The position numbers and the translations under genes were made by a program. Shown one piece after another: positions 1 through 64,000 of a stretch of DNA of 64,000 bases; the first letter of the stretch is position 1; every line of letters begins with the position of its first letter. The DNA comes from Acuticoccus sp. MNP-M23. Its GTDB lineage: Bacteria > Pseudomonadota > Alphaproteobacteria > Rhizobiales > Amorphaceae. The notes beneath the pieces are model-generated. The model had not been told where the DNA came from. It saw only the letters and a program-made list of their open reading frames with translations, and made no database searches. The stretch spans positions 1,240,001 through 1,304,000 of the forward strand of contig NZ_CP133480.1 of NCBI RefSeq assembly GCF_031195445.1, read 5' to 3'.

Positions 1-1
1 G

Positions 2-712
2 TTCGCCGTCTTCGAGATCCCGTACGTGTTCCCGACCGATACGGCAGTGCTGCGCGGCATCCTCAACGAGTCCAGCTTCACGGCGGACCTGGAAGAGGCG
101 CTTGCCGACAAGGGCCTGAAGTTCGGCCGGTTCTACAATGGCGGCTTCCGTCAGCTCACCACCTCGTCGGTGCCCGTGCGCACGCCGGACGACATTTCGT
201 CCAACAACCTGCGCATCCGCGTGATCGAGAACCCGTATCCGGTGGCGATCTGGAAGGCGATCGGCGCCGCGCCGACGCCCATCGCGTTCCCGGAACTTTA
301 TGGCGCGCTGCAGCAGGGCGTCGTCGACGGCCAGGAAAACCCGTTCGGCCACATCCTGTCGCAGAAATTCTACGAGGTGCAGAAATATCTCTCAACCACC
401 AGCCACATCCTCCTGGCCAACGTGAACCTCATCAACAAGGAATGGTACGACAGCCTTCCTGAGGATCTGCAGAAGGTTGTCGACGATGCGCTGGTCACCG
501 CCGACGCGTTCCAGTGGCAGCTGCAGGACGACATGCAGGCCGGCCAGCGCGCCGACATCGAGGCGAACATGGAAGTGATCGACCTCACCGACGAAGAGAT
601 CGCGCTGTTCAAGGAAAAGACCGTGCCTATCCAGGAGATGGTGCGCGAGAATGTCGGCGACGCGATGGTCGACTCGCTGCTTTCCGCCATCGACAACGCC
701 AACAACAGCTAA
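2..712 (+). CDS. TRAP transporter substrate-binding protein DctP, C-terminal part
   Basis: Periplasmic solute receptor of a TRAP transporter. Only the last 236 codons lie in the window: the reading frame is open from base 2, so the signal peptide and N-terminal lobe are missing. Family hallmarks are visible: an arginine in the LRIRVIENP segment, where DctP proteins bind the substrate carboxylate, followed by the FPELYGALQQGVVDGQENP signature and the EVQKYLS segment. The Q and M membrane genes are not downstream, because the next gene is convergent, so they are either upstream or elsewhere. A strong stem-loop follows the TAA stop. The substrate cannot be told from sequence; DctP ligands are usually organic acids. 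Confidence 0.93.
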   Translation, partial: FAVFEIPYVFPTDTAVLRGILNESSFTADLEEALADKGLKFGRFYNGGFRQLTTSSVPVRTPDDISSNNLRIRVIENPYPVAIWKAIGAAPTPIAFPELYGALQQGVVDGQENPFGHILSQKFYEVQKYLSTTSHILLANVNLINKEWYDSLPEDLQKVVDDALVTADAFQWQLQDDMQAGQRADIEANMEVIDLTDEEIALFKEKTVPIQEMVRENVGDAMVDSLLSAIDNANNS

Positions 713-720
713 CGCAAGAA

Positions 721-750
721 CGCCTCGCTCGGATCGAACCGAGCGGGGCG
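721..750. terminator. Stem-loop between convergent dctP and hydroxyacid dehydrogenase genes
   Basis: A 12-bp stem (CGCCTCGCTCGG with CCGAGCGGGGCG, one G-T wobble) closes on a 6-base loop. It sits 9 bases after the dctP stop and 14 bases from the end of the convergent gene, so it could end transcription from both sides. No T-run follows, so intrinsic termination is uncertain. Confidence 0.6.
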
Positions 751-763
751 ACCCTGTGGCCGG

Positions 764-1900
764 TCAATCCGGCGCGATGGTCAGGTCCCGCAGCGCAGAT
801 GCGCCGAGATAGCCGAGCGCGATTTCCATTTCGCGCATGATCATCCGCAGCACCGCTTCGGCGCCAGCCTCGCCGCCTGCCGCAAGCCCATAGAGCGGCA
901 GCCGTCCAAGCATCACGGCTTCGGCTCCCAGCGCCAGATATTTCAGAACATCCGTGCCGCGGCGCACGCCACTGTCGGCCAGCACATTCATCCGCCCTTC
1001 GGCGGACGCGGCGATGCCGGCAAGGCAGGACGCCGGCGTCGGCGCCACATCGAGATTGCGGCCGCCATGGGCCGAGACAACGATGGCCTCCACGCCGGCG
1101 TCCATGCACCGCCTGGCATCCGCGACGGAGAGGACGCCCTTCAGCACCACCCGGCCCGGCCAGTTTTCGCGGATCCACGCAATGTCCGCAAACGAGAGCG
1201 CCGGTTCGATGCGAACCGCTTCGGCCAGCGCCGGGCGCGTGATCGCGCTGCGAAACGCCGGCGGATAGTGCGCATAGGTCGGCATGCCGCCGGCCAGAAT
1301 GTAACGCGCCAGCACACCGAGCGCCCAGCCCGGATGGCACGCTACGTCGAGCGCGTTGCGCACCGTCGGCCTGACCGGCACGCCGAAGCCGTTGCGTTCG
1401 TTGTATTCGCGGTTGGGCGCCACCTGATTGTCCACCGTCACCACCAGCGTGCGGCACCCGCAGGCGGCAGCCCGCGCCAGAAGCGCGCTTGCGAGGCCGC
1501 GGTCGCGCCACAGGTAGAGCTGGAACCACAGGTCAGCGTCCGGCGCCGCCTCGCGGATCGTCTCGATCGGCGTGATCGATTGTGTGGCAACGCAGAACGG
1601 CACGCCGACCCTCGCGGCGGCACGCGCCAGCCTGGCCTCGCCGTCATAGCAGACGAGGCCGGCCATTGCGGTCGGCGCAATGACCAGAGGTGCCGCAACC
1701 TTGCGGCCGAACAATTGCGTCGCCAACGGCACGATGCCGGGGCCATTCAGAACGCGCGGCTCCAGCGTTATGGCATCGAGCGCGCTTCTGAGGTTGCCGA
1801 GCGCGCGCTCGTCCTCGGTGCCGCGGTCGATGTACTCGAACACGCCGCGTGGCAGCCGCCGCCGCGCCCGCGCGCGAAAGTCGTGCGCGTTGAGGAGCAT
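764..1900 (-). CDS. FMN-dependent alpha-hydroxyacid dehydrogenase (LldD/glycolate oxidase family)
   Basis: 378 aa, usual length for FMN-linked 2-hydroxyacid dehydrogenases, which oxidise L-lactate, glycolate or mandelate to the 2-oxoacid. Family residues are in place: Tyr24 (FEYIDRG), WFQLY near 125-129, Lys254 (VVLKGV), catalytic His278 with Arg281 in SAHGGRNLD, and the FMN-phosphate segment RRGTDVLKYLALGAEAVMLG. SNHGGRQLD is the common form, so Ala for Asn is a mild deviation. ATG at 1900 is 8 bases after the dctM stop and has no clear Shine-Dalgarno, suggesting translational coupling. As last gene of the TRAP operon it probably oxidises the imported hydroxyacid or an intermediate. It lacks the membrane segment of some lactate dehydrogenases. 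The exact substrate is unknown. Confidence 0.88.
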   Translation of the reverse strand: MLLNAHDFRARARRRLPRGVFEYIDRGTEDERALGNLRSALDAITLEPRVLNGPGIVPLATQLFGRKVAAPLVIAPTAMAGLVCYDGEARLARAAARVGVPFCVATQSITPIETIREAAPDADLWFQLYLWRDRGLASALLARAAACGCRTLVVTVDNQVAPNREYNERNGFGVPVRPTVRNALDVACHPGWALGVLARYILAGGMPTYAHYPPAFRSAITRPALAEAVRIEPALSFADIAWIRENWPGRVVLKGVLSVADARRCMDAGVEAIVVSAHGGRNLDVAPTPASCLAGIAASAEGRMNVLADSGVRRGTDVLKYLALGAEAVMLGRLPLYGLAAGGEAGAEAVLRMIMREMEIALGYLGASALRDLTIAPD

Positions 1901-1908
1901 CCCGGCAG

Positions 1909-3195
1909 TCAGAAGCCGAAGACGTCGCGCGGAAGCCAGGTGGTGAGTTTCGGCCACAGCGAGAGCCCCACAAGGACGGCCATCAGTGGCAGCAGCCACG
2001 GCACGATGGCCCGCGACATTGCCTCGAAGCTGATGTTCGCAATGCGCGAGGTGATGAAGAGCACCACGCCGACGGGCGGCGTGATGGTGCCGACCATGAG
2101 GTTGAGCACGAAGATCACGCCGAACTGGATCGGGTCGATGCCGAGCTGCGCCGCGACCGGGGTGAGGATCGGGATCAGGATCAGCATCGCCGCCAGCGCT
2201 TCCATGAAGCAGCCGACCAGCAGCAACAGGACGTTGACCGCGAGGAGGAAGAGGAGCGGGTTGCCGATATTGTCCACGATGAAGGGCGCAAGCGTCTGCG
2301 GCACACGCGCGATGGAAAGGCACCACGCCAGCGCCGCCGCCGCCATCACCAGGGCGAGCACCATGCCCGTGGTCTCCACCGTGTCCACGATCAGGCGCGG
2401 AAGATGGCGAATGTCGAACTCGCGGTAGATGACGAGGCCCAGAAACAGCGCATAGACGGTGGCAACGGCCGCCGCCTCAGTCGGCGTCATGATCCCGCCC
2501 ATCATCCCGCCAAACAGGATCACCGGCGTCATCAGCGCCCAGTGCGCCCGCTTGTAGGCGGTCCACAATTCGCGCGCGCCGGGGAAACCATGCCGCGGCA
2601 TGCCTTTGCGGCGCGCCACGACGGTTGCCATGGCCGCAAGCGCGCCAGCCATCAGAAGGCCGGGCACGATGCCGGCGAGGAACAGCCCGCCGATGGAAAC
2701 GTCCGCGCTGACGCCGTAGATCACCATCGGCAGGGAGGGCGGAATGATCGGCCCGATTGTCGCCGACGCCGCAGTGATGGCGGCGGCGGTTTCGGCGTCG
2801 TACCCGGCTTTTTTCATCGCGCGGATTTCGAGCGCGCCGACACCGCCCGCGTCCGCCACGGCGGAGCCCGACATGCCGGCGAAGATGACGCTGGCGAGGA
2901 TGTTCGCGTGGCAAAGGCCGCCGCGCACCCAGCCGACGCATGCCGTCGCGAAACCGAAGATCCGGTCCGTGATGCCGGACGAGTTCATGATGTTGCCCAT
3001 CAGGATGAACAGCGGCGCGGCCAGCAGCGGGAACGAGTTGATCGACTGGGCAAGCTTTTGCGGCACGATGTCGGGCGGCATGCCGGCAAGCGCCACGAAT
3101 GCGACAGCGGCAAGGCCGAGCGCGGCGTAGATCGGCACGCCGACCAGGATCGCCACCAGCCAGGCGGCGAGGATTTCGAACATCAGCGTGGTCAT
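1909..3195 (-). CDS. TRAP transporter large membrane subunit DctM
   Basis: 428 aa, about 12 hydrophobic segments; the Na+-coupled transport channel of the TRAP system. Typical motifs are SGSAVADAGGVGALEIRAMKK and IIPPSLPMVIYG, the re-entrant-loop region conserved in DctM, and TPPVGVVLF near the C terminus. ATG at 3195 overlaps the dctQ stop by 4 bases (ATGA), so Q and M are translationally coupled as is usual. The partner receptor is the dctP gene ending at 3734. Confidence 0.95.
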   Translation of the reverse strand: MTTLMFEILAAWLVAILVGVPIYAALGLAAVAFVALAGMPPDIVPQKLAQSINSFPLLAAPLFILMGNIMNSSGITDRIFGFATACVGWVRGGLCHANILASVIFAGMSGSAVADAGGVGALEIRAMKKAGYDAETAAAITAASATIGPIIPPSLPMVIYGVSADVSIGGLFLAGIVPGLLMAGALAAMATVVARRKGMPRHGFPGARELWTAYKRAHWALMTPVILFGGMMGGIMTPTEAAAVATVYALFLGLVIYREFDIRHLPRLIVDTVETTGMVLALVMAAAALAWCLSIARVPQTLAPFIVDNIGNPLLFLLAVNVLLLLVGCFMEALAAMLILIPILTPVAAQLGIDPIQFGVIFVLNLMVGTITPPVGVVLFITSRIANISFEAMSRAIVPWLLPLMAVLVGLSLWPKLTTWLPRDVFGF

Positions 3196-3680
3196 GGCGC
3201 GGTCTCGGCTGCGGGTGCCACCAGACCGAGGTCTCGCAAAATAGCGACGAGCGACTGCACGATGATCGCAAACCCTGCAATGGGAATGGGGATGTAGACC
3301 AGCGCGACGGAGAGCGGCAGCGTCACCCACGTCACGTCGAGGTTGCGGGTGATGAGGCCCTGGCTGCGCAACAGAAGCACCGCGCCGAAGGCGGCGACTG
3401 CAAGATGGATCGCAATGCCGGCCGCCTGCCGGGCCCGCCCGCTGAGGCGGTTGAGGAGCACCGTCACGCGGATGTGGCTGCCGCGGTTGCCGGCGATGAT
3501 CAGCCCGACGAACCCTGTCCAGACCAGCAGGTACTGGCCAAGCTCGTCGGTCCACGACAGCGGCTGGTTGAGGAACCGGAACACGACGCCGAGAAAGACG
3601 GCGCCAAGCATGGCGAGAACGAGCAGCACGGCCGCCACCGCCAGAAGACGGTCGCTGAGCCTTGCAAGACCGGCGAGCAT
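3192..3680 (-). CDS. TRAP transporter small membrane subunit DctQ
   Basis: 162 aa with four hydrophobic helices: roughly residues 13-35, 45-65, 85-105 and 125-145. Family features are the VVFRFLNQPLSWTDELGQYLLVWTGF-type segment after helix 1 and GSHIRV after helix 2 (GxHIxV motif). The start at 3680 is inferred from the first ATG directly before the first helix; a GGGAG-like sequence lies upstream. It follows dctP across a 53-base gap holding a hairpin, and its stop overlaps the dctM start. Confidence 0.92.
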   Translation of the reverse strand: MLAGLARLSDRLLAVAAVLLVLAMLGAVFLGVVFRFLNQPLSWTDELGQYLLVWTGFVGLIIAGNRGSHIRVTVLLNRLSGRARQAAGIAIHLAVAAFGAVLLLRSQGLITRNLDVTWVTLPLSVALVYIPIPIAGFAIIVQSLVAILRDLGLVAPAAETAP

Positions 3681-3703
3681 TTCATCACTCCAAACGGGAG
3701 AAG

Positions 3704-3727
3704 GCCGCCGGCTCTGTGGCCGGCGGC
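3704..3727 (-). terminator. Intercistronic hairpin between dctP and dctQ
   Basis: Perfect 9-bp inverted repeat (GCCGCCGGC / GCCGGCGGC) with a 6-base loop, 6 bases after the dctP stop. Such hairpins can stabilise the upstream message or partly end transcription, giving more receptor than membrane subunits. There is no T-run, so stabilisation or attenuation is more likely than full termination. Confidence 0.5.
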
Positions 3728-3733
3728 GCGCGA

Positions 3734-4732
3734 TCAAAGGGCGGCGAGCGCTTCCCAGGTGCCCTTGCCCCAGACGCTTTCGAACTTGGGCGGGAGCTGT
3801 TCCAGCACAGGCTTGCGGAAGCTTTCCACGTCCGGCTCGATGACGGTCATCCCGGCGTCGGCAAGTGTGGTCTGGAGCGCGGCTTCGGAGTCTAGGATCT
3901 GCTGGTTCTGCCACGGCACGGCTTCGTCGATGGCGGCCATCAGGATCTCCCGATCCGCCTTGTCGAGGCTGGAGAGCCAGGCCTCGTTGGCGATCACGAT
4001 GCGCGGGGTGATGATATGCCCGGTGAGGATGAGGTATTTCTGCACCTCGTTGAGCTTGGCGCTTGCAATGGTCGGCAGCGGGTTTTCCTGCCCGTCCACC
4101 GCACCCTGGCTCAGCGCCAGATAAAGCTCGTTGAAGTTGATGGGCGTTGCCTGCCCGCCCCATGCCTCCACCATGGCAATGAACGTGTCGACCGGCGGCA
4201 CCCGCAGTTTGAGACCCTGCATGTCGGCGGCCGTGTGAACGGCCTTGTTGCCGGTCGTCACGTGGCGCTTGCCGTAGTAGGTGACGGCGAGCATGCGCAT
4301 GCCGCGCTGGGAGACCATCTGGTCGTTCAGCGTCTTGAACACGTCCGAGCCCGGCACCTTGGCCAGCTGCGCCGGGTCTGTCCACAGATAAGGCGCTTCG
4401 AGAACGGAAAGCGGCGGCAGGAGCGAGCCGAGGGCCGCCGCGCCATCTGTGGTCATGGCAAGGGCGCCGGAGACCACCATGTCCATCATGTCCTTGCCGG
4501 AGCCGAGCTGGCCATTTGGAAAGCTCTGCACGTCGATCCGGCCATCTGACGCTTCTTTGGCGGCGGCGGCGATCCGGTCGATCATCTGCACTTGGGGGTG
4601 CGACGGGGCCAGCATTTCGCCCCAGCGGATCACGGTTTCCTGCGCGCGCAGAATGCCGGGAGCGGCAAGGGTCGCGGCGCCGAGGACGGCGGTGCCGGCC
4701 AGGAAGGTGCGGCGTGTGGTTTTGACTGTCAT
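3734..4732 (-). CDS. TRAP transporter substrate-binding protein DctP, Tat-type signal
   Basis: 332 aa periplasmic receptor. The N terminus KTTRRTFLAGTAVLGAATLA has a twin-arginine motif and a hydrophobic stretch, suggesting Tat export, with cleavage after about residue 30 (ILRAQ). Core motifs are LKLRVPPVD with the ligand arginine, NELYLALSQGAVDGQENP, and KLNEVQKYLILTGH. First gene of the PQM set and 59 bases after the GntR gene; a GAGGAAA-type ribosome site lies upstream of ATG 4732. Linked dehydrogenase and aldolase genes suggest a hydroxy- or sugar-acid ligand (inference). Confidence 0.94.
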   Translation of the reverse strand: MTVKTTRRTFLAGTAVLGAATLAAPGILRAQETVIRWGEMLAPSHPQVQMIDRIAAAAKEASDGRIDVQSFPNGQLGSGKDMMDMVVSGALAMTTDGAAALGSLLPPLSVLEAPYLWTDPAQLAKVPGSDVFKTLNDQMVSQRGMRMLAVTYYGKRHVTTGNKAVHTAADMQGLKLRVPPVDTFIAMVEAWGGQATPINFNELYLALSQGAVDGQENPLPTIASAKLNEVQKYLILTGHIITPRIVIANEAWLSSLDKADREILMAAIDEAVPWQNQQILDSEAALQTTLADAGMTVIEPDVESFRKPVLEQLPPKFESVWGKGTWEALAAL

Positions 4733-4791
4733 GAGGTTTCCTCCGTTTTATTGTTTCTTGTTGGCCGGCCCGCGGGGCGCGCCGGGGTCGT

Positions 4792-5472
4792 CTACAGCTT
4801 CACGGCGCGGCGGCGGGCAGTGTCGACGTGCGCTGCCATCGCTTCCGCGGCGGCGTCCGGGTCGCGCCGTTCGATCGCTTCGATGATGCGGAAATGCTCG
4901 CCGATCACCGACGGAATCATCGGCACGTAAAGCCGTGTCTCGGACAGGCGGATCAGCTTGATCTTGATCCAGTTGACCCGGTACGCGTTGCTGACGATGG
5001 CGTTGCCAAGGTGGTCGATGATCGCTTCGTGGAGGCTGAGGTCGACGAATTCGGCGTCTTCCATCAGCCCCTCTTCTTCGCCCGCTTCGTGCCGGGCGAG
5101 AATGCGTTCGTGGCTGGCCCGCAGCACTGCAACCGCCGCCGGATCGGCCTCGGTGGCGTAAAGGCGGACCGCCGCCTCTTCCATGAAGAGGCGGAACTGG
5201 AAGGCGTTGCGCACCAGGTTGAGGTCCACCTGCGGGACTTGCATGCCGCGGTGGGGCACGGTGCGGATCAGCCCTTCCGCTTCCAGCCGTGGCACCAGTT
5301 CGCGGATGGCGCCGAGGGGAAAGCCGGTGATGTTCACCAGCTCGCGCTGGGTGACGAACTGCCCTGGCGCAATCTCCCGGCTGAGGAGGCTGCGTGTGTA
5401 GCCTTCATAGGCCTGTTCCCGGAGCTTCACCGGCGCGACGTCGCGTCCGGGCCGCTTCAGGCGCGTCGTCAT
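4792..5472 (-). CDS. GntR-family transcriptional regulator (FCD type)
   Basis: 226 aa. The N-terminal winged helix-turn-helix spans about residues 15-75 (YEGYTRSLLSREIAPGQFVTQRELV, then LIRTVPHRGMQV). An all-helical FCD ligand domain follows, with the metal-binding pattern D..LHEAIIDHLGN and a later GEHFRIIEAIERRD histidine. FCD regulators respond to small organic acids. ATG 5472 overlaps the stop of the upstream aldolase gene by 4 bases. It lies inside the operon it presumably controls, so autoregulation with induction by the TRAP substrate or its product is likely. Confidence 0.92.
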   Translation of the reverse strand: MTTRLKRPGRDVAPVKLREQAYEGYTRSLLSREIAPGQFVTQRELVNITGFPLGAIRELVPRLEAEGLIRTVPHRGMQVPQVDLNLVRNAFQFRLFMEEAAVRLYATEADPAAVAVLRASHERILARHEAGEEEGLMEDAEFVDLSLHEAIIDHLGNAIVSNAYRVNWIKIKLIRLSETRLYVPMIPSVIGEHFRIIEAIERRDPDAAAEAMAAHVDTARRRAVKL

Positions 5473-6362
5473 CCGACTGGTTCCTTTGCGACAATGTCGT
5501 CGAACCGCGCGATGAGGCTTTTTGCCTGTTCGGGCGCAAGGTCCACCAGCGGGGGGCGGGTGCGGGCGTAGCCACTGTCGCCATGGCGATGCGCAACCAT
5601 TGCCTTCACCGCCGGCATCACCGGGTGGCTGACGATGAGGTCGACCGCTGCCTTCAGCCGCGGATCGTCCGCACCGTCGTGGATGACGCTGCGCAGGAGG
5701 GCCGGCTCGATGTTGGCGAGACCGCAGATGGAGCCTTGTGCACCGCGCGCCATTGCCCGCGGCAACAGCCGCTCGTCGCCAACGAGGATCGCGAGATCGC
5801 CGTGGGCATCGAGGTAGGCGTTTGCCGTGTCCCAATCGCCGGAGGAGTCCTTGATGCCGGCGATGACGCCCGGAAACGCCTTGCGCAGCCGGTCCACCAG
5901 CGCCACCGAGAGCGGCACCGCGGTCTGCCCCGGAATGTGGTAGAGGATGACCCCGCGCAGGTCCCCGCCAATGGCGTCGAATGCATTGGAGAACCAGGCG
6001 AACAGGCCGTCCTCGTCGAGGGCCTTGAGGTAGTAGGGCGGCGTGAACAACAGCCCGCGCGCGCCCATGCCGAGTGCCAGCCTCGCCTGGTCAACCGCAT
6101 CGGCCACCACGCTGGCGCCGACGGTGGCGTAAAGTTTCTGTCCGAAATCGATGCCGTTGCCGGCGAGCGCGCCCAGCATCGCGGCGCGTTCGCGAAATCC
6201 GATCGAGAAGCCTTCACCCGTCGTTCCGAAAAGGGTGACGCTGTCGGTGCCGTTGGCGAGAGCCCAGTGCGCATGCTTCACGAGCCGCGGCAGATCCACG
6301 GTTCCGTCGGCGGCAAAAGGCGTCACCATCGCGGCGGAAAGTCCAAAAATATGTCGTGCCAC
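5469..6362 (-). CDS. Dihydrodipicolinate synthase-family aldolase/lyase
   Basis: 297 aa class I aldolase-fold enzyme (DapA/NAL superfamily). It carries FGTTGEG (residues 45-51), which binds the pyruvate-like carboxylate, Tyr141 in ILYHIPGQ and Schiff-base Lys171 in AGIKDSSGD. Members cleave or condense 2-oxoacids: N-acetylneuraminate lyase, KDG aldolase, 4-hydroxy-2-oxoglutarate aldolase and lysine-pathway DapA. Linkage to GntR, TRAP and hydroxyacid-dehydrogenase genes points to a catabolic 2-oxoacid lyase rather than lysine synthesis. First gene of the minus-strand operon; an 8-bp palindrome AACATGTT about 25 bases upstream could be part of an operator. Confidence 0.9.
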   Translation of the reverse strand: MARHIFGLSAAMVTPFAADGTVDLPRLVKHAHWALANGTDSVTLFGTTGEGFSIGFRERAAMLGALAGNGIDFGQKLYATVGASVVADAVDQARLALGMGARGLLFTPPYYLKALDEDGLFAWFSNAFDAIGGDLRGVILYHIPGQTAVPLSVALVDRLRKAFPGVIAGIKDSSGDWDTANAYLDAHGDLAILVGDERLLPRAMARGAQGSICGLANIEPALLRSVIHDGADDPRLKAAVDLIVSHPVMPAVKAMVAHRHGDSGYARTRPPLVDLAPEQAKSLIARFDDIVAKEPVG

Positions 6363-6467
6363 GGTATGTCCACTGCTGTGATCTGCGCAACATGTTAGTC
6401 GGCACCCATCGCATACGTCAATGAACGTCGGGCCCGCGCAGCCACAATTATCGTCAGCGCCGGCGGG

Positions 6468-6980
6468 TCAGATCATCGCTTCGGTCTCGGCGATGTAGGC
6501 ATCGATCGAGAACCGCTCGTTGCGCATCAGGAGGTGGCCGTCTTCGTCTTCCGGCCACTCGGAGCGCGGCATGTCCACGTAAAGCTCCACGCCGTTATCG
6601 TCAGGATCACGCAGGTAGACGGCTGTGCTGACGCCGTGGTGCGCCGCCCCATCGAAGGGAATGCCGGCGGCCTTTACCTGCTTGATGACAGCAACGAGGG
6701 AGGCGCGGTCCGGGTAGAGGAAGGCGGTGTGGTAAAGCCCGGTGCGGCCGGGCGGAGGCGGGGCGGCACCTTCGCTGTCCCAGACATTCAGGCCGATGTG
6801 GTGGTGGTAGCCGCCAGCACCCAGAAATGCCGCCTTGTCTCGCCATCTGAGGTTCAACGGGAATCCCAGAACGTCGCGATAAAAGGCAATCGCCCGGTCG
6901 AGATTGGACACCTTGAGGTGGACATGGCCGACGCACGTGCCGGCGGGGGCTTCGAACGGATCAGGCATGGGGTCTCTCAT
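6468..6980 (-). CDS. VOC-family protein (extradiol dioxygenase/glyoxalase fold)
   Basis: 170 aa from ATG 6980; an upstream TTG (6992) and an ATG at 6968 are alternatives. The fold is seen in HVHLKVSNLDRAIAFYRDVLGF (first metal His in HVHLKV), LYHTAFLYP (second His) and VYLRDPDDNGVELY with the metal Glu. This resembles the CatE/catechol 2,3-dioxygenase-like branch of the vicinal-oxygen-chelate superfamily, also seen as lactoylglutathione-lyase-like proteins. Single gene, 105 bases upstream of the aldolase operon on the same strand, with no obvious partner. Function beyond a metal-dependent VOC enzyme is not known. Confidence 0.85.
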   Translation of the reverse strand: MRDPMPDPFEAPAGTCVGHVHLKVSNLDRAIAFYRDVLGFPLNLRWRDKAAFLGAGGYHHHIGLNVWDSEGAAPPPPGRTGLYHTAFLYPDRASLVAVIKQVKAAGIPFDGAAHHGVSTAVYLRDPDDNGVELYVDMPRSEWPEDEDGHLLMRNERFSIDAYIAETEAMI

Positions 6981-7171
6981 CTCTGCGATCAAAAGGGCTC
7001 ATCGGCACTCTCGCACTCATCATGGAGTTCCGCGAAGAAGGCTTCCACCTTCGCATTTTCTGTGCATCCAGTGGCACCGCTATTCCCATCCTTGCGTCGC
7101 TCCATCCGCGAGCCCGACGGGCCATGGATCTGGCTCCAGACATCCGCCGAAGCGGGCTTCAAATCGCATGA

Positions 7172-9508
7172 TCAGGGCCAGGCCCGCGGCACGATCCGCG
7201 GCGGCACGAAGGCGGTGACCGGCGGCACCGGCCCCTCCCATCTGCGAATGCGGACGAGGCAGCTCAGCGCCGACGGGCCCTGCGCCAGCGGTGTGGTGCC
7301 GGTGTCGGCCGTCAGAACATTGGGATTGCCGTGCTTGCACAGCGCCGGATCGCCATCCCAGTCCGGGTCGTACCAGGCGCCGGTTGCCATCAGCAGCACG
7401 CCCTCAATCACGTTTTCGTCCAGCGCAGCCGCGGCAATGGTGCGGCCCCGCGCGTTGAAAACCTCCACCAGATCGCCAGCTTTTATGCCGTGCCGATCCG
7501 CCTCGGCAGGGTGCAAGACGCATGGCGTCCGCCCCGCAATCTTGCCGGCGCGGCTGTAGGCGCTCTGGTCGAGCTGGGAGTGCAGGCGCCGTGCGGGCTG
7601 GTGGGTGACGAGGTGAAGCTGGCCCATTGCCCCTTCCGCGCCCAGCCATTCGGCAGGTGCGTGCCACGCCGGATGCCCCGGCAGGCCGGGGTGCCCGAAC
7701 GATGCGATTGCGGCGCTGTAAATCTCGATCCGGCCGGACGGTGTCGGCAACGGTGCGGCCGCAGGATCGGCGCTGAACCGCTCGACGAACGAGGGTTGCG
7801 GCGCGGTCGCTGCTGCCACGAAGCCTCTGGTGCGAAATGTCTCGTAGTCAGGCAGGGGCTGGCCGATCTTTGCCATGGCGGCGGCGGTGCGCGCGTAGAT
7901 CTCCTCAATCCAGCCGGCCTCATCACGACCTTCGGTGAATGCGTCCGCGAGGGTGCCGTTGCCGCCGGGGGGCGTCAGCCGCTCGGCGAGGCCGGCGAAA
8001 ATCGCATGGTCGCTGCGCGACTCGCCAAAAGGCCGGGCGACGGCACGGGTCGCGAACAGGTGCGTGTCCGTCGAGGAGGCGGAGACGTCGTCCCGCTCGG
8101 CCGAGAGGGTTGCCGGGAACACGATGTCGGCAAAGCGGGCAAGCGGCGTCCAGTGCGGTTCATGCACGATGACGGTTTCGGCCTTTTGCCATGCGGTGCG
8201 CAGGCGGTTGAGGTCCTGATGGTGGTGGAACGGGTTGCCGCCGGCCCAGTAGATGAGGCGTATGTCCGGATAGGTCAGCGTCTGTCCGTCATAATCCACC
8301 GTGTCGCCGGGAGCGAGCAGCATGTCGGCAATGCGGGCGACGGGGATGAAGCGCTGCACCTTGTTCGGCACGCCGGGGAAGGCGGCCACCGGCAGTGGCC
8401 CGCGCGTGGCTCCGACGCTGTTGATCGCGCCGAGGCCCAGCGCCAGCCCCTCACCGGGCTTGCCGATCCGGCCCAGCATCGCGGCGAGCACGACCGCCAT
8501 CCACACCGCGGACTCGCCGTTTTCCTGCCGGGTGAGCGACCAGCTGAAGTTGACCAGCGTCGGCCCCGCTGCCATCCGCCGGGCAAGCGCCGTGATCGCG
8601 TCCGGTGCGAGGCCGGTGATGGCGGCAGCCCAGGCGGCATCCTTCGGCGTCCCGTCGGCGGTGCCGGTGAGGTAGGGGGCGAAAAGCTCGAAGCCCTCGC
8701 AGTGGCTGGCGAGGAAGGCGTGGTCGCACAGTTTTTCGGTGAGGAGGGTGTGGGCAAGGCCGAGCATGAGCGCGGTATCGGTGCAGGGTCGGATCGGCAT
8801 CCACTCGGCCACGTCCGGTGAAAGGTCGAGCGCGGAGGGGTTGATGTTGACGATCCGCGCACCGGCAGCCAGCGCCGCCGCCATGTCGCCGCGCTGCGTG
8901 TGGCGGGCGACGCCGCCGCCGTTCACCTGCGCGTTGCGCAGCGCGATGCCGCCGAACGCCACCACCAGCGCGCCCGCCTTGCCGACCTCGTCCCAGCCGG
9001 TGTGCTCCTGCAACAGCTTGTGCATGGAGCCCATAACGTGCGGCAGGACCACCTCGGCGGCGGCAAAGCTGTAGCTGTTGCGCCGGCTTGTGTAGCCGCC
9101 GAACAGACCCATGAACCGGCGCAGCTGGCTCTGCGCATGGTGGAACCGCCCCGCGCTCGCCCAGCCGTAGGAGCCGGCATAGATCGCCTCGTTGCCGTGG
9201 GCAGCCCGCGCGTCCGAAAGAGCGCCGCCGGCAAGGTCCAGCGCTTCGTCCCACGGCACGGCAACAAATTCGTCGCGGCCGCGCAGGCTGCGGTCGGCCT
9301 CACCGGCGAGCCAGCCGCGGCGCACCATCGGTTGACCGATCCGCGTGGGATCGGCGAGCGTTTCCAGCATGGCGCCGCCGATGCCGGACGGGTCCGGGTC
9401 CGCCTCGAACGGGTGGAGCGCGACGGCGCGGCCATCCTTCATCTCGGCCCGGTACGTGCCCCAGTGCGCCGCAACGATGGGCCGTTTATCAGACAGCGTG
9501 TCGCTCAT
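7172..9508 (-). CDS. BisC/TorA-like molybdopterin oxidoreductase (DMSO reductase family)
   Basis: 778 aa from ATG 9508, chosen because AAGGGG lies about 7 bases upstream and the ATG overlaps the stop of a small upstream ORF; a longer form from 9538 is possible. No signal peptide and no N-terminal [4Fe-4S] cysteines, as in cytoplasmic biotin-sulfoxide reductase BisC. The putative molybdenum-ligand serine is Ser147 in NSYSFAAAEVVLPHVMG. Other family segments are SYGWASAGRFHHAQSQLRRF, MPIRPCTDTALMLGL, and the C-terminal molydopterin-binding domain from about 620 (RRLHSQLDQSAYS). It probably reduces biotin- or methionine-sulfoxide or an N-oxide, with an unlinked electron donor. Confidence 0.88.
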   Translation of the reverse strand: MSDTLSDKRPIVAAHWGTYRAEMKDGRAVALHPFEADPDPSGIGGAMLETLADPTRIGQPMVRRGWLAGEADRSLRGRDEFVAVPWDEALDLAGGALSDARAAHGNEAIYAGSYGWASAGRFHHAQSQLRRFMGLFGGYTSRRNSYSFAAAEVVLPHVMGSMHKLLQEHTGWDEVGKAGALVVAFGGIALRNAQVNGGGVARHTQRGDMAAALAAGARIVNINPSALDLSPDVAEWMPIRPCTDTALMLGLAHTLLTEKLCDHAFLASHCEGFELFAPYLTGTADGTPKDAAWAAAITGLAPDAITALARRMAAGPTLVNFSWSLTRQENGESAVWMAVVLAAMLGRIGKPGEGLALGLGAINSVGATRGPLPVAAFPGVPNKVQRFIPVARIADMLLAPGDTVDYDGQTLTYPDIRLIYWAGGNPFHHHQDLNRLRTAWQKAETVIVHEPHWTPLARFADIVFPATLSAERDDVSASSTDTHLFATRAVARPFGESRSDHAIFAGLAERLTPPGGNGTLADAFTEGRDEAGWIEEIYARTAAAMAKIGQPLPDYETFRTRGFVAAATAPQPSFVERFSADPAAAPLPTPSGRIEIYSAAIASFGHPGLPGHPAWHAPAEWLGAEGAMGQLHLVTHQPARRLHSQLDQSAYSRAGKIAGRTPCVLHPAEADRHGIKAGDLVEVFNARGRTIAAAALDENVIEGVLLMATGAWYDPDWDGDPALCKHGNPNVLTADTGTTPLAQGPSALSCLVRIRRWEGPVPPVTAFVPPRIVPRAWP

Positions 9509-9765
9509 TTCGTGCCCCTTGCCAGCGCGACCCGGCAAGCGGCGCTGATTTCTAGAATGTCGTCGGTGTCTGCGTGCAGGCCCCGGCCTATGGCGCCTTT
9601 TCTACCGTTGCCGATTAGCATGAACGCGCCGGGCGGCGCTGCGTCCAGAGGCGCAAGATCCCTCGAAAAGCGTTCTGGCGCAGAGGCGGCATCGACCGCA
9701 CTGCCCGCGTTGGCGTGCGCGGCGGTGGTCAGCGGCCGGGGCAATAATGGGCGGCGGGATGTCAT
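9505..9765 (-). CDS. Small hypothetical ORF coupled to bisC-like gene
   Basis: 86 codons from ATG 9765, or 88 from a GTG at 9771. No domain recognised; composition is Ala/Arg-rich at the N terminus and more protein-like at the end (MLIGNGRKGAIGRGLHADTD). The only positive evidence is its TGA, which overlaps the next gene's ATG as ATGA, and its place at the head of that transcript. No convincing Shine-Dalgarno is visible. It could equally be untranslated leader. Confidence 0.3.
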   Translation of the reverse strand: MTSRRPLLPRPLTTAAHANAGSAVDAASAPERFSRDLAPLDAAPPGAFMLIGNGRKGAIGRGLHADTDDILEISAACRVALARGTK

Positions 9766-9895
9766 CACCACGTTACAAAATCACACCTAGATTGGGATCG
9801 TTCCAATGGCAGTGTGCCACCGCAACCGCTCGGTCACGTCCACGCGTGTCGCAGGCGATTGGTGGCGGCTGCCCTGATGCCAGAGAGCGAAACCG

Positions 9896-11869
9896 ATGAC
9901 GCAGATATTCAAGACCAGCCTCCTTGAGGAAGCCGACGGACCGGGGCACAACTCCACCGCAAACCGGACCATGGGCGAGATCATCGCCGCTCGGTTTTCC
10001 CGCCGCGGCTTCCTGCGCGGGTCCCTCGCGGCGACGGCAATCACCGCCACGGTCAGCCCGATGGCACTCCTTGCCGCCGACCGGGCAAGCGCGGAAACGG
10101 CAGCCTCCTCATTCAACTTCGAAGAAGTGACGGCCGGCGTCGACGCCGATCACCATGTTGCCGAGGGCTACAACGCCGACGTTCTGCTGCGCTGGGGCGA
10201 CAAGGTGTTTGCCGACGCGCCCGAGTTCGACCCGAACGCCCAGTCGCGGGCCGCGCAGGAGCGCCAGTTCGGCTACAACAACGACTTCGTCGGCTATATC
10301 CCGATGGATGGCTCGTCCGACCACGGCATTCTGGTCGTGAACCACGAATACACCAATGAGCACCTGATGTTCCCCGGCATCGTCACCGTGGGCGCGGATG
10401 ACAAGCTCACCGTCGCACCGGCCGATCAGGCACGCGTCGACATCGAGATGGCCGCGCACGGCGGCACAATCATCGAGATCGAGAAAAAGGACGGGCGCTG
10501 GACGCCGGTGCTGGACGGCGCCAAGAACCGACGTATCACCTCGGCCACCCCGATGGCGCTCAGCGGCCCCGCTGCCGGTCATGCCCGCCTTGCCACCAAC
10601 GCCGATCCGTCCGGCCGCGCCGTCATCGGCACCCTCAACAACTGCGCCGGCGGCGTCACGCCCTGGGGCACCTACGTGATGGCCGAGGAGAATTTCCACG
10701 GCTACTTCCTCGGCGAACTGCCGGAAGGCCATCCCGAGGCCGCCAATTATGAGCGCTACGGCGTGCCGCAGGGCAGCTACGAATGGGGCAATTTTTACGA
10801 CCGCTTCGACGTTTCGAAGGAACCCAACGAGCCCAACCGCTTCGGCTGGGTGGTGGAAGTCGATGTCGATGACCCGACGTCGACGCCGAAGAAGCGCACG
10901 GCCCTTGGCCGCTTCAAGCATGAAGGCGCCGAATCGATCCTCGCGCCCGGCGGACAGGTTGTCTTCTACCTCGGCGACGACGAGCGCTTCGACTATGTCT
11001 ACAAGTTCGTGACCGCGGGCCGCTACAACCCGGACGACCGCGCAGCGAACCTCGACCTTCTCGACGACGGCACGCTCTACGTTGCCCGTTTTGACGAAGA
11101 CGGTGCGGTGACCTGGATGCCCCTCGCCCACGGCGAAGGTCCGCTCAACAGCGAGAACGGCTTTGCGAGCCAGGCCGACGTTCTGATCGAGACGCGCCGC
11201 GCTGCCGACCTTCTCGGCGCCACGCCCATGGACCGCCCCGAGGACATCGAGCCGAACGGAGACAATGGCCGCGTCTACGTGATGCTGACCAACAACACCA
11301 AGCGGCAGGACCCGAACGCCGCCAACCCGCGCGTCGACAACGCGTTCGGCCATATCGTCGAGATTTCGGAAGAAGGCGGCGACTTCGCGGCAACGAAAGG
11401 CACCTGGGAAATTCTCCTCAAGTGCGGCGACCCGTCCATTGCCGAAGTGGGCGCCACATTCTCCACCGCGACCACCGAGAATGGCTGGTTCGGGATGCCC
11501 GACAACTGCGCGGTCGACAGCGACGGCCGGCTCTGGGTGTCGACCGACGGCAACTCGCCGAAGAAGACCGGACGCACCGACGGCCTCTGGGCGGTCGATA
11601 CCGATGGCGCGGCGCGCGGCACGTCGAAGCTGTTCTACCGTGTGCCGGTCGGCGCCGAGATGTGCGGTCCGCGGCCGACACCGGACCTTGCCACCTTCTT
11701 CGTCGCCGTCCAGCACCCCGGCGATGGCGGCGAAGACTGGGAGGGCTTCGGCCGCAACTCCTACTACGAGGATCTTTCGACCCGCTGGCCGGACTTCAAC
11801 GACGCGCTTCCGGTGCGTCCGTCCGTGGTGGCGATCACGAAGAAGAACGGCGGCAAGATCGGCGCCTGA
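9896..11869 (+). CDS. PhoX-family alkaline phosphatase (DUF839), Tat-exported
   Basis: 657 aa. The twin-arginine motif FSRRGFLRG (about residues 34-42) plus a hydrophobic stretch ending near ADRASAETA marks Tat export, typical of PhoX. The body has the beta-propeller phosphatase features: FGYNNDFVGYIP, VVNHEYTNEHLMFPG, NNCAGGVTPWGTYVMAEEN, RFGWVVEVDVDDP, NNTKR near the middle and DNCAVDSDGRLWVSTDGN. PhoX enzymes are periplasmic or extracellular Ca/Fe-dependent phosphomonoesterases, common in marine bacteria, that release phosphate from organic phosphoesters. Single gene bounded by a strong downstream stem-loop. I could not make out a convincing Pho box in the 130 bases upstream. Confidence 0.93.
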   Translation: MTQIFKTSLLEEADGPGHNSTANRTMGEIIAARFSRRGFLRGSLAATAITATVSPMALLAADRASAETAASSFNFEEVTAGVDADHHVAEGYNADVLLRWGDKVFADAPEFDPNAQSRAAQERQFGYNNDFVGYIPMDGSSDHGILVVNHEYTNEHLMFPGIVTVGADDKLTVAPADQARVDIEMAAHGGTIIEIEKKDGRWTPVLDGAKNRRITSATPMALSGPAAGHARLATNADPSGRAVIGTLNNCAGGVTPWGTYVMAEENFHGYFLGELPEGHPEAANYERYGVPQGSYEWGNFYDRFDVSKEPNEPNRFGWVVEVDVDDPTSTPKKRTALGRFKHEGAESILAPGGQVVFYLGDDERFDYVYKFVTAGRYNPDDRAANLDLLDDGTLYVARFDEDGAVTWMPLAHGEGPLNSENGFASQADVLIETRRAADLLGATPMDRPEDIEPNGDNGRVYVMLTNNTKRQDPNAANPRVDNAFGHIVEISEEGGDFAATKGTWEILLKCGDPSIAEVGATFSTATTENGWFGMPDNCAVDSDGRLWVSTDGNSPKKTGRTDGLWAVDTDGAARGTSKLFYRVPVGAEMCGPRPTPDLATFFVAVQHPGDGGEDWEGFGRNSYYEDLSTRWPDFNDALPVRPSVVAITKKNGGKIGA

Positions 11870-11877
11870 TCGCGCTT

Positions 11878-11907
11878 GCAACGGGCCGGACCTTTCCGGC
11901 CCGTTGC
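11878..11907 (+). terminator. Stem-loop terminator after phoX-like gene
   Basis: Perfect 12-bp inverted repeat (GCAACGGGCCGG / CCGGCCCGTTGC) with a 6-base loop, 8 bases past the stop codon. Strong GC stem but no T-run after it. It may also serve the convergent gene ending at 12013. Confidence 0.65.
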
Positions 11908-12012
11908 GCGGCGGGAACGCGTGACAGCGCGCGCCCGCCGCGCCGACCTTTCAGGGCAAAACCGCAGCCGGCGCACCGCAACGCGCCCGCTGCGGCCACT
12001 GTCAGTCGCGGC

Positions 12013-13068
12013 TCAGCCGAGCCGGCCGCGCGCTGCGACGGGGACAGCTTCGACATGGTCGCCGGAGACGAGGTGCACCGCGTCGAACAGGTTCGACACC
12101 ACGCAGACGTGGTTCGGGATCACGCGCACCCGCTGGCCGATCTCCGGCACCGCGCTGCATGCCGAAACGTTCACCACCGCGTGCTCTTCGCTGAGGCTGG
12201 TGACGATGGCGTCGGGATATTCCACCAGGTGGCCGTGGCCGGGGACCGGCGCGAGATCGGCGGCCAGCGCCTTGGAGCCGGTGTCCAGCACGATCCGGCC
12301 CGGCACCGGATGGCTGACCACGGTGGCAAGAACTGTGAGTGCGCAATCTTCAAGCGTGCCGTGGCCAAGCGCCACCTGCATCCGGTCCGAGTAGATGTAG
12401 GTGCCCGGGCGATGCTCGGTCGCGTTGGTCACGTCAGCGGCGTGGTAATAATCAGGCGAGCCGCCGTTGGACACGCGCCGCGGCGGCAGGCCGGCAGCGG
12501 TCAGCGCCGCCACCGCATCGCCCAGCGCGGCGTTGACCTCCGCAGTCTTGCCCCGCGGCGGATAGGTCATCACCCCTTCGAAGATGAGGCCGGGGGCGGT
12601 CTCGATGGATCGCGCCAGCGCCACGAGTTCATCCGGCGTGACAACACCGCAGCGCCCGGCCCCGGTATCGATCTCCACCAGAATTTTCAGCGGGTGCGCC
12701 GGATCGGCGAAATGCGCCGCATATCCCTCGACCGTGATTTCGCTGTCGGCGGCGACCGACAGTTCGATCCGCCGGTGCAGCGCGGCGAGGCGTTTGAGCT
12801 TGGGCGCGCCGAGGATGTTGTAGGGGATGAAGATGTCGGCGATGCCGGCGTCCGCCATCACCTCCGCCTCGCCGACCTTCTGGCAGGTGATGCCGACGGC
12901 CCCCAGCGCAAGCTGGCGCTTGGCCCACATCGGCAGCTTGTGGGTCTTGATGTGGGGGCGCAGCGTCATCCCGTTTGCATCGGCGTAGTCCTGCGCGCGG
13001 GCAAGGTTCGCCTCGGCAATCGTCGTGTCGATCAGGATGGCCGGGGTGTCGATCTCGTCCAGCGTCAC
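12013..13068 (-). CDS. D-serine dehydratase/D-threonine aldolase-like PLP enzyme (fold type III)
   Basis: 351 aa with an alanine-racemase-like N-terminal barrel. PLP lysine is Lys41 in RPHIKTHK, the hallmark of the DSD1/D-threonine aldolase group. The C-terminal metal site is His320 and Cys322 in PNHVCVVSNLFD, as in zinc-dependent D-serine dehydratase; YYHAADVTNATEHRPGTYIYSD is also typical. These enzymes deaminate D-serine or split 3-hydroxy-D-amino acids. ATG 13068 overlaps the aminotransferase stop by 4 bases, so the two are coupled. Last gene of a TRAP operon that begins with RidA, which removes reactive enamines made by such enzymes. The substrate is inferred only as a D-amino acid. Confidence 0.88.
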   Translation of the reverse strand: MTLDEIDTPAILIDTTIAEANLARAQDYADANGMTLRPHIKTHKLPMWAKRQLALGAVGITCQKVGEAEVMADAGIADIFIPYNILGAPKLKRLAALHRRIELSVAADSEITVEGYAAHFADPAHPLKILVEIDTGAGRCGVVTPDELVALARSIETAPGLIFEGVMTYPPRGKTAEVNAALGDAVAALTAAGLPPRRVSNGGSPDYYHAADVTNATEHRPGTYIYSDRMQVALGHGTLEDCALTVLATVVSHPVPGRIVLDTGSKALAADLAPVPGHGHLVEYPDAIVTSLSEEHAVVNVSACSAVPEIGQRVRVIPNHVCVVSNLFDAVHLVSGDHVEAVPVAARGRLG

Positions 13069-14438
13069 AGGTCCGGCTCTTCCTTCATGCGCGCGATGGC
13101 GGCCTCGAACGCCTTCATCGTCACCGCCATGTCGTCAGCATCATGGGTGGCGCTGGCAAGGCCGCCGGGCCAGCCGGACAGGTCGACGCCGTTGATGATC
13201 ATCGCCATGCGCAGCCGGTCGACCAGCGCGGAGGGCGCAGCCTTCAGCTCCTTCCACGGGAGGGCGAACGGGTCGAATGCCAGCGGGTCGATGGTGCGCT
13301 TTTCCACGTTGAGGAAGATGTGGAAGCCCGAATAGGTGCCGTAGGCGGCAAACGGCGCCCCTTTGGCGGCAAACAGACGGTTCAGCTTCTCGCGCAGCTC
13401 GGCAGCGTAGGCGTTGGCGCGATCGCAGGCGTCGCCGTTGGCGATGATGTCGAGTGCGGCAATGCCGGCGGCAGCTGAAACCGGGTTGGCGTTGAAGGTG
13501 CCGGGGTGGCCGATCTTCTCGAAGCTCTTGTCGGCCGCAGCCTCGAAGTCGAGCCGCTCCATGATGTCGGCGCGCCCACCGACCGCGCCGCCGGGCAGGC
13601 CTCCTGCGACGATCTTTGCCATGGTGGTGAGGTCAGGCGTTACGCCGGAGGCTTCCTGCGCTCCGCCGCGGGCAACGCGGAAGCCGGAAATCACTTCGTC
13701 GAAGATGAGGACGGTGCCGGTCTCGGTCGCCGCCTCGCGCAGCGCGGCGAGCACGCCGTCCGCAATCGGCACGCGGCCGAAGGAGGCCCCCGTCGGCTCC
13801 ACGATAATTGCAGCCACGTCGCCGCCGGCCAGCGCCGCGCGAACCGCCTCGGTGTCGTTCGGCGCGACGAGCACCACGTCATCGGCAATGGACTGGAGGA
13901 CGCCGGCAGTGGGCGTGCCGTCGAAGTGGCTGGTGTAGCCGTGCGTCATGTGGTCGTGCCAGCCATGAAAATATGACGCAAAGCGCAGAAGCTTGGTCCG
14001 GCCGGTGAAGGCGCGGGCAAGACGCAGCGCCAGAAGCGTCGCCTCCGTGCCGGAGGCGGTGAAGCGCACCCGCTCCACCGACGGCACCATGTCGATCACC
14101 GCCTTGCCCCACCGGTATTCGCGCGTGGTGGAGGCGGCAAATTGGGTGCCGTCGTCGAGCGCCTCCTTGATGGCCGCCGTCACGCGCGGATTGCCGTGCC
14201 CCAAAAGCAGCGCGCCATGACCGCCGAAATAATCGACATACTCGTTGCCATCGATGTCCCATTTGCGGCTGCCGCGGCCCTGATCGACAGTCAGCGGATA
14301 GGGCAGCATGTGCCGGGCATCGTGGGTTATGCCGGACGGGAACACTTCGCGCGCGGCTTCGGCCTGCGCAGCGGAGCGGCGGGTGCGATCGCGAAACTCG
14401 GCAACGATGGTGGAATTGGTCTGGGCGTCGAGCGCCAT
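13065..14438 (-). CDS. Class III aminotransferase, glutamate-1-semialdehyde aminomutase-like
   Basis: 457 aa from ATG 14438, taken because the start just after the upstream dctM stop precedes the first conserved residues; longer forms begin inside non-conserved sequence. PLP-binding residues are the SGTEAT phosphate loop, DEVISGFR with the pyridine-N aspartate, and the Schiff-base lysine in MAKIVAGGLPGG. FPSGITHDARHMLPYP is typical of the HemL-like branch in catabolic clusters rather than true HemL. It sits between TRAP dctM and the D-amino-acid enzyme and is coupled to the latter. It may transaminate or isomerise an amino group in the imported compound. Confidence 0.88.
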   Translation of the reverse strand: MALDAQTNSTIVAEFRDRTRRSAAQAEAAREVFPSGITHDARHMLPYPLTVDQGRGSRKWDIDGNEYVDYFGGHGALLLGHGNPRVTAAIKEALDDGTQFAASTTREYRWGKAVIDMVPSVERVRFTASGTEATLLALRLARAFTGRTKLLRFASYFHGWHDHMTHGYTSHFDGTPTAGVLQSIADDVVLVAPNDTEAVRAALAGGDVAAIIVEPTGASFGRVPIADGVLAALREAATETGTVLIFDEVISGFRVARGGAQEASGVTPDLTTMAKIVAGGLPGGAVGGRADIMERLDFEAAADKSFEKIGHPGTFNANPVSAAAGIAALDIIANGDACDRANAYAAELREKLNRLFAAKGAPFAAYGTYSGFHIFLNVEKRTIDPLAFDPFALPWKELKAAPSALVDRLRMAMIINGVDLSGWPGGLASATHDADDMAVTMKAFEAAIARMKEEPDL

Positions 14439-14469
14439 GGCGGGGGTCTCCGGGAGTCTTGGCGGCGGG

Positions 14470-15747
14470 TCAGTTGAACAGGCTCGGGATGAACAGAACG
14501 AAGGCGGGGCACAGCGACACGATTGCAATCACCGCAATGTGGCTGATGTAGAACGGCAGCGCCGCGACAATCGCCTTCTCGTAGGGAACGCCGGCGATCT
14601 GCGATGCGGTCATCAGAGTCATGCCGACGGGCGGGGTGATGTTTGCGACATTCAGCGTGATGATCATGATGATGGCAAAGTGCAGCGGATCAAAGCCGAG
14701 CTGCACCATGGCCGGCACCAGCACCGGCGCAACGACGACGAGTGCGGGCAACACGTCGAGAACGGTGCCGAGCGCGATCAGGAGGAGATTCACGAGGCCG
14801 ATCTGGAGGACCCAGTTGTCGGTGATCGAGGTGATGATGCCGGCCGCGTCCCGCGCCAGCCCCGAGCGGGTGACGAACCAGCCCAGCACGGTTGATGTTG
14901 CCAGCAGGAAGAACACCACGCCGGAGAAGCGCACGGTTGAGACGAGGCAGTCCCACACCTTGCGCAGGGTGAGCGTGCGATAGAACACAAAGCCCAGAAC
15001 CAGCGTGTACATGGCCGCGAATGCCGAGGCTTCGGTGATGGTGGTCAGCCCGCCGAGAATGCCGCCGAGGATGATGACCGGGACCAGCAGCGCGGGCACC
15101 GTCGGCAGGAATGCCCGGGCGGCGGCGCGCAGGCTGGAATCGCTGTGGCGCGGAAATTTGTAGAGCCACGCCATCACGATGGACGCTGCGAGAAGGCACA
15201 CCGTCATCAGGACGCCGGGCAGGATGCCGGCCGCGAACAGGTCCAGCACCGAAACATTTTGCAGGATTGCGGCGTAGACAACCATGACGACGGAAGGCGG
15301 AATGATTGGCCCGATGATCGACGAACACGCGGTCACCGCGGCGGCATAAGCGGGGGTGTAGCCCTCTCTCTTCATCGCGGGGATGAGGATCTTGCCGATG
15401 GCGACCGTGTCGGTGATGGCGGCGCCTGTCAGGCCGGAAAAGAACAGGCTGACGACAATGTTGACGTGGCTGAGAGCGCCGCGAACGCGGCCCAGAAGCG
15501 CGTTGTTGAACGCGATCAGCCGCTCCGTCAGCCCCGCCTTGTTCATCAGCTCCGAGGTGAAGATGAAATAGGGCACCGCCATGAGCAGATAGCCGGAGAC
15601 GCCCGAGAACATCCGCTCGGCAATGACCTGGATGAAGCGGATTCCGCCCAGCTCCCAACTGCCGGCGAGGCCGGAGAACGCCATCAGCATCGCAATGGGC
15701 GTGCCGATGAGAAGGAGGACGACGAAGACGATGAGTGCGGAGGTCAT
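14470..15747 (-). CDS. TRAP transporter large membrane subunit DctM
   Basis: 425 aa, about 12 hydrophobic helices. Family segments are MAVPYFIFTSELMNKAGLTERL, GLTGAAITDTVAIGKILIPAMKR, SSIIGPIIPPSVVMVVYAA and TPPVGMTLMTASQIAG. ATG 15747 overlaps the dctQ stop (ATGA). Gap of 31 bases to the aminotransferase gene, so co-transcription is expected. Confidence 0.95.
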   Translation of the reverse strand: MTSALIVFVVLLLIGTPIAMLMAFSGLAGSWELGGIRFIQVIAERMFSGVSGYLLMAVPYFIFTSELMNKAGLTERLIAFNNALLGRVRGALSHVNIVVSLFFSGLTGAAITDTVAIGKILIPAMKREGYTPAYAAAVTACSSIIGPIIPPSVVMVVYAAILQNVSVLDLFAAGILPGVLMTVCLLAASIVMAWLYKFPRHSDSSLRAAARAFLPTVPALLVPVIILGGILGGLTTITEASAFAAMYTLVLGFVFYRTLTLRKVWDCLVSTVRFSGVVFFLLATSTVLGWFVTRSGLARDAAGIITSITDNWVLQIGLVNLLLIALGTVLDVLPALVVVAPVLVPAMVQLGFDPLHFAIIMIITLNVANITPPVGMTLMTASQIAGVPYEKAIVAALPFYISHIAVIAIVSLCPAFVLFIPSLFN

Positions 15748-16277
15748 GGCCGGTTGTCCTTCTCGCCGGCGGCAAGCTCGCGGGCTTCTTCCATCGGACT
15801 GTCCTCATCGAGGAGTTTTGCACCGCACAGGACGTGGGCGAAGAGCACGAGGCCGGTGGCCGGCACCGCCGCCGTCACCCACCTGGCCGGGATCTGGATC
15901 TCGTCGGACACCATGTAGATATCCGTGGAGCTAAGAAAGAACTTGATGCCGTACCAGACCAGCAGCGCGGAAAAGAGGGCGACGAGAGCGGTGTTGACCC
16001 AGTGCAGCAAAGTGACACCCGCACGCGGCAGGAGGCCGATGATGGCCGTCATCGCGATGTGCTCGCCGTGCCAGAAGGCGACCGTGATGGACATGAGGCC
16101 GAGCCAGGGAATGAACAGGCGCGCCAACGAGTAGGTCCACGACAGCGCGTCCCCGGTGAGGACCATGTAAAAGAAGCCGGAGAACGAAATTCCCAGCATC
16201 GCCAGAACGAACAGGACGCAAAGCGCGGTGACGGTCTGGTTGAGCCCGGCTGACAGCCGGCTGCGCGAAAATGTCAT
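15744..16277 (-). CDS. TRAP transporter small membrane subunit DctQ
   Basis: 177 aa from ATG 16277, preceded by GGAAGG. Four hydrophobic segments at about residues 12-35, 45-65, 85-108 and 130-152. The GEHIAMT motif after helix 2 and the SWTYSLARLFIPWLGLM segment match DctQ. The C-terminal 20 residues are acidic and cytoplasmic. It sits between its receptor (16349-17434) and dctM. Confidence 0.92.
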   Translation of the reverse strand: MTFSRSRLSAGLNQTVTALCVLFVLAMLGISFSGFFYMVLTGDALSWTYSLARLFIPWLGLMSITVAFWHGEHIAMTAIIGLLPRAGVTLLHWVNTALVALFSALLVWYGIKFFLSSTDIYMVSDEIQIPARWVTAAVPATGLVLFAHVLCGAKLLDEDSPMEEARELAAGEKDNRP

Positions 16278-16316
16278 CGAGGGGCCTTCCTGACCATTCA
16301 GGCTGCGGCAGGAAAA

Positions 16317-16338
16317 GGGCCGGCGCGCGCGCCGACCC
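16317..16338 (-). terminator. Intercistronic GC hairpin between dctP and dctQ
   Basis: GGGCCGGC pairs with GCCGACCC (one mismatch) around a short GC-repeat loop, 11 bases after the dctP stop. Same position as the hairpin at 3704-3727 in the other TRAP operon, so probably an mRNA-stabilising or attenuating element. Confidence 0.4.
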
Positions 16339-16348
16339 AAAGTGCGGC

Positions 16349-17434
16349 TCAGCCGCCGTAGCGTTCCATGTCGGTGGCGGTCACGTCGGTCTTCAGCTGT
16401 TCGACGGTGGCGAGCATTTCATCCACCAGCGCTTCGTCGAGGCCGAAATCGTTGACGATCCATTCGCGCCATGCGGGTCGGGCGACCTCTGCCATCTTGG
16501 CACGCTCGGCGTCCGGCAGGACGTAGCATTCCTTGAATTCCTCGCAGGAGATCTGCCAGCCCTTGATTGCCGCCAGCGCGGAGATGCCATGCGCCAGGGC
16601 GATCGCCTCGCGCGCGGAGGTCACGACGGCTTCCTTGTACTCCTCGGGGAGCGACTGGAACCACTTGTCGGACACCAGCCAAGACTGTGAGTTGTACACG
16701 TGGCCCGACAGCGTCGTGTAGTCGTTCACTTCCCACAGGCTGAAGTTCTTCGAAACGCCGGGCGCGTTGAACTGGCCGTCGGCAAGCCCGGTCGACAGCG
16801 CGGTGATGACCTCGCCCCAGGGAAGCGGCGTCGCGGATGCGCCGAGCGCCTTCATGGTCGCGACGTGGGCGGGGTTTTCCTCGACGCGGATCTTCATGCC
16901 GGCAAGATCTGCGGTTTCCTTGATGAGCTTGCCGTTGTTGGTGAAGGCGACGAAGCCGCCGCCATCATCGAACGTGCCGAGAAAGCGCAGGCCGGATTCC
17001 TCGATGCTGCCCTTCATGAAGTTCGCGAACCATGCGCCGTCAAAGAAGGCGTGGGCAACTTCGTAGTTGGGGAACAGGAAGGGCGCGGTGATGACCTGAT
17101 ATTCCGGGAAAAACGAGCTCATTGCGCCGGACGAGATGATCGTCGACTGCAACAGCACGCCGTCCTGCGCCTGCTTGCCTGTCTCCACCTCGGACCCCAG
17201 CTGCCCGGCACCGAAGATCTCGACCTCGACCTCACCCTTAGTCTTCGATTCCACGAGGCTCTTGAAGTGGACGAGCGCGGGCTGGATCTCGTTGTTCATA
17301 TCCTCGGGGACGAGGTGCGCAATCGCCATCGTGAACTCTTGCGCGGTGGCTGCGGCCGGGACCGCAAGGCCGGCGGCAAGCGCAGCTGCAGCCGTTGCGC
17401 CGCGTAGACGTGTCGTGTACCCGCTCCAATACAT
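16349..17434 (-). CDS. TRAP transporter substrate-binding protein DctP
   Basis: 361 aa from ATG 17434, chosen for the AAGGAGA ribosome site 9 bases upstream and because a Sec signal peptide follows (about residues 10-32, ending ATAQ). Receptor motifs are MKIRVEENP with the ligand arginine and LPWGEVITALSTGLADGQFNAP; the usual ELY is EVI here and Asn-Ala-Pro replaces the common ENP. Cysteines in WQISCEEFKECY could form a disulfide. First TRAP gene after the creatininase gene, with a 189-base AT-richer gap upstream that probably holds its own promoter. Confidence 0.93.
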   Translation of the reverse strand: MYWSGYTTRLRGATAAAALAAGLAVPAAATAQEFTMAIAHLVPEDMNNEIQPALVHFKSLVESKTKGEVEVEIFGAGQLGSEVETGKQAQDGVLLQSTIISSGAMSSFFPEYQVITAPFLFPNYEVAHAFFDGAWFANFMKGSIEESGLRFLGTFDDGGGFVAFTNNGKLIKETADLAGMKIRVEENPAHVATMKALGASATPLPWGEVITALSTGLADGQFNAPGVSKNFSLWEVNDYTTLSGHVYNSQSWLVSDKWFQSLPEEYKEAVVTSAREAIALAHGISALAAIKGWQISCEEFKECYVLPDAERAKMAEVARPAWREWIVNDFGLDEALVDEMLATVEQLKTDVTATDMERYGG

Positions 17435-17497
17435 CGTGTTCTCCTTACGATCATCCGCCGCCCCTGATCCAGAATCGAAGCTCAGCGGCAGAAATAA

Positions 17498-17513
17498 ATT
17501 GCAATTTCGCAAT
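17498..17513. promoter_or_regulatory. Candidate operator upstream of second dctP
   Basis: Inverted repeat ATTGC-N6-GCAAT, 64 bases upstream of the dctP start, inside the AT-rich 17435-17623 gap. The cluster's RpiR-type regulator at 20352 is the natural candidate protein, but no experimentally known site is being matched. Confidence 0.3.
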
Positions 17514-17623
17514 ATTATCGACAATTGCGGCGAAAATCAAACCGGCCAATGCGCATCCTGCGTGCAGTTGCGCCAATATTTTACACGCCCTCCGACAAAT
17601 CAAACGGCTTGATTATTGCCAAC

Positions 17624-18385
17624 TCACCCCGAAACGCGAAGATCGTCAACCACTTCAACAAGTCGACTCGTGACGGCAGCGGTGATTTCCGCGCCCTTCT
17701 GCGCGCTGGCGAGCTCCGGGGCCCCCAGAACGCCGGTCCCGCCGGTCTGCTCGGCCATGGTGCGCACCAAAGTTGCAGCCTGACCGCTCAACAGGTCACC
17801 GCTGGCCCAGCCGAACACGGGCGCGCCGCCCCGCGGTGGGATCAGGTCTGCCCGAACATCGTCCGGCGCGGCCGCCAGAACGAGCGAGGTCTCGAACTCG
17901 CACGCGTGCCCGGTGGCACCGGGGCCGCCCTCCGCCAGCGGCGTCAGCGCCGCGTTCGCAAGCTGCCACCAGGTGGCAAACACGATCCGGCATTTCGGGT
18001 GCGCGAGCCCCAGCATTTCGGCAATCATCGCACCAACCGCCCGGTTGCCGCCGTGGCTGTTGAGGATCACCACGTTCCGAAATCCGTGACGCAGCGCGGA
18101 CGACACAAGATCCGTCACATAGGCGGTAAAGGTGGCGTGCGAGACGGTGAGCGTCCCGCCAAGGTCCATGTGATGCTCCGAGCAGCCGACCTTCACCTGC
18201 GGCAGCAGGATCACGCCGTCCGGCCGCGCCGCTTCCAGCGCTGCCAGAAAGTGCGCGCCGATGACGGCGTCCGTTCCGGTCGCAAGGTGCGGGCCGTGCT
18301 GTTCGACGGCGGCGATGGAAACAACCAGCGGCACGCGCCGGTCCACCGCGCCCAGCTCGTCGCGGGTCAGGCGCTCCCAGATCAC
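17624..18385 (-). CDS. Creatininase-family amidohydrolase
   Basis: 253 aa, standard length for the creatinine amidohydrolase superfamily, which opens cyclic amides (creatinine, formamide intermediates) at a two-metal site. The signature is VEQHGPHLATGTDAVIG with metal ligands Glu28, His30 and Asp39, then NSHGGNRAVG and GHACEFETSLVLAA with the final Glu ligand. Only 9 bases separate it from the upstream amidohydrolase gene. With a neighbouring N-carbamoyl-amino-acid hydrolase, ring opening of a hydantoin- or creatinine-like substrate is plausible but unproven. Other members act in riboflavin and mycofactocin pathways, whose other genes are absent here. Confidence 0.88.
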   Translation of the reverse strand: MIWERLTRDELGAVDRRVPLVVSIAAVEQHGPHLATGTDAVIGAHFLAALEAARPDGVILLPQVKVGCSEHHMDLGGTLTVSHATFTAYVTDLVSSALRHGFRNVVILNSHGGNRAVGAMIAEMLGLAHPKCRIVFATWWQLANAALTPLAEGGPGATGHACEFETSLVLAAAPDDVRADLIPPRGGAPVFGWASGDLLSGQAATLVRTMAEQTGGTGVLGAPELASAQKGAEITAAVTSRLVEVVDDLRVSG

Positions 18386-18394
18386 CGGTGCACC

Positions 18395-19531
18395 TCAATC
18401 ACCGTGCCACCAGCGCCCGGCAAGGACGACGCCCTTTGCAGTCAGCCGCTGGGTGCCGGTCTCGACGAGGCCGCGCACGTCCTCCATCGGGAATTCGCCG
18501 TCTTCCAGCGACAGGATGGACGCATCGCCCACATTGCCCGGCCCGAAGGTGCCCAGCTCCGGCCGCTGCAACGCCTTGGCAGGCACTGCGGTCGACCGGT
18601 CGATCACCTCGCCGAGCGGCATGCCGAGGGCGAGGAATTTGGACATGGTGACGAGCTGGTCGTAGGCCGGCCCATTGATGCAGAAGGCATGAACGTCGGA
18701 CGAGATGGTGTCGGGCGGGAAGCCGGCCGCCATCATCGCCCGCGCAGTCTTCCACGAGAACGAGCCCATGCCGTGGCCGATGTCGAAGTAGACGCCGCGG
18801 TCGCGCGCCTTGAGGATCTCCGGCTTGACGTTGCCATCGCCGCCAACCGGGGAGTTGGGGAACGGGCGGAAGCAGTGGGTGAGAACGTCGCCCTCGCGCA
18901 GCATCGCAACGACCGCCTCGTAGGAGGGCGGCGGCTCGTCGATATGGCACATCACCGGCACGCCCATTTCGCCCGCAACGTCGAGCGCGACCACCAGCGG
19001 ATCAATGCCGGTGGGACCGGAGGCGTGGCGCCCGATGCGCACCTTCACGCCGACGATGAGGTCGCGGTTCGCCTCGATCACCTTGGCGCATTCCTTCGCG
19101 GCCATCAGGCGGAAGTCGTGGCTTTCACCGACCATGATGCCCGTATCGAAGCCGTAGATGCCCGCGAACGAGACGTGGAGGTAGGCGAGAATCCGCGGCT
19201 CGGACGGTTCGATCACGTGCTTGCGGAAGCCGGCGAAGTTGCCGGGCCCGGCGCTGCCGGTGTCGATCATCGTCGTCACAGCGCTGTCGCGGGCAAACAT
19301 TTCCGGGTCGACGCCGAGCGAGGTGCCGCCCCAGTAGACGTGGGTGTGCAGGTCGATGATGCCGGGGGTGACGATCTTGCCCGACACGTCGCGCACCTCG
19401 GCATCGCCGGGGTCAAGTGCATCGCCGATGTCGACGACCGCGCCGCCGGAGAACGCGACATCAGCAGTCCTGTCGATGCCTTGCGACGGGTCGATCACCC
19501 GCCCGCCTTTGAGGATGAGGTCGAGGCCCAT
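18395..19531 (-). CDS. Amidohydrolase/deacetylase-family metallohydrolase
   Basis: 378 aa dihydroorotase/adenine-deaminase-type TIM barrel. Metal motif His62-x-His64 is in TPGIIDLHTHVYWGGTSLG, the bridging-lysine candidate is in LIVGVKVRIG, and later ligands are in VMCHIDEPP, DVLTHCFRP and the catalytic Asp in TISSDVHAF. The HTHVYWG-SLGVDP combination is typical of a deacetylase-like subgroup often found in amino-sugar or D-amino-acid operons. It overlaps neither neighbour: 9 bases to creatininase and 102 to RidA. Likely hydrolyses a C-N bond in the imported substrate; specificity unknown. Confidence 0.87.
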   Translation of the reverse strand: MGLDLILKGGRVIDPSQGIDRTADVAFSGGAVVDIGDALDPGDAEVRDVSGKIVTPGIIDLHTHVYWGGTSLGVDPEMFARDSAVTTMIDTGSAGPGNFAGFRKHVIEPSEPRILAYLHVSFAGIYGFDTGIMVGESHDFRLMAAKECAKVIEANRDLIVGVKVRIGRHASGPTGIDPLVVALDVAGEMGVPVMCHIDEPPPSYEAVVAMLREGDVLTHCFRPFPNSPVGGDGNVKPEILKARDRGVYFDIGHGMGSFSWKTARAMMAAGFPPDTISSDVHAFCINGPAYDQLVTMSKFLALGMPLGEVIDRSTAVPAKALQRPELGTFGPGNVGDASILSLEDGEFPMEDVRGLVETGTQRLTAKGVVLAGRWWHGD

Positions 19532-19633
19532 GGGTATTGTCCTGTTGCGCCGGTGGTCGGGCGCTGTCTTCGGCAGTGCCGCCAGGGCCGCACTCAGACG
19601 GGCTCTGGCGGTGGGGAGGGGAAGCCTCGCGGG

Positions 19634-19999
19634 TCAGCGCGGCCGGTAGGCGATGGCGTCGATCTCGACCTTGATGTCGATCATCAGGCGCGCCTCGGAC
19701 GTGGTGCGCGCCGGCGGCTCGGACGGGAAGAACTCGGCGTAGGCCTTGTTGAACCCGCCGAAGTCGCGCGCATCCTCGAGGAGCACGGTTGTCTTGACGA
19801 CGTCGGCCATTTCCGCGCCGGCAAGCTTGAGCGCGGCCTCGATGTTCTTGAGGCACTGGCGGGTCTGTGCGCCGACGCCGCCGGCAACGATCTCGCCATC
19901 GGACCCGACGGGGACCTGGCCGGAAATGTAGATGAAATCACCGGCGCGCACGGCAGGAGACAGGGGGACGGCGGCGCTGCCGAAACATTCTTTCGCCAC
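19634..19999 (-). CDS. ridA: RidA-family enamine/imine deaminase
   Basis: 121 aa from GTG 19999, preceded by GAGGAG at about 9 bases; an ATG-initiated form from 20038 would add a non-conserved tail. RidA proteins hydrolyse 2-aminoacrylate and related enamines released by PLP dehydratases. Family signs are SPAVRAGDFIYISGQVP, the QCLKNIEAAL helix, the catalytic-type arginine in PARTTSEA, and the acidic tail IKVEIDAIAYR. First gene of the minus-strand catabolic operon, which fits the D-serine-dehydratase-like enzyme at its far end. Confidence 0.9.
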   Translation of the reverse strand: MAKECFGSAAVPLSPAVRAGDFIYISGQVPVGSDGEIVAGGVGAQTRQCLKNIEAALKLAGAEMADVVKTTVLLEDARDFGGFNKAYAEFFPSEPPARTTSEARLMIDIKVEIDAIAYRPR

Positions 20000-20351
20000 G
20001 AGTGAAGGCTCCTCGGGTTGGCTGTGGATCGGGCGCACCCGCCGCCCCCGCCCGGCCGGCGCAATGCACCGCCCGCAGGGCCGGCCGCGGCCGCCTGACT
20101 GGTGGAGGCAAGACTAAAGAGAACGCGCCACGGCCCGCAAGCAGGAAGATGTAATTTTCCTTCATGTGACGCTTTTTTTGGCATTATGATCAAGTATTTT
20201 ACGTATTCTGCTGAGTAAATCATGTTGCAAAATAACATTAAGCCCGTCACGCTTTTCCTCTGAAACCGGGTGCAGGGCGGGCTGAGCGCCCATGAAGACG
20301 ACACCTGCGAACACCGGGTGATCGACGCAAGACAGAGGGAATGCCGGACAG
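20000..20351. other. 352-base divergent intergenic region (ridA / rpiR-like gene)
   Basis: Holds the ribosome site of ridA, a GC-rich stretch to about 20145, then an AT-rich core (20150-20250) where both divergent promoters probably lie. The core has two inverted repeats: TTTAC-N12-GTAAA and ATGTT-N7-AACAT. No gene seen. Confidence 0.7.
20222..20238. promoter_or_regulatory. 17-bp palindrome, RpiR operator or Zur-like site
   Basis: ATGTTGCAAAATAACAT is an inverted repeat centred 122 bases upstream of the rpiR-like start. It matches the Zur-like site at 32753-32769 at 15 of 17 positions, though the left half departs from the TGTTATA Zur core. An operator for the adjacent RpiR-type regulator is the simpler reading. 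Confidence 0.4.
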
Positions 20352-21239
20352 GTGGACGGAACGCGCACGATCGACATGGTCGCCAGGCTGCGCAGCCTGG
20401 CCGCCGGGGGAAGCCCCGCGGAAAAGCGCCTCGCCGCCATTGTGCTCGACAGTGCGGAGACCGCCTCGGCCGCGCCCATCCGGGCGCTTGCGCAATGGGC
20501 CGATGTGTCCGAACCCACGGTCACGCGGTTCTGCCGCGCGCTCGACTGCGAGGGCCTGCGCGACTTCAAGCTGCGGCTGGCCCAGATCGTCGCCATCGGC
20601 GGCTTTTCCATGTTTCCGGGACCGATCCACCGCAGCCCCTACGACGAAAGCATCATCACCAGTGTGCGCGATGGTGCGATCGGCGCCATCCAGCGCACCG
20701 CGGCCACACTCGACATGACGCTGATTGCCAAGGCTGCCGAAGCGATCGCAGGGGCGCGACAGGTCGTGGCCTTCGGCTCCGGCGGGGTCTCTTCCATGGG
20801 CGCGGTGGAGCTGGAGAACCGCCTGTTCCGCTTCGCCATCCCCGTCACCGCCCATACTGACGGGCAGATGCAGCGCATGGTGGCCGCGGTGGCCGGCCCC
20901 GGCACCGTCGCCGTCTCCTTGTCCTCATCCGGCTCGGCGCCGTCCGTGGTCGAGGCGACGCAAATTGCGCGCGACTACGGCGCCACCACCATCGCCATCA
21001 CCGAGCCGGGCTCGGCGCTCGCCGGCCGGGCCGAAATCGTGCTCGGCTTCAAGGTGCCGGGCGACGGTGTCGTCATCAAACCGAGCGCGTCGCGCTACGC
21101 GCTGCTCACCGTGGTCGACGTTCTTGCAACCTCCGTTGCCGAAGCGGTCGGCCCGTCGGCGCTGGAGGGACTGCGGCGCATCCGCAAGAGCCTCGCAGCG
21201 CTTGGCATGTCCAACTCTGACCGCCCCATCGGCGACTAG
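20352..21239 (+). CDS. RpiR/MurR-family transcriptional regulator (HTH plus SIS domain)
   Basis: 295 aa from GTG 20352 with GAGGGA about 11 bases upstream; ATG at residue 9 is an alternative. N-terminal HTH_6 domain at about residues 9-80: LASLAQWADVSEPTVTRFCR-type helix and LRDFKLRLAQ. A SIS phosphosugar-binding domain follows at about 115-260 (VVAFGSGGVSSMGAVELENRLFR, then VSLSSSGSAPSVVEAT). It stands between the two TRAP arms and is transcribed with the plus arm, so it likely controls both. SIS domains usually bind phosphorylated sugars, so its ligand in an amino-acid-type cluster is an open question. Confidence 0.92.
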   Translation: MDGTRTIDMVARLRSLAAGGSPAEKRLAAIVLDSAETASAAPIRALAQWADVSEPTVTRFCRALDCEGLRDFKLRLAQIVAIGGFSMFPGPIHRSPYDESIITSVRDGAIGAIQRTAATLDMTLIAKAAEAIAGARQVVAFGSGGVSSMGAVELENRLFRFAIPVTAHTDGQMQRMVAAVAGPGTVAVSLSSSGSAPSVVEATQIARDYGATTIAITEPGSALAGRAEIVLGFKVPGDGVVIKPSASRYALLTVVDVLATSVAEAVGPSALEGLRRIRKSLAALGMSNSDRPIGD

Positions 21240-21262
21240 CCACCGGAGACACGCGCACCACC

Positions 21263-21334
21263 ATGACCCGCCTCCCTCAAAACCGCGCCCGCGCCCTGCG
21301 CCGGACGCCTTGCGGATGGACAAAAGCCCGATGA
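21263..21334 (+). CDS. Possible 23-codon leader ORF coupled to dctQ
   Basis: ATG 21263 with a weak CCGGAGA upstream reads 23 codons to a TGA that overlaps ATG 21331 of dctQ. The peptide is Arg-rich (MTRLPQNRARALRRTPC...). The overlap geometry would allow coupling, and dctQ itself lacks a good ribosome site. No conservation data. Confidence 0.3.
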   Translation: MTRLPQNRARALRRTPCGWTKAR

Positions 21335-21834
21335 GACAGCTCGCAGGCAACGCAAGTCTTGTCCTCAACCGTGTCGTGGAAGCGGTGGTGGTCATTTTGA
21401 TGGCGCTTCTGGTCCTCGACGTCTGGGTTGGCGTCATGGACCGCTACATCTTCCACTGGCAGCTCAACTGGCCCGAAATTCTGGCCCGCTACCTGATGAT
21501 CTGGATGGCGTTCCTCGCAATTTCGTGCGGCATCGCCCGGCGCGAGCACATCGGCCTTTCGATCCTGATCGACCGGCTGCCGGTTCCGCTCCGGCGCGGC
21601 GCTCTGATCCTGTGCGACATCCTCGCCATCGGGCTCTTTCTCTATGTGCTGTGGTACGGCATCGGCTTTGCCTCAAGCGGTCTCAACCGGCGGTCGATGA
21701 TCTTCGGCATGTCGATGGCGCCCGCCTTTGCCGCGGTGCCGGCGGCTGCGGCGCTCTCGGTGCTGCAACTGGCGCTGTGCATGGTGCGCGACGGTGGCCG
21801 GCAGGCCATGGTCGCCCAGGGCTCGGAGGTCTGA
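21331..21834 (+). CDS. TRAP transporter small membrane subunit DctQ
   Basis: 167 aa from ATG 21331; ATG 21316 would add five residues. Four hydrophobic helices lie at about residues 12-35, 45-65, 88-110 and 128-150. Typical features are WPEILARYLMIWMAFLAIS after helix 1 and the GIARREHIGLS motif (xEHIG) after helix 2. It ends 4 bases before dctM. Gene order here is Q-M-P, unlike P-Q-M in the two minus-strand systems. Confidence 0.9.
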   Translation: MRQLAGNASLVLNRVVEAVVVILMALLVLDVWVGVMDRYIFHWQLNWPEILARYLMIWMAFLAISCGIARREHIGLSILIDRLPVPLRRGALILCDILAIGLFLYVLWYGIGFASSGLNRRSMIFGMSMAPAFAAVPAAAALSVLQLALCMVRDGGRQAMVAQGSEV

Positions 21835-21838
21835 TCCG

Positions 21839-23119
21839 ATGATCGTCGGTGCAATCTTCCTCGTCCTCCTTCTGATCGGGATGCCGATCGGCTTCACCAT
21901 CGGCCTTGCGGGGCTGGCTGGCCTCGTCTCCATGGGCGGCGAGCGCTTCCTCGCCCTCGGTGTCTCCAAGCTCTTCTTCGGGCTCGACAATTTCCCCTTC
22001 CTCGCCATGCCATTCTTCATTCTGGCGGGCGAAATCATGAACCACATCGGCATCACGCAGCAGCTGATGCGGTTCGCCCATGTGCTGGTCGGCCATTTCC
22101 GCGGCGGCCTTGCCCACGCCAACATGATCGCCTCGGTGTTCTTCGCCGGCCTCACCGGCGCCGCAACAGCCGACGCTGCGGCGTTCGGCAAGACGCTGGT
22201 GCCCGCCATGGTCGAGCAGGGTTACAAGCGCGACTATGCCTGTGCCGTGACCGCCGCGGGCTCCATCATCGGCCCCACCATTCCGCCCTCCGGCCTGATG
22301 GTGGTCTACGGATCGCTGCTGGGTGTTTCCATCGGCGGGCTCTTCGCGGCAGGCATCCTGCCCGGCCTCGCGATCTGCGCGGTCTGCATGGCCATCATCG
22401 CGCTCGGCGCCAAGCGCAACGGCCTGCCGAAACCCGAAAAGCGCGCCTCGCTGCGCACCATGGCAAAGACCTTCGGCACCTCGATCGCCGCGCTCTTCAT
22501 GCCGGTCATCATTCTTGGCGGCATTCTGGGCGGCATCGTCACGCCGACGGAGGCGGCCTCGGTTGCCGTCGCCTACGCGCTGTTCCTGGGCGTCGCGGTC
22601 TATCGCAACATGGGCTTTGGCGACCTCTACGTGATGCTCCTGTCCACCGCACGCATCACCGGCATCATCTTCGTCATCATCGCGTTTGCCTCCATGCTCG
22701 GCTGGTGGATGAGCTTCGAGCGGGTGCCGCAGGCCATCGCAACGGCGGTGTTCGCGATCTCCGAGAACCGCTACGTCGTCATCTTGCTGATCGTCGCGGT
22801 GCTGCTCCTCGTCGGGATGGTGATGGACATCACCGCGATCCTCATCATCCTGGCGCCAGTGCTGGTCCCGCTCGCCAGCCAGATCGGCCTGGAGCCGATC
22901 CACTCGGGGATCATCTTCGTCCTCGCCCTCAACATCTCGCTGATGACGCCCCCGGTCGGGGCCTGCCTCTTCGTTCTCTCGTCGGTCACCGGCGAGAAGA
23001 TGGAGGCGATCGCCGCCAGGCTCTGGCCGTTCCTGCTCGCCGAAGTCGGCGTGCTTCTGGTGTTCGCCTACTGGGAGGGCCTTGCCCTTCTGGTGCCCCG
23101 CCTCCTCGGCTTCGCCTGA
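21839..23119 (+). CDS. TRAP transporter large membrane subunit DctM
   Basis: 426 aa, about 12 helices. Motifs are MPFFILAGEIMNHIGITQQLM, GLTGAATADAAAFGKTLVPAM, GSIIGPTIPPSGLMVVYGS and LMTPPVGACLFVLSSVTG. ATG 21839 is 4 bases after the dctQ stop. It belongs with the receptor at 23151-24215. Confidence 0.95.
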   Translation: MIVGAIFLVLLLIGMPIGFTIGLAGLAGLVSMGGERFLALGVSKLFFGLDNFPFLAMPFFILAGEIMNHIGITQQLMRFAHVLVGHFRGGLAHANMIASVFFAGLTGAATADAAAFGKTLVPAMVEQGYKRDYACAVTAAGSIIGPTIPPSGLMVVYGSLLGVSIGGLFAAGILPGLAICAVCMAIIALGAKRNGLPKPEKRASLRTMAKTFGTSIAALFMPVIILGGILGGIVTPTEAASVAVAYALFLGVAVYRNMGFGDLYVMLLSTARITGIIFVIIAFASMLGWWMSFERVPQAIATAVFAISENRYVVILLIVAVLLLVGMVMDITAILIILAPVLVPLASQIGLEPIHSGIIFVLALNISLMTPPVGACLFVLSSVTGEKMEAIAARLWPFLLAEVGVLLVFAYWEGLALLVPRLLGFA

Positions 23120-23150
23120 TCCCCTGCCTCACAAGAAGGAAACGCAACCA

Positions 23151-24215
23151 ATGACCTCGACCCTTCCCAGAATTCTCGCCAGCGCCACTGCGCTCGCCCT
23201 GGTCCTCGCCTCCGCGCCCGCCGCCTTCGCGCAGACCACGCAGATCCGCATCTCCCACGACAACAACCCGGACCCTTACGACAACCCCGCCCACGCCTGC
23301 GCAGCCGTTCTCGAAACCATCATCGAGGCCGACACCAACGGCGAGATCGACGTCGAGGTTTATCCCAACGCCTCCATCGGCACCGCCACCGAGCAGGTCC
23401 AGATGGTGCGCGACGGGATCACCGAGATCAGCCTGTCGTCCACCGGCGCGATGGCGCCCTATTACGAGAACATCGACGTTCTGAACCTCCCGTTCGCGTT
23501 CGCCGACAACGGCGCCACCTACGAGGTGTTCGACGGCAAGTTCGGCGCGGCGCTGGCTGCCGACATGGAAGAGAAGCTCGGCGACGTGAAGGTGCTCGGC
23601 TTCCCCGACACCGGCGGCTTCTTTGCGGTGACCAACTCCAAGCACTCGATCGCCGACCTGAAGGATTTCGGCGACATCCGCCTGCGCACGATGACCGTGC
23701 CGTCGCACCAGGCGATCATGAACGCGCTTGGCGCCGAAGCCTATCCGCTGGCCTGGGGCGAGGTCTATTCCGCGCTGCAGACGGGTGTGATCGACGGGCA
23801 GATGAACCCGATCCCGATCATCTCCTTCTCCAACTTCAGCGAAGTGCAGGGCTACCTGACGCTGACCAACCACCTCTTCTCGCCCTACACGCTGCTGATG
23901 AACAAGGCCGCCTATGACGGGCTGACCGACGATCAGAAGAACGTCCTCCAGTACGCCGCGCAGGCGTGCGTCTCCGCGTCGCGCGGGCTGTCGCGCATCA
24001 TCGAGGCGTCGGACCGCGGTCTGTCCGGCCTGTCGGAAAAGATGGAGATCACGGCGCTGACGCCCGACCAGCGCGAAGCGATGCGCGCCGCGGCGCTCCC
24101 GGCATTCGACGAGCACATCCAGTCCGCGCTCGGCGAAGACGGGCAGGCGCTGGTTGCCATGTTCAAGGAAGAAGTCGCCAAGGCCAACGCCTCGCAGTTC
24201 ATGTCCGGCGAGTAA
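23151..24215 (+). CDS. TRAP transporter substrate-binding protein DctP
   Basis: 354 aa from ATG 23151, with AAGAAGGAAA about 9 bases upstream. Sec signal peptide of about 27 residues ending AAFAQ. Receptor features are the ligand arginine in DIRLRTMTVPS, LAWGEVYSALQTGVIDGQMNP and FSEVQGYLTLTNH. Two cysteines at AHACAAVLE and AQACVSASR could pair. Last of the Q-M-P set, followed by a strong hairpin, then the carbamoylase gene. Confidence 0.94.
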   Translation: MTSTLPRILASATALALVLASAPAAFAQTTQIRISHDNNPDPYDNPAHACAAVLETIIEADTNGEIDVEVYPNASIGTATEQVQMVRDGITEISLSSTGAMAPYYENIDVLNLPFAFADNGATYEVFDGKFGAALAADMEEKLGDVKVLGFPDTGGFFAVTNSKHSIADLKDFGDIRLRTMTVPSHQAIMNALGAEAYPLAWGEVYSALQTGVIDGQMNPIPIISFSNFSEVQGYLTLTNHLFSPYTLLMNKAAYDGLTDDQKNVLQYAAQACVSASRGLSRIIEASDRGLSGLSEKMEITALTPDQREAMRAAALPAFDEHIQSALGEDGQALVAMFKEEVAKANASQFMSGE

Positions 24216-24223
24216 GGCCGGCG

Positions 24224-24250
24224 GGGGAGCCGGTCCCGCACCGGCTCCCC
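24224..24250 (+). terminator. Stem-loop after third dctP
   Basis: Perfect 11-bp inverted repeat (GGGGAGCCGGT / ACCGGCTCCCC) with a 5-base loop, 8 bases past the dctP stop. Followed by a C/T-rich run rather than a T-run. It may lower read-through into the carbamoylase gene 60 bases on. Confidence 0.6.
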
Positions 24251-24310
24251 TCCTCCACTGCCCCGTGCCTGCGCGCGAGCGCGGAAATCCGCTGATCCGA
24301 GGACGCCACG

Positions 24311-25231
24311 ATGCCAAGAACGCTCACCGTCGCCGCCGCGCAGCTTGGCCCCATCGCGAGGGACGAGCCGCGATCATCCGCCGTCGCGCGCATGGTTGCT
24401 CTGATGGAGCACGCGCACGGCCGCGGGGCAGAGCTGGTGGTGTTTCCGGAGCTGGCCCTCACCAGCTTCTTCCCGCGCTGGTTCATGCCCGACCAGAGCG
24501 AGATCGACACATGGTTCGAGCGCGAGATGCCCTCCGCGGACACCGCACCACTGTTCGAAGCCGCGGCCCGGCTCGGCGTCGCCTTCCACCTCGGCTATGC
24601 GGAGATTGACGGCGCGAACCGCTTCAACACCGCAATCCTTGTCGGCCCCACCGGCGAGATCCTTTCCAAATACCGCAAGGTCCACCTGCCGGGGCACCGC
24701 GAGGACGAACCCTGGCGCCCGTTCCAGCACCTCGAAAAGCGCTATTTTGCGCGCGGTGATCTGGGCTTTCCGGTGGTGGATGCGCTCGGCGGACACGTTG
24801 GCATGTGCATCTGCAACGACCGGCGCTGGCCGGAAACATGGCGCCTCATGGGGCTGCAGAGCGCCGAGCTTGTCTGCCTTGGCTACAACACGCCGCAGCA
24901 TTACCCCAACGCCCCCCAGCACGACCGCCTGCAGGATTTCCACAACCACCTGTCGATGCAGGCCGGCGCCTACCAGAACGGCACCTATGTGGTCGCCGCC
25001 GCAAAGGCGGGGCTTGAGGAGGGTGCCGAGCTGATCGGCGGGTCATGCATCATCGCGCCCACGGGCGAGATTGTCGCCCTTGCCGCAACGCGCGCCGACG
25101 AGGTTGTGGTTGCCGACATCGACTTCGACCGCTGCCGCGAGATCCGCACCAACATCTTCGACTTTGCCCAGCACCGGCAGCCGGACCTTTACACCGCGCT
25201 GGCCGAACCGGCACCTGCCCCCGCGAAATAG
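24311..25231 (+). CDS. N-carbamoyl-D-amino-acid hydrolase-like nitrilase-superfamily enzyme
   Basis: 306 aa, matching the roughly 304-residue Agrobacterium D-carbamoylase. The catalytic triad is present: Glu47 (VVFPELAL), Lys123 (SKYRKVHLPG) and Cys168 (MCICNDRRWPETWR). The HNHLSMQAGAYQNGTYVVAA segment is typical of D-carbamoylases. The reaction would be N-carbamoyl-D-amino acid to D-amino acid, CO2 and ammonia, the last step of hydantoin breakdown. No hydantoinase with obvious identity is adjacent, although the amidohydrolase and creatininase genes across the divergent promoter could supply ring opening. Transcribed with TRAP Q-M-P. Confidence 0.88.
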   Translation: MPRTLTVAAAQLGPIARDEPRSSAVARMVALMEHAHGRGAELVVFPELALTSFFPRWFMPDQSEIDTWFEREMPSADTAPLFEAAARLGVAFHLGYAEIDGANRFNTAILVGPTGEILSKYRKVHLPGHREDEPWRPFQHLEKRYFARGDLGFPVVDALGGHVGMCICNDRRWPETWRLMGLQSAELVCLGYNTPQHYPNAPQHDRLQDFHNHLSMQAGAYQNGTYVVAAAKAGLEEGAELIGGSCIIAPTGEIVALAATRADEVVVADIDFDRCREIRTNIFDFAQHRQPDLYTALAEPAPAPAK

Positions 25232-25366
25232 CGCGCACGCGCGCCGCCCACCCTTTCGGCTCAGTCGACGGACATTGAGATCGCGAAGCGAAAGCCAAGG
25301 TTGCCCTCCAGCCGCCGCAGCTTTCGGCAAGCAACAATGCCGTTGGCAAAGTTGGCGGTGTTCGTA

Positions 25367-26482
25367 TCAGCTGGCCGAGTGGTCGGCTCTCTCTGCCTCG
25401 GAGCGTTTGCTGCGCCGGGATTTCTTGTCGGCATACATCAGTTCATCGGCGCGCCGCAGCATGCTTTCGGGTGACATCGACCCCGGCTCCGCCTCGAACA
25501 CACCGACGCTCGCACCGCAAAATTCGCTGGCGCCATCCGGCACGTCGTAGTGACCGCACAAGAGCGACGCCAGCTGATCGTAGACTTCATCGGTTTTCGA
25601 ACCGCCGTCTTCAGCGTCAGCATCTGCCAGAACGACAACCACAAACTCGTCACCGCCGAGGCGCCCGACGAGGTCCGGCGTGCCCGGAGCGTCGCTCAGC
25701 CTCTGGCCGATTTCGGTAAGGAGTGCATCGCCTGCCTGATGGCCGTAACGGTCGTTGATCGACTTGAAATCGTCGAGGTCGATGAACGCGACGAGGAGCT
25801 TCTTGCCGGTGTGGACGGCCAGCGCCGAAAGCCGGCGCATCTCGTTGATGACGAAACGGCGGTTCGGCAGGCCGGTGAGGGCGTCGTAGAACGAATAGGC
25901 CTCCAGGGCCGCGTTGGCCTTCTGCAGGCGCTCCAGCAATCGTTCGCGCTGGATGTGCTGCGAGATCAGCGTGGAGAAGAGGCTGAGGACCGCCACGGTG
26001 TCATCAGTAAACTCTCGTTTTTCCGAACTGGCGGCGCACAGGGTGCCGAACAGCGAGCCGTCACCCAGCAGGATCGGCGTGCTGGCGTAGGTTTCCAGAC
26101 CGAGCGACTGCACGTATTCCGAATCGCGCCAGCGTTCACCCGCATCGGCGACCAGAATGCATTCTTCGTCCATGGCCCGCTTGCAAAGCGCATTGCCCCA
26201 CGGCACGGAAATTCCCTCCGGAATTTCCATCGACCTTGTGTTGCGGGAGAACAGCACGCGCTGGGTGCGGGTCGGGAGATCGACCTGTGTGAGGTAGGTG
26301 CTCTCCAGGCCCGTGACGTGCTGCAACAACTCGAGGAGTGGCCGCGTCAGCTGCTCAATGGACTGCGCCGATGCGACGGTCTCCGAAACCGTGACAATCA
26401 GCCTGTCTGGTCCTTTGAGAAACCCTTCCACTGCAAGGTTCATGCAAACACATTTCCCGAGATTGCGGATTCGAGCCGTCAT
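25367..26482 (-). CDS. GAF-GGDEF diguanylate cyclase
   Basis: 371 aa soluble protein. A GAF sensor domain spans about residues 30-175 (GNALCKRAMDE, TYASTPILLGDGSLFGTLCA), then a short helix and a GGDEF domain from about 197 (DALTGLPNRRF, IDLDDFKSINDRYGHQAGD, RLGGDEFVVVV with GGDEF at 276-280). The active-site loop is intact, so it should make cyclic-di-GMP from GTP. The RxxD inhibitory site expected before GGDEF is not seen (GTPD instead), so product feedback may be absent. No EAL domain. Start ATG 26482; ATG at residue 14 (26443) is an alternative. Monocistronic. Confidence 0.92.
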   Translation of the reverse strand: MTARIRNLGKCVCMNLAVEGFLKGPDRLIVTVSETVASAQSIEQLTRPLLELLQHVTGLESTYLTQVDLPTRTQRVLFSRNTRSMEIPEGISVPWGNALCKRAMDEECILVADAGERWRDSEYVQSLGLETYASTPILLGDGSLFGTLCAASSEKREFTDDTVAVLSLFSTLISQHIQRERLLERLQKANAALEAYSFYDALTGLPNRRFVINEMRRLSALAVHTGKKLLVAFIDLDDFKSINDRYGHQAGDALLTEIGQRLSDAPGTPDLVGRLGGDEFVVVVLADADAEDGGSKTDEVYDQLASLLCGHYDVPDGASEFCGASVGVFEAEPGSMSPESMLRRADELMYADKKSRRSKRSEAERADHSAS

Positions 26483-26799
26483 AATTGGTCATGACAGGCC
26501 TCAAGGCAAAATTCGCACCGAATTGTGGCACAATTATAATAGAAATATTGCACACACTAATAGGCGTATTATTCTATTTTTTGTCAGGATAATGTTTTCG
26601 GTCTCTAATTTTCTGCACGTCTGGAAAAAATTACCGTCATATTAACAAAGTCGCGCATTAACAACGTTGTAAAGCCTCGAACAGGTCAGCGGATCGCGAT
26701 TGCCGGCGCCGTGCCTTTCAGCCGTGAACGGCGGCGGACACGAGTAAATGAACGCCACCCCCTCGCGGGCGAGCCGCTATCAGGCGGAGCGGTTGAGGG
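26483..26799. other. 317-base intergenic region upstream of the diguanylate cyclase
   Basis: Clearly AT-richer than its surroundings between about 26517 and 26660. A TATAAT on the minus strand near 26535 would suit the cyclase gene with a leader of about 45 bases, but no good -35 box is found. A perfect ACAACGTTGT palindrome lies at 26661-26670. No gene supported; short ORFs here lack ribosome sites. Confidence 0.6.
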
Positions 26800-27738
26800 T
26801 CACGGACCCGGTGAAGCAACCTCCGTGTCCCTTCCGGCCGCGGCCGGGGCGCCTGGCGCTACGTCGCCCCCGGCGTTCTCCAGCAACGTTTCGATGGCGG
26901 GGTGCTGGAACCGGCGCGGCTTGGTGACGGCGTAGAATGTCTCGACGATGCCGGGCAACCGGCAGACTTCCACCAGCGAGCCCGCTGCAATTTCATCCTT
27001 CACCACAATGGGCGGAATCACGGCAAGCCCGGCGCCCTCGCGGGCCAGCAGGCGCACCATCGCCATGTCATCGGCCTCCACGGCAATGCGCGGCGTGATC
27101 CCGAGCCGCGCCACGAGTGCATCGAACCCGACGCGGATGCCGCTTTGCATCGTCGGCACGATGAGCGGCTGCGACGACAGGCGGTCCGCCAGCGATCCCG
27201 CCTCCGATACAAACGCCAGCGCACCGATCAGGCTGGCCTCCTGCTCGGCAAGCCGGTGCGAGATCAGGTCTTTGCCGGCTTCGTCCCCGGGCGGCTGATT
27301 CAGCATGATGAGGTCGAGGCTGAGCCCTTCCAGCCTGCCCAGCAACTCTTCGGCGGTGCCTGAACGCAGGACAACATCGACGCCCGTTCCCAGCAAGGGC
27401 CGCACGGCGCCAAGCACGAAGTTGCGCGACAGCGTTGCCAGCGCGCCGATCCGCACCGTGGGCCGCACATAGTCCGCATGGCGCAGCGCTGCGACCAGCT
27501 GCTCGCCGGTGGCGAAGATGGCGTCGGCATGGTCGAGCGCAAGGCGGCCTGCTTCGGTGAGCGAGAGCTGCCGGCCGCTGCGCTCGAAGAGCGGGTGGCC
27601 AAGCCGCTGTTCCAGCTGGCGGATCTGCACCGACAGGGCCGACTGGGACACATTCAGCAGCTTTGCCGTGCGCGTCAGGTTTCCCTCGCGCGCCACGGCC
27701 CGGAAATAGCGCAGATGATGATAGTTCAGATCCGGCAT
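26800..27738 (-). CDS. LysR-family regulator divergent from dabBA
   Basis: 312 aa. The N-terminal helix-turn-helix NYHHLRYFRAVAREGNLTRTAKLLNVSQSALSVQIRQLE (two-part motif, residues 4-42) has the NhaR-like opening NYxHLxYF. A periplasmic-binding-type effector domain fills the rest. Divergent placement 113 bases from dabB matches the LysR genes that often accompany inorganic-carbon uptake operons, so it probably controls dabBA-cysD. The last 20 residues are Ala/Pro/Gly-rich and non-conserved. Effector unknown; bicarbonate/CO2-related metabolites or Na+/pH are possibilities by family analogy. Confidence 0.92.
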   Translation of the reverse strand: MPDLNYHHLRYFRAVAREGNLTRTAKLLNVSQSALSVQIRQLEQRLGHPLFERSGRQLSLTEAGRLALDHADAIFATGEQLVAALRHADYVRPTVRIGALATLSRNFVLGAVRPLLGTGVDVVLRSGTAEELLGRLEGLSLDLIMLNQPPGDEAGKDLISHRLAEQEASLIGALAFVSEAGSLADRLSSQPLIVPTMQSGIRVGFDALVARLGITPRIAVEADDMAMVRLLAREGAGLAVIPPIVVKDEIAAGSLVEVCRLPGIVETFYAVTKPRRFQHPAIETLLENAGGDVAPGAPAAAGRDTEVASPGP

Positions 27739-27740
27739 CC

Positions 27741-27757
27741 GTTCGCTTTTATAGAAC
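27741..27757. promoter_or_regulatory. LysR-type operator candidate
   Basis: GTTC-N9-GAAC palindrome containing a T-N11-A core, the usual LysR-box form, 3 bases upstream of the lysR start and 95 upstream of dabB. Position over the lysR ribosome site suggests autorepression plus control of dabB. Confidence 0.45.
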
Positions 27758-27851
27758 GACGCCGCGCAATCAATATATTTTCCTTCATCCGTCGATCAAT
27801 CTAGTTCTCCGTGAAGCGCCGCCCGCCAGCGTTCATTTGCGAGAAGTCCCG

Positions 27852-29423
27852 ATGCTCAACATCCTTCCTCTGGCCGGTCCGCTGGTTCTGCTTCTTGCTT
27901 CGTTCGTGGCCTTCGCTGGCCCGGCCATGCGCCCGCGGCGCACGCTCATCACCGCCGAATATGCCGCAATTGCGAGCATTGCCGTTGCGGCAGCATCTGC
28001 CGTGCTGCTGGTGGTCGCCGGCCCCGGCACGTCACCTCGTCTTGGTGGCGCCACCCTATCGCTGGCAAGCCGGCTGGATGCCATCAGCGTCATCATGCTG
28101 CTGCTGGTCTCGGCCATCGGCTGGGTGGTCGTTCGTTTTTCGTCAACCTACCTCGACGGGGAGCACGGGCAGGGCCGCTTTACCGGCTGGCTGTGCCTCA
28201 CCCTCAGCGCGATCCTCCTGTTCGTGCAGGCGGGCACGCTCACCCAGCTGGCGTTGGCGTGGGTGGCCGCGAGCCTGTGCCTGCGCCAGCTGCTGCTGTT
28301 TTATCGGCAACGGCAGGGGGCCCGGCGTGCGGCGCGCAAGGAGTTCATCGTCTCGCGGCTCAGCGACATTGCGCTGATCGGGGCCTCCGTCATCCTCATC
28401 TTTCGGTTCGGTACCGACGATATCGAGAGCATTCTGTCCGCCGTCAGCGCAGAGCCCGCCTCGTCCGGGGTTCTTGCTGCCGCCGGGCTCCTTGCTGCGG
28501 CCGCCCTCCTGAAATCCGCGCAATTCCCGTTCCACGGCTGGCTCAGCGAAGTGATGGAAACACCGACGCCGGTGTCGGCGCTCCTCCACGCCGGGGTCAT
28601 CAACGCTGGCGGCTTTCTCCTCATCCGCATGGCCGAAATCATGCTGGCTGCGCCGATCGCACTGGCGCTTCTGGTGATGCTGGGGGGCTTCACGGCCCTG
28701 TTCGGCGGGCTGGTGATGCTGACGCAGCCCGCGGCCAAGACCTCGCTTGCATGGTCCACCGTGGCGCAGATGGGGTTCATGATCCTTCAGTGCGGGCTGG
28801 CGCTGTTCCCTCTCGCGCTGCTGCACATCGTGGCGCACTCGCTCTACAAGGCGCACGCGCTCCTCACGGCTGGCAGCGCGGTGCAGAACATCGCGCGGAT
28901 CCGGCGGCCCGGCCCCATCGCCATCCCCGGCGGCCGCTCCGTGCTGGTCGCATTCGCCTTCGCGCTCATCATCTACGCGCTGGTCGCCGCAGGGTTCAAC
29001 GTCGTCGAGAAGTCGCCGCAGGCCATCGCGCTCGGTGCCATCCTCATCTTCGGCGTCGCCTACCTCCTGGCGCAGGGCCTCGCGGATGCCGCGCCATGGG
29101 CGCTGACGTGGCGCACCTCGCTCTACTCGGTGGGCGCAACGGTGGCCTACTTCACCCTCCAGCGCGCCGCCGAATGGCTGACAGGGGACGCCCTGCCCGC
29201 CACTCCCGCGCCGGGACCGCTGGAATGGGCGCTTCTGATCCTCGCCCTGTTCTCGTTCGGCATGGTCGCCCTGGCGCAGGCACTTCTGCCCTTGTGGTCG
29301 AACCATCCGGCCGCCGCACCCCTGCGCATTCACCTTGCCAACGGCCTTTACGCCAACGCCATCACCGACCGGATGCTCGGCTCATGGTCCCACAGCACCC
29401 TTGAAAAACGGACGGCCGGATGA
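27852..29423 (+). CDS. dabB: DabB, proton-translocating subunit of DAB inorganic-carbon accumulation complex
   Basis: 523 aa integral membrane protein of the NuoL/MrpA family, with about 13-14 helices. Features are [38 protein letters not shown], the proton-channel region shared with NADH dehydrogenase subunit 5, and [17 protein letters not shown]. Stand-alone pairing with DUF2309 (dabA) marks it as DabB, not complex I. DabB is thought to use the ion gradient to drive one-way hydration of CO2 to bicarbonate by DabA. Its TGA overlaps the dabA ATG by 4 bases. ATG 27852 has GAGAAG about 7 bases upstream; longer frames start inside the promoter region. Confidence 0.9.
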
Positions 29424-31822
29424 CCCACGCCCCCCTTCAGTCCAGCATCGTTCTCGCCGCGGCCGACGCTGCGGTCCGGGCCGTTCCCCCGCTGTGGCCG
29501 CTCGCCACCAGCGTTGCGGTCAACCCCTATCTCGGCCAGACCGGCGAGCCCCTTGCCACGACCTCTGCCCGGCTGGCGCGCGTTGCCGGCGCCAGGACAA
29601 CCATGCCGCGCGACTGGTACGCCGGTGAAATTGCCAGTGGCCAGATCTCCGATGCCGACCTTGCAGCCGCAATCGACGCTTCAGGCACGCCCGGCCACAC
29701 AGCCGGAACGTTGAAAGAGGCTGCAGGCCGGGCAAAGCCGGCGGCGTTGCGCCTCCCCACGGTGGCAGACCTTGCGGCAACGGCCACCGGCACCGACTGG
29801 CCGGACATCGTTGCCGAGCGTGTCGGCGCCTTCGCATCCAGCCAACTGGACGACGGACAGGCGCTCTGGGCAGCGCCCCGCAGCGAGGGTCTTTATCGCA
29901 CCTGGAAGGCCGGCGCGGTCCACGACCTCACGCCCGAAATTGCGGGGCTCACCGGCTTTGCGCGGTTTGCCGCCAGCGCGCCGGCGACCGCCAGCGGCGC
30001 CATCGAGCGCGCCGCCGACACGCTGTGCCTCAGCGAGGCTGCGCTGGACACCTACTTTCATGCACTGCTGATGACGCTTGGCGGCTGGTCGCAATTTGCG
30101 CGCTACCGGCTCTGGCAAGCCGAGCTTGCCGGCGAGGACGATACCACCGCGCTGGATTTTCTGGCGATCCGGCTCCTCTGGGAAGAGGCGCTGTTCTGCC
30201 ATTGCGAAGACGCGATTGGCGACACCTGGCGGGACACCGTTGCCGCCCACGCTGTCCCCGTCGCGCCCGGCGCGGACGACGAAATCGACGCGATCCTTCA
30301 GGCCGCGGCAGAACACGCCGAACAGCGGTCGTTGGCCGGTGTGCTGGCCGCCCCGGCCGAGGCTGCACCGGCGCGCCGGCCCGCGCTGCAGGCCGCCTTT
30401 TGCATCGACGTGCGGTCCGAAGTGTTCCGCAGATCTCTGGAAACGGTCGCCCCCACAATCCAGACGCTGGGGTTCGCCGGCTTTTTCGGCATCTCGACCA
30501 GCTATCACGCCTTCGCATCGGACGTGGCGGAGCGGCGGCTTCCCGTCCTCCTCAACCCCGCACTCCAGTCGCGCGCGGGGCCATCGGACCAGCGGGCGGC
30601 GGACCCGTCTGCCCGCTTCGTGGCGCGGGCAAAGCGGGCGTGGGGGCGCTTCAAGCTGGCGGCGGTGTCGTCGTTCGCCTTCGTCGAGGCGATGGGACCT
30701 GTCTACGTGACACGGCTCGTCCGCGATGCGCTCGGGCTTGGCGGGCGCCCTACGCCGGCCGACCCTGCCCCCGTCCTCTCGACCCGGCTCGGCACCGCGG
30801 AGATGGTGACCGCGGCGGCCAGCGTTCTGCGCGCCATGTCGCTCACCGAGAATTTTGCGCCCGTGGTGCTTCTCGCCGGCCATGGCGCGCGGGTGGTGAA
30901 CAACCCGCACGCCAGCGCGCTCCAGTGCGGCGCATGCGGCGGCTACTCGGGCGAAGTGAATGCGCGGCTTCTCGCGTCACTCCTGAACAATCCGGAAGTG
31001 CGGGCCGGTCTGGCGAAAGACGGCATCACCATTCCCGCCGACACGCTGTTTCTGGGCGCCCTCCACGACACCACCACCGACGCAGTCACACTCTACGCCG
31101 GCGACACCGACACCAGCCGCCACACCGCGGCGCTGGCTGAAACCAAGCGCTGGCTCGAAGCGGCCGGTGCCCTCGCGCGGGCCGAGCGCGCGCTGCGCCT
31201 GCCGGGCGCTGAGGACGGCGGCGCCGTTCTCCGGCGCGGGAGCGACTGGGCGCAGACGCGGCCCGAATGGGCGCTGGCCGGCTGCACCGCGTTCATTGCA
31301 GCGCCGCGCGATCGCACCAGCGGCAAGAGCCTGCAGGGCAAGGCGTTTCTGCACGACTACGACTGGCAGCGCGACAAGGGCTTTTCCGTGCTGGAACTCA
31401 TCCTGACGGCACCGGTGGTGGTCGCAAGCTGGATCAACCTGCAATATTACGGGTCGACCGTTGCGCCGGACGTGTTCGGCAGCGGCAACAAGCTGATCCA
31501 CAACGTCACCGGCGGAATCGGCGTTGTGGAGGGCAATGGCGGCACCCTGCGCGCCGGTCTCCCCTTCCAGTCCGTCCACAACGGCGAAGCATTCGTCCAC
31601 GCACCGCTGCGGCTTTCCGTGGCGATCGAGGCCCCGCGCGAGGCGATCAACGAGATCCTGTCCCGCCACGACGGCGTGCGCGCGCTGTTCGACAATGGCT
31701 GGCTCCACCTCTTTGCGCTGGACGATAGAGGCCGGATGGCCTGGCGGTATGCCGGCGATCTCGACTGGACACCGAACACGCTTGCGCAGACGGACCAACC
31801 CGAAACACTGCGGGTCGCATGA
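29420..31822 (+). CDS. dabA: DabA (DUF2309), carbonic-anhydrase-like subunit of DAB complex
   Basis: 800 aa. The beta-carbonic-anhydrase-like zinc site is visible: Cys328 and Asp330 in [12 protein letters not shown], His488 in [12 protein letters not shown], and Cys503 in [11 protein letters not shown]. The 15-residue His-Cys spacing equals that reported for Halothiobacillus DabA (H524, C539), and the CxD pair is also conserved. With DabB it converts incoming CO2 to bicarbonate vectorially in the cytoplasm. Translation is coupled to dabB (ATGA) and to the following cysD-like gene (ATGA at 31819-31822). No RuBisCO or carboxysome gene is in the window, so in this probable heterotroph it more likely supplies bicarbonate for carboxylases. 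Confidence 0.93.
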
Positions 31823-32715
31823 TGGCGCTATCCCCCAACCTGGCCTACCTCGAGAGCGAGGCCATTCACATCATCCGGGATGGCTTTGCCGAGGCGAAGC
31901 GGCCTGTGGTTCTGTTCTCGGGCGGCAAGGATTCCACCGTCCTTGCCCATCTCGTCCTCCGCGCATTCTACCCGGCGCCCCCGCCGATCCCGCTGCTGCA
32001 TGTGGACTCCACCTGGGAGTTTCGCGAGGTGGTGGAATTTCGCGACCGGTTCGCCCGCAACCACGGCTTCGACCTCGTGGTGAAAGCCAACGAGGAGGGC
32101 CGGCGCCAGAACATCAACCCGTTCGAGCACGGTGACACCTACACCACCATGATGCGCACCGATCCCTTGAAGGCGGCGCTGACCGATGGCGGCTACGACG
32201 TCATCTTCGGCGGTGCCCGGCGGGACGAGGAGGCAAGCCGCGCCAAGGAGCGCATTGCATCCGTTCGCAATGCAAACCACGGCTGGGAGCCCCGCAACCA
32301 GCGGCCTGAGCTTTGGCGCAGCTACAACTGGCGGCTCGGCAAGGGTCAGTCGATCCGCGCCTACCCCATCTCCAACTGGACCGAACACGATTTGTGGACC
32401 TATATCCGCATGCGCGAGATTGAACTGGCGCCGCTTTATTTTGCGGCCGACCGTCCGGTTGTCGTGCGCGACGGTTTGCGCCTTGTGGTGGACGATGACG
32501 CCCGGATGCAGTGGCGTGACGGCGAAACCCCGACGATGGAGAAGGTGCGCTTCCGCACGCTCGGCTGCTGGCCCGTCACCGGGGCAGACCCGTCCGACGC
32601 CGACCATATCGACGCGGTGATGTACGAAACGCTGACGTCCGGCATGTCGGAGCGGCGCGGCCGGGTCAGCGACAGCGGGTCTCTGGAGCGCCAGAAGCGG
32701 GATGGTTATTTCTGA
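31819..32715 (+). CDS. CysD-like ATP sulfurylase small subunit (PP-loop), no cysN partner
   Basis: 298 aa, full length for CysD. The PP-loop SGGKDS is at residues 34-39, followed by [65 protein letters not shown] and the C-terminal [20 protein letters not shown]-type end. CysD normally works with the GTPase CysN to make adenylyl-sulfate (APS). Here cysN is absent: the gene starts inside the dabA stop (ATG 31819, or 31822) and is followed by a zinc-chaperone GTPase gene. HVDSTW replaces the usual HVDTGW. It may be a paralogue with a role tied to DabA, or the housekeeping gene with cysN elsewhere. Confidence 0.88.
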
Positions 32716-32752
32716 CCGCCGGCGCCGCCAAGGCGCTCTGGCACCATCACGA

Positions 32753-32769
32753 ATGTTACAATATAACAT
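32753..32769. promoter_or_regulatory. Zur-type operator upstream of COG0523 gene
   Basis: ATGTTACAATATAACAT is a 17-bp palindrome with one mismatch, matching the proteobacterial Zur core TGTTATA-N-TATAACA. It lies 37 bases after the cysD-like stop and 77 bases before the GTPase start, where a repressor would block a promoter. It stands out as AT-rich in GC-rich surroundings. Confidence 0.75.
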
Positions 32770-32845
32770 CCCTTTCGGCGGCTGAACGGACCCGGATGAC
32801 ACCCGGCCCGACCAGTCTGCTTGCAGGGCAATTGAAGGAGTTCTG

Positions 32846-33931
32846 ATGATCGACCGGACCAGGCAGACCCCTGTCATCATCCTCACCGGCTTTCTGGGCG
32901 CGGGCAAATCCACGCTGCTGCGCCAGCTCCTTGAGGGGCCGGGGGCGGAGGGCACCGGCCTGATCATCAACGAGTTCGGCGATGTTGCGGTGGACCACGA
33001 GCTGGTTGCCGCTGGCCTGCGGGACGTTGCGGTCACCAGCACAGGCTGCATCTGCTGCACCGCGGGCAGCGATATTCGCGCCTCGGTGGCCGAGGTGCAC
33101 GAAGCTGCGCGGGCAACCGGCCGGCTGCCCCTCAACTGCGTGGTTGTGGAAACCACCGGCCTCGCCGACCCCGCCCCGGTGGTGAACCAGCTTGTGGCGG
33201 GCGCCGTGCCGGCCCTTGGCCTGCGGGACCATACGGTCGCCAGGCACTACCGTCTTGCGGGCGTTGTCGCGGTGTTCGACGCGGTGGAGGGACCGGACAC
33301 GCTGAAGCACCACCCCGAAGCGGTGAAACAGCTCGCCTTCGCCGACCGCATCCTCATCACCAAGACCGACCTTCTGCCGGAAGTGGCGCGCGCAGAACGG
33401 CACGACACGCTCCGCACCCTCATTGAACGCATCAACCGGACGGCGACCATCGAGGATGTGCAGGGGCCATCCTTCACGCTCAGCGACGCATTTCGGCCGC
33501 GCCCCTACGCGCCTGCCGACCTTGGCGACGATGTGGAGGCGTGGCTGGGCGAGGCTGATGGTGACAACCATGACCACCATCATCACGGCCACGACATGGC
33601 GGCGGGTTCCGGCATTCGCACGGTGAGCCTCACGCTGGATCAGCCGATCACGCAGGACGCCCTTGCCCGCACGATGGACCTCATCGGCGTGTTTCTCGGC
33701 CCGCGCCTGTTGCGGCTGAAGGGCATCATCGCCTTTGCCGACGCGCCGGAGACACCGCACGTGCTGCAGGTGGTGCAACACGTGGTCCACCCGCTCGCCC
33801 TCCTCGAGGCGTGGCCGGGCGATGACCACCGCACCCGCATTGTCGCGATCACTTCCGGCGTGGACCCGGGCGAGATCGAAAAGATCTTCGCCAACCTCAA
33901 GTCCGCGCCTGTCCGCGAACCGGCGGTCTGA
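32846..33931 (+). CDS. COG0523 (CobW/ZNG1-like) G3E GTPase, probable zinc metallochaperone
   Basis: 361 aa. Walker A is GFLGAGKST (residues 15-23), followed by the metal-binding CxCC motif at 68-71 (GCICCT), ETTGLADPAPV and the guanine-specificity ITKTDL. A His-rich loop (DNHDHHHHGHD, near 238-249) leads into the CobW C-terminal domain. Such GTPases deliver zinc or another metal to client enzymes. A Zur-like box upstream indicates induction when zinc is scarce. GGAGTT lies about 7 bases before ATG 32846. DabA, a zinc enzyme encoded two genes upstream, is an obvious client candidate. The class also has cobalt and nitrile-hydratase iron chaperones, but context favours zinc. Confidence 0.92.
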   Translation: MIDRTRQTPVIILTGFLGAGKSTLLRQLLEGPGAEGTGLIINEFGDVAVDHELVAAGLRDVAVTSTGCICCTAGSDIRASVAEVHEAARATGRLPLNCVVVETTGLADPAPVVNQLVAGAVPALGLRDHTVARHYRLAGVVAVFDAVEGPDTLKHHPEAVKQLAFADRILITKTDLLPEVARAERHDTLRTLIERINRTATIEDVQGPSFTLSDAFRPRPYAPADLGDDVEAWLGEADGDNHDHHHHGHDMAAGSGIRTVSLTLDQPITQDALARTMDLIGVFLGPRLLRLKGIIAFADAPETPHVLQVVQHVVHPLALLEAWPGDDHRTRIVAITSGVDPGEIEKIFANLKSAPVREPAV

Positions 33932-33952
33932 TCGCCCTTACCGGACGGCCCT

Positions 33953-34804
33953 CTACGGCGTGCGCAACATCGCCAGAAGATCGCGGCACAACACGCTGTC
34001 CGGGTTCGCAAAATGCTCCAGAACCTCGAAATGGTTGCAGCCCGGCAAAAGGGTGCACGTACCGGAAAGGCCTGCAGCCTCGCGGGCGGCGTGGTATTCG
34101 TCGGTCTGGCGGCGCAGTTCCGGCAGCTCGTCGCCCCCCACATAAAGGCAGGTTGGTGCCGCAAGGTCCGCTGCAATCCGCAGCGGGCTCAGCGCTTCCA
34201 CCTCCGCCGGGGTGAGATGCAGCGCAGCATCGAGATAGCTGGCCGCGATGGGCTCCAGATCGAATATGCCGCTGATGGGCATGACGCCGCGAATGGCTGC
34301 CGAACGCGCCGCCATCGCGGCCAGATGCCCGCCCGCTGACCAGCCGCCGACCACAACGGCATCCCGGCTGAAGGCAGGGGCACCGGCATCGCGCATCAGC
34401 GCCTCAAGCGCGAGGTCTATTTCGGAGACGATCTGCGTCAGCGTCGCCTCCGGCGCCAGCGTGTATCCGACGAGCGCGACGTTGATTCCAAGCGGATGGA
34501 GACCCTCTGCCACAAACGCGAACATCTCCTTTGCGTTGCGCTGCCAGTAGCCGCCGTGGATGAACACGAACAGCGGCCCGCCTTCGCCCGGCGCGGGCAG
34601 AAAGTCGGTGCAGGTCCGCGCGCCATCGGCGTAGGGCCGGTCCAGCACGGCGCCGGGGCGCGCGCGCATGATTTCGCTGCGCGCGGTCCAGTCAGCCAGA
34701 TAATTCTGGACGTTTGGCACGGCCTTGCTGTTGTCGTAGGCGGCGTCGAGGGTCTGCTGGTCCCAGTCGCGGTAGACGGGGGCGGACGGGTTTCGCGTGC
34801 TCAC
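33953..34804 (-). CDS. Alpha/beta hydrolase, arylformamidase/HSL-esterase-like
   Basis: 283 aa. The oxyanion-hole motif HGGYW is followed by nucleophile Ser in GGWSAGGHLAA, Asp in VGGDELPE and His in PGCNHFEVLEHF. The N-terminal pattern DQQTLDAAYDNSKAVPN and the HGGYWQ motif match bacterial proteins annotated as kynurenine formamidase-like or carboxylesterase. No tryptophan-breakdown genes are near, so the substrate is open. Converges on the COG0523 gene with 21 bases between stops. Confidence 0.85.
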   Translation of the reverse strand: MSTRNPSAPVYRDWDQQTLDAAYDNSKAVPNVQNYLADWTARSEIMRARPGAVLDRPYADGARTCTDFLPAPGEGGPLFVFIHGGYWQRNAKEMFAFVAEGLHPLGINVALVGYTLAPEATLTQIVSEIDLALEALMRDAGAPAFSRDAVVVGGWSAGGHLAAMAARSAAIRGVMPISGIFDLEPIAASYLDAALHLTPAEVEALSPLRIAADLAAPTCLYVGGDELPELRRQTDEYHAAREAAGLSGTCTLLPGCNHFEVLEHFANPDSVLCRDLLAMLRTP

Positions 34805-35071
34805 GCGGCCGTGCCCACCATATTGGGAAAGCGGAGTGTGGCCGGCTGGCGCGCTTCGGGGCGGGGGCGGGGCATGGCAACTCCAGTCTTCGCAATCGAA
34901 CGCAATTCGCGTTGCCGGCGGGCACCACGGATACTGCTTTCCAATCGGCCGCCAAGTCTACCAGAATCCATCCGCACACATGGGCGGGCGTGAGTGCTGT
35001 TTCGAAGCAGCCCACGGCCCACCTCGGCCTCGAAACATTTTTCCGATCGCCCGCGATCATGCAGGGGCCGC
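34805..35071. other. Non-coding region upstream of the alpha/beta hydrolase
   Basis: Together with the following terminator and spacer, 320 bases without a gene. Contains AACGC-N5-GCGTT at 34899-34913, about 95 bases upstream of the hydrolase start, and a 16-base imperfect palindrome around TTCGAA at 34996-35011. Either may be an operator; no known motif is matched. Short ORFs here show no ribosome site or domain. Confidence 0.5.
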
Positions 35072-35104
35072 AAAAAAGCCGGCCGCAGGGCGCGACCGGC
35101 TTTC
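35072..35104 (-). terminator. Rho-independent terminator of the molybdenum hydroxylase operon
   Basis: Read on the minus strand, AAAGCCGG pairs with CCGGCTTT around a 13-base GC-rich loop, and the second arm runs into TTTTTT. It lies 21 bases after the last stop of the operon. Best intrinsic terminator in the window. Confidence 0.85.
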
Positions 35105-35124
35105 TTTCGTCCGCGGCGGCAGTC

Positions 35125-37338
35125 TCAGCCGGCGTCGGGCAATCCCGCTGCGAGGAGCTTGTCCAGCGTCACCGGAAATTCGCGCACGCGGATGCCAGTG
35201 GCGTTGTAGATCGCGTTGACGATCGCACCCGCCGCACCGCAGACGCCGAGTTCTCCAATCCCCTTGACCTGCATGGGGTTGGCCCAGTCGTCGCGCTCTT
35301 CGAGGAGGATCACCTCGATCTGCGGCACGTCGAGGTTCACCGGCAGGTGGTATTCGGCAAGGTCGCGGTTGACGATGTGGCCATCGCGCGTGTCGTGAAC
35401 CATGTCTTCGGTCAGCGCCATGCCGATGCCCCACGTCATCCCGCCAAGGCACTGGGACCGGGCGGTCTTGTGGTTGAGGATGCGGCCGGCGGCAAACGTG
35501 CCGTGCATCCGCCGCACGCGCGTTTCGCCGGTTACTGCGTTGACCGCAACTTCGGCAAAGTAGGCGCCGAAGGTGGATTGGCGGACCGCGCTGTCTGTCT
35601 TGCCGGGCTCCATGTGCCCTTCGACCGCAATGTCCTCGCCGTCCAGCAGCGTCTCGATGGCCACCTTCCGGTTGCCCGCAATGGCGAAGCCGTCCTTGAG
35701 GGTCAGATCATCGTCGGTCGTATCCAGCTTTTCGGCCAGCGTCGCCCGGATCTCCTGGCAGGCGATGAACACCGCGCTGCCATCGGACGCCGCGCCCCAC
35801 GAACCGCCCGACCCGGCGCCCGGCGGCAGAACCGTGTCACCGAGCGTGCTGGTCACCCGGTCCATGGGCAGTCCCAGCATTTCCGCCGCAATCTGCGTGA
35901 GGATCGTGTAGGTGCCGGTGCCGATGTCCGTCATGTCGGTTTCGACGGTCGCCTTGCCGTCGGCGCGCAGCGTCACGCGGGCCTTGGCCTCCATCGTCAT
36001 GTTCACGCGCACGGCAGAGGCCATGCCGGTGCCGATCAGCCACTCGCCCTCACGCCACATGCCGGGCGTCTTGCTGCGCTTGTCCCAGCCGAAGGCATCG
36101 GCCCCGGTGCGCAGCGCCTCGCCCAGCGTGTGCGACGAGAACGGAATGTGCGCCGAAGGATCCTCGTCCGGAATGTTGACGAGCCGCAGCTCCACCGGGT
36201 CCATGCCCAGTGTTTCGGCAAGCTCGTCCATGGCGCATTCCAGCACCGGGATGCCGATGGCCTCGCCCGGCGCACGGACGGAGCCCGCCGCAGGACGATG
36301 GATGCGCGCCACCTTGTGGACGATCTCGCGATTTTCGCCGCGGTAGAGGTAAGGCGTTGCCTGGGTGACCGGCTCGGAAAACACCTCGTTGGGCAGGTTG
36401 GACACCAGCGACTCGTGGCCGATGCCTGTAAGCTGCCCGTCCGCGCCTGCCGCAAGACGGATGCGCTGGCGCGACTCCGAGCGCCGATAAACCGCCTCGA
36501 TGGTCTGCGGCCGCGTCATCGCCACCGACACGGGCCGGTTCAGCTGCATTGCCGCAAGCGATGCGGCAACCGCTTCGGAGGCAATGCCCAGCTTGGAGCC
36601 GAAACCACCGCCCACGTAAGGCGCCAGCACCCGCACGTTCTCGGTGTCGATCCCCACCGCGTCGGCCAGTTCGATGCGGTTATACTTCAGCATCTGGTAC
36701 GAGCCGCGCAGCGTGAGCGTCTTCCCGTCCCAGTGCGCCACGGAGGCATGGGGCTCCATTGCGGCGGACGAATGCCCGGCGGTGCGGTAGGTCACATCCA
36801 CCGTGTGCGGCGCGCTTTGCATGGCGCCATCAAGGTCGCCCTGGCTGGCCTGATCGTCTTCCGGCGTTTCCACCTCGGCATCCGGCGCTTCGGGGTTCAC
36901 AACCGCTGCTTCGGGGTCGATCTTCACCTGAAGGGTGAAGGCGCCGTGCCGCGCCTGTTCAAAGCTTTCCGCCACCACCAGCGCCACAATCTGGCCCAGA
37001 TAGTCCACGCGGGACGATGCGTTCTGCACCGGCGCATCGGTGGCCATGCCCTGCGCCGCGTTGCGGATGAAACGGTCGCCATAGACCACTGCAACCACGC
37101 CCGGCATCGCCTCCACGGCGTCTGCCTCGATGGCGGTCACCGTGCCCCTGGTGACCGGCGCGCGGACCAGCACGCCATGCAGCATGCCGTCCATCTTGTA
37201 ATCATTGGCGTAGGTTGCGGTGCCGGAGACCTTGAGCGGACCATCCGGCCGGTCGACGGGCTTGCCGATAACGCCTTGCGCCATCTCGTCCAGCCGGTGC
37301 CTGGTGACCGGCGCGTCCATCTTGAAATGCGCGTTCAT
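35125..37338 (-). CDS. Molybdenum-binding subunit of xanthine dehydrogenase-family aldehyde oxidoreductase (PaoC-like)
   Basis: 737 aa, close to the E. coli PaoC size. Domain order: aldehyde oxidase a/b hammerhead (about 25-135), then the molybdopterin-binding part with [20 protein letters not shown] and the catalytic glutamate in [11 protein letters not shown]. It should bind Mo-MCD or MPT-cytosine and hydroxylate aldehydes or N-heterocycles. ATG 37338 overlaps the FAD-subunit stop (ATGA). Last gene of a small-medium-large order, as in paoABC. A PaoD/XdhC-like maturation gene is not present in the window. Substrate unknown. Confidence 0.92.
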
Positions 37339-38318
37339 GCCTCGCCTTTCGTCGCCTCGGAGAGAACCGCTTTCAGCGTTCGCCGCACGAGGGGAATCTT
37401 GAAATCGTTGCTGCCGTGGCCCGTGGCATCCACGAGAAGCGCGTCGGCCGCGCGGTCGAACAGGTCGGCCGAGGGTGTTTCGCCTTCCAGCAGTGCCTCA
37501 ATGTCGGTGTTGCGCCACGGCTTGTGAGCGAGACCGCCGAACGCCAGCCGCACCGTGCGCATGGTGCCGCCTTCCATCCGCACAACGGCGGCGATGGACA
37601 CCAGCGCAAAGGCGTAGGACGCACGGTCGCGCACCTTGCGGTAGATCTGACGGGACGGAACGGGTGCCGGCAGCCGCACGGCGACAATCAGCTCGCCCGG
37701 CGCAAGCTCGGTTTCGACGTCGGGCGTGTCGCCGGCAAGGCGATGAAACGACATAAGCGGGATTTCGCGCGTGCCGTTCGGGCCGTCCACCTCCACGACG
37801 GCTTCCAGCGCCTGCATGGCCACGGCCATGTCGCTCGGGTGCGTGGCGATGCACTGCTCGCTTGCGCCGAGAATGGCGTGGATGCGGTTGAAGCCGCCGA
37901 TGGCGCTGCACCCCGTGCCCGGCTCACGCTTGTTGCAAGGCATGTCGGTGTCATAAAAATAGTAGCAGCGGGTGCGCTGAAGGAGATTGCCGCCGGTGGT
38001 GGCCTTGTTGCGCAATTGGCCGCTGGCCCCAGCCAGCAAGGCGCGCGACAGCACCGGGTAGTCCCGCCGCACCCGGTCATCAGCCGCCAGATCGCTGTTG
38101 GTGACCAGCGCGCCGATGCGCAGGCCGCCATCATCGCTCGGCGTGATCCGGCCCATGTCGAGCCGGGTGATGTCGACCAGACGGTCCGGCGCCATCACTT
38201 CCAGCTTCATCAGGTCCAGAAGGTTGGTGCCGCCGGCAATGAAGCGAGCCCCCTCGGCTGCGCCCGCCGCCAGCGCGTCCGCCTGCGATCCGGCCCGCGT
38301 ATATTCGAAGGGCTTCAT
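37335..38318 (-). CDS. FAD-binding subunit of molybdenum hydroxylase (PaoB-like)
   Basis: 327 aa from ATG 38318. FAD-binding signature [14 protein letters not shown] near the N terminus, [18 protein letters not shown] in the middle, and the CO-dehydrogenase flavoprotein C-terminal domain after about 215. The cysteine-rich stretch around [21 protein letters not shown] resembles the extra [4Fe-4S] insertion of PaoB-type subunits. Overlaps both neighbours by 4 bases. Confidence 0.92.
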
Positions 38319-38818
38319 TCCTTGCCTCCGACTTCGGCGATGGCATCCACAATGTTGGCGTAGGCCGCACAGCGGCACAGATTTCCGCTCATCCGCTCGG
38401 AAATCTCGTCGTTGGTGAGCGACTGGGTCCCCTCAAGATCCTCCGAAACGTTGGACGGCCATCCGGCCTTCACCTCGTCCAGCATCGCGGTGGCCGAACA
38501 GATCTGGCCGGGCGTGCAGAAGCCGCACTGGTAGCCGTCGTGCCGGACGAACGCGTCCTGCAGCGGAGACAGCGCGCCCGGCTGACCGATGCCTTCGACG
38601 GTGGTGATCTCGTCACCCTCGTGCATCACCGCGAGCGACAGGCAGGAATTGATGCGCCTGCCATTCAGAATGATGGTGCAGGCGCCGCACTGGCCGTGAT
38701 CGCAACCCTTCTTGGAGCCGGTCAGATCCAGATGATTGCGCAGCGCATCAAGCAGCGTGGTGCGCGGATCAACGTCGAGCGATCGCGGCTCGCCGTTGAC
38801 CTTGAGTTGGATTTGCAT
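38315..38818 (-). CDS. [2Fe-2S] subunit of molybdenum hydroxylase (PaoA-like)
   Basis: 167 aa from ATG 38818, preceded by AAAGGGGGAG. Two ferredoxin-like clusters: plant-type [11 protein letters not shown] with a following Cys (INSC), and the all-helical domain CGFCTPGQ plus NLCRCAAY. E. coli PaoA has a Tat signal; this subunit has none, so the complex should stay in the cytoplasm. First gene of the three-gene operon, 91 bases after the GH5 gene on the same strand; a promoter in that gap is likely but not resolved. Confidence 0.93.
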
Positions 38819-38909
38819 CCGCTCCCCCTTTGAATTCTTCCAGATCCCAATTGCCGGAAGACGCGCAGGGTTCGCAATGAATGACTGGGTTGCGTTGTCG
38901 CAGTCCGCG

Positions 38910-41900
38910 CTAGCCGAACGGCAGGTCCGTGCCGATGGCGCTGAAATCGTCGAGCGATACGCCCAGACCCTCGGTGCCGTAGGTGCCGTCATAATCGGCC
39001 AGGAACACGAAACTGCGCGTCTGGCCTGCCCCCAGGGCGACGCTGCCATCGCTGGGCGCCAGCGAAAACACCGGCCGGTCCGCATCCGCACTCAGGATGG
39101 CGGCCTCGTAGATCTCGTCGCGGACGGCAACGTCGCGGTCGCCATCGTAGGCGATGGCAAAATCGTCAAAGCTGATTGCTGCTTCGCCCTCGTTCGTCAC
39201 ATCGAGCGTGACCGCGGCGCCTGTCCCCCAGTCGTCCACGCGGCTGAGGGCAAAATCCAGATCCAGCGCGGATGGTTGGGGCGCGTCGTCCGCCGCACCG
39301 TCGATTGCCGCCGAAAAGCTGTCGCCGGTCGCGCCCAGCTCGCTCTCGTTCCAGGTGCCCGCGTAGGACAGGACGAAGCCGAACGTGTGCGTCTCGCCGG
39401 CGGAGAGCACGCCATCGGAATCATTGGGCGTGACGGTGAAATTGACGCTGTTGCCGCTTCCGCCGCTGTGGATGCCATCCCAGACCTGGCCGTCGCCGAT
39501 CGTCACCGCCTGACCGGGATCGAAGGAGATGGTGAGGTCGGCATAGTCGATCGCCGTCTCGCCCGTGTTGGTGTAGGCGACGCTGTAGAACGCGCCGTTG
39601 CCCCAGTCGTTTTCCTGTACGATTTCGAAGGAGAGCGCGCCCGGCTCCGGCTCTTCCGGCGCGGGGCCGACGGTGAGGACAATGTCGCCGGTCGCCGTCC
39701 CGCCCTGTCCGTCGGAAACCGTGTAGGCGATGGTGTCCGTGCCGGTGAAGCCGTCCGCCGGGGTGTAGACCAGCGCATCGCCTTCTTGCACCAGCGTGCC
39801 GTTCGCGCCGGTGCCGAACCCGGTCAGCGCAAGCGTGTCACCATCGGCGTCAGACCCCGCGGCCAGAAGTGCTGCAATGTCGATCCGGACCGCGCTGCCG
39901 GCCTCGGCGGTGAAGGCGGTATCCCCTGCCACCGGCGCATCGTTCACCGGGCGGACCGACACGGAGACTTCGGCATTGGCCGTGCCCCCCGCACCGTCGG
40001 AGATGGTAACCGCAATCTGGTCGATGCCGGCAAAATCGGCGTGCGGTGTGTAGACAATCCCGTCGGCGCCGAGCGTCGCGGTGCCGTTGGTGGCGGCCAC
40101 CGCCGTCACAGTCAGAATATCGCCGTCCACGTCGCTCGCGCGGTCCAGAATATCCGCAAGGGGGATGCGGTGAGTGGTGTCCTCGTCCAGTTCAATGGCA
40201 AAGCCGGTCAGCGTCGGCGCGTCGTTCACCGGGCGGACGGTCATGCCGATCGTCGACGTGGCGGAGAATTCGCCATCCGACACCGCAAGCGTGAAGACGT
40301 CCGGCCCCGACAAGTCAGCGTCCGGTGTGTAGAGAAGACCTTCCGCGGTCCATGTCAGTGCGCCAAGGGTCGGGCCGTCTCCGATATTGAAATTCAGCAC
40401 ATCGCCGTCGGGGTCGGCGCCGAGCGCCTGAAGCTCGGCGTTGGTGATGAGATGGCTGCCGTCCTCGTCCAGTGTGAAGGCGATGTCATTTGCCATCGGC
40501 GCGTCGTTCACGCCCGCGACCGTCACGGTGATTGTGCCGGTGGCTGTGCCGCCTGCCCCGTCGTCCACCGTGTAGGTGAAGGTGTCGGTGCCGGCAAAGT
40601 CGGCGTCCGGCGTATAGACGATGTTGCCGGCCACCAGTGCGGCTGTGCCGTTTTGCGGGTTGCCCACCGCCGCGATGGAAAGCGCATCGCCGTCTGCATC
40701 GCTGGCGCCGGCCAGAATGTCCGTACCGTCAATCGTGAGTGCGGTGTCTTCCACGCCGTCCCGCGCAAGATCGGCCGCCTCTGGCGGGGCGTTGGAAGAG
40801 ACCGGCAGGTCGGCATCCACGACGAAAAGGTCGTCGGCGGTGGCGCCCAGCGTCGTCACGTTCCAGGTGCCGTCGTAGGACGCCACGAACAGGAAATCGG
40901 CGGATTCGCCTGGGTCCAGTACCCCGTCCCCCTGGGCAATCAGGCGGAAGGTCGGCGCGTCGGGGTTGGCATCGTCCACCAGGGCGCGCCAGATCTGGCC
41001 GGGCACGACCGAAAAATCCCGTGGCGCATCGAGCGAAACAACAATGCTCTCCATCGGCACGGCAGTGCCGCTGGTGTTCGTCAGCTGCACGGTGATGGAG
41101 GCGCCGTTGCCCCAGTCGCTGTTGACGATGAGCTCCAGTCCGAACGCATTCTCCAACGTCGTCACCGGGTCCGGCTCGGGATCAGGGTCCGGCGCATTGT
41201 CCGACACGTCCGGAACCGCGCCCACCCAGTCCGGCGTGAAATTCACAAGCGGCTCAAGGTCCGCCCACACCTCCTGCCGCACGGTCACGAAGTCTTCCGC
41301 GAACAGGTTGTGGCCGAGATCCTCGGGCGGGTTGAGGCTCCAGTAGGCGAAGCCGGCAATGGGGCTGCCGCCCTCGTCGATCACGCCGTCACCGTCGGTG
41401 TCGCCGCGGAAATAGTTGCTCAGCGCCTCGGTCCAGCCGTCGTCGGCGCTGTCGTTGCGAAAGCCGAATTCGCCCACAAAGACCGGCGCGCCGAGTTCCA
41501 GCGAAATGCTGCCCCAATATTCGTCGAACAGGGAATAGTAGGTGCTGCCGGGCGTCAGTTCGAGCTTGGTTGCCACCGGGTCCGGATACTCATGGACCGA
41601 GTAGACCAGTTTGTTGTCCTGGTTGAGGACGATCGGGTCGACGTGCGCATCCTTGAGGTTGCCGGCCCACTGGTACCAGTCCCCGTCCATCGAGTGGTGG
41701 ACGCCCTCCACAATGACCAGCCAGTCCCCGTCCACCGCGTGGATGGCGTTGCCGGCGGTCTCCGCAGCGGTGGACCAGTTGTCCCACGCGGCATCGAACG
41801 GCTCGTTGCGCAGGTCCGCACCGATGACGTTGGCCTTGTCGCCCAGGGTGGCGGCGAGCGTTTCCCACATCTCCACCCATTCGGCCTCGGTGTAGTCCGC

Positions 41901-42326
41901 ATCGTACCAGCGGCCTTCCCACCCCTCGGACGAGATGTTGTGGTTGTCGACGATGACCGAGAGGCCGACCTTGGCCGCCTCGTCGATCACATGCTCCAGC
42001 ACTTCGAGCGAGGTCGCGCCCTCAAGTTCCGGGTTCTTGGTAAAGTCGATGCCGAACCAGGGGGCGACCTCGTAGGGGTCGAGCACCGCGAGGGTGGAAA
42101 CCGGCAATCGCAGCGTGTTGAAGCCGAGATCGGCCACGCTCTGCATGATGTCGGCAACGCTCCGCTGGTCGACACCGGCCGGCACGCCGAAGCTTTCCAG
42201 CTCCATCCCGTACCAGTTGATCGCCTTGATGAAGACGGCTTCGCCATCCTGATCGACGATCTTGTTGCCGGCGGTTTCGAGCGGGGCAAAATCCTTGCCG
42301 GTGAGGAGGGAAACGGAATCGCTCAT
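38910..42326 (-). CDS. GH5-family glycoside hydrolase with cadherin-like repeats and CBM-like modules
   Basis: 1138 aa from ATG 42326. GH5 catalytic domain at about 10-365: acid/base Glu175 in LRNEPF and nucleophile Glu286 in VGEFGF, so a cellulase/mannanase-type retaining enzyme. An Asp-Pro linker (about 375-388) leads to a CBM2-like module beginning DWGNGASITV. About four cadherin/VCBS-type repeats follow (about 515-890), each with DxDGD and ending NDAP, then two more DWGNGA/DWGTGA modules. A GTG at 42386 would add 20 residues (VRFLSCATLCWLLAIAPSSA) that look like a signal peptide; this start seems more sensible for a secreted protein but has a weak ribosome site. RTX nonapeptides are absent. 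Confidence 0.88.
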   Translation of the reverse strand: MSDSVSLLTGKDFAPLETAGNKIVDQDGEAVFIKAINWYGMELESFGVPAGVDQRSVADIMQSVADLGFNTLRLPVSTLAVLDPYEVAPWFGIDFTKNPELEGATSLEVLEHVIDEAAKVGLSVIVDNHNISSEGWEGRWYDADYTEAEWVEMWETLAATLGDKANVIGADLRNEPFDAAWDNWSTAAETAGNAIHAVDGDWLVIVEGVHHSMDGDWYQWAGNLKDAHVDPIVLNQDNKLVYSVHEYPDPVATKLELTPGSTYYSLFDEYWGSISLELGAPVFVGEFGFRNDSADDGWTEALSNYFRGDTDGDGVIDEGGSPIAGFAYWSLNPPEDLGHNLFAEDFVTVRQEVWADLEPLVNFTPDWVGAVPDVSDNAPDPDPEPDPVTTLENAFGLELIVNSDWGNGASITVQLTNTSGTAVPMESIVVSLDAPRDFSVVPGQIWRALVDDANPDAPTFRLIAQGDGVLDPGESADFLFVASYDGTWNVTTLGATADDLFVVDADLPVSSNAPPEAADLARDGVEDTALTIDGTDILAGASDADGDALSIAAVGNPQNGTAALVAGNIVYTPDADFAGTDTFTYTVDDGAGGTATGTITVTVAGVNDAPMANDIAFTLDEDGSHLITNAELQALGADPDGDVLNFNIGDGPTLGALTWTAEGLLYTPDADLSGPDVFTLAVSDGEFSATSTIGMTVRPVNDAPTLTGFAIELDEDTTHRIPLADILDRASDVDGDILTVTAVAATNGTATLGADGIVYTPHADFAGIDQIAVTISDGAGGTANAEVSVSVRPVNDAPVAGDTAFTAEAGSAVRIDIAALLAAGSDADGDTLALTGFGTGANGTLVQEGDALVYTPADGFTGTDTIAYTVSDGQGGTATGDIVLTVGPAPEEPEPGALSFEIVQENDWGNGAFYSVAYTNTGETAIDYADLTISFDPGQAVTIGDGQVWDGIHSGGSGNSVNFTVTPNDSDGVLSAGETHTFGFVLSYAGTWNESELGATGDSFSAAIDGAADDAPQPSALDLDFALSRVDDWGTGAAVTLDVTNEGEAAISFDDFAIAYDGDRDVAVRDEIYEAAILSADADRPVFSLAPSDGSVALGAGQTRSFVFLADYDGTYGTEGLGVSLDDFSAIGTDLPFG

Positions 42327-42402
42327 CGCGCTGCTCGGCGCGATGGCGAGGAGCCAGCATAGCGTTGCGCATGACAAAAAACGCACGGAATCCCGCAAAA
42401 AC

Positions 42403-42823
42403 CACTCATGGGCTGAACCTAGAAAATGAAGCTGGCACGAAGCTGCCGCAAAAACAAAACGATCGAACACGGCGGAACCCCGCCATCGCCCAAAAAACGA
42501 AACGCACGAATACAAAATCAAAAACACAGGACGCGAAGCCAACAGGCAAAATCTGCCCGTCATCACGTCTCGATAATGGGAAAGTTGCCCCGCAGCTCTC
42601 GCCAAGTCAAGGCGGCAATAAGCGCACCCGGCACTCTTGCCCAAACTCGTACTCAAGCAACGCAGCAATTTACGGCAAGATTATATTTCCTGAATGCAAA
42701 GTTCAGGACTCGCCCTGCTTGCACAAATGAATGTGCCGGCTCTGCGGCAACAGCGCGGTCTGTCTTGTCCGACGCAAGGAGGCCTCGGCCGGCCGGCGCC
42801 GCATGCCGCAGTTCAAGGCTGTC
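42403..42823. other. A-tract-rich region upstream of the GH5 gene
   Basis: About 420 bases between the GH5 gene and the next operon's 3' end. From 42420 to 42560 the plus strand is unusually adenine-rich, with repeated A3-A6 runs that may bend DNA. This should hold the GH5 promoter on the minus strand, though I cannot fix -35/-10 boxes. The plus-strand ORF over it (42365-42730) is Lys/Asn/Thr-biased and has no domain, so I do not call it. Confidence 0.55.
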
Positions 42824-43576
42824 TCAGCTGAGGACGATGCCGCCGTCCACGTTGAGCGACTGTCCGGTGACAAACGCGCTGTCGTCGGATGCAAAGAAGG
42901 CGACCGGACCCACCACATCCTCGGGGTCGCCGATCCGCGCCATTGCGGTCTTCGCCTGCCAGGCTTCGCGCACCGCGGCCACTTCAAGGTTCACACGGCC
43001 CATGTCGGTCATGATGATGCCGGGGCAGACGCAATTGGCGGTAATGCCGAGCGGCCCAACCTCCTGCGCCAGAACGCGCGTAAAGCCCATCACCGCCGCC
43101 TTGGACGCGGAATAATGCGCCTGCTCGGGCGCGCCGTGCTTGCCGCCGATGGACGCGATGTTGACGATCCGGCCATACTTGCGCCCCTTCATCGAAGGCA
43201 GGAACGCCTGGATCACCATGAAGGAACCCTTGGCGTTGATGTCCATCACCCGGTCCCAGTGGTTCTCCGGAAGGCCGTCGACCTCACCGGCAATGAGGAT
43301 GCCGGCGTTGTTGACCAGCGCGTCCAGCTTGCCGAACGCATCGAGCACGGTGGCGGCCATCGCCTCCACCTCGGCCTTTTTGCTGACGTCGGCGTGGACG
43401 ATGACGACACGGCGGCCCATTGCCTCGATCTCGTTGGCGATGAGCGTCAGCGCCTCGGCCTGCGCAGCGATGTCGTTCAGCGCCACATCGTAGCCGCGCT
43501 CGGCAAGGCCGATGGCGATGGCAGCGCCGATGCCGCGGCTGGCGCCGGTCACGAGAACACTTCGATTGGTAGGCAT
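42824..43576 (-). CDS. SDR-family oxidoreductase
   Basis: 250 aa classical short-chain dehydrogenase. Cofactor motif TGASRGIG, NNAG at about 88, and catalytic Ser-Tyr-Lys (IASIGGKHG..., then YSASK). The residue after the second beta strand (LNDIAAQ) is acidic, favouring NAD over NADP. The C terminus DDSAFVTGQSLNVDGGIVLS is typical. ATG 43576 follows GGGAGGAGC. Last gene of the sugar operon, 23 bases after the other SDR; likely oxidises a sugar, polyol or hydroxy-acid intermediate. Confidence 0.92.
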   Translation of the reverse strand: MPTNRSVLVTGASRGIGAAIAIGLAERGYDVALNDIAAQAEALTLIANEIEAMGRRVVIVHADVSKKAEVEAMAATVLDAFGKLDALVNNAGILIAGEVDGLPENHWDRVMDINAKGSFMVIQAFLPSMKGRKYGRIVNIASIGGKHGAPEQAHYSASKAAVMGFTRVLAQEVGPLGITANCVCPGIIMTDMGRVNLEVAAVREAWQAKTAMARIGDPEDVVGPVAFFASDDSAFVTGQSLNVDGGIVLS

Positions 43577-43599
43577 GGCGATGCTCCTCCCTTTATATT

Positions 43600-44358
43600 T
43601 CAGAGCGCGGTGTAGCCGCCGTCCACCATCATCACGGTGCCGGTGACGTAGCTGGCAGCATCGGAGGCGAGGAACACGGCGGCGCTGGCGATCTCGTCCG
43701 GGTCGCCGAGGCGGCCCATGGGCGTCATCCGGAGCCACGTCTCGTACCACTCCGGGGTCTCGCGGCCCTTGAGCGTCAGCGGCGTTGCGACGTAGCCGGG
43801 CGCAATGGCGTTGACCCTGACGCCGGACGCCGCCCACTCCACCGCCAGCGATCTGGTGACGAGGTTCACCCCCGCCTTGGCCGCATTGTAGGCCGCCTGC
43901 GGCTGCGGCCAGACGGGCACCGACCCGCAGATCGACGAGATGGAGATGACCGAGCCCTTGCCCGCCGCCACCATTGCCCGCCCGAATGTGCGCGCGGTGA
44001 GGAAAACGCCGGTGAGGTTGATGTCGATCACCCGCTGCCAGTCCGACACGTCCACCTCGGTGGATGGCGCGTTCTGCACGATGCCGGCATTGTTGACGAG
44101 GATGTCGAGCGCACCGTCCGCCGCAACGTGGTCCGCGGCGGCGCCGATGGCGGCCTGGTCCGTCACGTCGAGGTGGAGGGCGTTGCCGCCCAGCGCGTCG
44201 GCAGCCTCACGGGCGCGGGCCTCGTCGATGTCGGCGATGATGACGTGCGCACCGGACGCGGCCAGCGCCTCGGCAATGGCGCGGCCGATGCCACTGGCAC
44301 CGCCGGTGACGAGGGCGCGCTTGCCGTCCAGCGAGAAACGGTCGATGCCTTTAACCAC
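43600..44358 (-). CDS. SDR-family oxidoreductase
   Basis: 252 aa. Cofactor motif TGGASGIG, IADID suggesting NAD specificity, NNAG, catalytic Ser in SISSICGS, and YNAAK. C-terminal ASYVTGTVMMVDGGYTAL. The sequence resembles polyol/gluconate-5-dehydrogenase-like SDRs. Its start overlaps the kinase stop by 8 bases, so translation is coupled. It differs enough from the SDR after it to suggest two separate oxidation steps. Confidence 0.92.
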   Translation of the reverse strand: MVKGIDRFSLDGKRALVTGGASGIGRAIAEALAASGAHVIIADIDEARAREAADALGGNALHLDVTDQAAIGAAADHVAADGALDILVNNAGIVQNAPSTEVDVSDWQRVIDINLTGVFLTARTFGRAMVAAGKGSVISISSICGSVPVWPQPQAAYNAAKAGVNLVTRSLAVEWAASGVRVNAIAPGYVATPLTLKGRETPEWYETWLRMTPMGRLGDPDEIASAAVFLASDAASYVTGTVMMVDGGYTAL

Positions 44359-45841
44359 GCAGAACGCCTTTCAGGGCCGGATAAAGCGCGAGGTAGCGCT
44401 GGTAGATGTCTTCGTATGCCGCGACGTTTGCCGCGTTCGGCTCGATGGTGCGGCCGGGGTGGACCATCGCGTCGATCCCCTCGTCGATGCTGGCGAAGTG
44501 GCCGGCGCCGTGGAACGCCAGCACGGCCGAGCCGGTGGACGGCGCATCGGCGGAGGCCGGCACGCGGATCGGGATATCGGCAGTGTCGGCGTGGATCTGC
44601 ATCCAGAGGTCCGACGCTGCCGCGCCGCCGCCCACCGTCATCTCCGCGCTCTCGTAGCCGGCGCGCTTGAAGGCATCGAGAATGGCGCGGGTGCCGAAGC
44701 CGATGCTTTCCATGATGGCGCGGAACATGTGGTGCTTTTCGTGCGCCAGCGTCAGGCCGACGAAGGCGCCGCGCGACAGCGGGTCGGTGTGGGGCGTGCG
44801 GTTGCCCTGGAAATGGTCGAGCACAAGCAGCCCGTCGCTGCCGGGAGCGAGCGCTGCGGCCTTTTCGTTCATCTCGGCAAAATCGAGCCCGCCGGTGAGG
44901 CGGCCGAGCCAGTTGATGATGGAGCCGGTGGACGTCTGCCCGCCCTCCACCACGTAGCGGCCGGGGTACACAATATCAGCATACGCGCCCCATACGCCGG
45001 GTGCATGGACGGGCGCTTCGGTGACGCCGAACTGGAGGTGCGAGGAGCCGGTGATCAGCGCCAGCTGGCCGGGCTTGGCGACGCCAAGGCCGATCATGCC
45101 GATCAGCGCATCCGCCCCGCCCTGCACCACCTTCACCGCGCGTGAAAGCCCGAGTGCTTCGGCGGCGGCGCCGGTCAGCGTGCCGATCACCTCGCCGGGG
45201 GCCACCACGCGCGGCGGCCACTTGTCGAGGATCTCGCCCATGCCGAGCGCCTCGACCAGCGATTTGGCAAAGCCGCCCTGATCGTTGCGATAGTGCCAGC
45301 GGAGGCCGAGATTGTTGAGGCTGGCGGCCCACTCGCCGGTGAGCTTGTGGGTGATGTAGTCCTGATATTCGCAGATCCGGTGCGCGCGGGCGAAGGTGTC
45401 CGGCTCGTTCTTCTTCAGCCACAGCGCCTTGGGGATCATCCATTCGGCGGAGACAGGCCCGGTGCCGTCGCCGTTCAGCGCCAGCGCGGGGTCGCCGGTG
45501 GCCAGCACCTCGTCGGCCTCGGCGTTGGCGCGCACGTCCATCCAGATGAGGGCCGGGCGCAGCGCATCGCCGTTTTCATCGAGCGCGACCACGGTGCAGC
45601 TTGTCGTGGCGTAGCAGATCGCCTCGATGTCGGACGGGGAGACGCCCGCCTCTGCGATGGCCGCGCGGCTCGCCTCGACGAAGTTGGCCCACCAGTCGGC
45701 CGGGTTCTGCTCGGCTCTGGCGCCGGGCTTGAAGTCGGTCTTGTAGGCGACGGCGTGGCTGGCGAGGCAGGTGCCCTTGAGGTCGTATACCCGCGCGCGC
45801 AGACTTTCGGTGCCGCCATCGGCGGTGAGTACGTAGGCCAA
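44351..45841 (-). CDS. FGGY-family carbohydrate kinase
   Basis: 496 aa sugar kinase with the actin-like two-domain fold. N-terminal phosphate-binding stretch ADGGTESLRARVYDLKG, then LIWMDVRA, GGADALIGMIGLG, and the C-terminal FGGY signature region TVGGGAAASDLWMQIHAD. The usual DxGT is ADGGT. The family phosphorylates ketoses and polyols (xylulose, ribulose, glycerol). Here it should act on the sugar brought in by the linked ABC system, perhaps after SDR oxidation. Transcribed after the AhpD-like gene (38-base gap) and overlapping the next SDR. Confidence 0.9.
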   Translation of the reverse strand: MAYVLTADGGTESLRARVYDLKGTCLASHAVAYKTDFKPGARAEQNPADWWANFVEASRAAIAEAGVSPSDIEAICYATTSCTVVALDENGDALRPALIWMDVRANAEADEVLATGDPALALNGDGTGPVSAEWMIPKALWLKKNEPDTFARAHRICEYQDYITHKLTGEWAASLNNLGLRWHYRNDQGGFAKSLVEALGMGEILDKWPPRVVAPGEVIGTLTGAAAEALGLSRAVKVVQGGADALIGMIGLGVAKPGQLALITGSSHLQFGVTEAPVHAPGVWGAYADIVYPGRYVVEGGQTSTGSIINWLGRLTGGLDFAEMNEKAAALAPGSDGLLVLDHFQGNRTPHTDPLSRGAFVGLTLAHEKHHMFRAIMESIGFGTRAILDAFKRAGYESAEMTVGGGAAASDLWMQIHADTADIPIRVPASADAPSTGSAVLAFHGAGHFASIDEGIDAMVHPGRTIEPNAANVAAYEDIYQRYLALYPALKGVLRG

Positions 45842-45879
45842 GGTGCCCTCCTCCGTTTATTTTTGTGCGGCGAAGTCAA

Positions 45880-46212
45880 TCAGAGCGCGTGGAAAGCCTC
45901 CAGCGCCTTTCCGGCGTACATGACCGCAGGTCCGCCGCCCATTTCCACCGCCACGCCGAGCGCTTCGACCAGCGCCGCTTCGTCCGCACCGGCACGCTTG
46001 GCTGTATCGACGTGGTAAAGGATGCAGTCCTCGCAGCCTTGCGTAACTGCGATGGCGACCGCCATGAGCTCTTTTTGCGCAGTGTTGAATGCGCCGTCCG
46101 TCGTCGCCGCCTTGGAGAGTTTCGAGAAAGCGTCGAACACATCGGGCGCGGCCTTGGCGAGGATGCCGAGGCGGTTCTTGGCGGCGATGAGGTTGTTCTT
46201 GATGTCGGCCAT
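45880..46212 (-). CDS. Carboxymuconolactone decarboxylase/AhpD-like protein
   Basis: 110 aa all-helical protein with the redox motif Cys60-x-x-Cys63 and His67 (GCEDCILYHV), as in AhpD-type disulfide reductases. AhpD in some bacteria takes electrons from lipoylated proteins. Directly following a gene for a protein with two lipoyl domains (stop and start overlap as TGATG), a thiol/lipoyl-linked role is a fair inference. Decarboxylase activity is unlikely. Confidence 0.88.
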   Translation of the reverse strand: MADIKNNLIAAKNRLGILAKAAPDVFDAFSKLSKAATTDGAFNTAQKELMAVAIAVTQGCEDCILYHVDTAKRAGADEAALVEALGVAVEMGGGPAVMYAGKALEAFHAL

Positions 46213-47819
46213 CAGGCACCTTTCGAAAGAATGATCGCGAGCGTTTCGGCCGGTGCTTCCCAGTGGGGCACGTGACCGGCGCGGGGGAAGTGGTGAACCG
46301 CGATGCGCGGCGAAACATCGAGCGCATCGGCGGGGTCCAGAATTCTGTCACGTCCGCCAAGAAGGATCGAGATGGGAATTGTCTCAGCCAGCGCCGCCAA
46401 CGCCCCGCGAATGCTGGCTTTTTGTTTGCCGCCGGTGTGAAGGGCTGCGGCCAGAGCGCGCAGCCGCCCCTTCTTCAGCTCCGCGAACACCACGCCCAGA
46501 ATCTCCTGCGACAGCGGCAACGGCGCCTCGCTGATGCGGCGAAGCAAGTGCTCCACCTCGCCAACGCTCTGCGCGTCCGCCATGCCGTCGAGGAACTCGC
46601 CATCGACCTTCAGGCCGAGGCCGGCGGGGGCGATCAGCGTGAGCGCCGTCGCCTTGAGGCTGGCGGCGAGCGTTGCAGCCGGGATCGCGCCCATGGAGTG
46701 CGCGATGATGTGCGGTCGGCGATCACCGAAGAGGTGCTGCGCCAGTTCCGGCAGCCCTTGCGTCAGCGCTTCCAGCGAGGCGGCGTCGCGCTCGGTCTGT
46801 CCATGGGACGGCAGGTCCACGGCAACGGTGTAGCGCCCGGCCTTCTTCAGGCCGCTGACGAGGGCGGCGAAGCCGATGTGGTCGCCGGAATAGCCGTGGA
46901 TGAGGAGGACGGGGTCGCCGCTCTCCGGCCCCTCGGCCACGTAGGCGATGCCGCCGAATTTCGGCACGGGCGCCGTCACGTCCGCGGCCGTCAGCGCGGC
47001 AGGCTCTGCGCCGGTGCTTGCAACTGGCGCGGGGGCTTCGGCGGCTCTTTCCACGTCGGCGCGTTCGACGCGGCCGCGCCGCCCGCTGCCGTCGATGGCG
47101 GCAATGTCGACGCCCTTCTGGCGGGCGATGCGGCGGGCGAGTGGGGTCGCGCGCACGGCACCGTCGCTGCGTGCGGGCTGTGCCGCAGGCTTTGCGGGGG
47201 CCGATTCCGGCTCGGGCGCGGGGGCGGCTGCTGGTTCGTCGGAAATCTCGCCGGCGTCGGCCTTGGCGACCGAAACGCGGGCGATTGCAGCACCAACCTT
47301 CACAACGTCGCCGGGGCCGCAGAGGGTCTCGACGAGGGTGCCGTCGGTCAGCGCCGGGAATTCGGCGACGGTCTTGTCCGTCTCCAGCTCCAGGATCGGG
47401 TCGCCGCGCTTATAGGACGCGCCGGTCTCGACCATCCAGCCGACGATCTTGCCCTCTTCCATGGTCTCGCCAAGGCGCGGCATGGGGAGGTCGACGACCA
47501 CCTCGCCATCCGCCTCAGGCGCCGGGGCGGCGGGCGCCTCCTCGGCGGGCTCGTCGCCCTCGCGGGTCCAGTCCGGGCCATCCGCGATCTCGACCTTTGC
47601 GATGGGCGCACCGACCTTCACCATGTCGCCTTCGGCAACCAGCGTTTCGGTCAGCGTTCCGGCGCCGAGCGCCGGGAATTCCACCACCGTCTTGTCGGTC
47701 TCCACCTCGATCAGCGCGTCACCGCGCGCAAACGACGTGCCGGGCGCGATGAGCCAGGAGACGATCCGCCCCTCCTCCATCGTCTCGCCCAGCCGGGGCA
47801 TGGTGAGGGTCGCCGTCAT
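46212..47819 (-). CDS. E2-like protein: two lipoyl domains, E3-binding domain and alpha/beta hydrolase (AcoC-like)
   Basis: 535 aa. Two lipoyl domains, with lipoate lysines Lys43 and Lys149 in ETDKT motifs, are separated by Ala/Pro/Glu linkers. A peripheral subunit-binding domain follows (about 224-256, TPLARRIARQKGVDIAAIDGSG). The C terminus (about 285-535) is an alpha/beta hydrolase, not the acyltransferase catalytic domain: Ser375 in AHSMGA, Asp490 in GGRDRI, His515 in AGHVPHW. AcoC of acetoin dehydrogenase has a lipoyl domain plus hydrolase, so this fits that system, with an extra lipoyl domain. No E3 gene is linked. ATG 47819 overlaps the E1-beta stop (ATGA). Confidence 0.9.
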   Translation of the reverse strand: MTATLTMPRLGETMEEGRIVSWLIAPGTSFARGDALIEVETDKTVVEFPALGAGTLTETLVAEGDMVKVGAPIAKVEIADGPDWTREGDEPAEEAPAAPAPEADGEVVVDLPMPRLGETMEEGKIVGWMVETGASYKRGDPILELETDKTVAEFPALTDGTLVETLCGPGDVVKVGAAIARVSVAKADAGEISDEPAAAPAPEPESAPAKPAAQPARSDGAVRATPLARRIARQKGVDIAAIDGSGRRGRVERADVERAAEAPAPVASTGAEPAALTAADVTAPVPKFGGIAYVAEGPESGDPVLLIHGYSGDHIGFAALVSGLKKAGRYTVAVDLPSHGQTERDAASLEALTQGLPELAQHLFGDRRPHIIAHSMGAIPAATLAASLKATALTLIAPAGLGLKVDGEFLDGMADAQSVGEVEHLLRRISEAPLPLSQEILGVVFAELKKGRLRALAAALHTGGKQKASIRGALAALAETIPISILLGGRDRILDPADALDVSPRIAVHHFPRAGHVPHWEAPAETLAIILSKGA

Positions 47820-48790
47820 GGAAACATCTTCCGCGCCGTCCCGGCGATCAGCTGCGGCGACGGCACGGACCCTTTCTCAAGCTCCACCGAAACGGAGATG
47901 GGGATATCCTCGCCGGCAACCCGCATCACCGGGTCGACCAGATAGTCGAAGCATTCCTCCGAGATGCGCGCGGCAAGCTCGGCCGCAACGCCCGCCGTCA
48001 TCGGCCCCTCGGAGACGACCATCGCGCGGCCGGCCTTCTCCACCTCCGGGCGGATGGTGTCGAAGTCGAGCGGGTTGAGGGTGCGAAGGTCGATCACCGT
48101 GGCGTCGATCCCGTCCTTCGCCAGCTCCTCGGCGGCGGCCAGCGCGTAGTGCAGCTGGCGCGAATAGGTGACGATGACGAGGTCCTTGCCCTGCCGCCGG
48201 ATCGCAGCCTTGCCCCACGGAAGGGCGTCGGCGGAAAGGTCGACGTCCTCCTTCATGGTGTAGAGGCCCTTGTGCTCGATGAAGACCACAGGGTCCGGCT
48301 GCGTCAGCGCACCGCGCAGGAGATGGTATGCGTCGGCCACCGTGGCGGGCATCGCAAGGCGCAGGCCCGGCGTGTGCATCACGTAGGCCTCAAGGCTCTG
48401 CGAGTGCTGGGCGCCGGCGGAACGGCCAGTGCCGCCTTGCGTGCGCAGAACCATCGGCACGCCGATCTGGCCGCCGAACATGTACCGGATCTTGGCGGCC
48501 TGGTTGGCGAGCTGATCCATCGTCATGCCGATGAAGTCCACGTACATCAGCTCGGCGACCGGGCGCATCCCGGCCATCGCCGCGCCGACGGCGGTGCCGA
48601 CAATGCCGGGCTCGGAGATCGGCGTGTCGATCATCCGCTCGGGGCCGAACTCGTCGATCAGCCCCTTGGTGACGCCGTAGGCGCCGCCATAACGGCCGAC
48701 TTCCTCGCCGATCACGAAGACGTTGTCGTCCTCGCGCATGGAATCGATCAGCGCCTGGCGCAGCGCGTCGCGGTAGGTCATCTCGGGCAT
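47816..48790 (-). CDS. 2-oxoacid/acetoin dehydrogenase E1 component, beta subunit
   Basis: 324 aa, typical of AcoB/PdhB. Family segments are MTYRDALRQALIDSMREDDNVFVIGEEVGRYGGAYGVTKGL (opening), TPISEPGIVGTAVGAAMAGMRPVAE, and RTQGGTGRSAGAQHSQSLEAYVMHTPGL with the active-site His. Forms the thiamine-diphosphate site with the alpha subunit encoded 3 bases upstream. It transfers the acyl or acetyl group from substrate to lipoyl-E2. Confidence 0.93.
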   Translation of the reverse strand: MPEMTYRDALRQALIDSMREDDNVFVIGEEVGRYGGAYGVTKGLIDEFGPERMIDTPISEPGIVGTAVGAAMAGMRPVAELMYVDFIGMTMDQLANQAAKIRYMFGGQIGVPMVLRTQGGTGRSAGAQHSQSLEAYVMHTPGLRLAMPATVADAYHLLRGALTQPDPVVFIEHKGLYTMKEDVDLSADALPWGKAAIRRQGKDLVIVTYSRQLHYALAAAEELAKDGIDATVIDLRTLNPLDFDTIRPEVEKAGRAMVVSEGPMTAGVAAELAARISEECFDYLVDPVMRVAGEDIPISVSVELEKGSVPSPQLIAGTARKMFP

Positions 48791-48793
48791 CGG

Positions 48794-49840
48794 TCAGTCC
48801 CTTGCCAGAATGCGGTCGATGCGGGTGCGCACGGGTTCCGGCTCCGCCTCGCCGGGGGCGAACACGTCGCGGAACATGCTGTCGAGCGCCGGTTCGTCGG
48901 ACTCGACCGCAAAGTCGATGGTGGCGTCCATTTCGGTGGCCGCCGCGTCGTCGATGGCGGCAAGCTCCTCCTCGGAGCGGCCGGCCTCCAGAAGCTGCTC
49001 GCGGGCGCGCTTGACCGGGTCGAGCGCGCGGCCGGCATCTTCTTCCTCCGGCGTGCGGTAGGGGCTCTTGTCCTTCCGCGCGTGGCCGAAGTGGCGGTAG
49101 ACGTTGATCGCCAGGAACCCGGGCTTGCCCGCGCGGGCGCCATCGACGATCCGCTGACCGGCCTCCTGCACGGCCTCAACGTCGATGCCGTCGACGGTTT
49201 CGGCGGCAAGGCCGAAGGCTTCGGCGCGCTTGTGAAGCTCGGTGGAACGGGTCGCCTGGTCGATCCTTGTGCCCATGCCCCACTGGTTGTTGATGCACAC
49301 GAACACCACCGGCAGATCCCAGAGGGCCGCCATGTTCATGCTCTCGTAAAGGATGCCCTGCTGCATCGCGCCATCGCCGAAGAACGCGATGGAGACGGCG
49401 CCCGTGTTGCGGCGCTTGGCAACGAGCCCCGCGCCGACCACGGCCGGAATGCCGCCGCCGACAATGGCGTTGGCGCCGAGGTGGCCAAGGCTCATGTCCG
49501 CAATGTGCATGGAGCCGCCCTTGCCGTGGCAGTAACCGGTCTCCTTGCCGCCAATCTCGGCCATCATCCGCTTGGGGTCGGCGCCTCTTGCGAGAAAGAT
49601 GCCGTGCCCGCGGTGGTGGGTGGTGAAGGTGTCGCCGTCCTTCATGGCGGACGAGACGCCGACGGCGGCCGACTCCTCGCCGATGGACAGGTGGAGCATG
49701 GAGCCGGCGCTCTGGCCGCGGACGAACAGTTCGCCGACCCGCTCCTCGAACGTGCGCACCCGGCGCATCTGGGTGTAGAGGCCGATGAGATCGGAGTTCG
49801 ATCCGGCCTCCGGGGCCTTCCCGGCCACGGACATGGTCAT
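48794..49840 (-). CDS. 2-oxoacid/acetoin dehydrogenase E1 component, alpha subunit
   Basis: 348 aa, typical of AcoA/PdhA. Features are the TPP-binding motif GDGAMQQG through INNQWGMGTR, HHRGHGIFLARG, and CHGKGGSMHIADMS. The family includes pyruvate, branched-chain and acetoin dehydrogenases; the AcoC-like partner downstream argues for an acetoin-like hydroxyketone. Translation start taken at 49840 (MTMSV); the second Met is also possible. 7 bases after the ABC permease gene. Confidence 0.92.
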   Translation of the reverse strand: MTMSVAGKAPEAGSNSDLIGLYTQMRRVRTFEERVGELFVRGQSAGSMLHLSIGEESAAVGVSSAMKDGDTFTTHHRGHGIFLARGADPKRMMAEIGGKETGYCHGKGGSMHIADMSLGHLGANAIVGGGIPAVVGAGLVAKRRNTGAVSIAFFGDGAMQQGILYESMNMAALWDLPVVFVCINNQWGMGTRIDQATRSTELHKRAEAFGLAAETVDGIDVEAVQEAGQRIVDGARAGKPGFLAINVYRHFGHARKDKSPYRTPEEEDAGRALDPVKRAREQLLEAGRSEEELAAIDDAAATEMDATIDFAVESDEPALDSMFRDVFAPGEAEPEPVRTRIDRILARD

Positions 49841-49847
49841 GAATGCC

Positions 49848-50831
49848 TCACAGGATGCTGAGCTTGGTGGACCGCGACACGATCGCGACCGCGACGATGA
49901 TGATGAGGCCCTTCATGATGTTCTGGACGTAGGTGTCCATCCCGACAAGGTTGAGCCCGTTGTTGATGACGCCGATGAAGAGCGCACCGCACAGGGTGCC
50001 GATGACGGTGGCGGTGCCAGGGCGGAACATGGTCATCCCGATGAAGACCGTGGCGAGCCCGTCGAGCAGGTAGCGCTCGCCGACATTGGGCTGGCCGGAG
50101 CCGAGGCGGGCGGCCAGCAGCGCACCGGCGCAGGCGGCAAACAGCGCGACCAGCACCAGCGACATCATCCGGTAGAAGGTGACGCGCACGCCCGAAAGTT
50201 CCGCCGCCTTGGCGTTGCCGCCGACGGCATAGATGTAGCGGCCGAAGGTGGTGCGCTCCATGGCGAACCAGGCGATGGCGACGGCGCCGATCATGAAGAA
50301 GGTGAGGTTGGGGATGCCCCACATCCGCCCCTGCCCCAGAACCATGTACGCATCCGGCAGACCGCCGTAGATCGCGCGTCCTTCGGTCAGCAGAAAATTG
50401 ATGCCGAAGAGAATGGAGCCGGTGGCAAGCGTTGCGATCAGCGAGGGAATGCCGATCTTCGTCACCAGCAGTGCGTTGACGAGGCCGACGAGGATGCCCG
50501 CGCCCAGCGAGGCGCCGAACGCCACGGGGAGCGAGTAGCCGGAGACCAGCAGGAGCGGCGTCAGGATGCCGGCAAGGCCGACGGTGTAGCCGACCGAAAG
50601 GTCGATCTCCTTGGCGGCGAAGCCGAAGGTGAGGCCGGCGCCGACGATGGTGAGGATGGAGATCTGCTGCAGGATGTTGGTGAGGTTGAAGACCGACATG
50701 AAGCGGTCGACGAACAGCGAGAAGCCGATGAACATCAAGATGAGGACGATCAGCGTCGAATAGCGCAGCAGCCAGTCCTTGTTGATCCGGCTTTGGCGCT
50801 GCTCGCTGGTGGGTGCGATGGTGTCGCTCAC
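49848..50831 (-). CDS. Sugar ABC transporter permease (RbsC/AraH family)
   Basis: 327 aa from GTG 50831, which overlaps the ATPase TGA (GTGA). About 8-10 membrane helices. Characteristic segments are GAGLTFGFAAKEIDLSVGYTVGLAG, TKIGIPSLIATLATGSILFGI, VGGNAKAAELSGV (the ATPase-contact loop) and the end VQNIMKGLIIIVAVAI. One permease gene suggests a homodimer. Works with the CUT2-type ATPase and receptor upstream. Confidence 0.93.
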   Translation of the reverse strand: MSDTIAPTSEQRQSRINKDWLLRYSTLIVLILMFIGFSLFVDRFMSVFNLTNILQQISILTIVGAGLTFGFAAKEIDLSVGYTVGLAGILTPLLLVSGYSLPVAFGASLGAGILVGLVNALLVTKIGIPSLIATLATGSILFGINFLLTEGRAIYGGLPDAYMVLGQGRMWGIPNLTFFMIGAVAIAWFAMERTTFGRYIYAVGGNAKAAELSGVRVTFYRMMSLVLVALFAACAGALLAARLGSGQPNVGERYLLDGLATVFIGMTMFRPGTATVIGTLCGALFIGVINNGLNLVGMDTYVQNIMKGLIIIVAVAIVSRSTKLSIL

Positions 50832-52336
50832 GCGGCGTCTCCTGCCATGGCTTTGATGAAGGTCGCTTCGGAAAAGTCGGCGGCCAGAATGTCGGCGCCG
50901 GCGCGGCCGGCAACGAACGGCACGACTCGCTCGGTGACGTCCTCGATCTCGAGAAGGTCGGACGATGCGATCAGGATCGCGGCGCCCTTGTCCGCCAGCG
51001 CGCGGATGTGGTGGTAGATTTCCTGCTTGGCGCCAACGTCGACGCCCTCGGTCGGCTCGATGAAGATCATCACGCGGTAACGGTCCTCGGCGCCGTAGAG
51101 CCACTTGCCGAGCGAGACCTTCTGCTTGTTGCCGCCCGACAGCGTCTTGATGGTCTGCCCCGGCCCGGTGGTGCGCACGTTGAGAAGGTCGATGATCCGG
51201 CGCGCCTCGCGCGTCTCGCGACCGCCGAAGAGAACGCCGGCGGTGGCGCAGGTTTCGGGATGCACCATCGAGAGGTTTTCGGTGATGGTGCCGTCGGCCA
51301 CCAGAGCATTTTCCATCCGGTGGTCGGGCACGAAGGCGACGCCGCGGCGCTCCATGGCGCGGGGGCTCGGGCGCGCCACAGCCTCGCCGCCAATGGCGAT
51401 CTCGCCCGATGTCACGCCGAGCCGCTGGTAGAGCGAGCGGGCAAAGCCGAAATGGCCGGCGCCAGTCAGACCGATGAGGCCGACGATTTCGCCCGGATGC
51501 AGATCGAAATGCGCAACGTTGACCGTCCCGACCTTCCAGTCCTTCACCGTCAGAACGGGGTTGCCGGTCCGGGCGGCGGACTGGCGGTTGGCCGCCTTGC
51601 CGGCGCTGTCGCCGGTGCGGCGCAGCATCAGATCGACCATCCGCGTCTCGGTCATCTCGGACGCCGGATGGGTGCCGACGAGCGCGCCGTCGCGCAAAAC
51701 CGTGATCCGGTCCGACAGCGCCAGCACCTCGGACAGAAAGTGGCTGATGAGGATCACGCCGATGCCGCGCCCGGGCAGGCTCCTGATGATCTCCCAGAGG
51801 ATCTTCTTCTCGCGGCTCTGGAGCGTCGCGGTCGGTTCGTCCAGAATGAGAAACTTCACGTCCGAACGGAGCGCGCGGACGATCTCGATCACCTTGCGCT
51901 CGGCGACGTCCAGCGTCTCGACGGGCACCGAAAGGTCGATATCGATGCCGGGAAACCAGTCGGCGAGCAGCGTTCTTGCGCGCTTCAGGACTGCGCCCTG
52001 GCGGATGATGGTGCCTGCGATACGGGGCTCGTCGCCAAGCAGGATGTTCTGCGCGCCGGTGAGCGAGGGGACGAGGCTGCCCTCCTGGCTCACAAGGGCA
52101 ATACCGAGGCCCAGCGCAGCGCGCGGAGAATCGAAGCGGACGGGTTTCCCTTCAATCTCGACGGTACCGTCGGTGGGGTGACGGGTTCCTGCCAGAATGC
52201 TCATCAGGGTGGACTTGCCCGCCCCGTTCTCGCCGATCAGCCCATGGACCTCGCCCGACCTGAAGTCGACGCTCACCCGGTCGAGCGCACGGCTGCCGGG
52301 AAATTCCATGACGATCTCGTTCAGGCGCACGCTCAT
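50828..52336 (-). CDS. Sugar ABC transporter double ATPase (RbsA/MglA type)
   Basis: 502 aa with two nucleotide-binding domains. Domain 1 has a good Walker A (GENGAGKST, 35-43) and Walker B (FLILDEPTA) but an altered signature (LDVAERK, 142-148). Domain 2 has a degenerate Walker A (GLTGAGHFG, no GKS/T) and Walker B IFIEPTEG, in which the usual Asp is Ile, but an intact signature LSGGNKQ. So only one full composite ATP site is expected. Degeneracy of one site is common in CUT2 ATPases, but loss of the Walker B Asp goes further. Coupled to the permease by GTGA. Confidence 0.92.
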   Translation of the reverse strand: MSVRLNEIVMEFPGSRALDRVSVDFRSGEVHGLIGENGAGKSTLMSILAGTRHPTDGTVEIEGKPVRFDSPRAALGLGIALVSQEGSLVPSLTGAQNILLGDEPRIAGTIIRQGAVLKRARTLLADWFPGIDIDLSVPVETLDVAERKVIEIVRALRSDVKFLILDEPTATLQSREKKILWEIIRSLPGRGIGVILISHFLSEVLALSDRITVLRDGALVGTHPASEMTETRMVDLMLRRTGDSAGKAANRQSAARTGNPVLTVKDWKVGTVNVAHFDLHPGEIVGLIGLTGAGHFGFARSLYQRLGVTSGEIAIGGEAVARPSPRAMERRGVAFVPDHRMENALVADGTITENLSMVHPETCATAGVLFGGRETREARRIIDLLNVRTTGPGQTIKTLSGGNKQKVSLGKWLYGAEDRYRVMIFIEPTEGVDVGAKQEIYHHIRALADKGAAILIASSDLLEIEDVTERVVPFVAGRAGADILAADFSEATFIKAMAGDAA

Positions 52337-52414
52337 GGCCCGTCCAATCGTTCGATTGATGAAAGAAGAATACGGGCCCGGCCAGGCCGGACCCGTAAGT
52401 TCACTCGGGGAGTG

Positions 52415-53350
52415 TTACTGAAACTCTGCGCAGTTGGTCTTGGTGACCAGCGGCGCGTCCATGTAGACGGTGTTCGACGGGATGACGTCTTCCTTCGCCT
52501 TGCCGTCCTCCACAATGGCGGTGATCCATTCGCCGACCTGCTCGCCCATGCCTTCGAACGGCTGGCTGACCGTGGCGATCATCATGGAATCAGGCTTGCA
52601 GACTTCGGCGACGGCCTGGGGATGACCGTCAATGCCGATGACCTTCACGTCCGACAGGCCCGATGCCTTCATGACGTTGATGGCAGCCTGTGCAGGCTCG
52701 TCCCACGGCGCCCATACGGCGGTGATGTCCTGACCGAAGCGGGCGACATAGTCCTGCATGGTGCGGGTCGTGTCTTCGAAGAAGGCCGTGTAGTCGATGT
52801 TGTGCTCGGCCAGCACGTTGACGCCCTGGTACTCCTTCAGCACGTCGGCCATCACGTCGCCGCGCTTGCGGGTGCCGTGGTGCTCGGCCATGCGCAGGAA
52901 GATGAGGTTGCCCTCGCCGCCCATCTCGTCGAGCAGGTAGGGGGACACGTCGGCGGACATGGCCCAGTTGTTGGTGGTGATGTCGACCATCACACCGTCG
53001 ATGAAGCCGCTGTCGACCGAGAAGATCGGGATGCCGGCGTCGAGCGCGACCTGGATCGCAGCGCGGGAGGCGCGCAGATCCGACATGGTGATGATGATGG
53101 CGTCCACGCCGCGGGACGCTGCATCCTGCAGGTTGGAGGCGGTCGCTTCGCCGGAGCCGCCGGAGTCGAGGAACGACACGTTCCAGTCCTTGCCGCTCTC
53201 GTCCAGCCATTCCTGGAAGCCGGCCTTCACGCGCTGCTCGGACTGGGCCGCTGCGTTGGAATGGACCCAGGCCACGTCGAACGCGGAGGCACCGGTGGCC
53301 GTCATGGTGACGGCCGTAGCCAGCACCGCTGTGAGGGTGAGCTTGTTCAT
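52415..53350 (-). CDS. Sugar ABC transporter substrate-binding protein (RbsB-like)
   Basis: 311 aa from ATG 53350, preceded by GGGAGGAC about 6 bases upstream. Sec signal peptide of about 22 residues ending GASAFDVAW. Type I periplasmic-binding fold: QDAASRGVDAIIITMSDLRA, GIPIFSVDSGF, AVWAPWDEPAQAAINVM, VKVIGIDGHPQAV. First gene of the ten-gene sugar operon. A candidate promoter with a perfect TTGACA lies upstream. Confidence 0.93.
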   Translation of the reverse strand: MNKLTLTAVLATAVTMTATGASAFDVAWVHSNAAAQSEQRVKAGFQEWLDESGKDWNVSFLDSGGSGEATASNLQDAASRGVDAIIITMSDLRASRAAIQVALDAGIPIFSVDSGFIDGVMVDITTNNWAMSADVSPYLLDEMGGEGNLIFLRMAEHHGTRKRGDVMADVLKEYQGVNVLAEHNIDYTAFFEDTTRTMQDYVARFGQDITAVWAPWDEPAQAAINVMKASGLSDVKVIGIDGHPQAVAEVCKPDSMMIATVSQPFEGMGEQVGEWITAIVEDGKAKEDVIPSNTVYMDAPLVTKTNCAEFQ

Positions 53351-53406
53351 CAATGTCCTCCCGGACGGTTTCATTGTTATCGCCACGGCTCTCTGACCGT
53401 GCATTG

Positions 53407-53434
53407 ATGCTACATCAGCGCGAACAATTGTCAA
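53407..53434 (-). promoter_or_regulatory. Promoter of the sugar operon with overlapping operator candidate
   Basis: On the minus strand TTGACA (53434-53429), a 16-base spacer, then TAGCAT (53412-53407). An ACAATTGT palindrome at 53424-53431 overlaps the -35 box and is a plausible SorC-type regulator site. The -10 box begins about 57 bases upstream of the receptor gene's start. Confidence 0.5.
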
Positions 53435-53499
53435 TCTCAATTACATCTGCTCAGGACAAAAATCATTGCGCGTCCGAACCCGTGCGCTAAGAGATTGTT

Positions 53500-54519
53500 A
53501 TGTCCGAACTTTCCGATATTCAGCTGATGACCCGAGCCGCCTGGCTCTATTATGTGGCCGGCCTCAATCAGGAGGCTGCCGCCGGGCGAATGGGCCTGTC
53601 ACGCGCGCGGGTGAACCGCCTCCTGCAACAGGCGCGGGAAAGCGGGCTGGTCTCCATCACCATCAACGCCAACGATATCGGCCTCCTGCCGGTGGAGGAG
53701 GCGATCCGCGCGGCGTTCGGTCTGGACTTCTGCATCGCGACCCCGGCCTACGGGCTCAGCGATGTGGAGCGCGCCTCAAACCCGCAGCTGGGCGCCTTGC
53801 CGATCCGGGCGGTGGGGGCTGCCGCCGCGCGTTATCTGCGCGAGACGCTGAACGCCAGGCCGGATGCCGTGGTCGGCACCGGATGGGGCCGGACGCTGGC
53901 GCAGATGAGCAAGCAGATGGCGGGGATCAGCGCCCCCAAGGCACGGTTCGTGAGCCTGATGGGATCGCTCACCGCCAATTCCGCCTTCAACCCGTTCGAG
54001 GTGGTCCAGTCGCTGGCGCAGGCGACGGGGGGTGACGGCTTCTTCCTGCCCGTCCCCTTCATTGCCGACACGCCGCAGGACCGCGATACGCTGCTTGCCC
54101 AGCAAACCGTCGCAAAGGCGCTGGAGCTTGCCCGCTACACCGACATTGCGATGATTTCCGTCGGCGAACTCACCGAAACCTCGCTGCTGCGCCGGCAGGA
54201 CATGATCAGCCAACAGGAGCTGACCGCACTGCGCGACGCGGGCGCTGTGGGCGACACCAACGGGATCTTCTTCGATGCGAAGGGATGGCCGGTGCCGCAC
54301 GAGCTCAACCACCGCACCATCGCCGTCGGGTTCGAGGATCTGCGCAGGGCCACCACGGTCGTGCTGGCGGCCGGCGCAGAAAAAATCGACGCAACGCGGG
54401 CAATTCTGGCCAGCGGTGTCGCGCGCGGCATCATCGTCGACGGGGATACTGCCTGCCTTCTCGCCGAAGCGGTCGCCCCGGGCTCGGCCCGAGACGCGAT
54501 GGCTCAGGCAAAGCCGTAG
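53500..54519 (+). CDS. SorC/DeoR-type sugar-binding transcriptional regulator
   Basis: 339 aa. N-terminal HTH with WLYYVAGLNQEAAAGRMGLSRARVNRLLQQAR (residues 16-47 in sense), then the phosphosugar-binding domain: VVGTGWGRTLAQM, LMGSLTANSAFNPFEVVQSLA, ISVGEL, GDTNGIFFDAKG and the final TDGDTACLLAEA-like end. SorC regulators respond to phosphorylated sugars, so the product of the FGGY kinase is the likely inducer. Divergent from the sugar operon by 149 bases. Its 3' end overlaps the convergent amidohydrolase by 16 bases. Confidence 0.93.
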   Translation: MSELSDIQLMTRAAWLYYVAGLNQEAAAGRMGLSRARVNRLLQQARESGLVSITINANDIGLLPVEEAIRAAFGLDFCIATPAYGLSDVERASNPQLGALPIRAVGAAAARYLRETLNARPDAVVGTGWGRTLAQMSKQMAGISAPKARFVSLMGSLTANSAFNPFEVVQSLAQATGGDGFFLPVPFIADTPQDRDTLLAQQTVAKALELARYTDIAMISVGELTETSLLRRQDMISQQELTALRDAGAVGDTNGIFFDAKGWPVPHELNHRTIAVGFEDLRRATTVVLAAGAEKIDATRAILASGVARGIIVDGDTACLLAEAVAPGSARDAMAQAKP

Positions 54520-55379
54520 AGCCGGGCAGGGTTGGCGACGAGGATCTGCTGGCGGGCCGGCGGGTCCGGCACCACGCGCAGGAAGGCGTCCAGCAAGTGC
54601 CCGGCATCCGGCATCGGCCGCTCACCCAGCATGATGTGCGGCCAGTCGCTGCCCCAGAGGCAACGCTCGGGGTTGGCCGCCACCAGTGCGGCGACAAACG
54701 GGTCCGCGTCAGTGTAGGGGGATTCTGCACTGCGGAAGAGGGCTGACAGCTTCACGTGGACCAGCCCTTCAGCCACCAGCTGGCGCAGCAGCGCGAAGCC
54801 CGGTGCGTCGATGCCTGCGGCGATGTCGGGCTGGGCGATGTGGTCGATCACCACCGGCACCGGCAGCCTGCGGATCAGTTGGCCCGCCGCCGCCATGTGT
54901 TGCGGCGCCTGGAGCAGCATCTGGATGTGCATGTCCCGTTCGGCAAGCCTGTCCGCCAGCCCCGCCACAGCGTCGAACGCAAAAATGCCCCAGCGGTCGT
55001 AGTTGAGCCGGATACCGGCGTAGCCTTCCGCCTTGAGGGCATCGAGGGTGGCACCATCCGCATCGGCAGGAACGAGCCCGACGGCGCGGAAATTCTTGCG
55101 GCCAAGCCGCTTCAGCGCGGCGGTGGTGACGCTGTTGTCGTTGCCATACATGAGCGACTGGATCAGCACGCCGCGTGCAAAACCCAGCGTTTCGAGGTGG
55201 GTTTTCACCCGCTCGACCCAGTCGTCCAGCGTGCCGGGGGCGGGGCTTTCGCTGCGCCCCTCCCACAACGGAAATTCGGCGGGGTCGCCGAACATGTGAA
55301 AGTGCGCGTCGCACGCGCCCGCCGGCAAAATGGCGGACGGAGCGGACGGGCGGCGATGCGGCATGCGGGACTGGTTCAT
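54504..55379 (-). CDS. Amidohydrolase-2 family TIM-barrel hydrolase (PDC hydrolase-like)
   Basis: 291 aa from ATG 55379; an ATG at 55415 would add 12 residues, and neither has a strong ribosome site. Metal motif ACDAHFHMFGD (HxH), VVIDHIAQPD, VHVKLSALFR, and the catalytic Asp in CLWGSDWPH. This set is typical of 2-pyrone-4,6-dicarboxylate lactonase-like and related sugar-lactone hydrolases. Convergent with the SorC gene, so it need not be part of that operon; its role is unassigned. Confidence 0.87.
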   Translation of the reverse strand: MNQSRMPHRRPSAPSAILPAGACDAHFHMFGDPAEFPLWEGRSESPAPGTLDDWVERVKTHLETLGFARGVLIQSLMYGNDNSVTTAALKRLGRKNFRAVGLVPADADGATLDALKAEGYAGIRLNYDRWGIFAFDAVAGLADRLAERDMHIQMLLQAPQHMAAAGQLIRRLPVPVVIDHIAQPDIAAGIDAPGFALLRQLVAEGLVHVKLSALFRSAESPYTDADPFVAALVAANPERCLWGSDWPHIMLGERPMPDAGHLLDAFLRVVPDPPARQQILVANPARLYGFA

Positions 55380-55483
55380 GGCGCCGATGGTAGCCGGGTT
55401 TGCGCGCCCGTCCATCGCCGTCCGTCGCCATTTGCGCCGGGCGACGCCTGCGCTACACCCGGACCCACAACAGGAGCGCAGAC

Positions 55484-56251
55484 ATGAAGCTTGACCAATC
55501 GGTTGCGGCCGTCGTCACCGGCGGTGCATCGGGCCTTGGCGCGGCCACCGCACGGGCCATTGCCGCCACGGGCGCAAAGGTCGCCCTCTTCGACATGACC
55601 GAGGACGCCGGAAAGGCCATTGCCGAGGAAATCGGCGGCGTGTTCGTGAAGGTGGACGTGACCAGCGAAGACAGCCTGAAGGCCGGCTTCGAGGCTGCGC
55701 GCGCCGCCCATGGGCAGGAACGCATTCTGGTCAACTGCGCCGGCATCGCGCCGGTGGCAAAGACCGTGTCGCGCGGCGCGGCGCACCCGTTCGACATGTT
55801 CGCCAAGGTCATCGACGTGAACCTCGTCGGCACGTTTCGGGCAGCAGCCCTGTCGGCGCTCGGCATGTCCACCACCGAGACCGTTGACGACGACGGCACC
55901 CGCGGCGTCATCATCAACACCGCCTCCGTCGCCTCGTTCGACGGGCAGATCGGGCAGGCGGCCTATGCGGCATCCAAGGGCGGTGTTGCAGCGCTGACCC
56001 TGCCGCTGGCGCGCGACCTGTCGCAGTTCGGCATCCGGGTCATGACCATCGCGCCCGGCATTTTCGAAACGCCAATGCTGATCGGCCTTGGCGAGAAGGT
56101 GGTGAACTCGCTCGGCACCCAGGTGCCCTTCCCGCAGCGCCTCGGCCGACCGGACGAGTACGCCGCGCTGGCAATGGCAATCATCGACAACGGCCTCCTC
56201 AACGGGGAAACCATCCGCCTCGACGGGGCCATCCGGATGGCCCCGCGCTGA
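55484..56251 (+). CDS. SDR-family oxidoreductase, 3-hydroxyacyl-CoA dehydrogenase-like
   Basis: 255 aa from ATG 55484 with CAGGAG 8 bases upstream. Resembles the type II 3-hydroxyacyl-CoA dehydrogenase (HSD17B10-like) branch: TGGASGLGAATARAI, LFDMTEDAG with Asp favouring NAD, VNCAGIAPVAKTV, NTASVASFDGQIGQAAYAASKGGV with Ser-Tyr-Lys, IAPGIFETPML, and FPQRLGRPDEYAALAM. A fatty-acid or branched-chain beta-oxidation step is likely, but no other beta-oxidation gene is adjacent. Monocistronic, divergent from the amidohydrolase. Confidence 0.92.
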   Translation: MKLDQSVAAVVTGGASGLGAATARAIAATGAKVALFDMTEDAGKAIAEEIGGVFVKVDVTSEDSLKAGFEAARAAHGQERILVNCAGIAPVAKTVSRGAAHPFDMFAKVIDVNLVGTFRAAALSALGMSTTETVDDDGTRGVIINTASVASFDGQIGQAAYAASKGGVAALTLPLARDLSQFGIRVMTIAPGIFETPMLIGLGEKVVNSLGTQVPFPQRLGRPDEYAALAMAIIDNGLLNGETIRLDGAIRMAPR

Positions 56252-56291
56252 CGGCACGCGGTCCCGGCTGCACGCGCCGCTCACGCAAAGG

Positions 56292-57722
56292 CTAGCGTTC
56301 GCGCCCTGGCGATGACGCTGCGAGCGGCAAGCGGATGGTGGCCACAAGGCCGCCCTCCGCGCCGTTGGCGAGCGTGACCGTTCCGCCATGGGCGCGCAGG
56401 ATCGTGCGGGCGATGGAGAGGCCGAGGCCGGCGCCGCCGCTTTCAAGGCTCCGGCTTTCCTCCAGCCGGGTGAAAGGCTCGAACACCGCGTCCAGCTGCT
56501 CCGGCGGGATGCCGGAGCCCTTGTCGGTCACGGTGATTTCGGCGGTGTCTCCGGCAGCTACAATGCGCACGGTGGCGCCGCCGGCATAGCGCTGCGCGTT
56601 GCCCAGAATGTTGGCGAAGGCACGCGACAGCGATACCGGACGGCCGGGGACGGTAAAGGTCTGCGGCCCTTCGTAGGTGTGGTCCGGCACGTCGGCGCAC
56701 AGACCCTGCAATATGGTTGCGATGTCCACCGTGGCGGCAGGTTCGCTCTCGGCTTCGTTGCGGCCCCATTCGAGCAGGCCGTCGGCCATAACGCGCATTT
56801 CTTCCAGCGTGCGGACCATGGCGTCGCGGGTGGCGTCGTCCAGCATTTCGGCGCGGATGCGCAGTGATGTGATGGGTGTGCGCAAGTCGTGGCCGACGGC
56901 GGCGATGGTGCGGGCGCGTTCGGCATCGAACGCCGCAATGCGGGTTTGCATGGCGTTGAAGGCCGCGGCGGCGCTGCGGACTTCCCGCGGGCCCGCTTCG
57001 GCAACGCGGGCGGCACGGTCCCCCGCCCCTGCCCTCGCCGCAGCACGCGCCAACTGGTTGAGCGGGCGCGTGATGCGGCGGATGAAGCCAAGGCCGACGA
57101 TCAGCACCGCCACCAGCGACAGGGCGAGCGCAAACACCACCGCCCCGCTGACAACGGGCGGCGCCCAGTCCGGACGGCGCTGGATCACGTTGAGCCATGT
57201 GCCATCGCCCAGCGGCACCGATGCCTCGACCCGGGTGAGGCGCAGCGGCGGGCCGCGCCGATCGCGCGGGCCGCCGCGCCGGGGCCGCCGATCGCCGTCA
57301 TCGCGTTCGCGGCCATGGCGGTGGGACCGGCCGCGGTCGCGCCGTGGCTCCGGACCATCACTGACGGCGATCCGCGCGTCAGCCGCACTGTCACCCAGAG
57401 CGTCGCGCAGGGTTTGAAGGAGGGCGGTGGTGCGCGCGTTCGTGTCGCTTCGGGCGAGGAGCGGCCTCGGGTCCACCGTGAGGCGGCTGAACGGGCTGGA
57501 TGCGGCGCGCGCAATCTCGCGGCGCATGTCCGGCTGGACGTTGGTGAGGATCGGCAGCAGCGACACGATCCGCTCCACCTGCAAGCCGCGGCGCGCCTCG
57601 CGGGCAAACCGGCTCTGTTCGAAATTGAGGATCGCCAGCGCGACGACGTTGGCCGCAACCAGCGCCAGCGCCAGAATGAGGATCAGCTGGCCGGCAAGAC
57701 TTTGGGGCCGCGCAAGCCTCAC
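56292..57722 (-). CDS. EnvZ-like sensor histidine kinase
   Basis: 476 aa from GTG 57722, which overlaps the regulator stop (GTGA). TM1 spans about 9-32, a periplasmic sensor about 33-188, TM2 about 189-214, then a HAMP region. Phospho-acceptor His278 is in AAVGHDLRTPI; N box NILGNAQRYA; G1 DKGSGIPP; G2 GAGLGLSI. The periplasmic part holds an unusual Arg/His/Asp/Gly low-complexity stretch at about 124-158. The target EF-hand protein, divergent from this pair, carries a similar stretch. A cation or metal stimulus is a reasonable guess. Confidence 0.93.
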   Translation of the reverse strand: MRLARPQSLAGQLILILALALVAANVVALAILNFEQSRFAREARRGLQVERIVSLLPILTNVQPDMRREIARAASSPFSRLTVDPRPLLARSDTNARTTALLQTLRDALGDSAADARIAVSDGPEPRRDRGRSHRHGRERDDGDRRPRRGGPRDRRGPPLRLTRVEASVPLGDGTWLNVIQRRPDWAPPVVSGAVVFALALSLVAVLIVGLGFIRRITRPLNQLARAAARAGAGDRAARVAEAGPREVRSAAAAFNAMQTRIAAFDAERARTIAAVGHDLRTPITSLRIRAEMLDDATRDAMVRTLEEMRVMADGLLEWGRNEAESEPAATVDIATILQGLCADVPDHTYEGPQTFTVPGRPVSLSRAFANILGNAQRYAGGATVRIVAAGDTAEITVTDKGSGIPPEQLDAVFEPFTRLEESRSLESGGAGLGLSIARTILRAHGGTVTLANGAEGGLVATIRLPLAASSPGRER

Positions 57723-58435
57723 GGCGTTTCGTCCGGTGTCACCGTTGGCGCGAGGCGATAGCCGCCGCCCCATTCGGTGACGATGATGGCGGGCTGCTTG
57801 GGGTCGTCCTCCAGCTTGCGGCGCAGCCGGCTGACCTGATTGTCGATGGCGCGGTCGTAGGCCTTTGCCTCGCGCCCCTGCGTGATGTCGAGGAGCTGGT
57901 CGCGGGTGAGGATCTGGCCGGGGCGCTCCACCAGCGCCGAGAGAAGCCGCACCTCGGCAGTGGTGAGGCTGATGGGTTCCGCGCCATGGCGGGAAACGGT
58001 GCGGGCCGCGGGGTCGTAGCGCCAGCCGGCGAAGATCACCGGACCGTCCCCGGATGCGGCGGGCTGGCCGGGCACCCGGCGCAGCACCGCGCGGATCCGG
58101 GCCAGAAGCTCGCGCGGGTTGAAGGGCTTTACCACATAGTCGTCGGCGCCAAGCTCAAGGCCGACAATACGGTCGGCCTCGTCGGCCATCGCGGTGAGGA
58201 GGATGACCGGCGGACCGCCGCGCGCCGTCAGCCAGCGGCAAAGCGAGAGGCCGTTTTCGCCGGGCATCATCACGTCGAGCACGACGAGGTCGATGGCACC
58301 GTCCTGCACGGCGGCACGGCCGGCGGCTGCGTCCGCGGCAAGGCTGACGCGGTGGCCCTGCGCCTTCAGGTAGGCGCCCAGCGGCTCGCGGATGTCGCGC
58401 GCGTCGTCGACGATGAGGATGTGCGGTTCGGTCAT
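57719..58435 (-). CDS. OmpR-family response regulator
   Basis: 238 aa. Receiver domain with acidic pocket Asp10-Asp11, phosphorylation site Asp54 (VVLDVMMPGE), Thr in LLTAMAD, Lys in VVKPF. The winged-helix DNA-binding domain spans about 135-235 (LTTAEVRLLSALVERPGQILTRDQLL, RAIDNQVSRLRRKLEDDPK, TEWGGGYRL). Paired and coupled with the kinase. The double direct-repeat site at 58478-58524 is its probable operator, controlling itself and the EF-hand gene. Confidence 0.95.
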   Translation of the reverse strand: MTEPHILIVDDARDIREPLGAYLKAQGHRVSLAADAAAGRAAVQDGAIDLVVLDVMMPGENGLSLCRWLTARGGPPVILLTAMADEADRIVGLELGADDYVVKPFNPRELLARIRAVLRRVPGQPAASGDGPVIFAGWRYDPAARTVSRHGAEPISLTTAEVRLLSALVERPGQILTRDQLLDITQGREAKAYDRAIDNQVSRLRRKLEDDPKQPAIIVTEWGGGYRLAPTVTPDETP

Positions 58436-58477
58436 GTTTCAGCGATAGCGGGAAATCTGGCGGTGAATGCAGGGAAT

Positions 58478-58524
58478 TTGTCGCAATCTGTCGCAGATTG
58501 GCAGGTTGCGACAGACGGCGACAA
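58478..58524. promoter_or_regulatory. Symmetrical double response-regulator operator
   Basis: TGTCGC occurs at 58479-58484 and 58489-58494, exactly 10 bp apart; its complement GCGACA occurs at 58508-58513 and 58518-58523, also 10 bp apart. So there are two head-to-tail OmpR-type half-site pairs facing opposite ways, centred between the regulator gene and the EF-hand gene. The 10-bp spacing is what OmpR-family dimers recognise. Confidence 0.75.
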
Positions 58525-58617
58525 TCTCGCCTCACGCCGACACACATTCGGGCGCGGACGTTCGTATCTCAGGTCTCGGCGGGCAACACCGCCCGAAACC
58601 AGACAAGGATGTCAGAC

Positions 58618-59289
58618 ATGAACTTTCCGAGCAAAGTGGTGATCGTCACAGCCGGGCTCACCGTGGCTGGCGCGGCCCTTGCGGGCGCAGCGCAGCTGAC
58701 ACCGGCAGCGATGATGCCAGGCGGGGCCGAAAACGGCGTCAGCCTCGTGCATATGGATGGCGGCGACCGCGATCACGGCAAGCGCCACGGCAAGCGCGGT
58801 GAACGCGGCGAGCGGCATGGCAAGCGCCACGGCATGCGGCACGGCCGGCGCGGTCCGGGCGGTCGCCACGGTGCACGCGGCCCCTTCGGCCCGGTGATGG
58901 CGGTGGTCGACATGCCGGCGCTGATGAAAGCGGCCGACACCGACGGTGACCGCTCGCTCACCCAGGACGAGATCGACGCCTTCATCAACGTGAAGGTCGA
59001 GCTTGGCGACGCAAACGGCGATGGCAGCGTCACCCTCGGCGAATTCGAGACGATCTGGCTCGACCTCACCCGCCAGGCGATGGTCCGCAGCTTCCAGCAT
59101 CTCGACAAGGACGGCGACGCGACGATCACCGCCGTGGAGATCGATGACCAGTTCGGCACTGTGGTCGAGAAGATGGACCGCAACGGCGATGGCAAGATCG
59201 GCCGTGACGACCGCGGCCGCAGGTTCGGCAAGGGCGGCCCGCGCGGCCCGCAGCAGCCTGCACCGCAGGACGACAGCACGAACGGCTGA
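58618..59289 (+). CDS. Exported EF-hand calcium-binding protein with His/Arg/Gly-rich segment
   Basis: 223 aa from ATG 58618, chosen for AAGGA about 9 bases upstream; ATG 58609 is too close to it. A signal peptide or anchor helix at about 6-25 (VVIVTAGLTVAGAALAGAA) is followed by a His/Arg/Lys/Gly-rich stretch at 47-90. Four EF-hand loops follow: DTDGDRSLTQDE (107-118), DANGDGSVTLGE (131-142), DKDGDATITAVE (163-174) and DRNGDGKIGRDD (187-198). The tail is Gly/Pro/Gln-rich. Probably a periplasmic calcium or cation sensor or buffer, controlled by the divergent two-component system. Confidence 0.9.
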   Translation: MNFPSKVVIVTAGLTVAGAALAGAAQLTPAAMMPGGAENGVSLVHMDGGDRDHGKRHGKRGERGERHGKRHGMRHGRRGPGGRHGARGPFGPVMAVVDMPALMKAADTDGDRSLTQDEIDAFINVKVELGDANGDGSVTLGEFETIWLDLTRQAMVRSFQHLDKDGDATITAVEIDDQFGTVVEKMDRNGDGKIGRDDRGRRFGKGGPRGPQQPAPQDDSTNG

Positions 59290-59310
59290 ACCGCACCGTT
59301 TCTGACCGAC

Positions 59311-59352
59311 CGTGAAGGATTTCACGCCACCGCGTCGCCATCAGGCGGCGCG
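59311..59352 (+). terminator. Tandem hairpins after the EF-hand gene
   Basis: CGTGAA-GGAT-TTCACG (59311-59326), then CGCGTCGCC-ATCA-GGCGGCGCG (59331-59352, one G-T pair), beginning 21 bases past the stop. Likely transcript end; no T-run. Confidence 0.45.
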
Positions 59353-59403
59353 GCCTGCACTTATTTTGCGCCTGATACAAATAACGCCTAGAGAATTTCA
59401 GTA

Positions 59404-59431
59404 TTGACGAAGTAAGGCAGTCCCCTAATGT
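59404..59431 (+). promoter_or_regulatory. Sigma-70-type promoter candidate of the ABC-glucosidase operon
   Basis: TTGACG, 16-base spacer, TAATGT, about 75 bases upstream of the receptor start. The surrounding 60 bases are AT-richer than the genes. Confidence 0.45.
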
Positions 59432-59505
59432 CTCCCCATGAGACTGCCACAGAGCAGCCGACCTGCACAATCTGCGGGATCAAAAGCATATTGGGGGAGA
59501 GTTTT

Positions 59506-60792
<1,287 letters not shown>

Positions 60793-60814
60793 CACCGCCC
60801 CGAAGCTGAAAAGC

Positions 60815-60837
60815 AGGCCGGCGCCACCCGCCGGCCT
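60815..60837 (+). terminator. Intercistronic hairpin between receptor and permease genes
   Basis: Perfect 9-bp stem (AGGCCGGCG / CGCCGGCCT) with a 5-base loop, 22 bases after the receptor stop. Likely keeps receptor mRNA in excess over permease mRNA. Confidence 0.5.
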
Positions 60838-60924
60838 CCGTTCAACCTCATTGAGCGCGAGCCCGGCGGCACGTCCCTTGCGGGCGGCATCCCGATCCCG
60901 GCACAGGCGCTGGAGGGTCCGACC

Positions 60925-61938
60925 ATGGCCCAGGGCGATGTTGCATCGACCGGCGTGAAGCGCCCGCCGGTTCCCGCAGGACAGGCCGGGGCAGGCCGCC
61001 CCCCCAAGGCCGCCGCAACACGTCGCAGCGGCGGCAGCGAGCTGACGCGCGCCAAGATCCGCTCCGCCGTCCTGTTCCTCCTGCCGATGATGATCGTGTT
61101 GGCGCTTGTGGCCGGCTGGCCGCTGGGGCGGACAATCTATTTCGCGTTCACCAACGCGACGCTGAACGACATCAACAACTACGAATTCATCGGCTTCGAC
61201 AATTTCTACAATTCCGAGTGGGGCGGGCTCCTGAAGGACCCGCAATGGTGGAACGCGGTCTGGAACACGATCTGGTTCGCGACCATCTCGGTCACGCTCG
61301 AAACCGTGCTGGGGCTGATCGTGGCGCTGGCGCTCAACATGCGCTTTCCGGGCCGGGGCATCGTGCGGGCAGCCGTGCTGATCCCCTGGGCCATTCCCAC
61401 AATCGTGTCGGCGCAGATGTGGGGCTGGATGCTGCATGACCAGTTCGGCGTCATCAACGCTATGCTCCTGGGGATCGGCATCATCTCCCAGCCCATTGCA
61501 TGGACCGCCAACCCCGACACCGCCATGCTCGCCGTGGTGATGGTGGACGTGTGGAAGACAACGCCGTTCATGGCGCTGCTCATCCTGGCCGGCCTCCAGA
61601 TGCTGCCGTCGGACTGCTACGAATCGGCCCGCGTGGACGGCATTGCGCCATGGAAGGTCTTCTTCCGCGTGACACTGCCGCTGGTCTACCCGGCCATTGC
61701 GGTGGCCGTGATCTTCCGCGCGCTCGATGCGCTGCGGATCTTCGATCTCATCTATGTGCTGACGTCCAATTCCGCGGACACTATGTCGATGTCCGTCTAT
61801 GCGCGCCAGCAGCTCGTGGATTTCCAGGATGTGGGCTACGGCTCGGCGGCATCCACGGCGCTTTTCCTCATCATCGCATTGCTCACGGTGGTCTACATCA
61901 TCGCCGGCAAGGTGGACCTGTCCGGAGAGAAGTCATGA
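60925..61938 (+). CDS. Sugar ABC transporter permease (MalF/ThuF-like)
   Basis: 337 aa. A 45-residue Pro/Gly/Ala-rich cytoplasmic tail precedes six helices (first at about 48-68). The CUT1 EAA loop is ESARVDGIAPWKVFFRVTLPLVYP (near 231-254). ATG 60925 is the first in frame; some of the tail could be untranslated if a later start is used. Its TGA overlaps the next ATG (ATGA at 61935). Confidence 0.92.
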   Translation: MAQGDVASTGVKRPPVPAGQAGAGRPPKAAATRRSGGSELTRAKIRSAVLFLLPMMIVLALVAGWPLGRTIYFAFTNATLNDINNYEFIGFDNFYNSEWGGLLKDPQWWNAVWNTIWFATISVTLETVLGLIVALALNMRFPGRGIVRAAVLIPWAIPTIVSAQMWGWMLHDQFGVINAMLLGIGIISQPIAWTANPDTAMLAVVMVDVWKTTPFMALLILAGLQMLPSDCYESARVDGIAPWKVFFRVTLPLVYPAIAVAVIFRALDALRIFDLIYVLTSNSADTMSMSVYARQQLVDFQDVGYGSAASTALFLIIALLTVVYIIAGKVDLSGEKS

Positions 61939-62765
61939 CCCATTGGTCCCTCCCCTCCAAGATCGGCTTTTATGTCCTGCTGCTGGCCATCGCCGTCTTT
62001 GCGCTGTTTCCGTTCTATTATGCCATCGTTTCGAGCTTCAAATCGGGCGCGGAGCTCTTCACGGTGGACCTCCTCCCATCCTGGAACTTCGAGAACTATT
62101 TCGCAGTCTTCCGTGAGCAGCCCTTTGCTCGCAACATTCTCAACTCCATCATCGTGGCAACTGTTGTGGTGGCCATCTCGCTGTGTCTGGCGGTGACGGC
62201 CTCGTTCGCGCTGGCGCGGGTCAATTTTCGCGGGCGGGGGCTGTTGCTCCTCACCGTCCTGTCGGTCTCGATGTTTCCGCAGGTGGCCGTGCTTTCGGGC
62301 ATGTTCGAGCTGATCCGCGGGCTGGGGCTCTACAACTCGCTGGGCGGGCTGATGCTCGCCAATCTCATTTTAACGCTGCCGTTCACGGTGTGGGTGCTGA
62401 CCACGTTCATGCGTCAGCTTCCCAAGGAGCTGGAGGAAGCCGCCTACGTGGACGGTGCGACGCCGCTGGAAATCGTCACCAAGGTATTCCTGCCTGTGCT
62501 CTGGCCGGCGCTGGTCACGACGGGGCTGCTCGCCTTCATTGCCGCGTGGAACGAGTTTCTGTTCGCGCTCACGTTCACCCTCTCCAACGAGATGCGAACC
62601 GTTCCGGTCGCCATTGCGCTCATCACCGGCGGCAGCCAGTACGAGCTGCCATGGGGCAACATCATGGCCGCATCGGTGATCGTCACGGTGCCGCTGATCA
62701 TTCTGGTGCTGATCTTCCAGCGCAAGATCATCGGCGGGCTGACCGCTGGCGCAGTGAAAGGGTGA
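61935..62765 (+). CDS. Sugar ABC transporter permease (MalG/ThuG-like)
   Basis: 276 aa with six helices. EAA loop is EEAAYVDGATPLEIVTKVFLPV (near 173-194), followed by WNEFLFALTF, typical of MalG partners. The C terminus IIGGLTAGAVKG is also characteristic. Coupled to the preceding permease and 5 bases before the glucosidase gene. Confidence 0.93.
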   Translation: MTHWSLPSKIGFYVLLLAIAVFALFPFYYAIVSSFKSGAELFTVDLLPSWNFENYFAVFREQPFARNILNSIIVATVVVAISLCLAVTASFALARVNFRGRGLLLLTVLSVSMFPQVAVLSGMFELIRGLGLYNSLGGLMLANLILTLPFTVWVLTTFMRQLPKELEEAAYVDGATPLEIVTKVFLPVLWPALVTTGLLAFIAAWNEFLFALTFTLSNEMRTVPVAIALITGGSQYELPWGNIMAASVIVTVPLIILVLIFQRKIIGGLTAGAVKG

Positions 62766-62770
62766 GCTGA

Positions 62771-64000
62771 GTGAACCTTGATGCGAATGCCGCGCCCGCT
62801 GCACCGCGGCAGCTGGCCGGCGACCCGGACTGGTGGCGCGGCGGGGTGATCTACCAGATCTACCCGCGCTCCTTCCTCGACACCAACGGCGACGGGATCG
62901 GCGACCTCAAGGGCGTCACCCAGAAGCTCGACTATGTGGCGAGCCTCAACGTGGATGCCATCTGGCTCTCGCCCTTCTTCGTCTCGCCCATGGACGATTT
63001 CGGCTACGACGTTGCCGACTACCGCGACATCGACCCGATGTTCGGCACGCTCCGCGATTTTGACGAGATGCTTGCAGCCGCACACAAAAGGGGCCTGCGG
63101 ATCCTGATCGACCTGGTGCTGTCGCACACGTCCGACCGGCACCCCTGGTTCGCGCAAAGCCGCAAGAGCCGCGATAACCCGCGGGCCGACTGGTACGTGT
63201 GGGCCGACCCGAAGGCGGACGGGACGCCGCCCACCAACTGGCTGGCGATGTTCGGCGGCCCGGCCTGGGAATGGGACTCGACCCGCCGCCAGTATTATAT
63301 GCACAATTTCCTGACGAGCCAGCCGGACCTCAACTACCACAACGAGGCCGTGCAGGACGCGATCCTGGATGTCGCGCGTTTCTGGCTCGACCGCGGTGTC
63401 GACGGTTTTCGCCTCGATACGGTGAACAAATACGTCCACGACAAGGAATTGCGCGACAACCCGCCCATGGCGCCGGGGATGAGCGCGACGGTGGACCAGA
63501 GCAACCCCATCGCAATGCAGCAGCCGATATATTCCATCAACCGGCCGGAAAACCTTGCCTTCGTGGAGCGGCTGCGGGCGTTGCTGGACGAGTACCCCGG
63601 CACGACCACGGTGGGCGAGATCGGCAACCGGATGGCCGACGGGCCGGAGCTGGGCCAGTACACCGCGCCCGGCCGTCTCCACATGGCCTACAGCTTTGAC
63701 CTTCTGCATGCGCCGATCACCGCGCCGGCCGTGCGCACGGCGGCTGAGCGGGCAGAAACGCTGGGCGCGTCGTGGACGTCCTGGCCGTTTTCCAACCACG
63801 ACGTCGTGCGCGTGGTGAGCCGGGCGGCGCTGGGCGAGCGCTCCGGGCCGATGCTTTTGCAGCTGATGATGTGCCTTCACGGCACGCCCACCATGTATCA
63901 GGGCGACGAGCTGGGGCTGACCGAGGCGGACGTGCCGTTCGAACTCATCCAGGACCCCTACGGCCGCCGCTTCTGGCCCGAGATCAAGGGCCGGGACGGG
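62771..64000 (+). CDS. GH13 alpha-glucosidase (oligo-1,6-glucosidase/AglA-like), 3' end missing
   Basis: 410 codons from GTG 62771, open to the window edge; full-length members have about 540 residues. Start chosen because GTG is the only in-frame initiator between the permease stop and the conserved DPDWWRGGVIYQIYPRSF. GH13 regions: DLVLSHTSD, nucleophile Asp216 in DGFRLDTVN, acid/base Glu283 in VGEIG, and Asp344 in FSNHDVVR. Cytoplasmic (no signal), so it would cleave trehalose- or maltose-like sugars after uptake by the linked ABC system, as AglA does beside AglEFG. Confidence 0.9.
   Translation, partial: MNLDANAAPAAPRQLAGDPDWWRGGVIYQIYPRSFLDTNGDGIGDLKGVTQKLDYVASLNVDAIWLSPFFVSPMDDFGYDVADYRDIDPMFGTLRDFDEMLAAAHKRGLRILIDLVLSHTSDRHPWFAQSRKSRDNPRADWYVWADPKADGTPPTNWLAMFGGPAWEWDSTRRQYYMHNFLTSQPDLNYHNEAVQDAILDVARFWLDRGVDGFRLDTVNKYVHDKELRDNPPMAPGMSATVDQSNPIAMQQPIYSINRPENLAFVERLRALLDEYPGTTTVGEIGNRMADGPELGQYTAPGRLHMAYSFDLLHAPITAPAVRTAAERAETLGASWTSWPFSNHDVVRVVSRAALGERSGPMLLQLMMCLHGTPTMYQGDELGLTEADVPFELIQDPYGRRFWPEIKGRDG

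Follow-up and report, generated by a model that had tools for sequence, protein, structure and literature searches.

We found that a cysD-like gene is joined to dabA in what appears to be an inorganic-carbon-uptake operon, and that CysD homologues lacking a CysN neighbour recur beside dabA in other bacteria, with glutamate in place of a conserved lysine. We think it somewhat probable that the genes LysR-dabB-dabA-cysD form such an operon, in which a repurposed, CysN-free CysD acts in bicarbonate use and not in sulfate assimilation, and that the COG0523 GTPase gene located behind them is separate. Many bacteria without CO2 fixation have DAB complexes. The ORF list of the window (the whole 64-kb stretch of DNA analysed), judged by eye, fits the statement in the original prediction that no carbon-fixation genes are in view.

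Organization of the dabB-dabA-cysD locus

The cassette begins with dabB (27852-29423, plus strand), which encodes the proton-conducting membrane subunit (Pfam Proton_antipo_M, 1.6e-39), followed on the same strand by dabA (29420-31822), which encodes the beta-CA-like subunit (Pfam DabA, PF10070, 1.4e-256), and by the cysD-like gene (31819-32715; Pfam PAPS_reduct, 1.5e-45; CysD by NCBIfam). ORF coordinates and sequence place a 4-bp ATGA overlap at each junction, at 29420-29423 between dabB and dabA and at 31819-31822 between dabA and cysD. A Zur-like box, ATGTTACAATATAACAT (32753-32769, plus strand), is an operator-type match upstream of the COG0523 GTPase gene (32846-33931, plus strand; Pfam cobW, 8.3e-38, and CobW_C, 9.1e-18). 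Together, the ORFs, the Pfam matches and the sequence bear out this layout as it had originally been described. To it we add a divergent LysR-family regulator gene (26800-27738, minus strand; Pfam HTH_1 and LysR_substrate), which is a member of the conserved module; its product scores under every NCBIfam cut-off, the nearest model being NhaR (115.9 against a cut-off of 219). Annotations of Mesorhizobium terrae and of Mesorhizobium sp. INR15 show the same ATGA overlap between dabA and cysD. Judged from the sequence, cysD is translationally coupled to dabA.

A simple scan between cysD and the COG0523 gene found neither a terminator nor a sigma-70 promoter, a result that speaks neither for nor against a common transcript. 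An alpha/beta hydrolase gene of the hormone-sensitive-lipase-like type (33953-34804, minus strand; Pfam/NCBIfam) converges on the COG0523 gene. Further downstream of the cassette, at 35125-38378 on the minus strand, are two ORFs that, by eye, we take to encode molybdenum hydroxylase subunits of the xanthine dehydrogenase/aldehyde oxidase type.

The DabBA core and its distribution

DabA aligned across almost its full length with the solved DabA2 structure (9rd0_A, E 1.5e-174), and C328, D330, R332, H488 and C503 align with DabA2 residues C351, D353, R355, H524 and C539. The accessible part of the DAB2 paper (PMC13144422) names the zinc ligands of DabA2 (Cys, His, Cys) and its Asp-Arg dyad. By this alignment, DabA carries the zinc and catalytic residues of DabA2, and the beta-carbonic-anhydrase-type zinc site that had been predicted for it holds at the level of residues (C328, H488 and C503, with D330 and R332). 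In having DabA (PF10070) beside DabB, the locus also has the genes that define a DAB/DAC system. It resembles DAB2 of Halothiobacillus neapolitanus (DabA2/DabB2), which, as described in the accessible part of PMC13144422, has a two-gene core, beta-CA-like zinc-site residues and an Mrp/NuoL-like membrane subunit. Unlike DAB2, the locus has a dabA-coupled cysD and a divergent LysR, and carboxysome genes are absent from the window. It also resembles the clade A YbcC/COG3002 operons of the COGNAT paper (PMC5700660), in which a divergent LysR and a NuoL homologue precede YbcC; the clade A neighbours given in the accessible part of that paper are LysR, PII, sulfate permease and NuoM, with CysD, DUF6671 and COG0523 absent there.

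DabA was present in 48 of the 347 genomes sampled from the order (probably Hyphomicrobiales), and in a phylum-wide sample a DabA match was found in 69 of 398 genomes, 68 of them above the cut-off. The other DabA genomes of the order, 47 in number, supplied 49 further dabA loci, 43 of which include at least 3 kb downstream of dabA. The gene dabB adjoins dabA in 45 of these 49 loci, a divergent LysR lies within 1.5 kb of dabB in 38, and a CysD is present in nine. Most of the 11 loci without LysR start at a contig end; three of them (L004, L023 and L032) do have DNA there.

We considered, and rejected, the idea that DAB stands in for a missing carbonic anhydrase. The window genome has one beta-carbonic anhydrase, and this enzyme (PF00484; beta class only) is absent from 8 of 48 DabA genomes, compared with 40 of 299 genomes without DabA. 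Because DabA genomes are not poorer in beta-CA, DAB is no simple CA substitute.

CysD homologues near dabA lack a CysN neighbour

The window CysD retains the PP-loop and most CysD residues. Relative to the NCBIfam cut-offs, it scores over that of PRK05253 (377.3 against 195) and under those of TIGR02039 (392.3 against 396.6) and PRK12563 (402.3 against 413). It belongs to the fold family of the CysD subunit of CysDN ATP sulfurylase (1zun, Pseudomonas), which it matches over nearly its full length (E 2.7e-94). Unlike that enzyme, it has no adjacent CysN, it has Glu for Lys, and it falls under two CysD model cut-offs. No CysN was found within 3 kb of it; the one CysN of the genome lies 120 kb away beside another CysD, as part of a separate cysDN pair, and the genome also has cysH.

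To place this gene among its homologues, we drew on a set of 50 genomes: the 48 DabA genomes and two that have DUF6671 but no DabA. These hold 67 CysD places, 54 of which have CysN within 3 kb. Eleven of the 13 places without CysN are no more than 4.4 kb from dabA or DUF6671, and the other two are short fragments. The set of linked CysDs was identical when all 51 DabA places were used, and the next nearest CysD, 16 kb off, is paired with CysN. Within the order, 10 of the 48 DabA genomes have a CysD no further than 4.4 kb from dabA, and these 10 fall into nine family codes; chance would put about 0.2 CysDs inside 6 kb of dabA, against the 10 observed. Among 65 further DabA genomes of the phylum sample, 22 have a CysD and three have one beside dabA; two of these three cases come from one genus, with CysD on the opposite strand. 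Since 38 of the 48 order genomes and 62 of the 65 phylum genomes have no CysD beside dabA, CysD is optional to the system. The survey of DabA neighbourhoods suggested with the original prediction gave a split answer: cysD recurs, and COG0523 is absent from the 49 other order loci. The DAB-related role proposed for the CysD-like protein is supported to the extent that recurrence near dabA can show it.

The association extends to plasmids and, in part, to another transporter. On the Mesorhizobium terrae plasmid NZ_CP044217, the order is LysR, dabB, DUF2309 (DabA), cysD and DUF6671, the last three genes overlapping, and Mesorhizobium sp. INR15 has the same gene order. The Methylocystis rosea plasmid pGW6_1 (L272) carries LysR, dabB, dabA, bioD, ccrA, cysD and bioA. 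These three (M. terrae, INR15 and M. rosea) were the plasmids, among 356 plasmid records, with a CysD at 60-80% identity to that of the window, and in all three it is dab-linked. At one locus (L085), which reads LysR, Sbt_1, DUF6671 and CysD, an SbtA-family transporter takes the place of DAB. Another (L084, in genome G224) is a cluster of CysD, CysN and DUF6671 without DAB, and holds the only linked CysD with an adjacent CysN.

CysD was not mentioned in the accessible parts of the DIC-toolkit review (PMC10880623), of PMC13144422, of Haas 2009 or of the Paracoccus zinc paper. Literature joining DUF2309/UPF0753/YbcC with cysD was not found in a search that covered few subscription journals.

Unpaired linked CysDs share a Lys-to-Glu change

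In a tree of 58 CysDs, 11 linked CysDs, including that of the window, form one clade (support 100/99) composed of alpha- and gammaproteobacterial records, Rhodanobacter among them; this cross-class composition suggests transfer. The remaining linked CysDs sit on separate branches. Linkage changes five times on the tree, three of these changes being forced, and the three may equal one gain plus two losses.

At the site of residue 67 of the window protein, all 19 unpaired linked CysDs of the tree have Glu, whereas the 38 other CysDs, for part of which CysN adjacency was checked, have Lys (34), Asp (two) or Asn (two). One CysN-paired protein (G293) has Asp, and the linked CysD of G224, with its adjacent CysN, keeps Lys. 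The presence of Glu requires four changes on the tree, three of them forced. Similarly, a more distant CysD-like protein outside the tree (G022, locus L025) aligns Glu at this site, and among the plasmid CysDs we found Glu in the three dab-linked proteins and Lys in one that is CysN-paired.

DUF6671 is a second recurrent partner

A widespread, uncharacterised family, DUF6671 (PF20376), also recurs downstream of dabA. It occurs in 13 of the 347 order genomes, 11 of which also have DabA (base rate 48/347; hypergeometric 7.6e-9, with genomes counted as independent of kinship), and it lies within 4 kb of dabA in nine order genomes, at loci among L008-L042. In the order-sample search, DUF6671 was absent from the window genome.

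A scan of named genomes gave at least 581 confirmed DUF6671 loci, of which the best 80 were analysed (L094-L173). Of these, 46 have a DAB or Sbt-family match no more than 6 kb away, and 30 of the 80 are incomplete at one end; L164, counted among the 46, has weak DabB-like matches that may belong to complex I. Most sequences used to seed the query alignment were dab-linked, so these best 80 loci lean towards dab linkage. They include records labelled as cyanobacteria, actinobacteria, Planctomycetota, Chlamydiae-type bacteria and Bacillota. Two of the DUF6671-linked transporters were checked with Pfam, and both are Sbt_1. An orphan CysD is present in eight of the best 80 of the at least 581 loci.

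The AlphaFold model of DUF6671 is confident, with a pLDDT of 94.4. No solved structure matched significantly by sequence, and no Foldseek hit of the model reached E 0.001; its best fold match, a weak one, is YjjX (1u5w, ITPase group; E 5.4e-3, TM 0.49 on the target). The presence of a zinc ribbon is suggested by four CxxC pairs close to the C-terminus. A literature search, covering few subscription journals, found no paper naming the family.

As a separate observation, nitrate/bicarbonate-type ABC genes (NrtABCD/CmpABCD, not told apart) lie within 9 kb in 12 of the best 80 DUF6671 loci, including the cyanobacterial loci L099, L135, L140 and L144, among others.

CO2-using enzymes beside dab

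PyrC, Sua5, acyl-CoA carboxylase beta, BioD and crotonyl-CoA carboxylase were each considered as regular dab neighbours, and were set aside since they are rare in the order loci: 50 loci (L004-L053) gave single matches for PyrC, FolC, IDH and CCR, and none for Sua5, BioD or acyl-CoA carboxylase beta. This rarity in the order sample leaves a theme of CO2-using enzymes weak. Elsewhere, on pGW6_1 of M. rosea, bioD, a crotonyl-CoA carboxylase/reductase gene and bioA surround cysD, a suggestive grouping in which genes for CO2 use and for biotin abound. In the best 80 DUF6671 loci, counted with no null control, PyrC (dihydroorotase) is close in 15, isocitrate dehydrogenase in 10 and Sua5-type threonylcarbamoyl-AMP synthase in 7.

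The COG0523 gene and its Zur-like box

In the original prediction, the cassette, COG0523 GTPase included, is one functional unit, and DabA receives its zinc from the GTPase. The GTPase contains GFLGAGKS at residue 15, CICC (CxCC) at 68, TKTD at 172 and HHHH at 244, and CobW_C is present. It falls outside the named sub-families, with scores of 79.9 against a cut-off of 600 for ZigA, 143.8 against 361 for the YjiA-type PRK11537, and 85.4 against 332.1 for CobW.

The Zur-like box in front of this gene is the sole exact fit to ATGTTA-N5-TAACAT in the 5.16-Mb genome, where two more sites fit with one mismatch. At three or fewer mismatches, the dyad gave 225 genome matches compared with 216 for its reversed form; since the looser dyad is no commoner than this control, only the exact match counts. 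Similarly, a genome-wide single-sequence scan with the Zur pattern GTTATNNTATAAC gave no enrichment over the reversed control (31 and 39 against 93 and 99). The box agrees at 14 of 15 bases with the Paracoccus denitrificans Zur site listed in the accessible part of the source. No other site in the window reaches 14/15, and scores of at least 12 occur three times there, two of them being both readings of the box.

A COG0523 homologue was found at E 1e-30 in 124 of the 199 order genomes searched. The closest among the matches listed have 63% (same genus, no DabA), 48% and 46% identity, and no DabA or DabB was found within the 16-18 kb around any of these three. Each is preceded by a Zur-like box, matching 13, 12 and 14 of the 15 bases of Paracoccus sites, compared with 14 in the window; from these boxes, the COG0523 sub-group appears to be Zur-regulated wherever it is located. 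None of the 49 further order dabA loci, 43 of which extend 3 kb or more past dabA, and none of the 80 DUF6671 loci (best 80 of at least 581) has a COG0523 homologue; among the loci examined, COG0523 next to dab was seen only in this genome. The Paracoccus gene pden1338 is an example of a Zur-regulated COG0523 gene and, as described in the accessible part of the source, shares with the window gene the COG0523 domains and a Zur-like box in front; the window gene differs in following a dab operon, which is a matter of position only. The counts in dabA and DUF6671 loci go against the proposed unit and, as far as COG0523 is concerned, are the outcome that the original prediction had named as refuting it; the closest homologues sit elsewhere with Zur-like boxes of their own. 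The gene is probably a separate member of the Zur regulon that neighbours dab-cysD: it would be Zur-regulated on its own and would have come to lie downstream of the operon.

Discussion

We propose that the host, probably a heterotrophic member of Hyphomicrobiales, uses the LysR-dabB-dabA-cysD operon to take up inorganic carbon. By analogy with the known DAB2 complex, the proton-motive force would drive CO2 hydration by DabBA, which would raise internal bicarbonate for biosynthetic carboxylations, and the LysR protein would control the operon. CysD would be a repurposed paralogue that has lost its CysN neighbour, has undergone the recurrent Lys-to-Glu change and has been kept with bicarbonate transporters in several lineages. 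As a PP-loop ATPase without CysN, it may carry out the ATP-dependent activation of bicarbonate or of a carboxylation substrate. Because its catalytic motifs remain, sulfate activation with the chromosomal CysN is possible as well.

This last point leads to an explanation that is plausible, if one we do not favour: the protein is an ordinary spare ATP-sulfurylase subunit, which makes APS together with the chromosomal CysN, and its place in the operon reflects co-regulation, for example because high internal bicarbonate competes with sulfate or because sulfur demand depends on CO2. The retained PP-loop and CysD residues, the PRK05253 score well over its cut-off and the cysDN pair elsewhere in the genome are all consistent with this. 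However, the Lys-to-Glu change is common to the unpaired copies, whereas the CysN-adjacent linked copy of G224 keeps Lys, and the window CysD scores under two CysD cut-offs. We regard it as quite unlikely that plasmids and islands simply carry cysD, DUF6671 and dabBA along as a group with no common function. The cross-class CysD clade, with its hint of transfer, and the finding that the three closest plasmid CysDs (of 356 plasmid records) are on dab plasmids would agree with such hitch-hiking, but separate CysD branches reach the same partners, once with an unrelated transporter, and do so with the same residue change; moreover, the genes appear translationally coupled.

Very improbable, in our judgement, is the original model of the whole cassette as one unit, with the COG0523 GTPase as the source of zinc for DabA. 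Adjacency on a common strand, the zinc residues of DabA, the CxCC motif and His-rich stretch of the GTPase and the Zur-like box speak for it; yet the partnership recurs in none of the other order dabA loci or the best 80 DUF6671 loci, homologues with Zur-like boxes are located elsewhere, and the COG0523 gene, 130 bp after cysD, is preceded by an operator of its own. We favour the reading of a bicarbonate-uptake operon with a repurposed CysD and a separate COG0523 gene.

A bolder version of this reading, which we offer with considerable doubt, is that the CysD linked to DAB represents a new enzyme, a PP-loop ATPase independent of CysN for which bicarbonate (or a compound to be carboxylated) has replaced sulfate as the molecule activated, having arisen through the same Lys-to-Glu change in several lineages. 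It would form an unrecognised accessory module of bacterial bicarbonate use with DUF6671, whose fold is ITPase/YjjX-like with a zinc ribbon and which occurs near SbtA-type and DAB transporters in many phyla.

An unpaired CysD in a bicarbonate-uptake operon recurs in unrelated bacteria and may point to a new step in bicarbonate use. Together, cysD and DUF6671, which recur beside DAB and partly beside the unrelated SbtA family, provide a handle on the fate of bicarbonate in bacteria that do not fix CO2. If CysD has changed its substrate, then the automatic annotation 'sulfate adenylyltransferase' would be wrong for a whole clade, and metabolic maps would miss a bicarbonate-using reaction.
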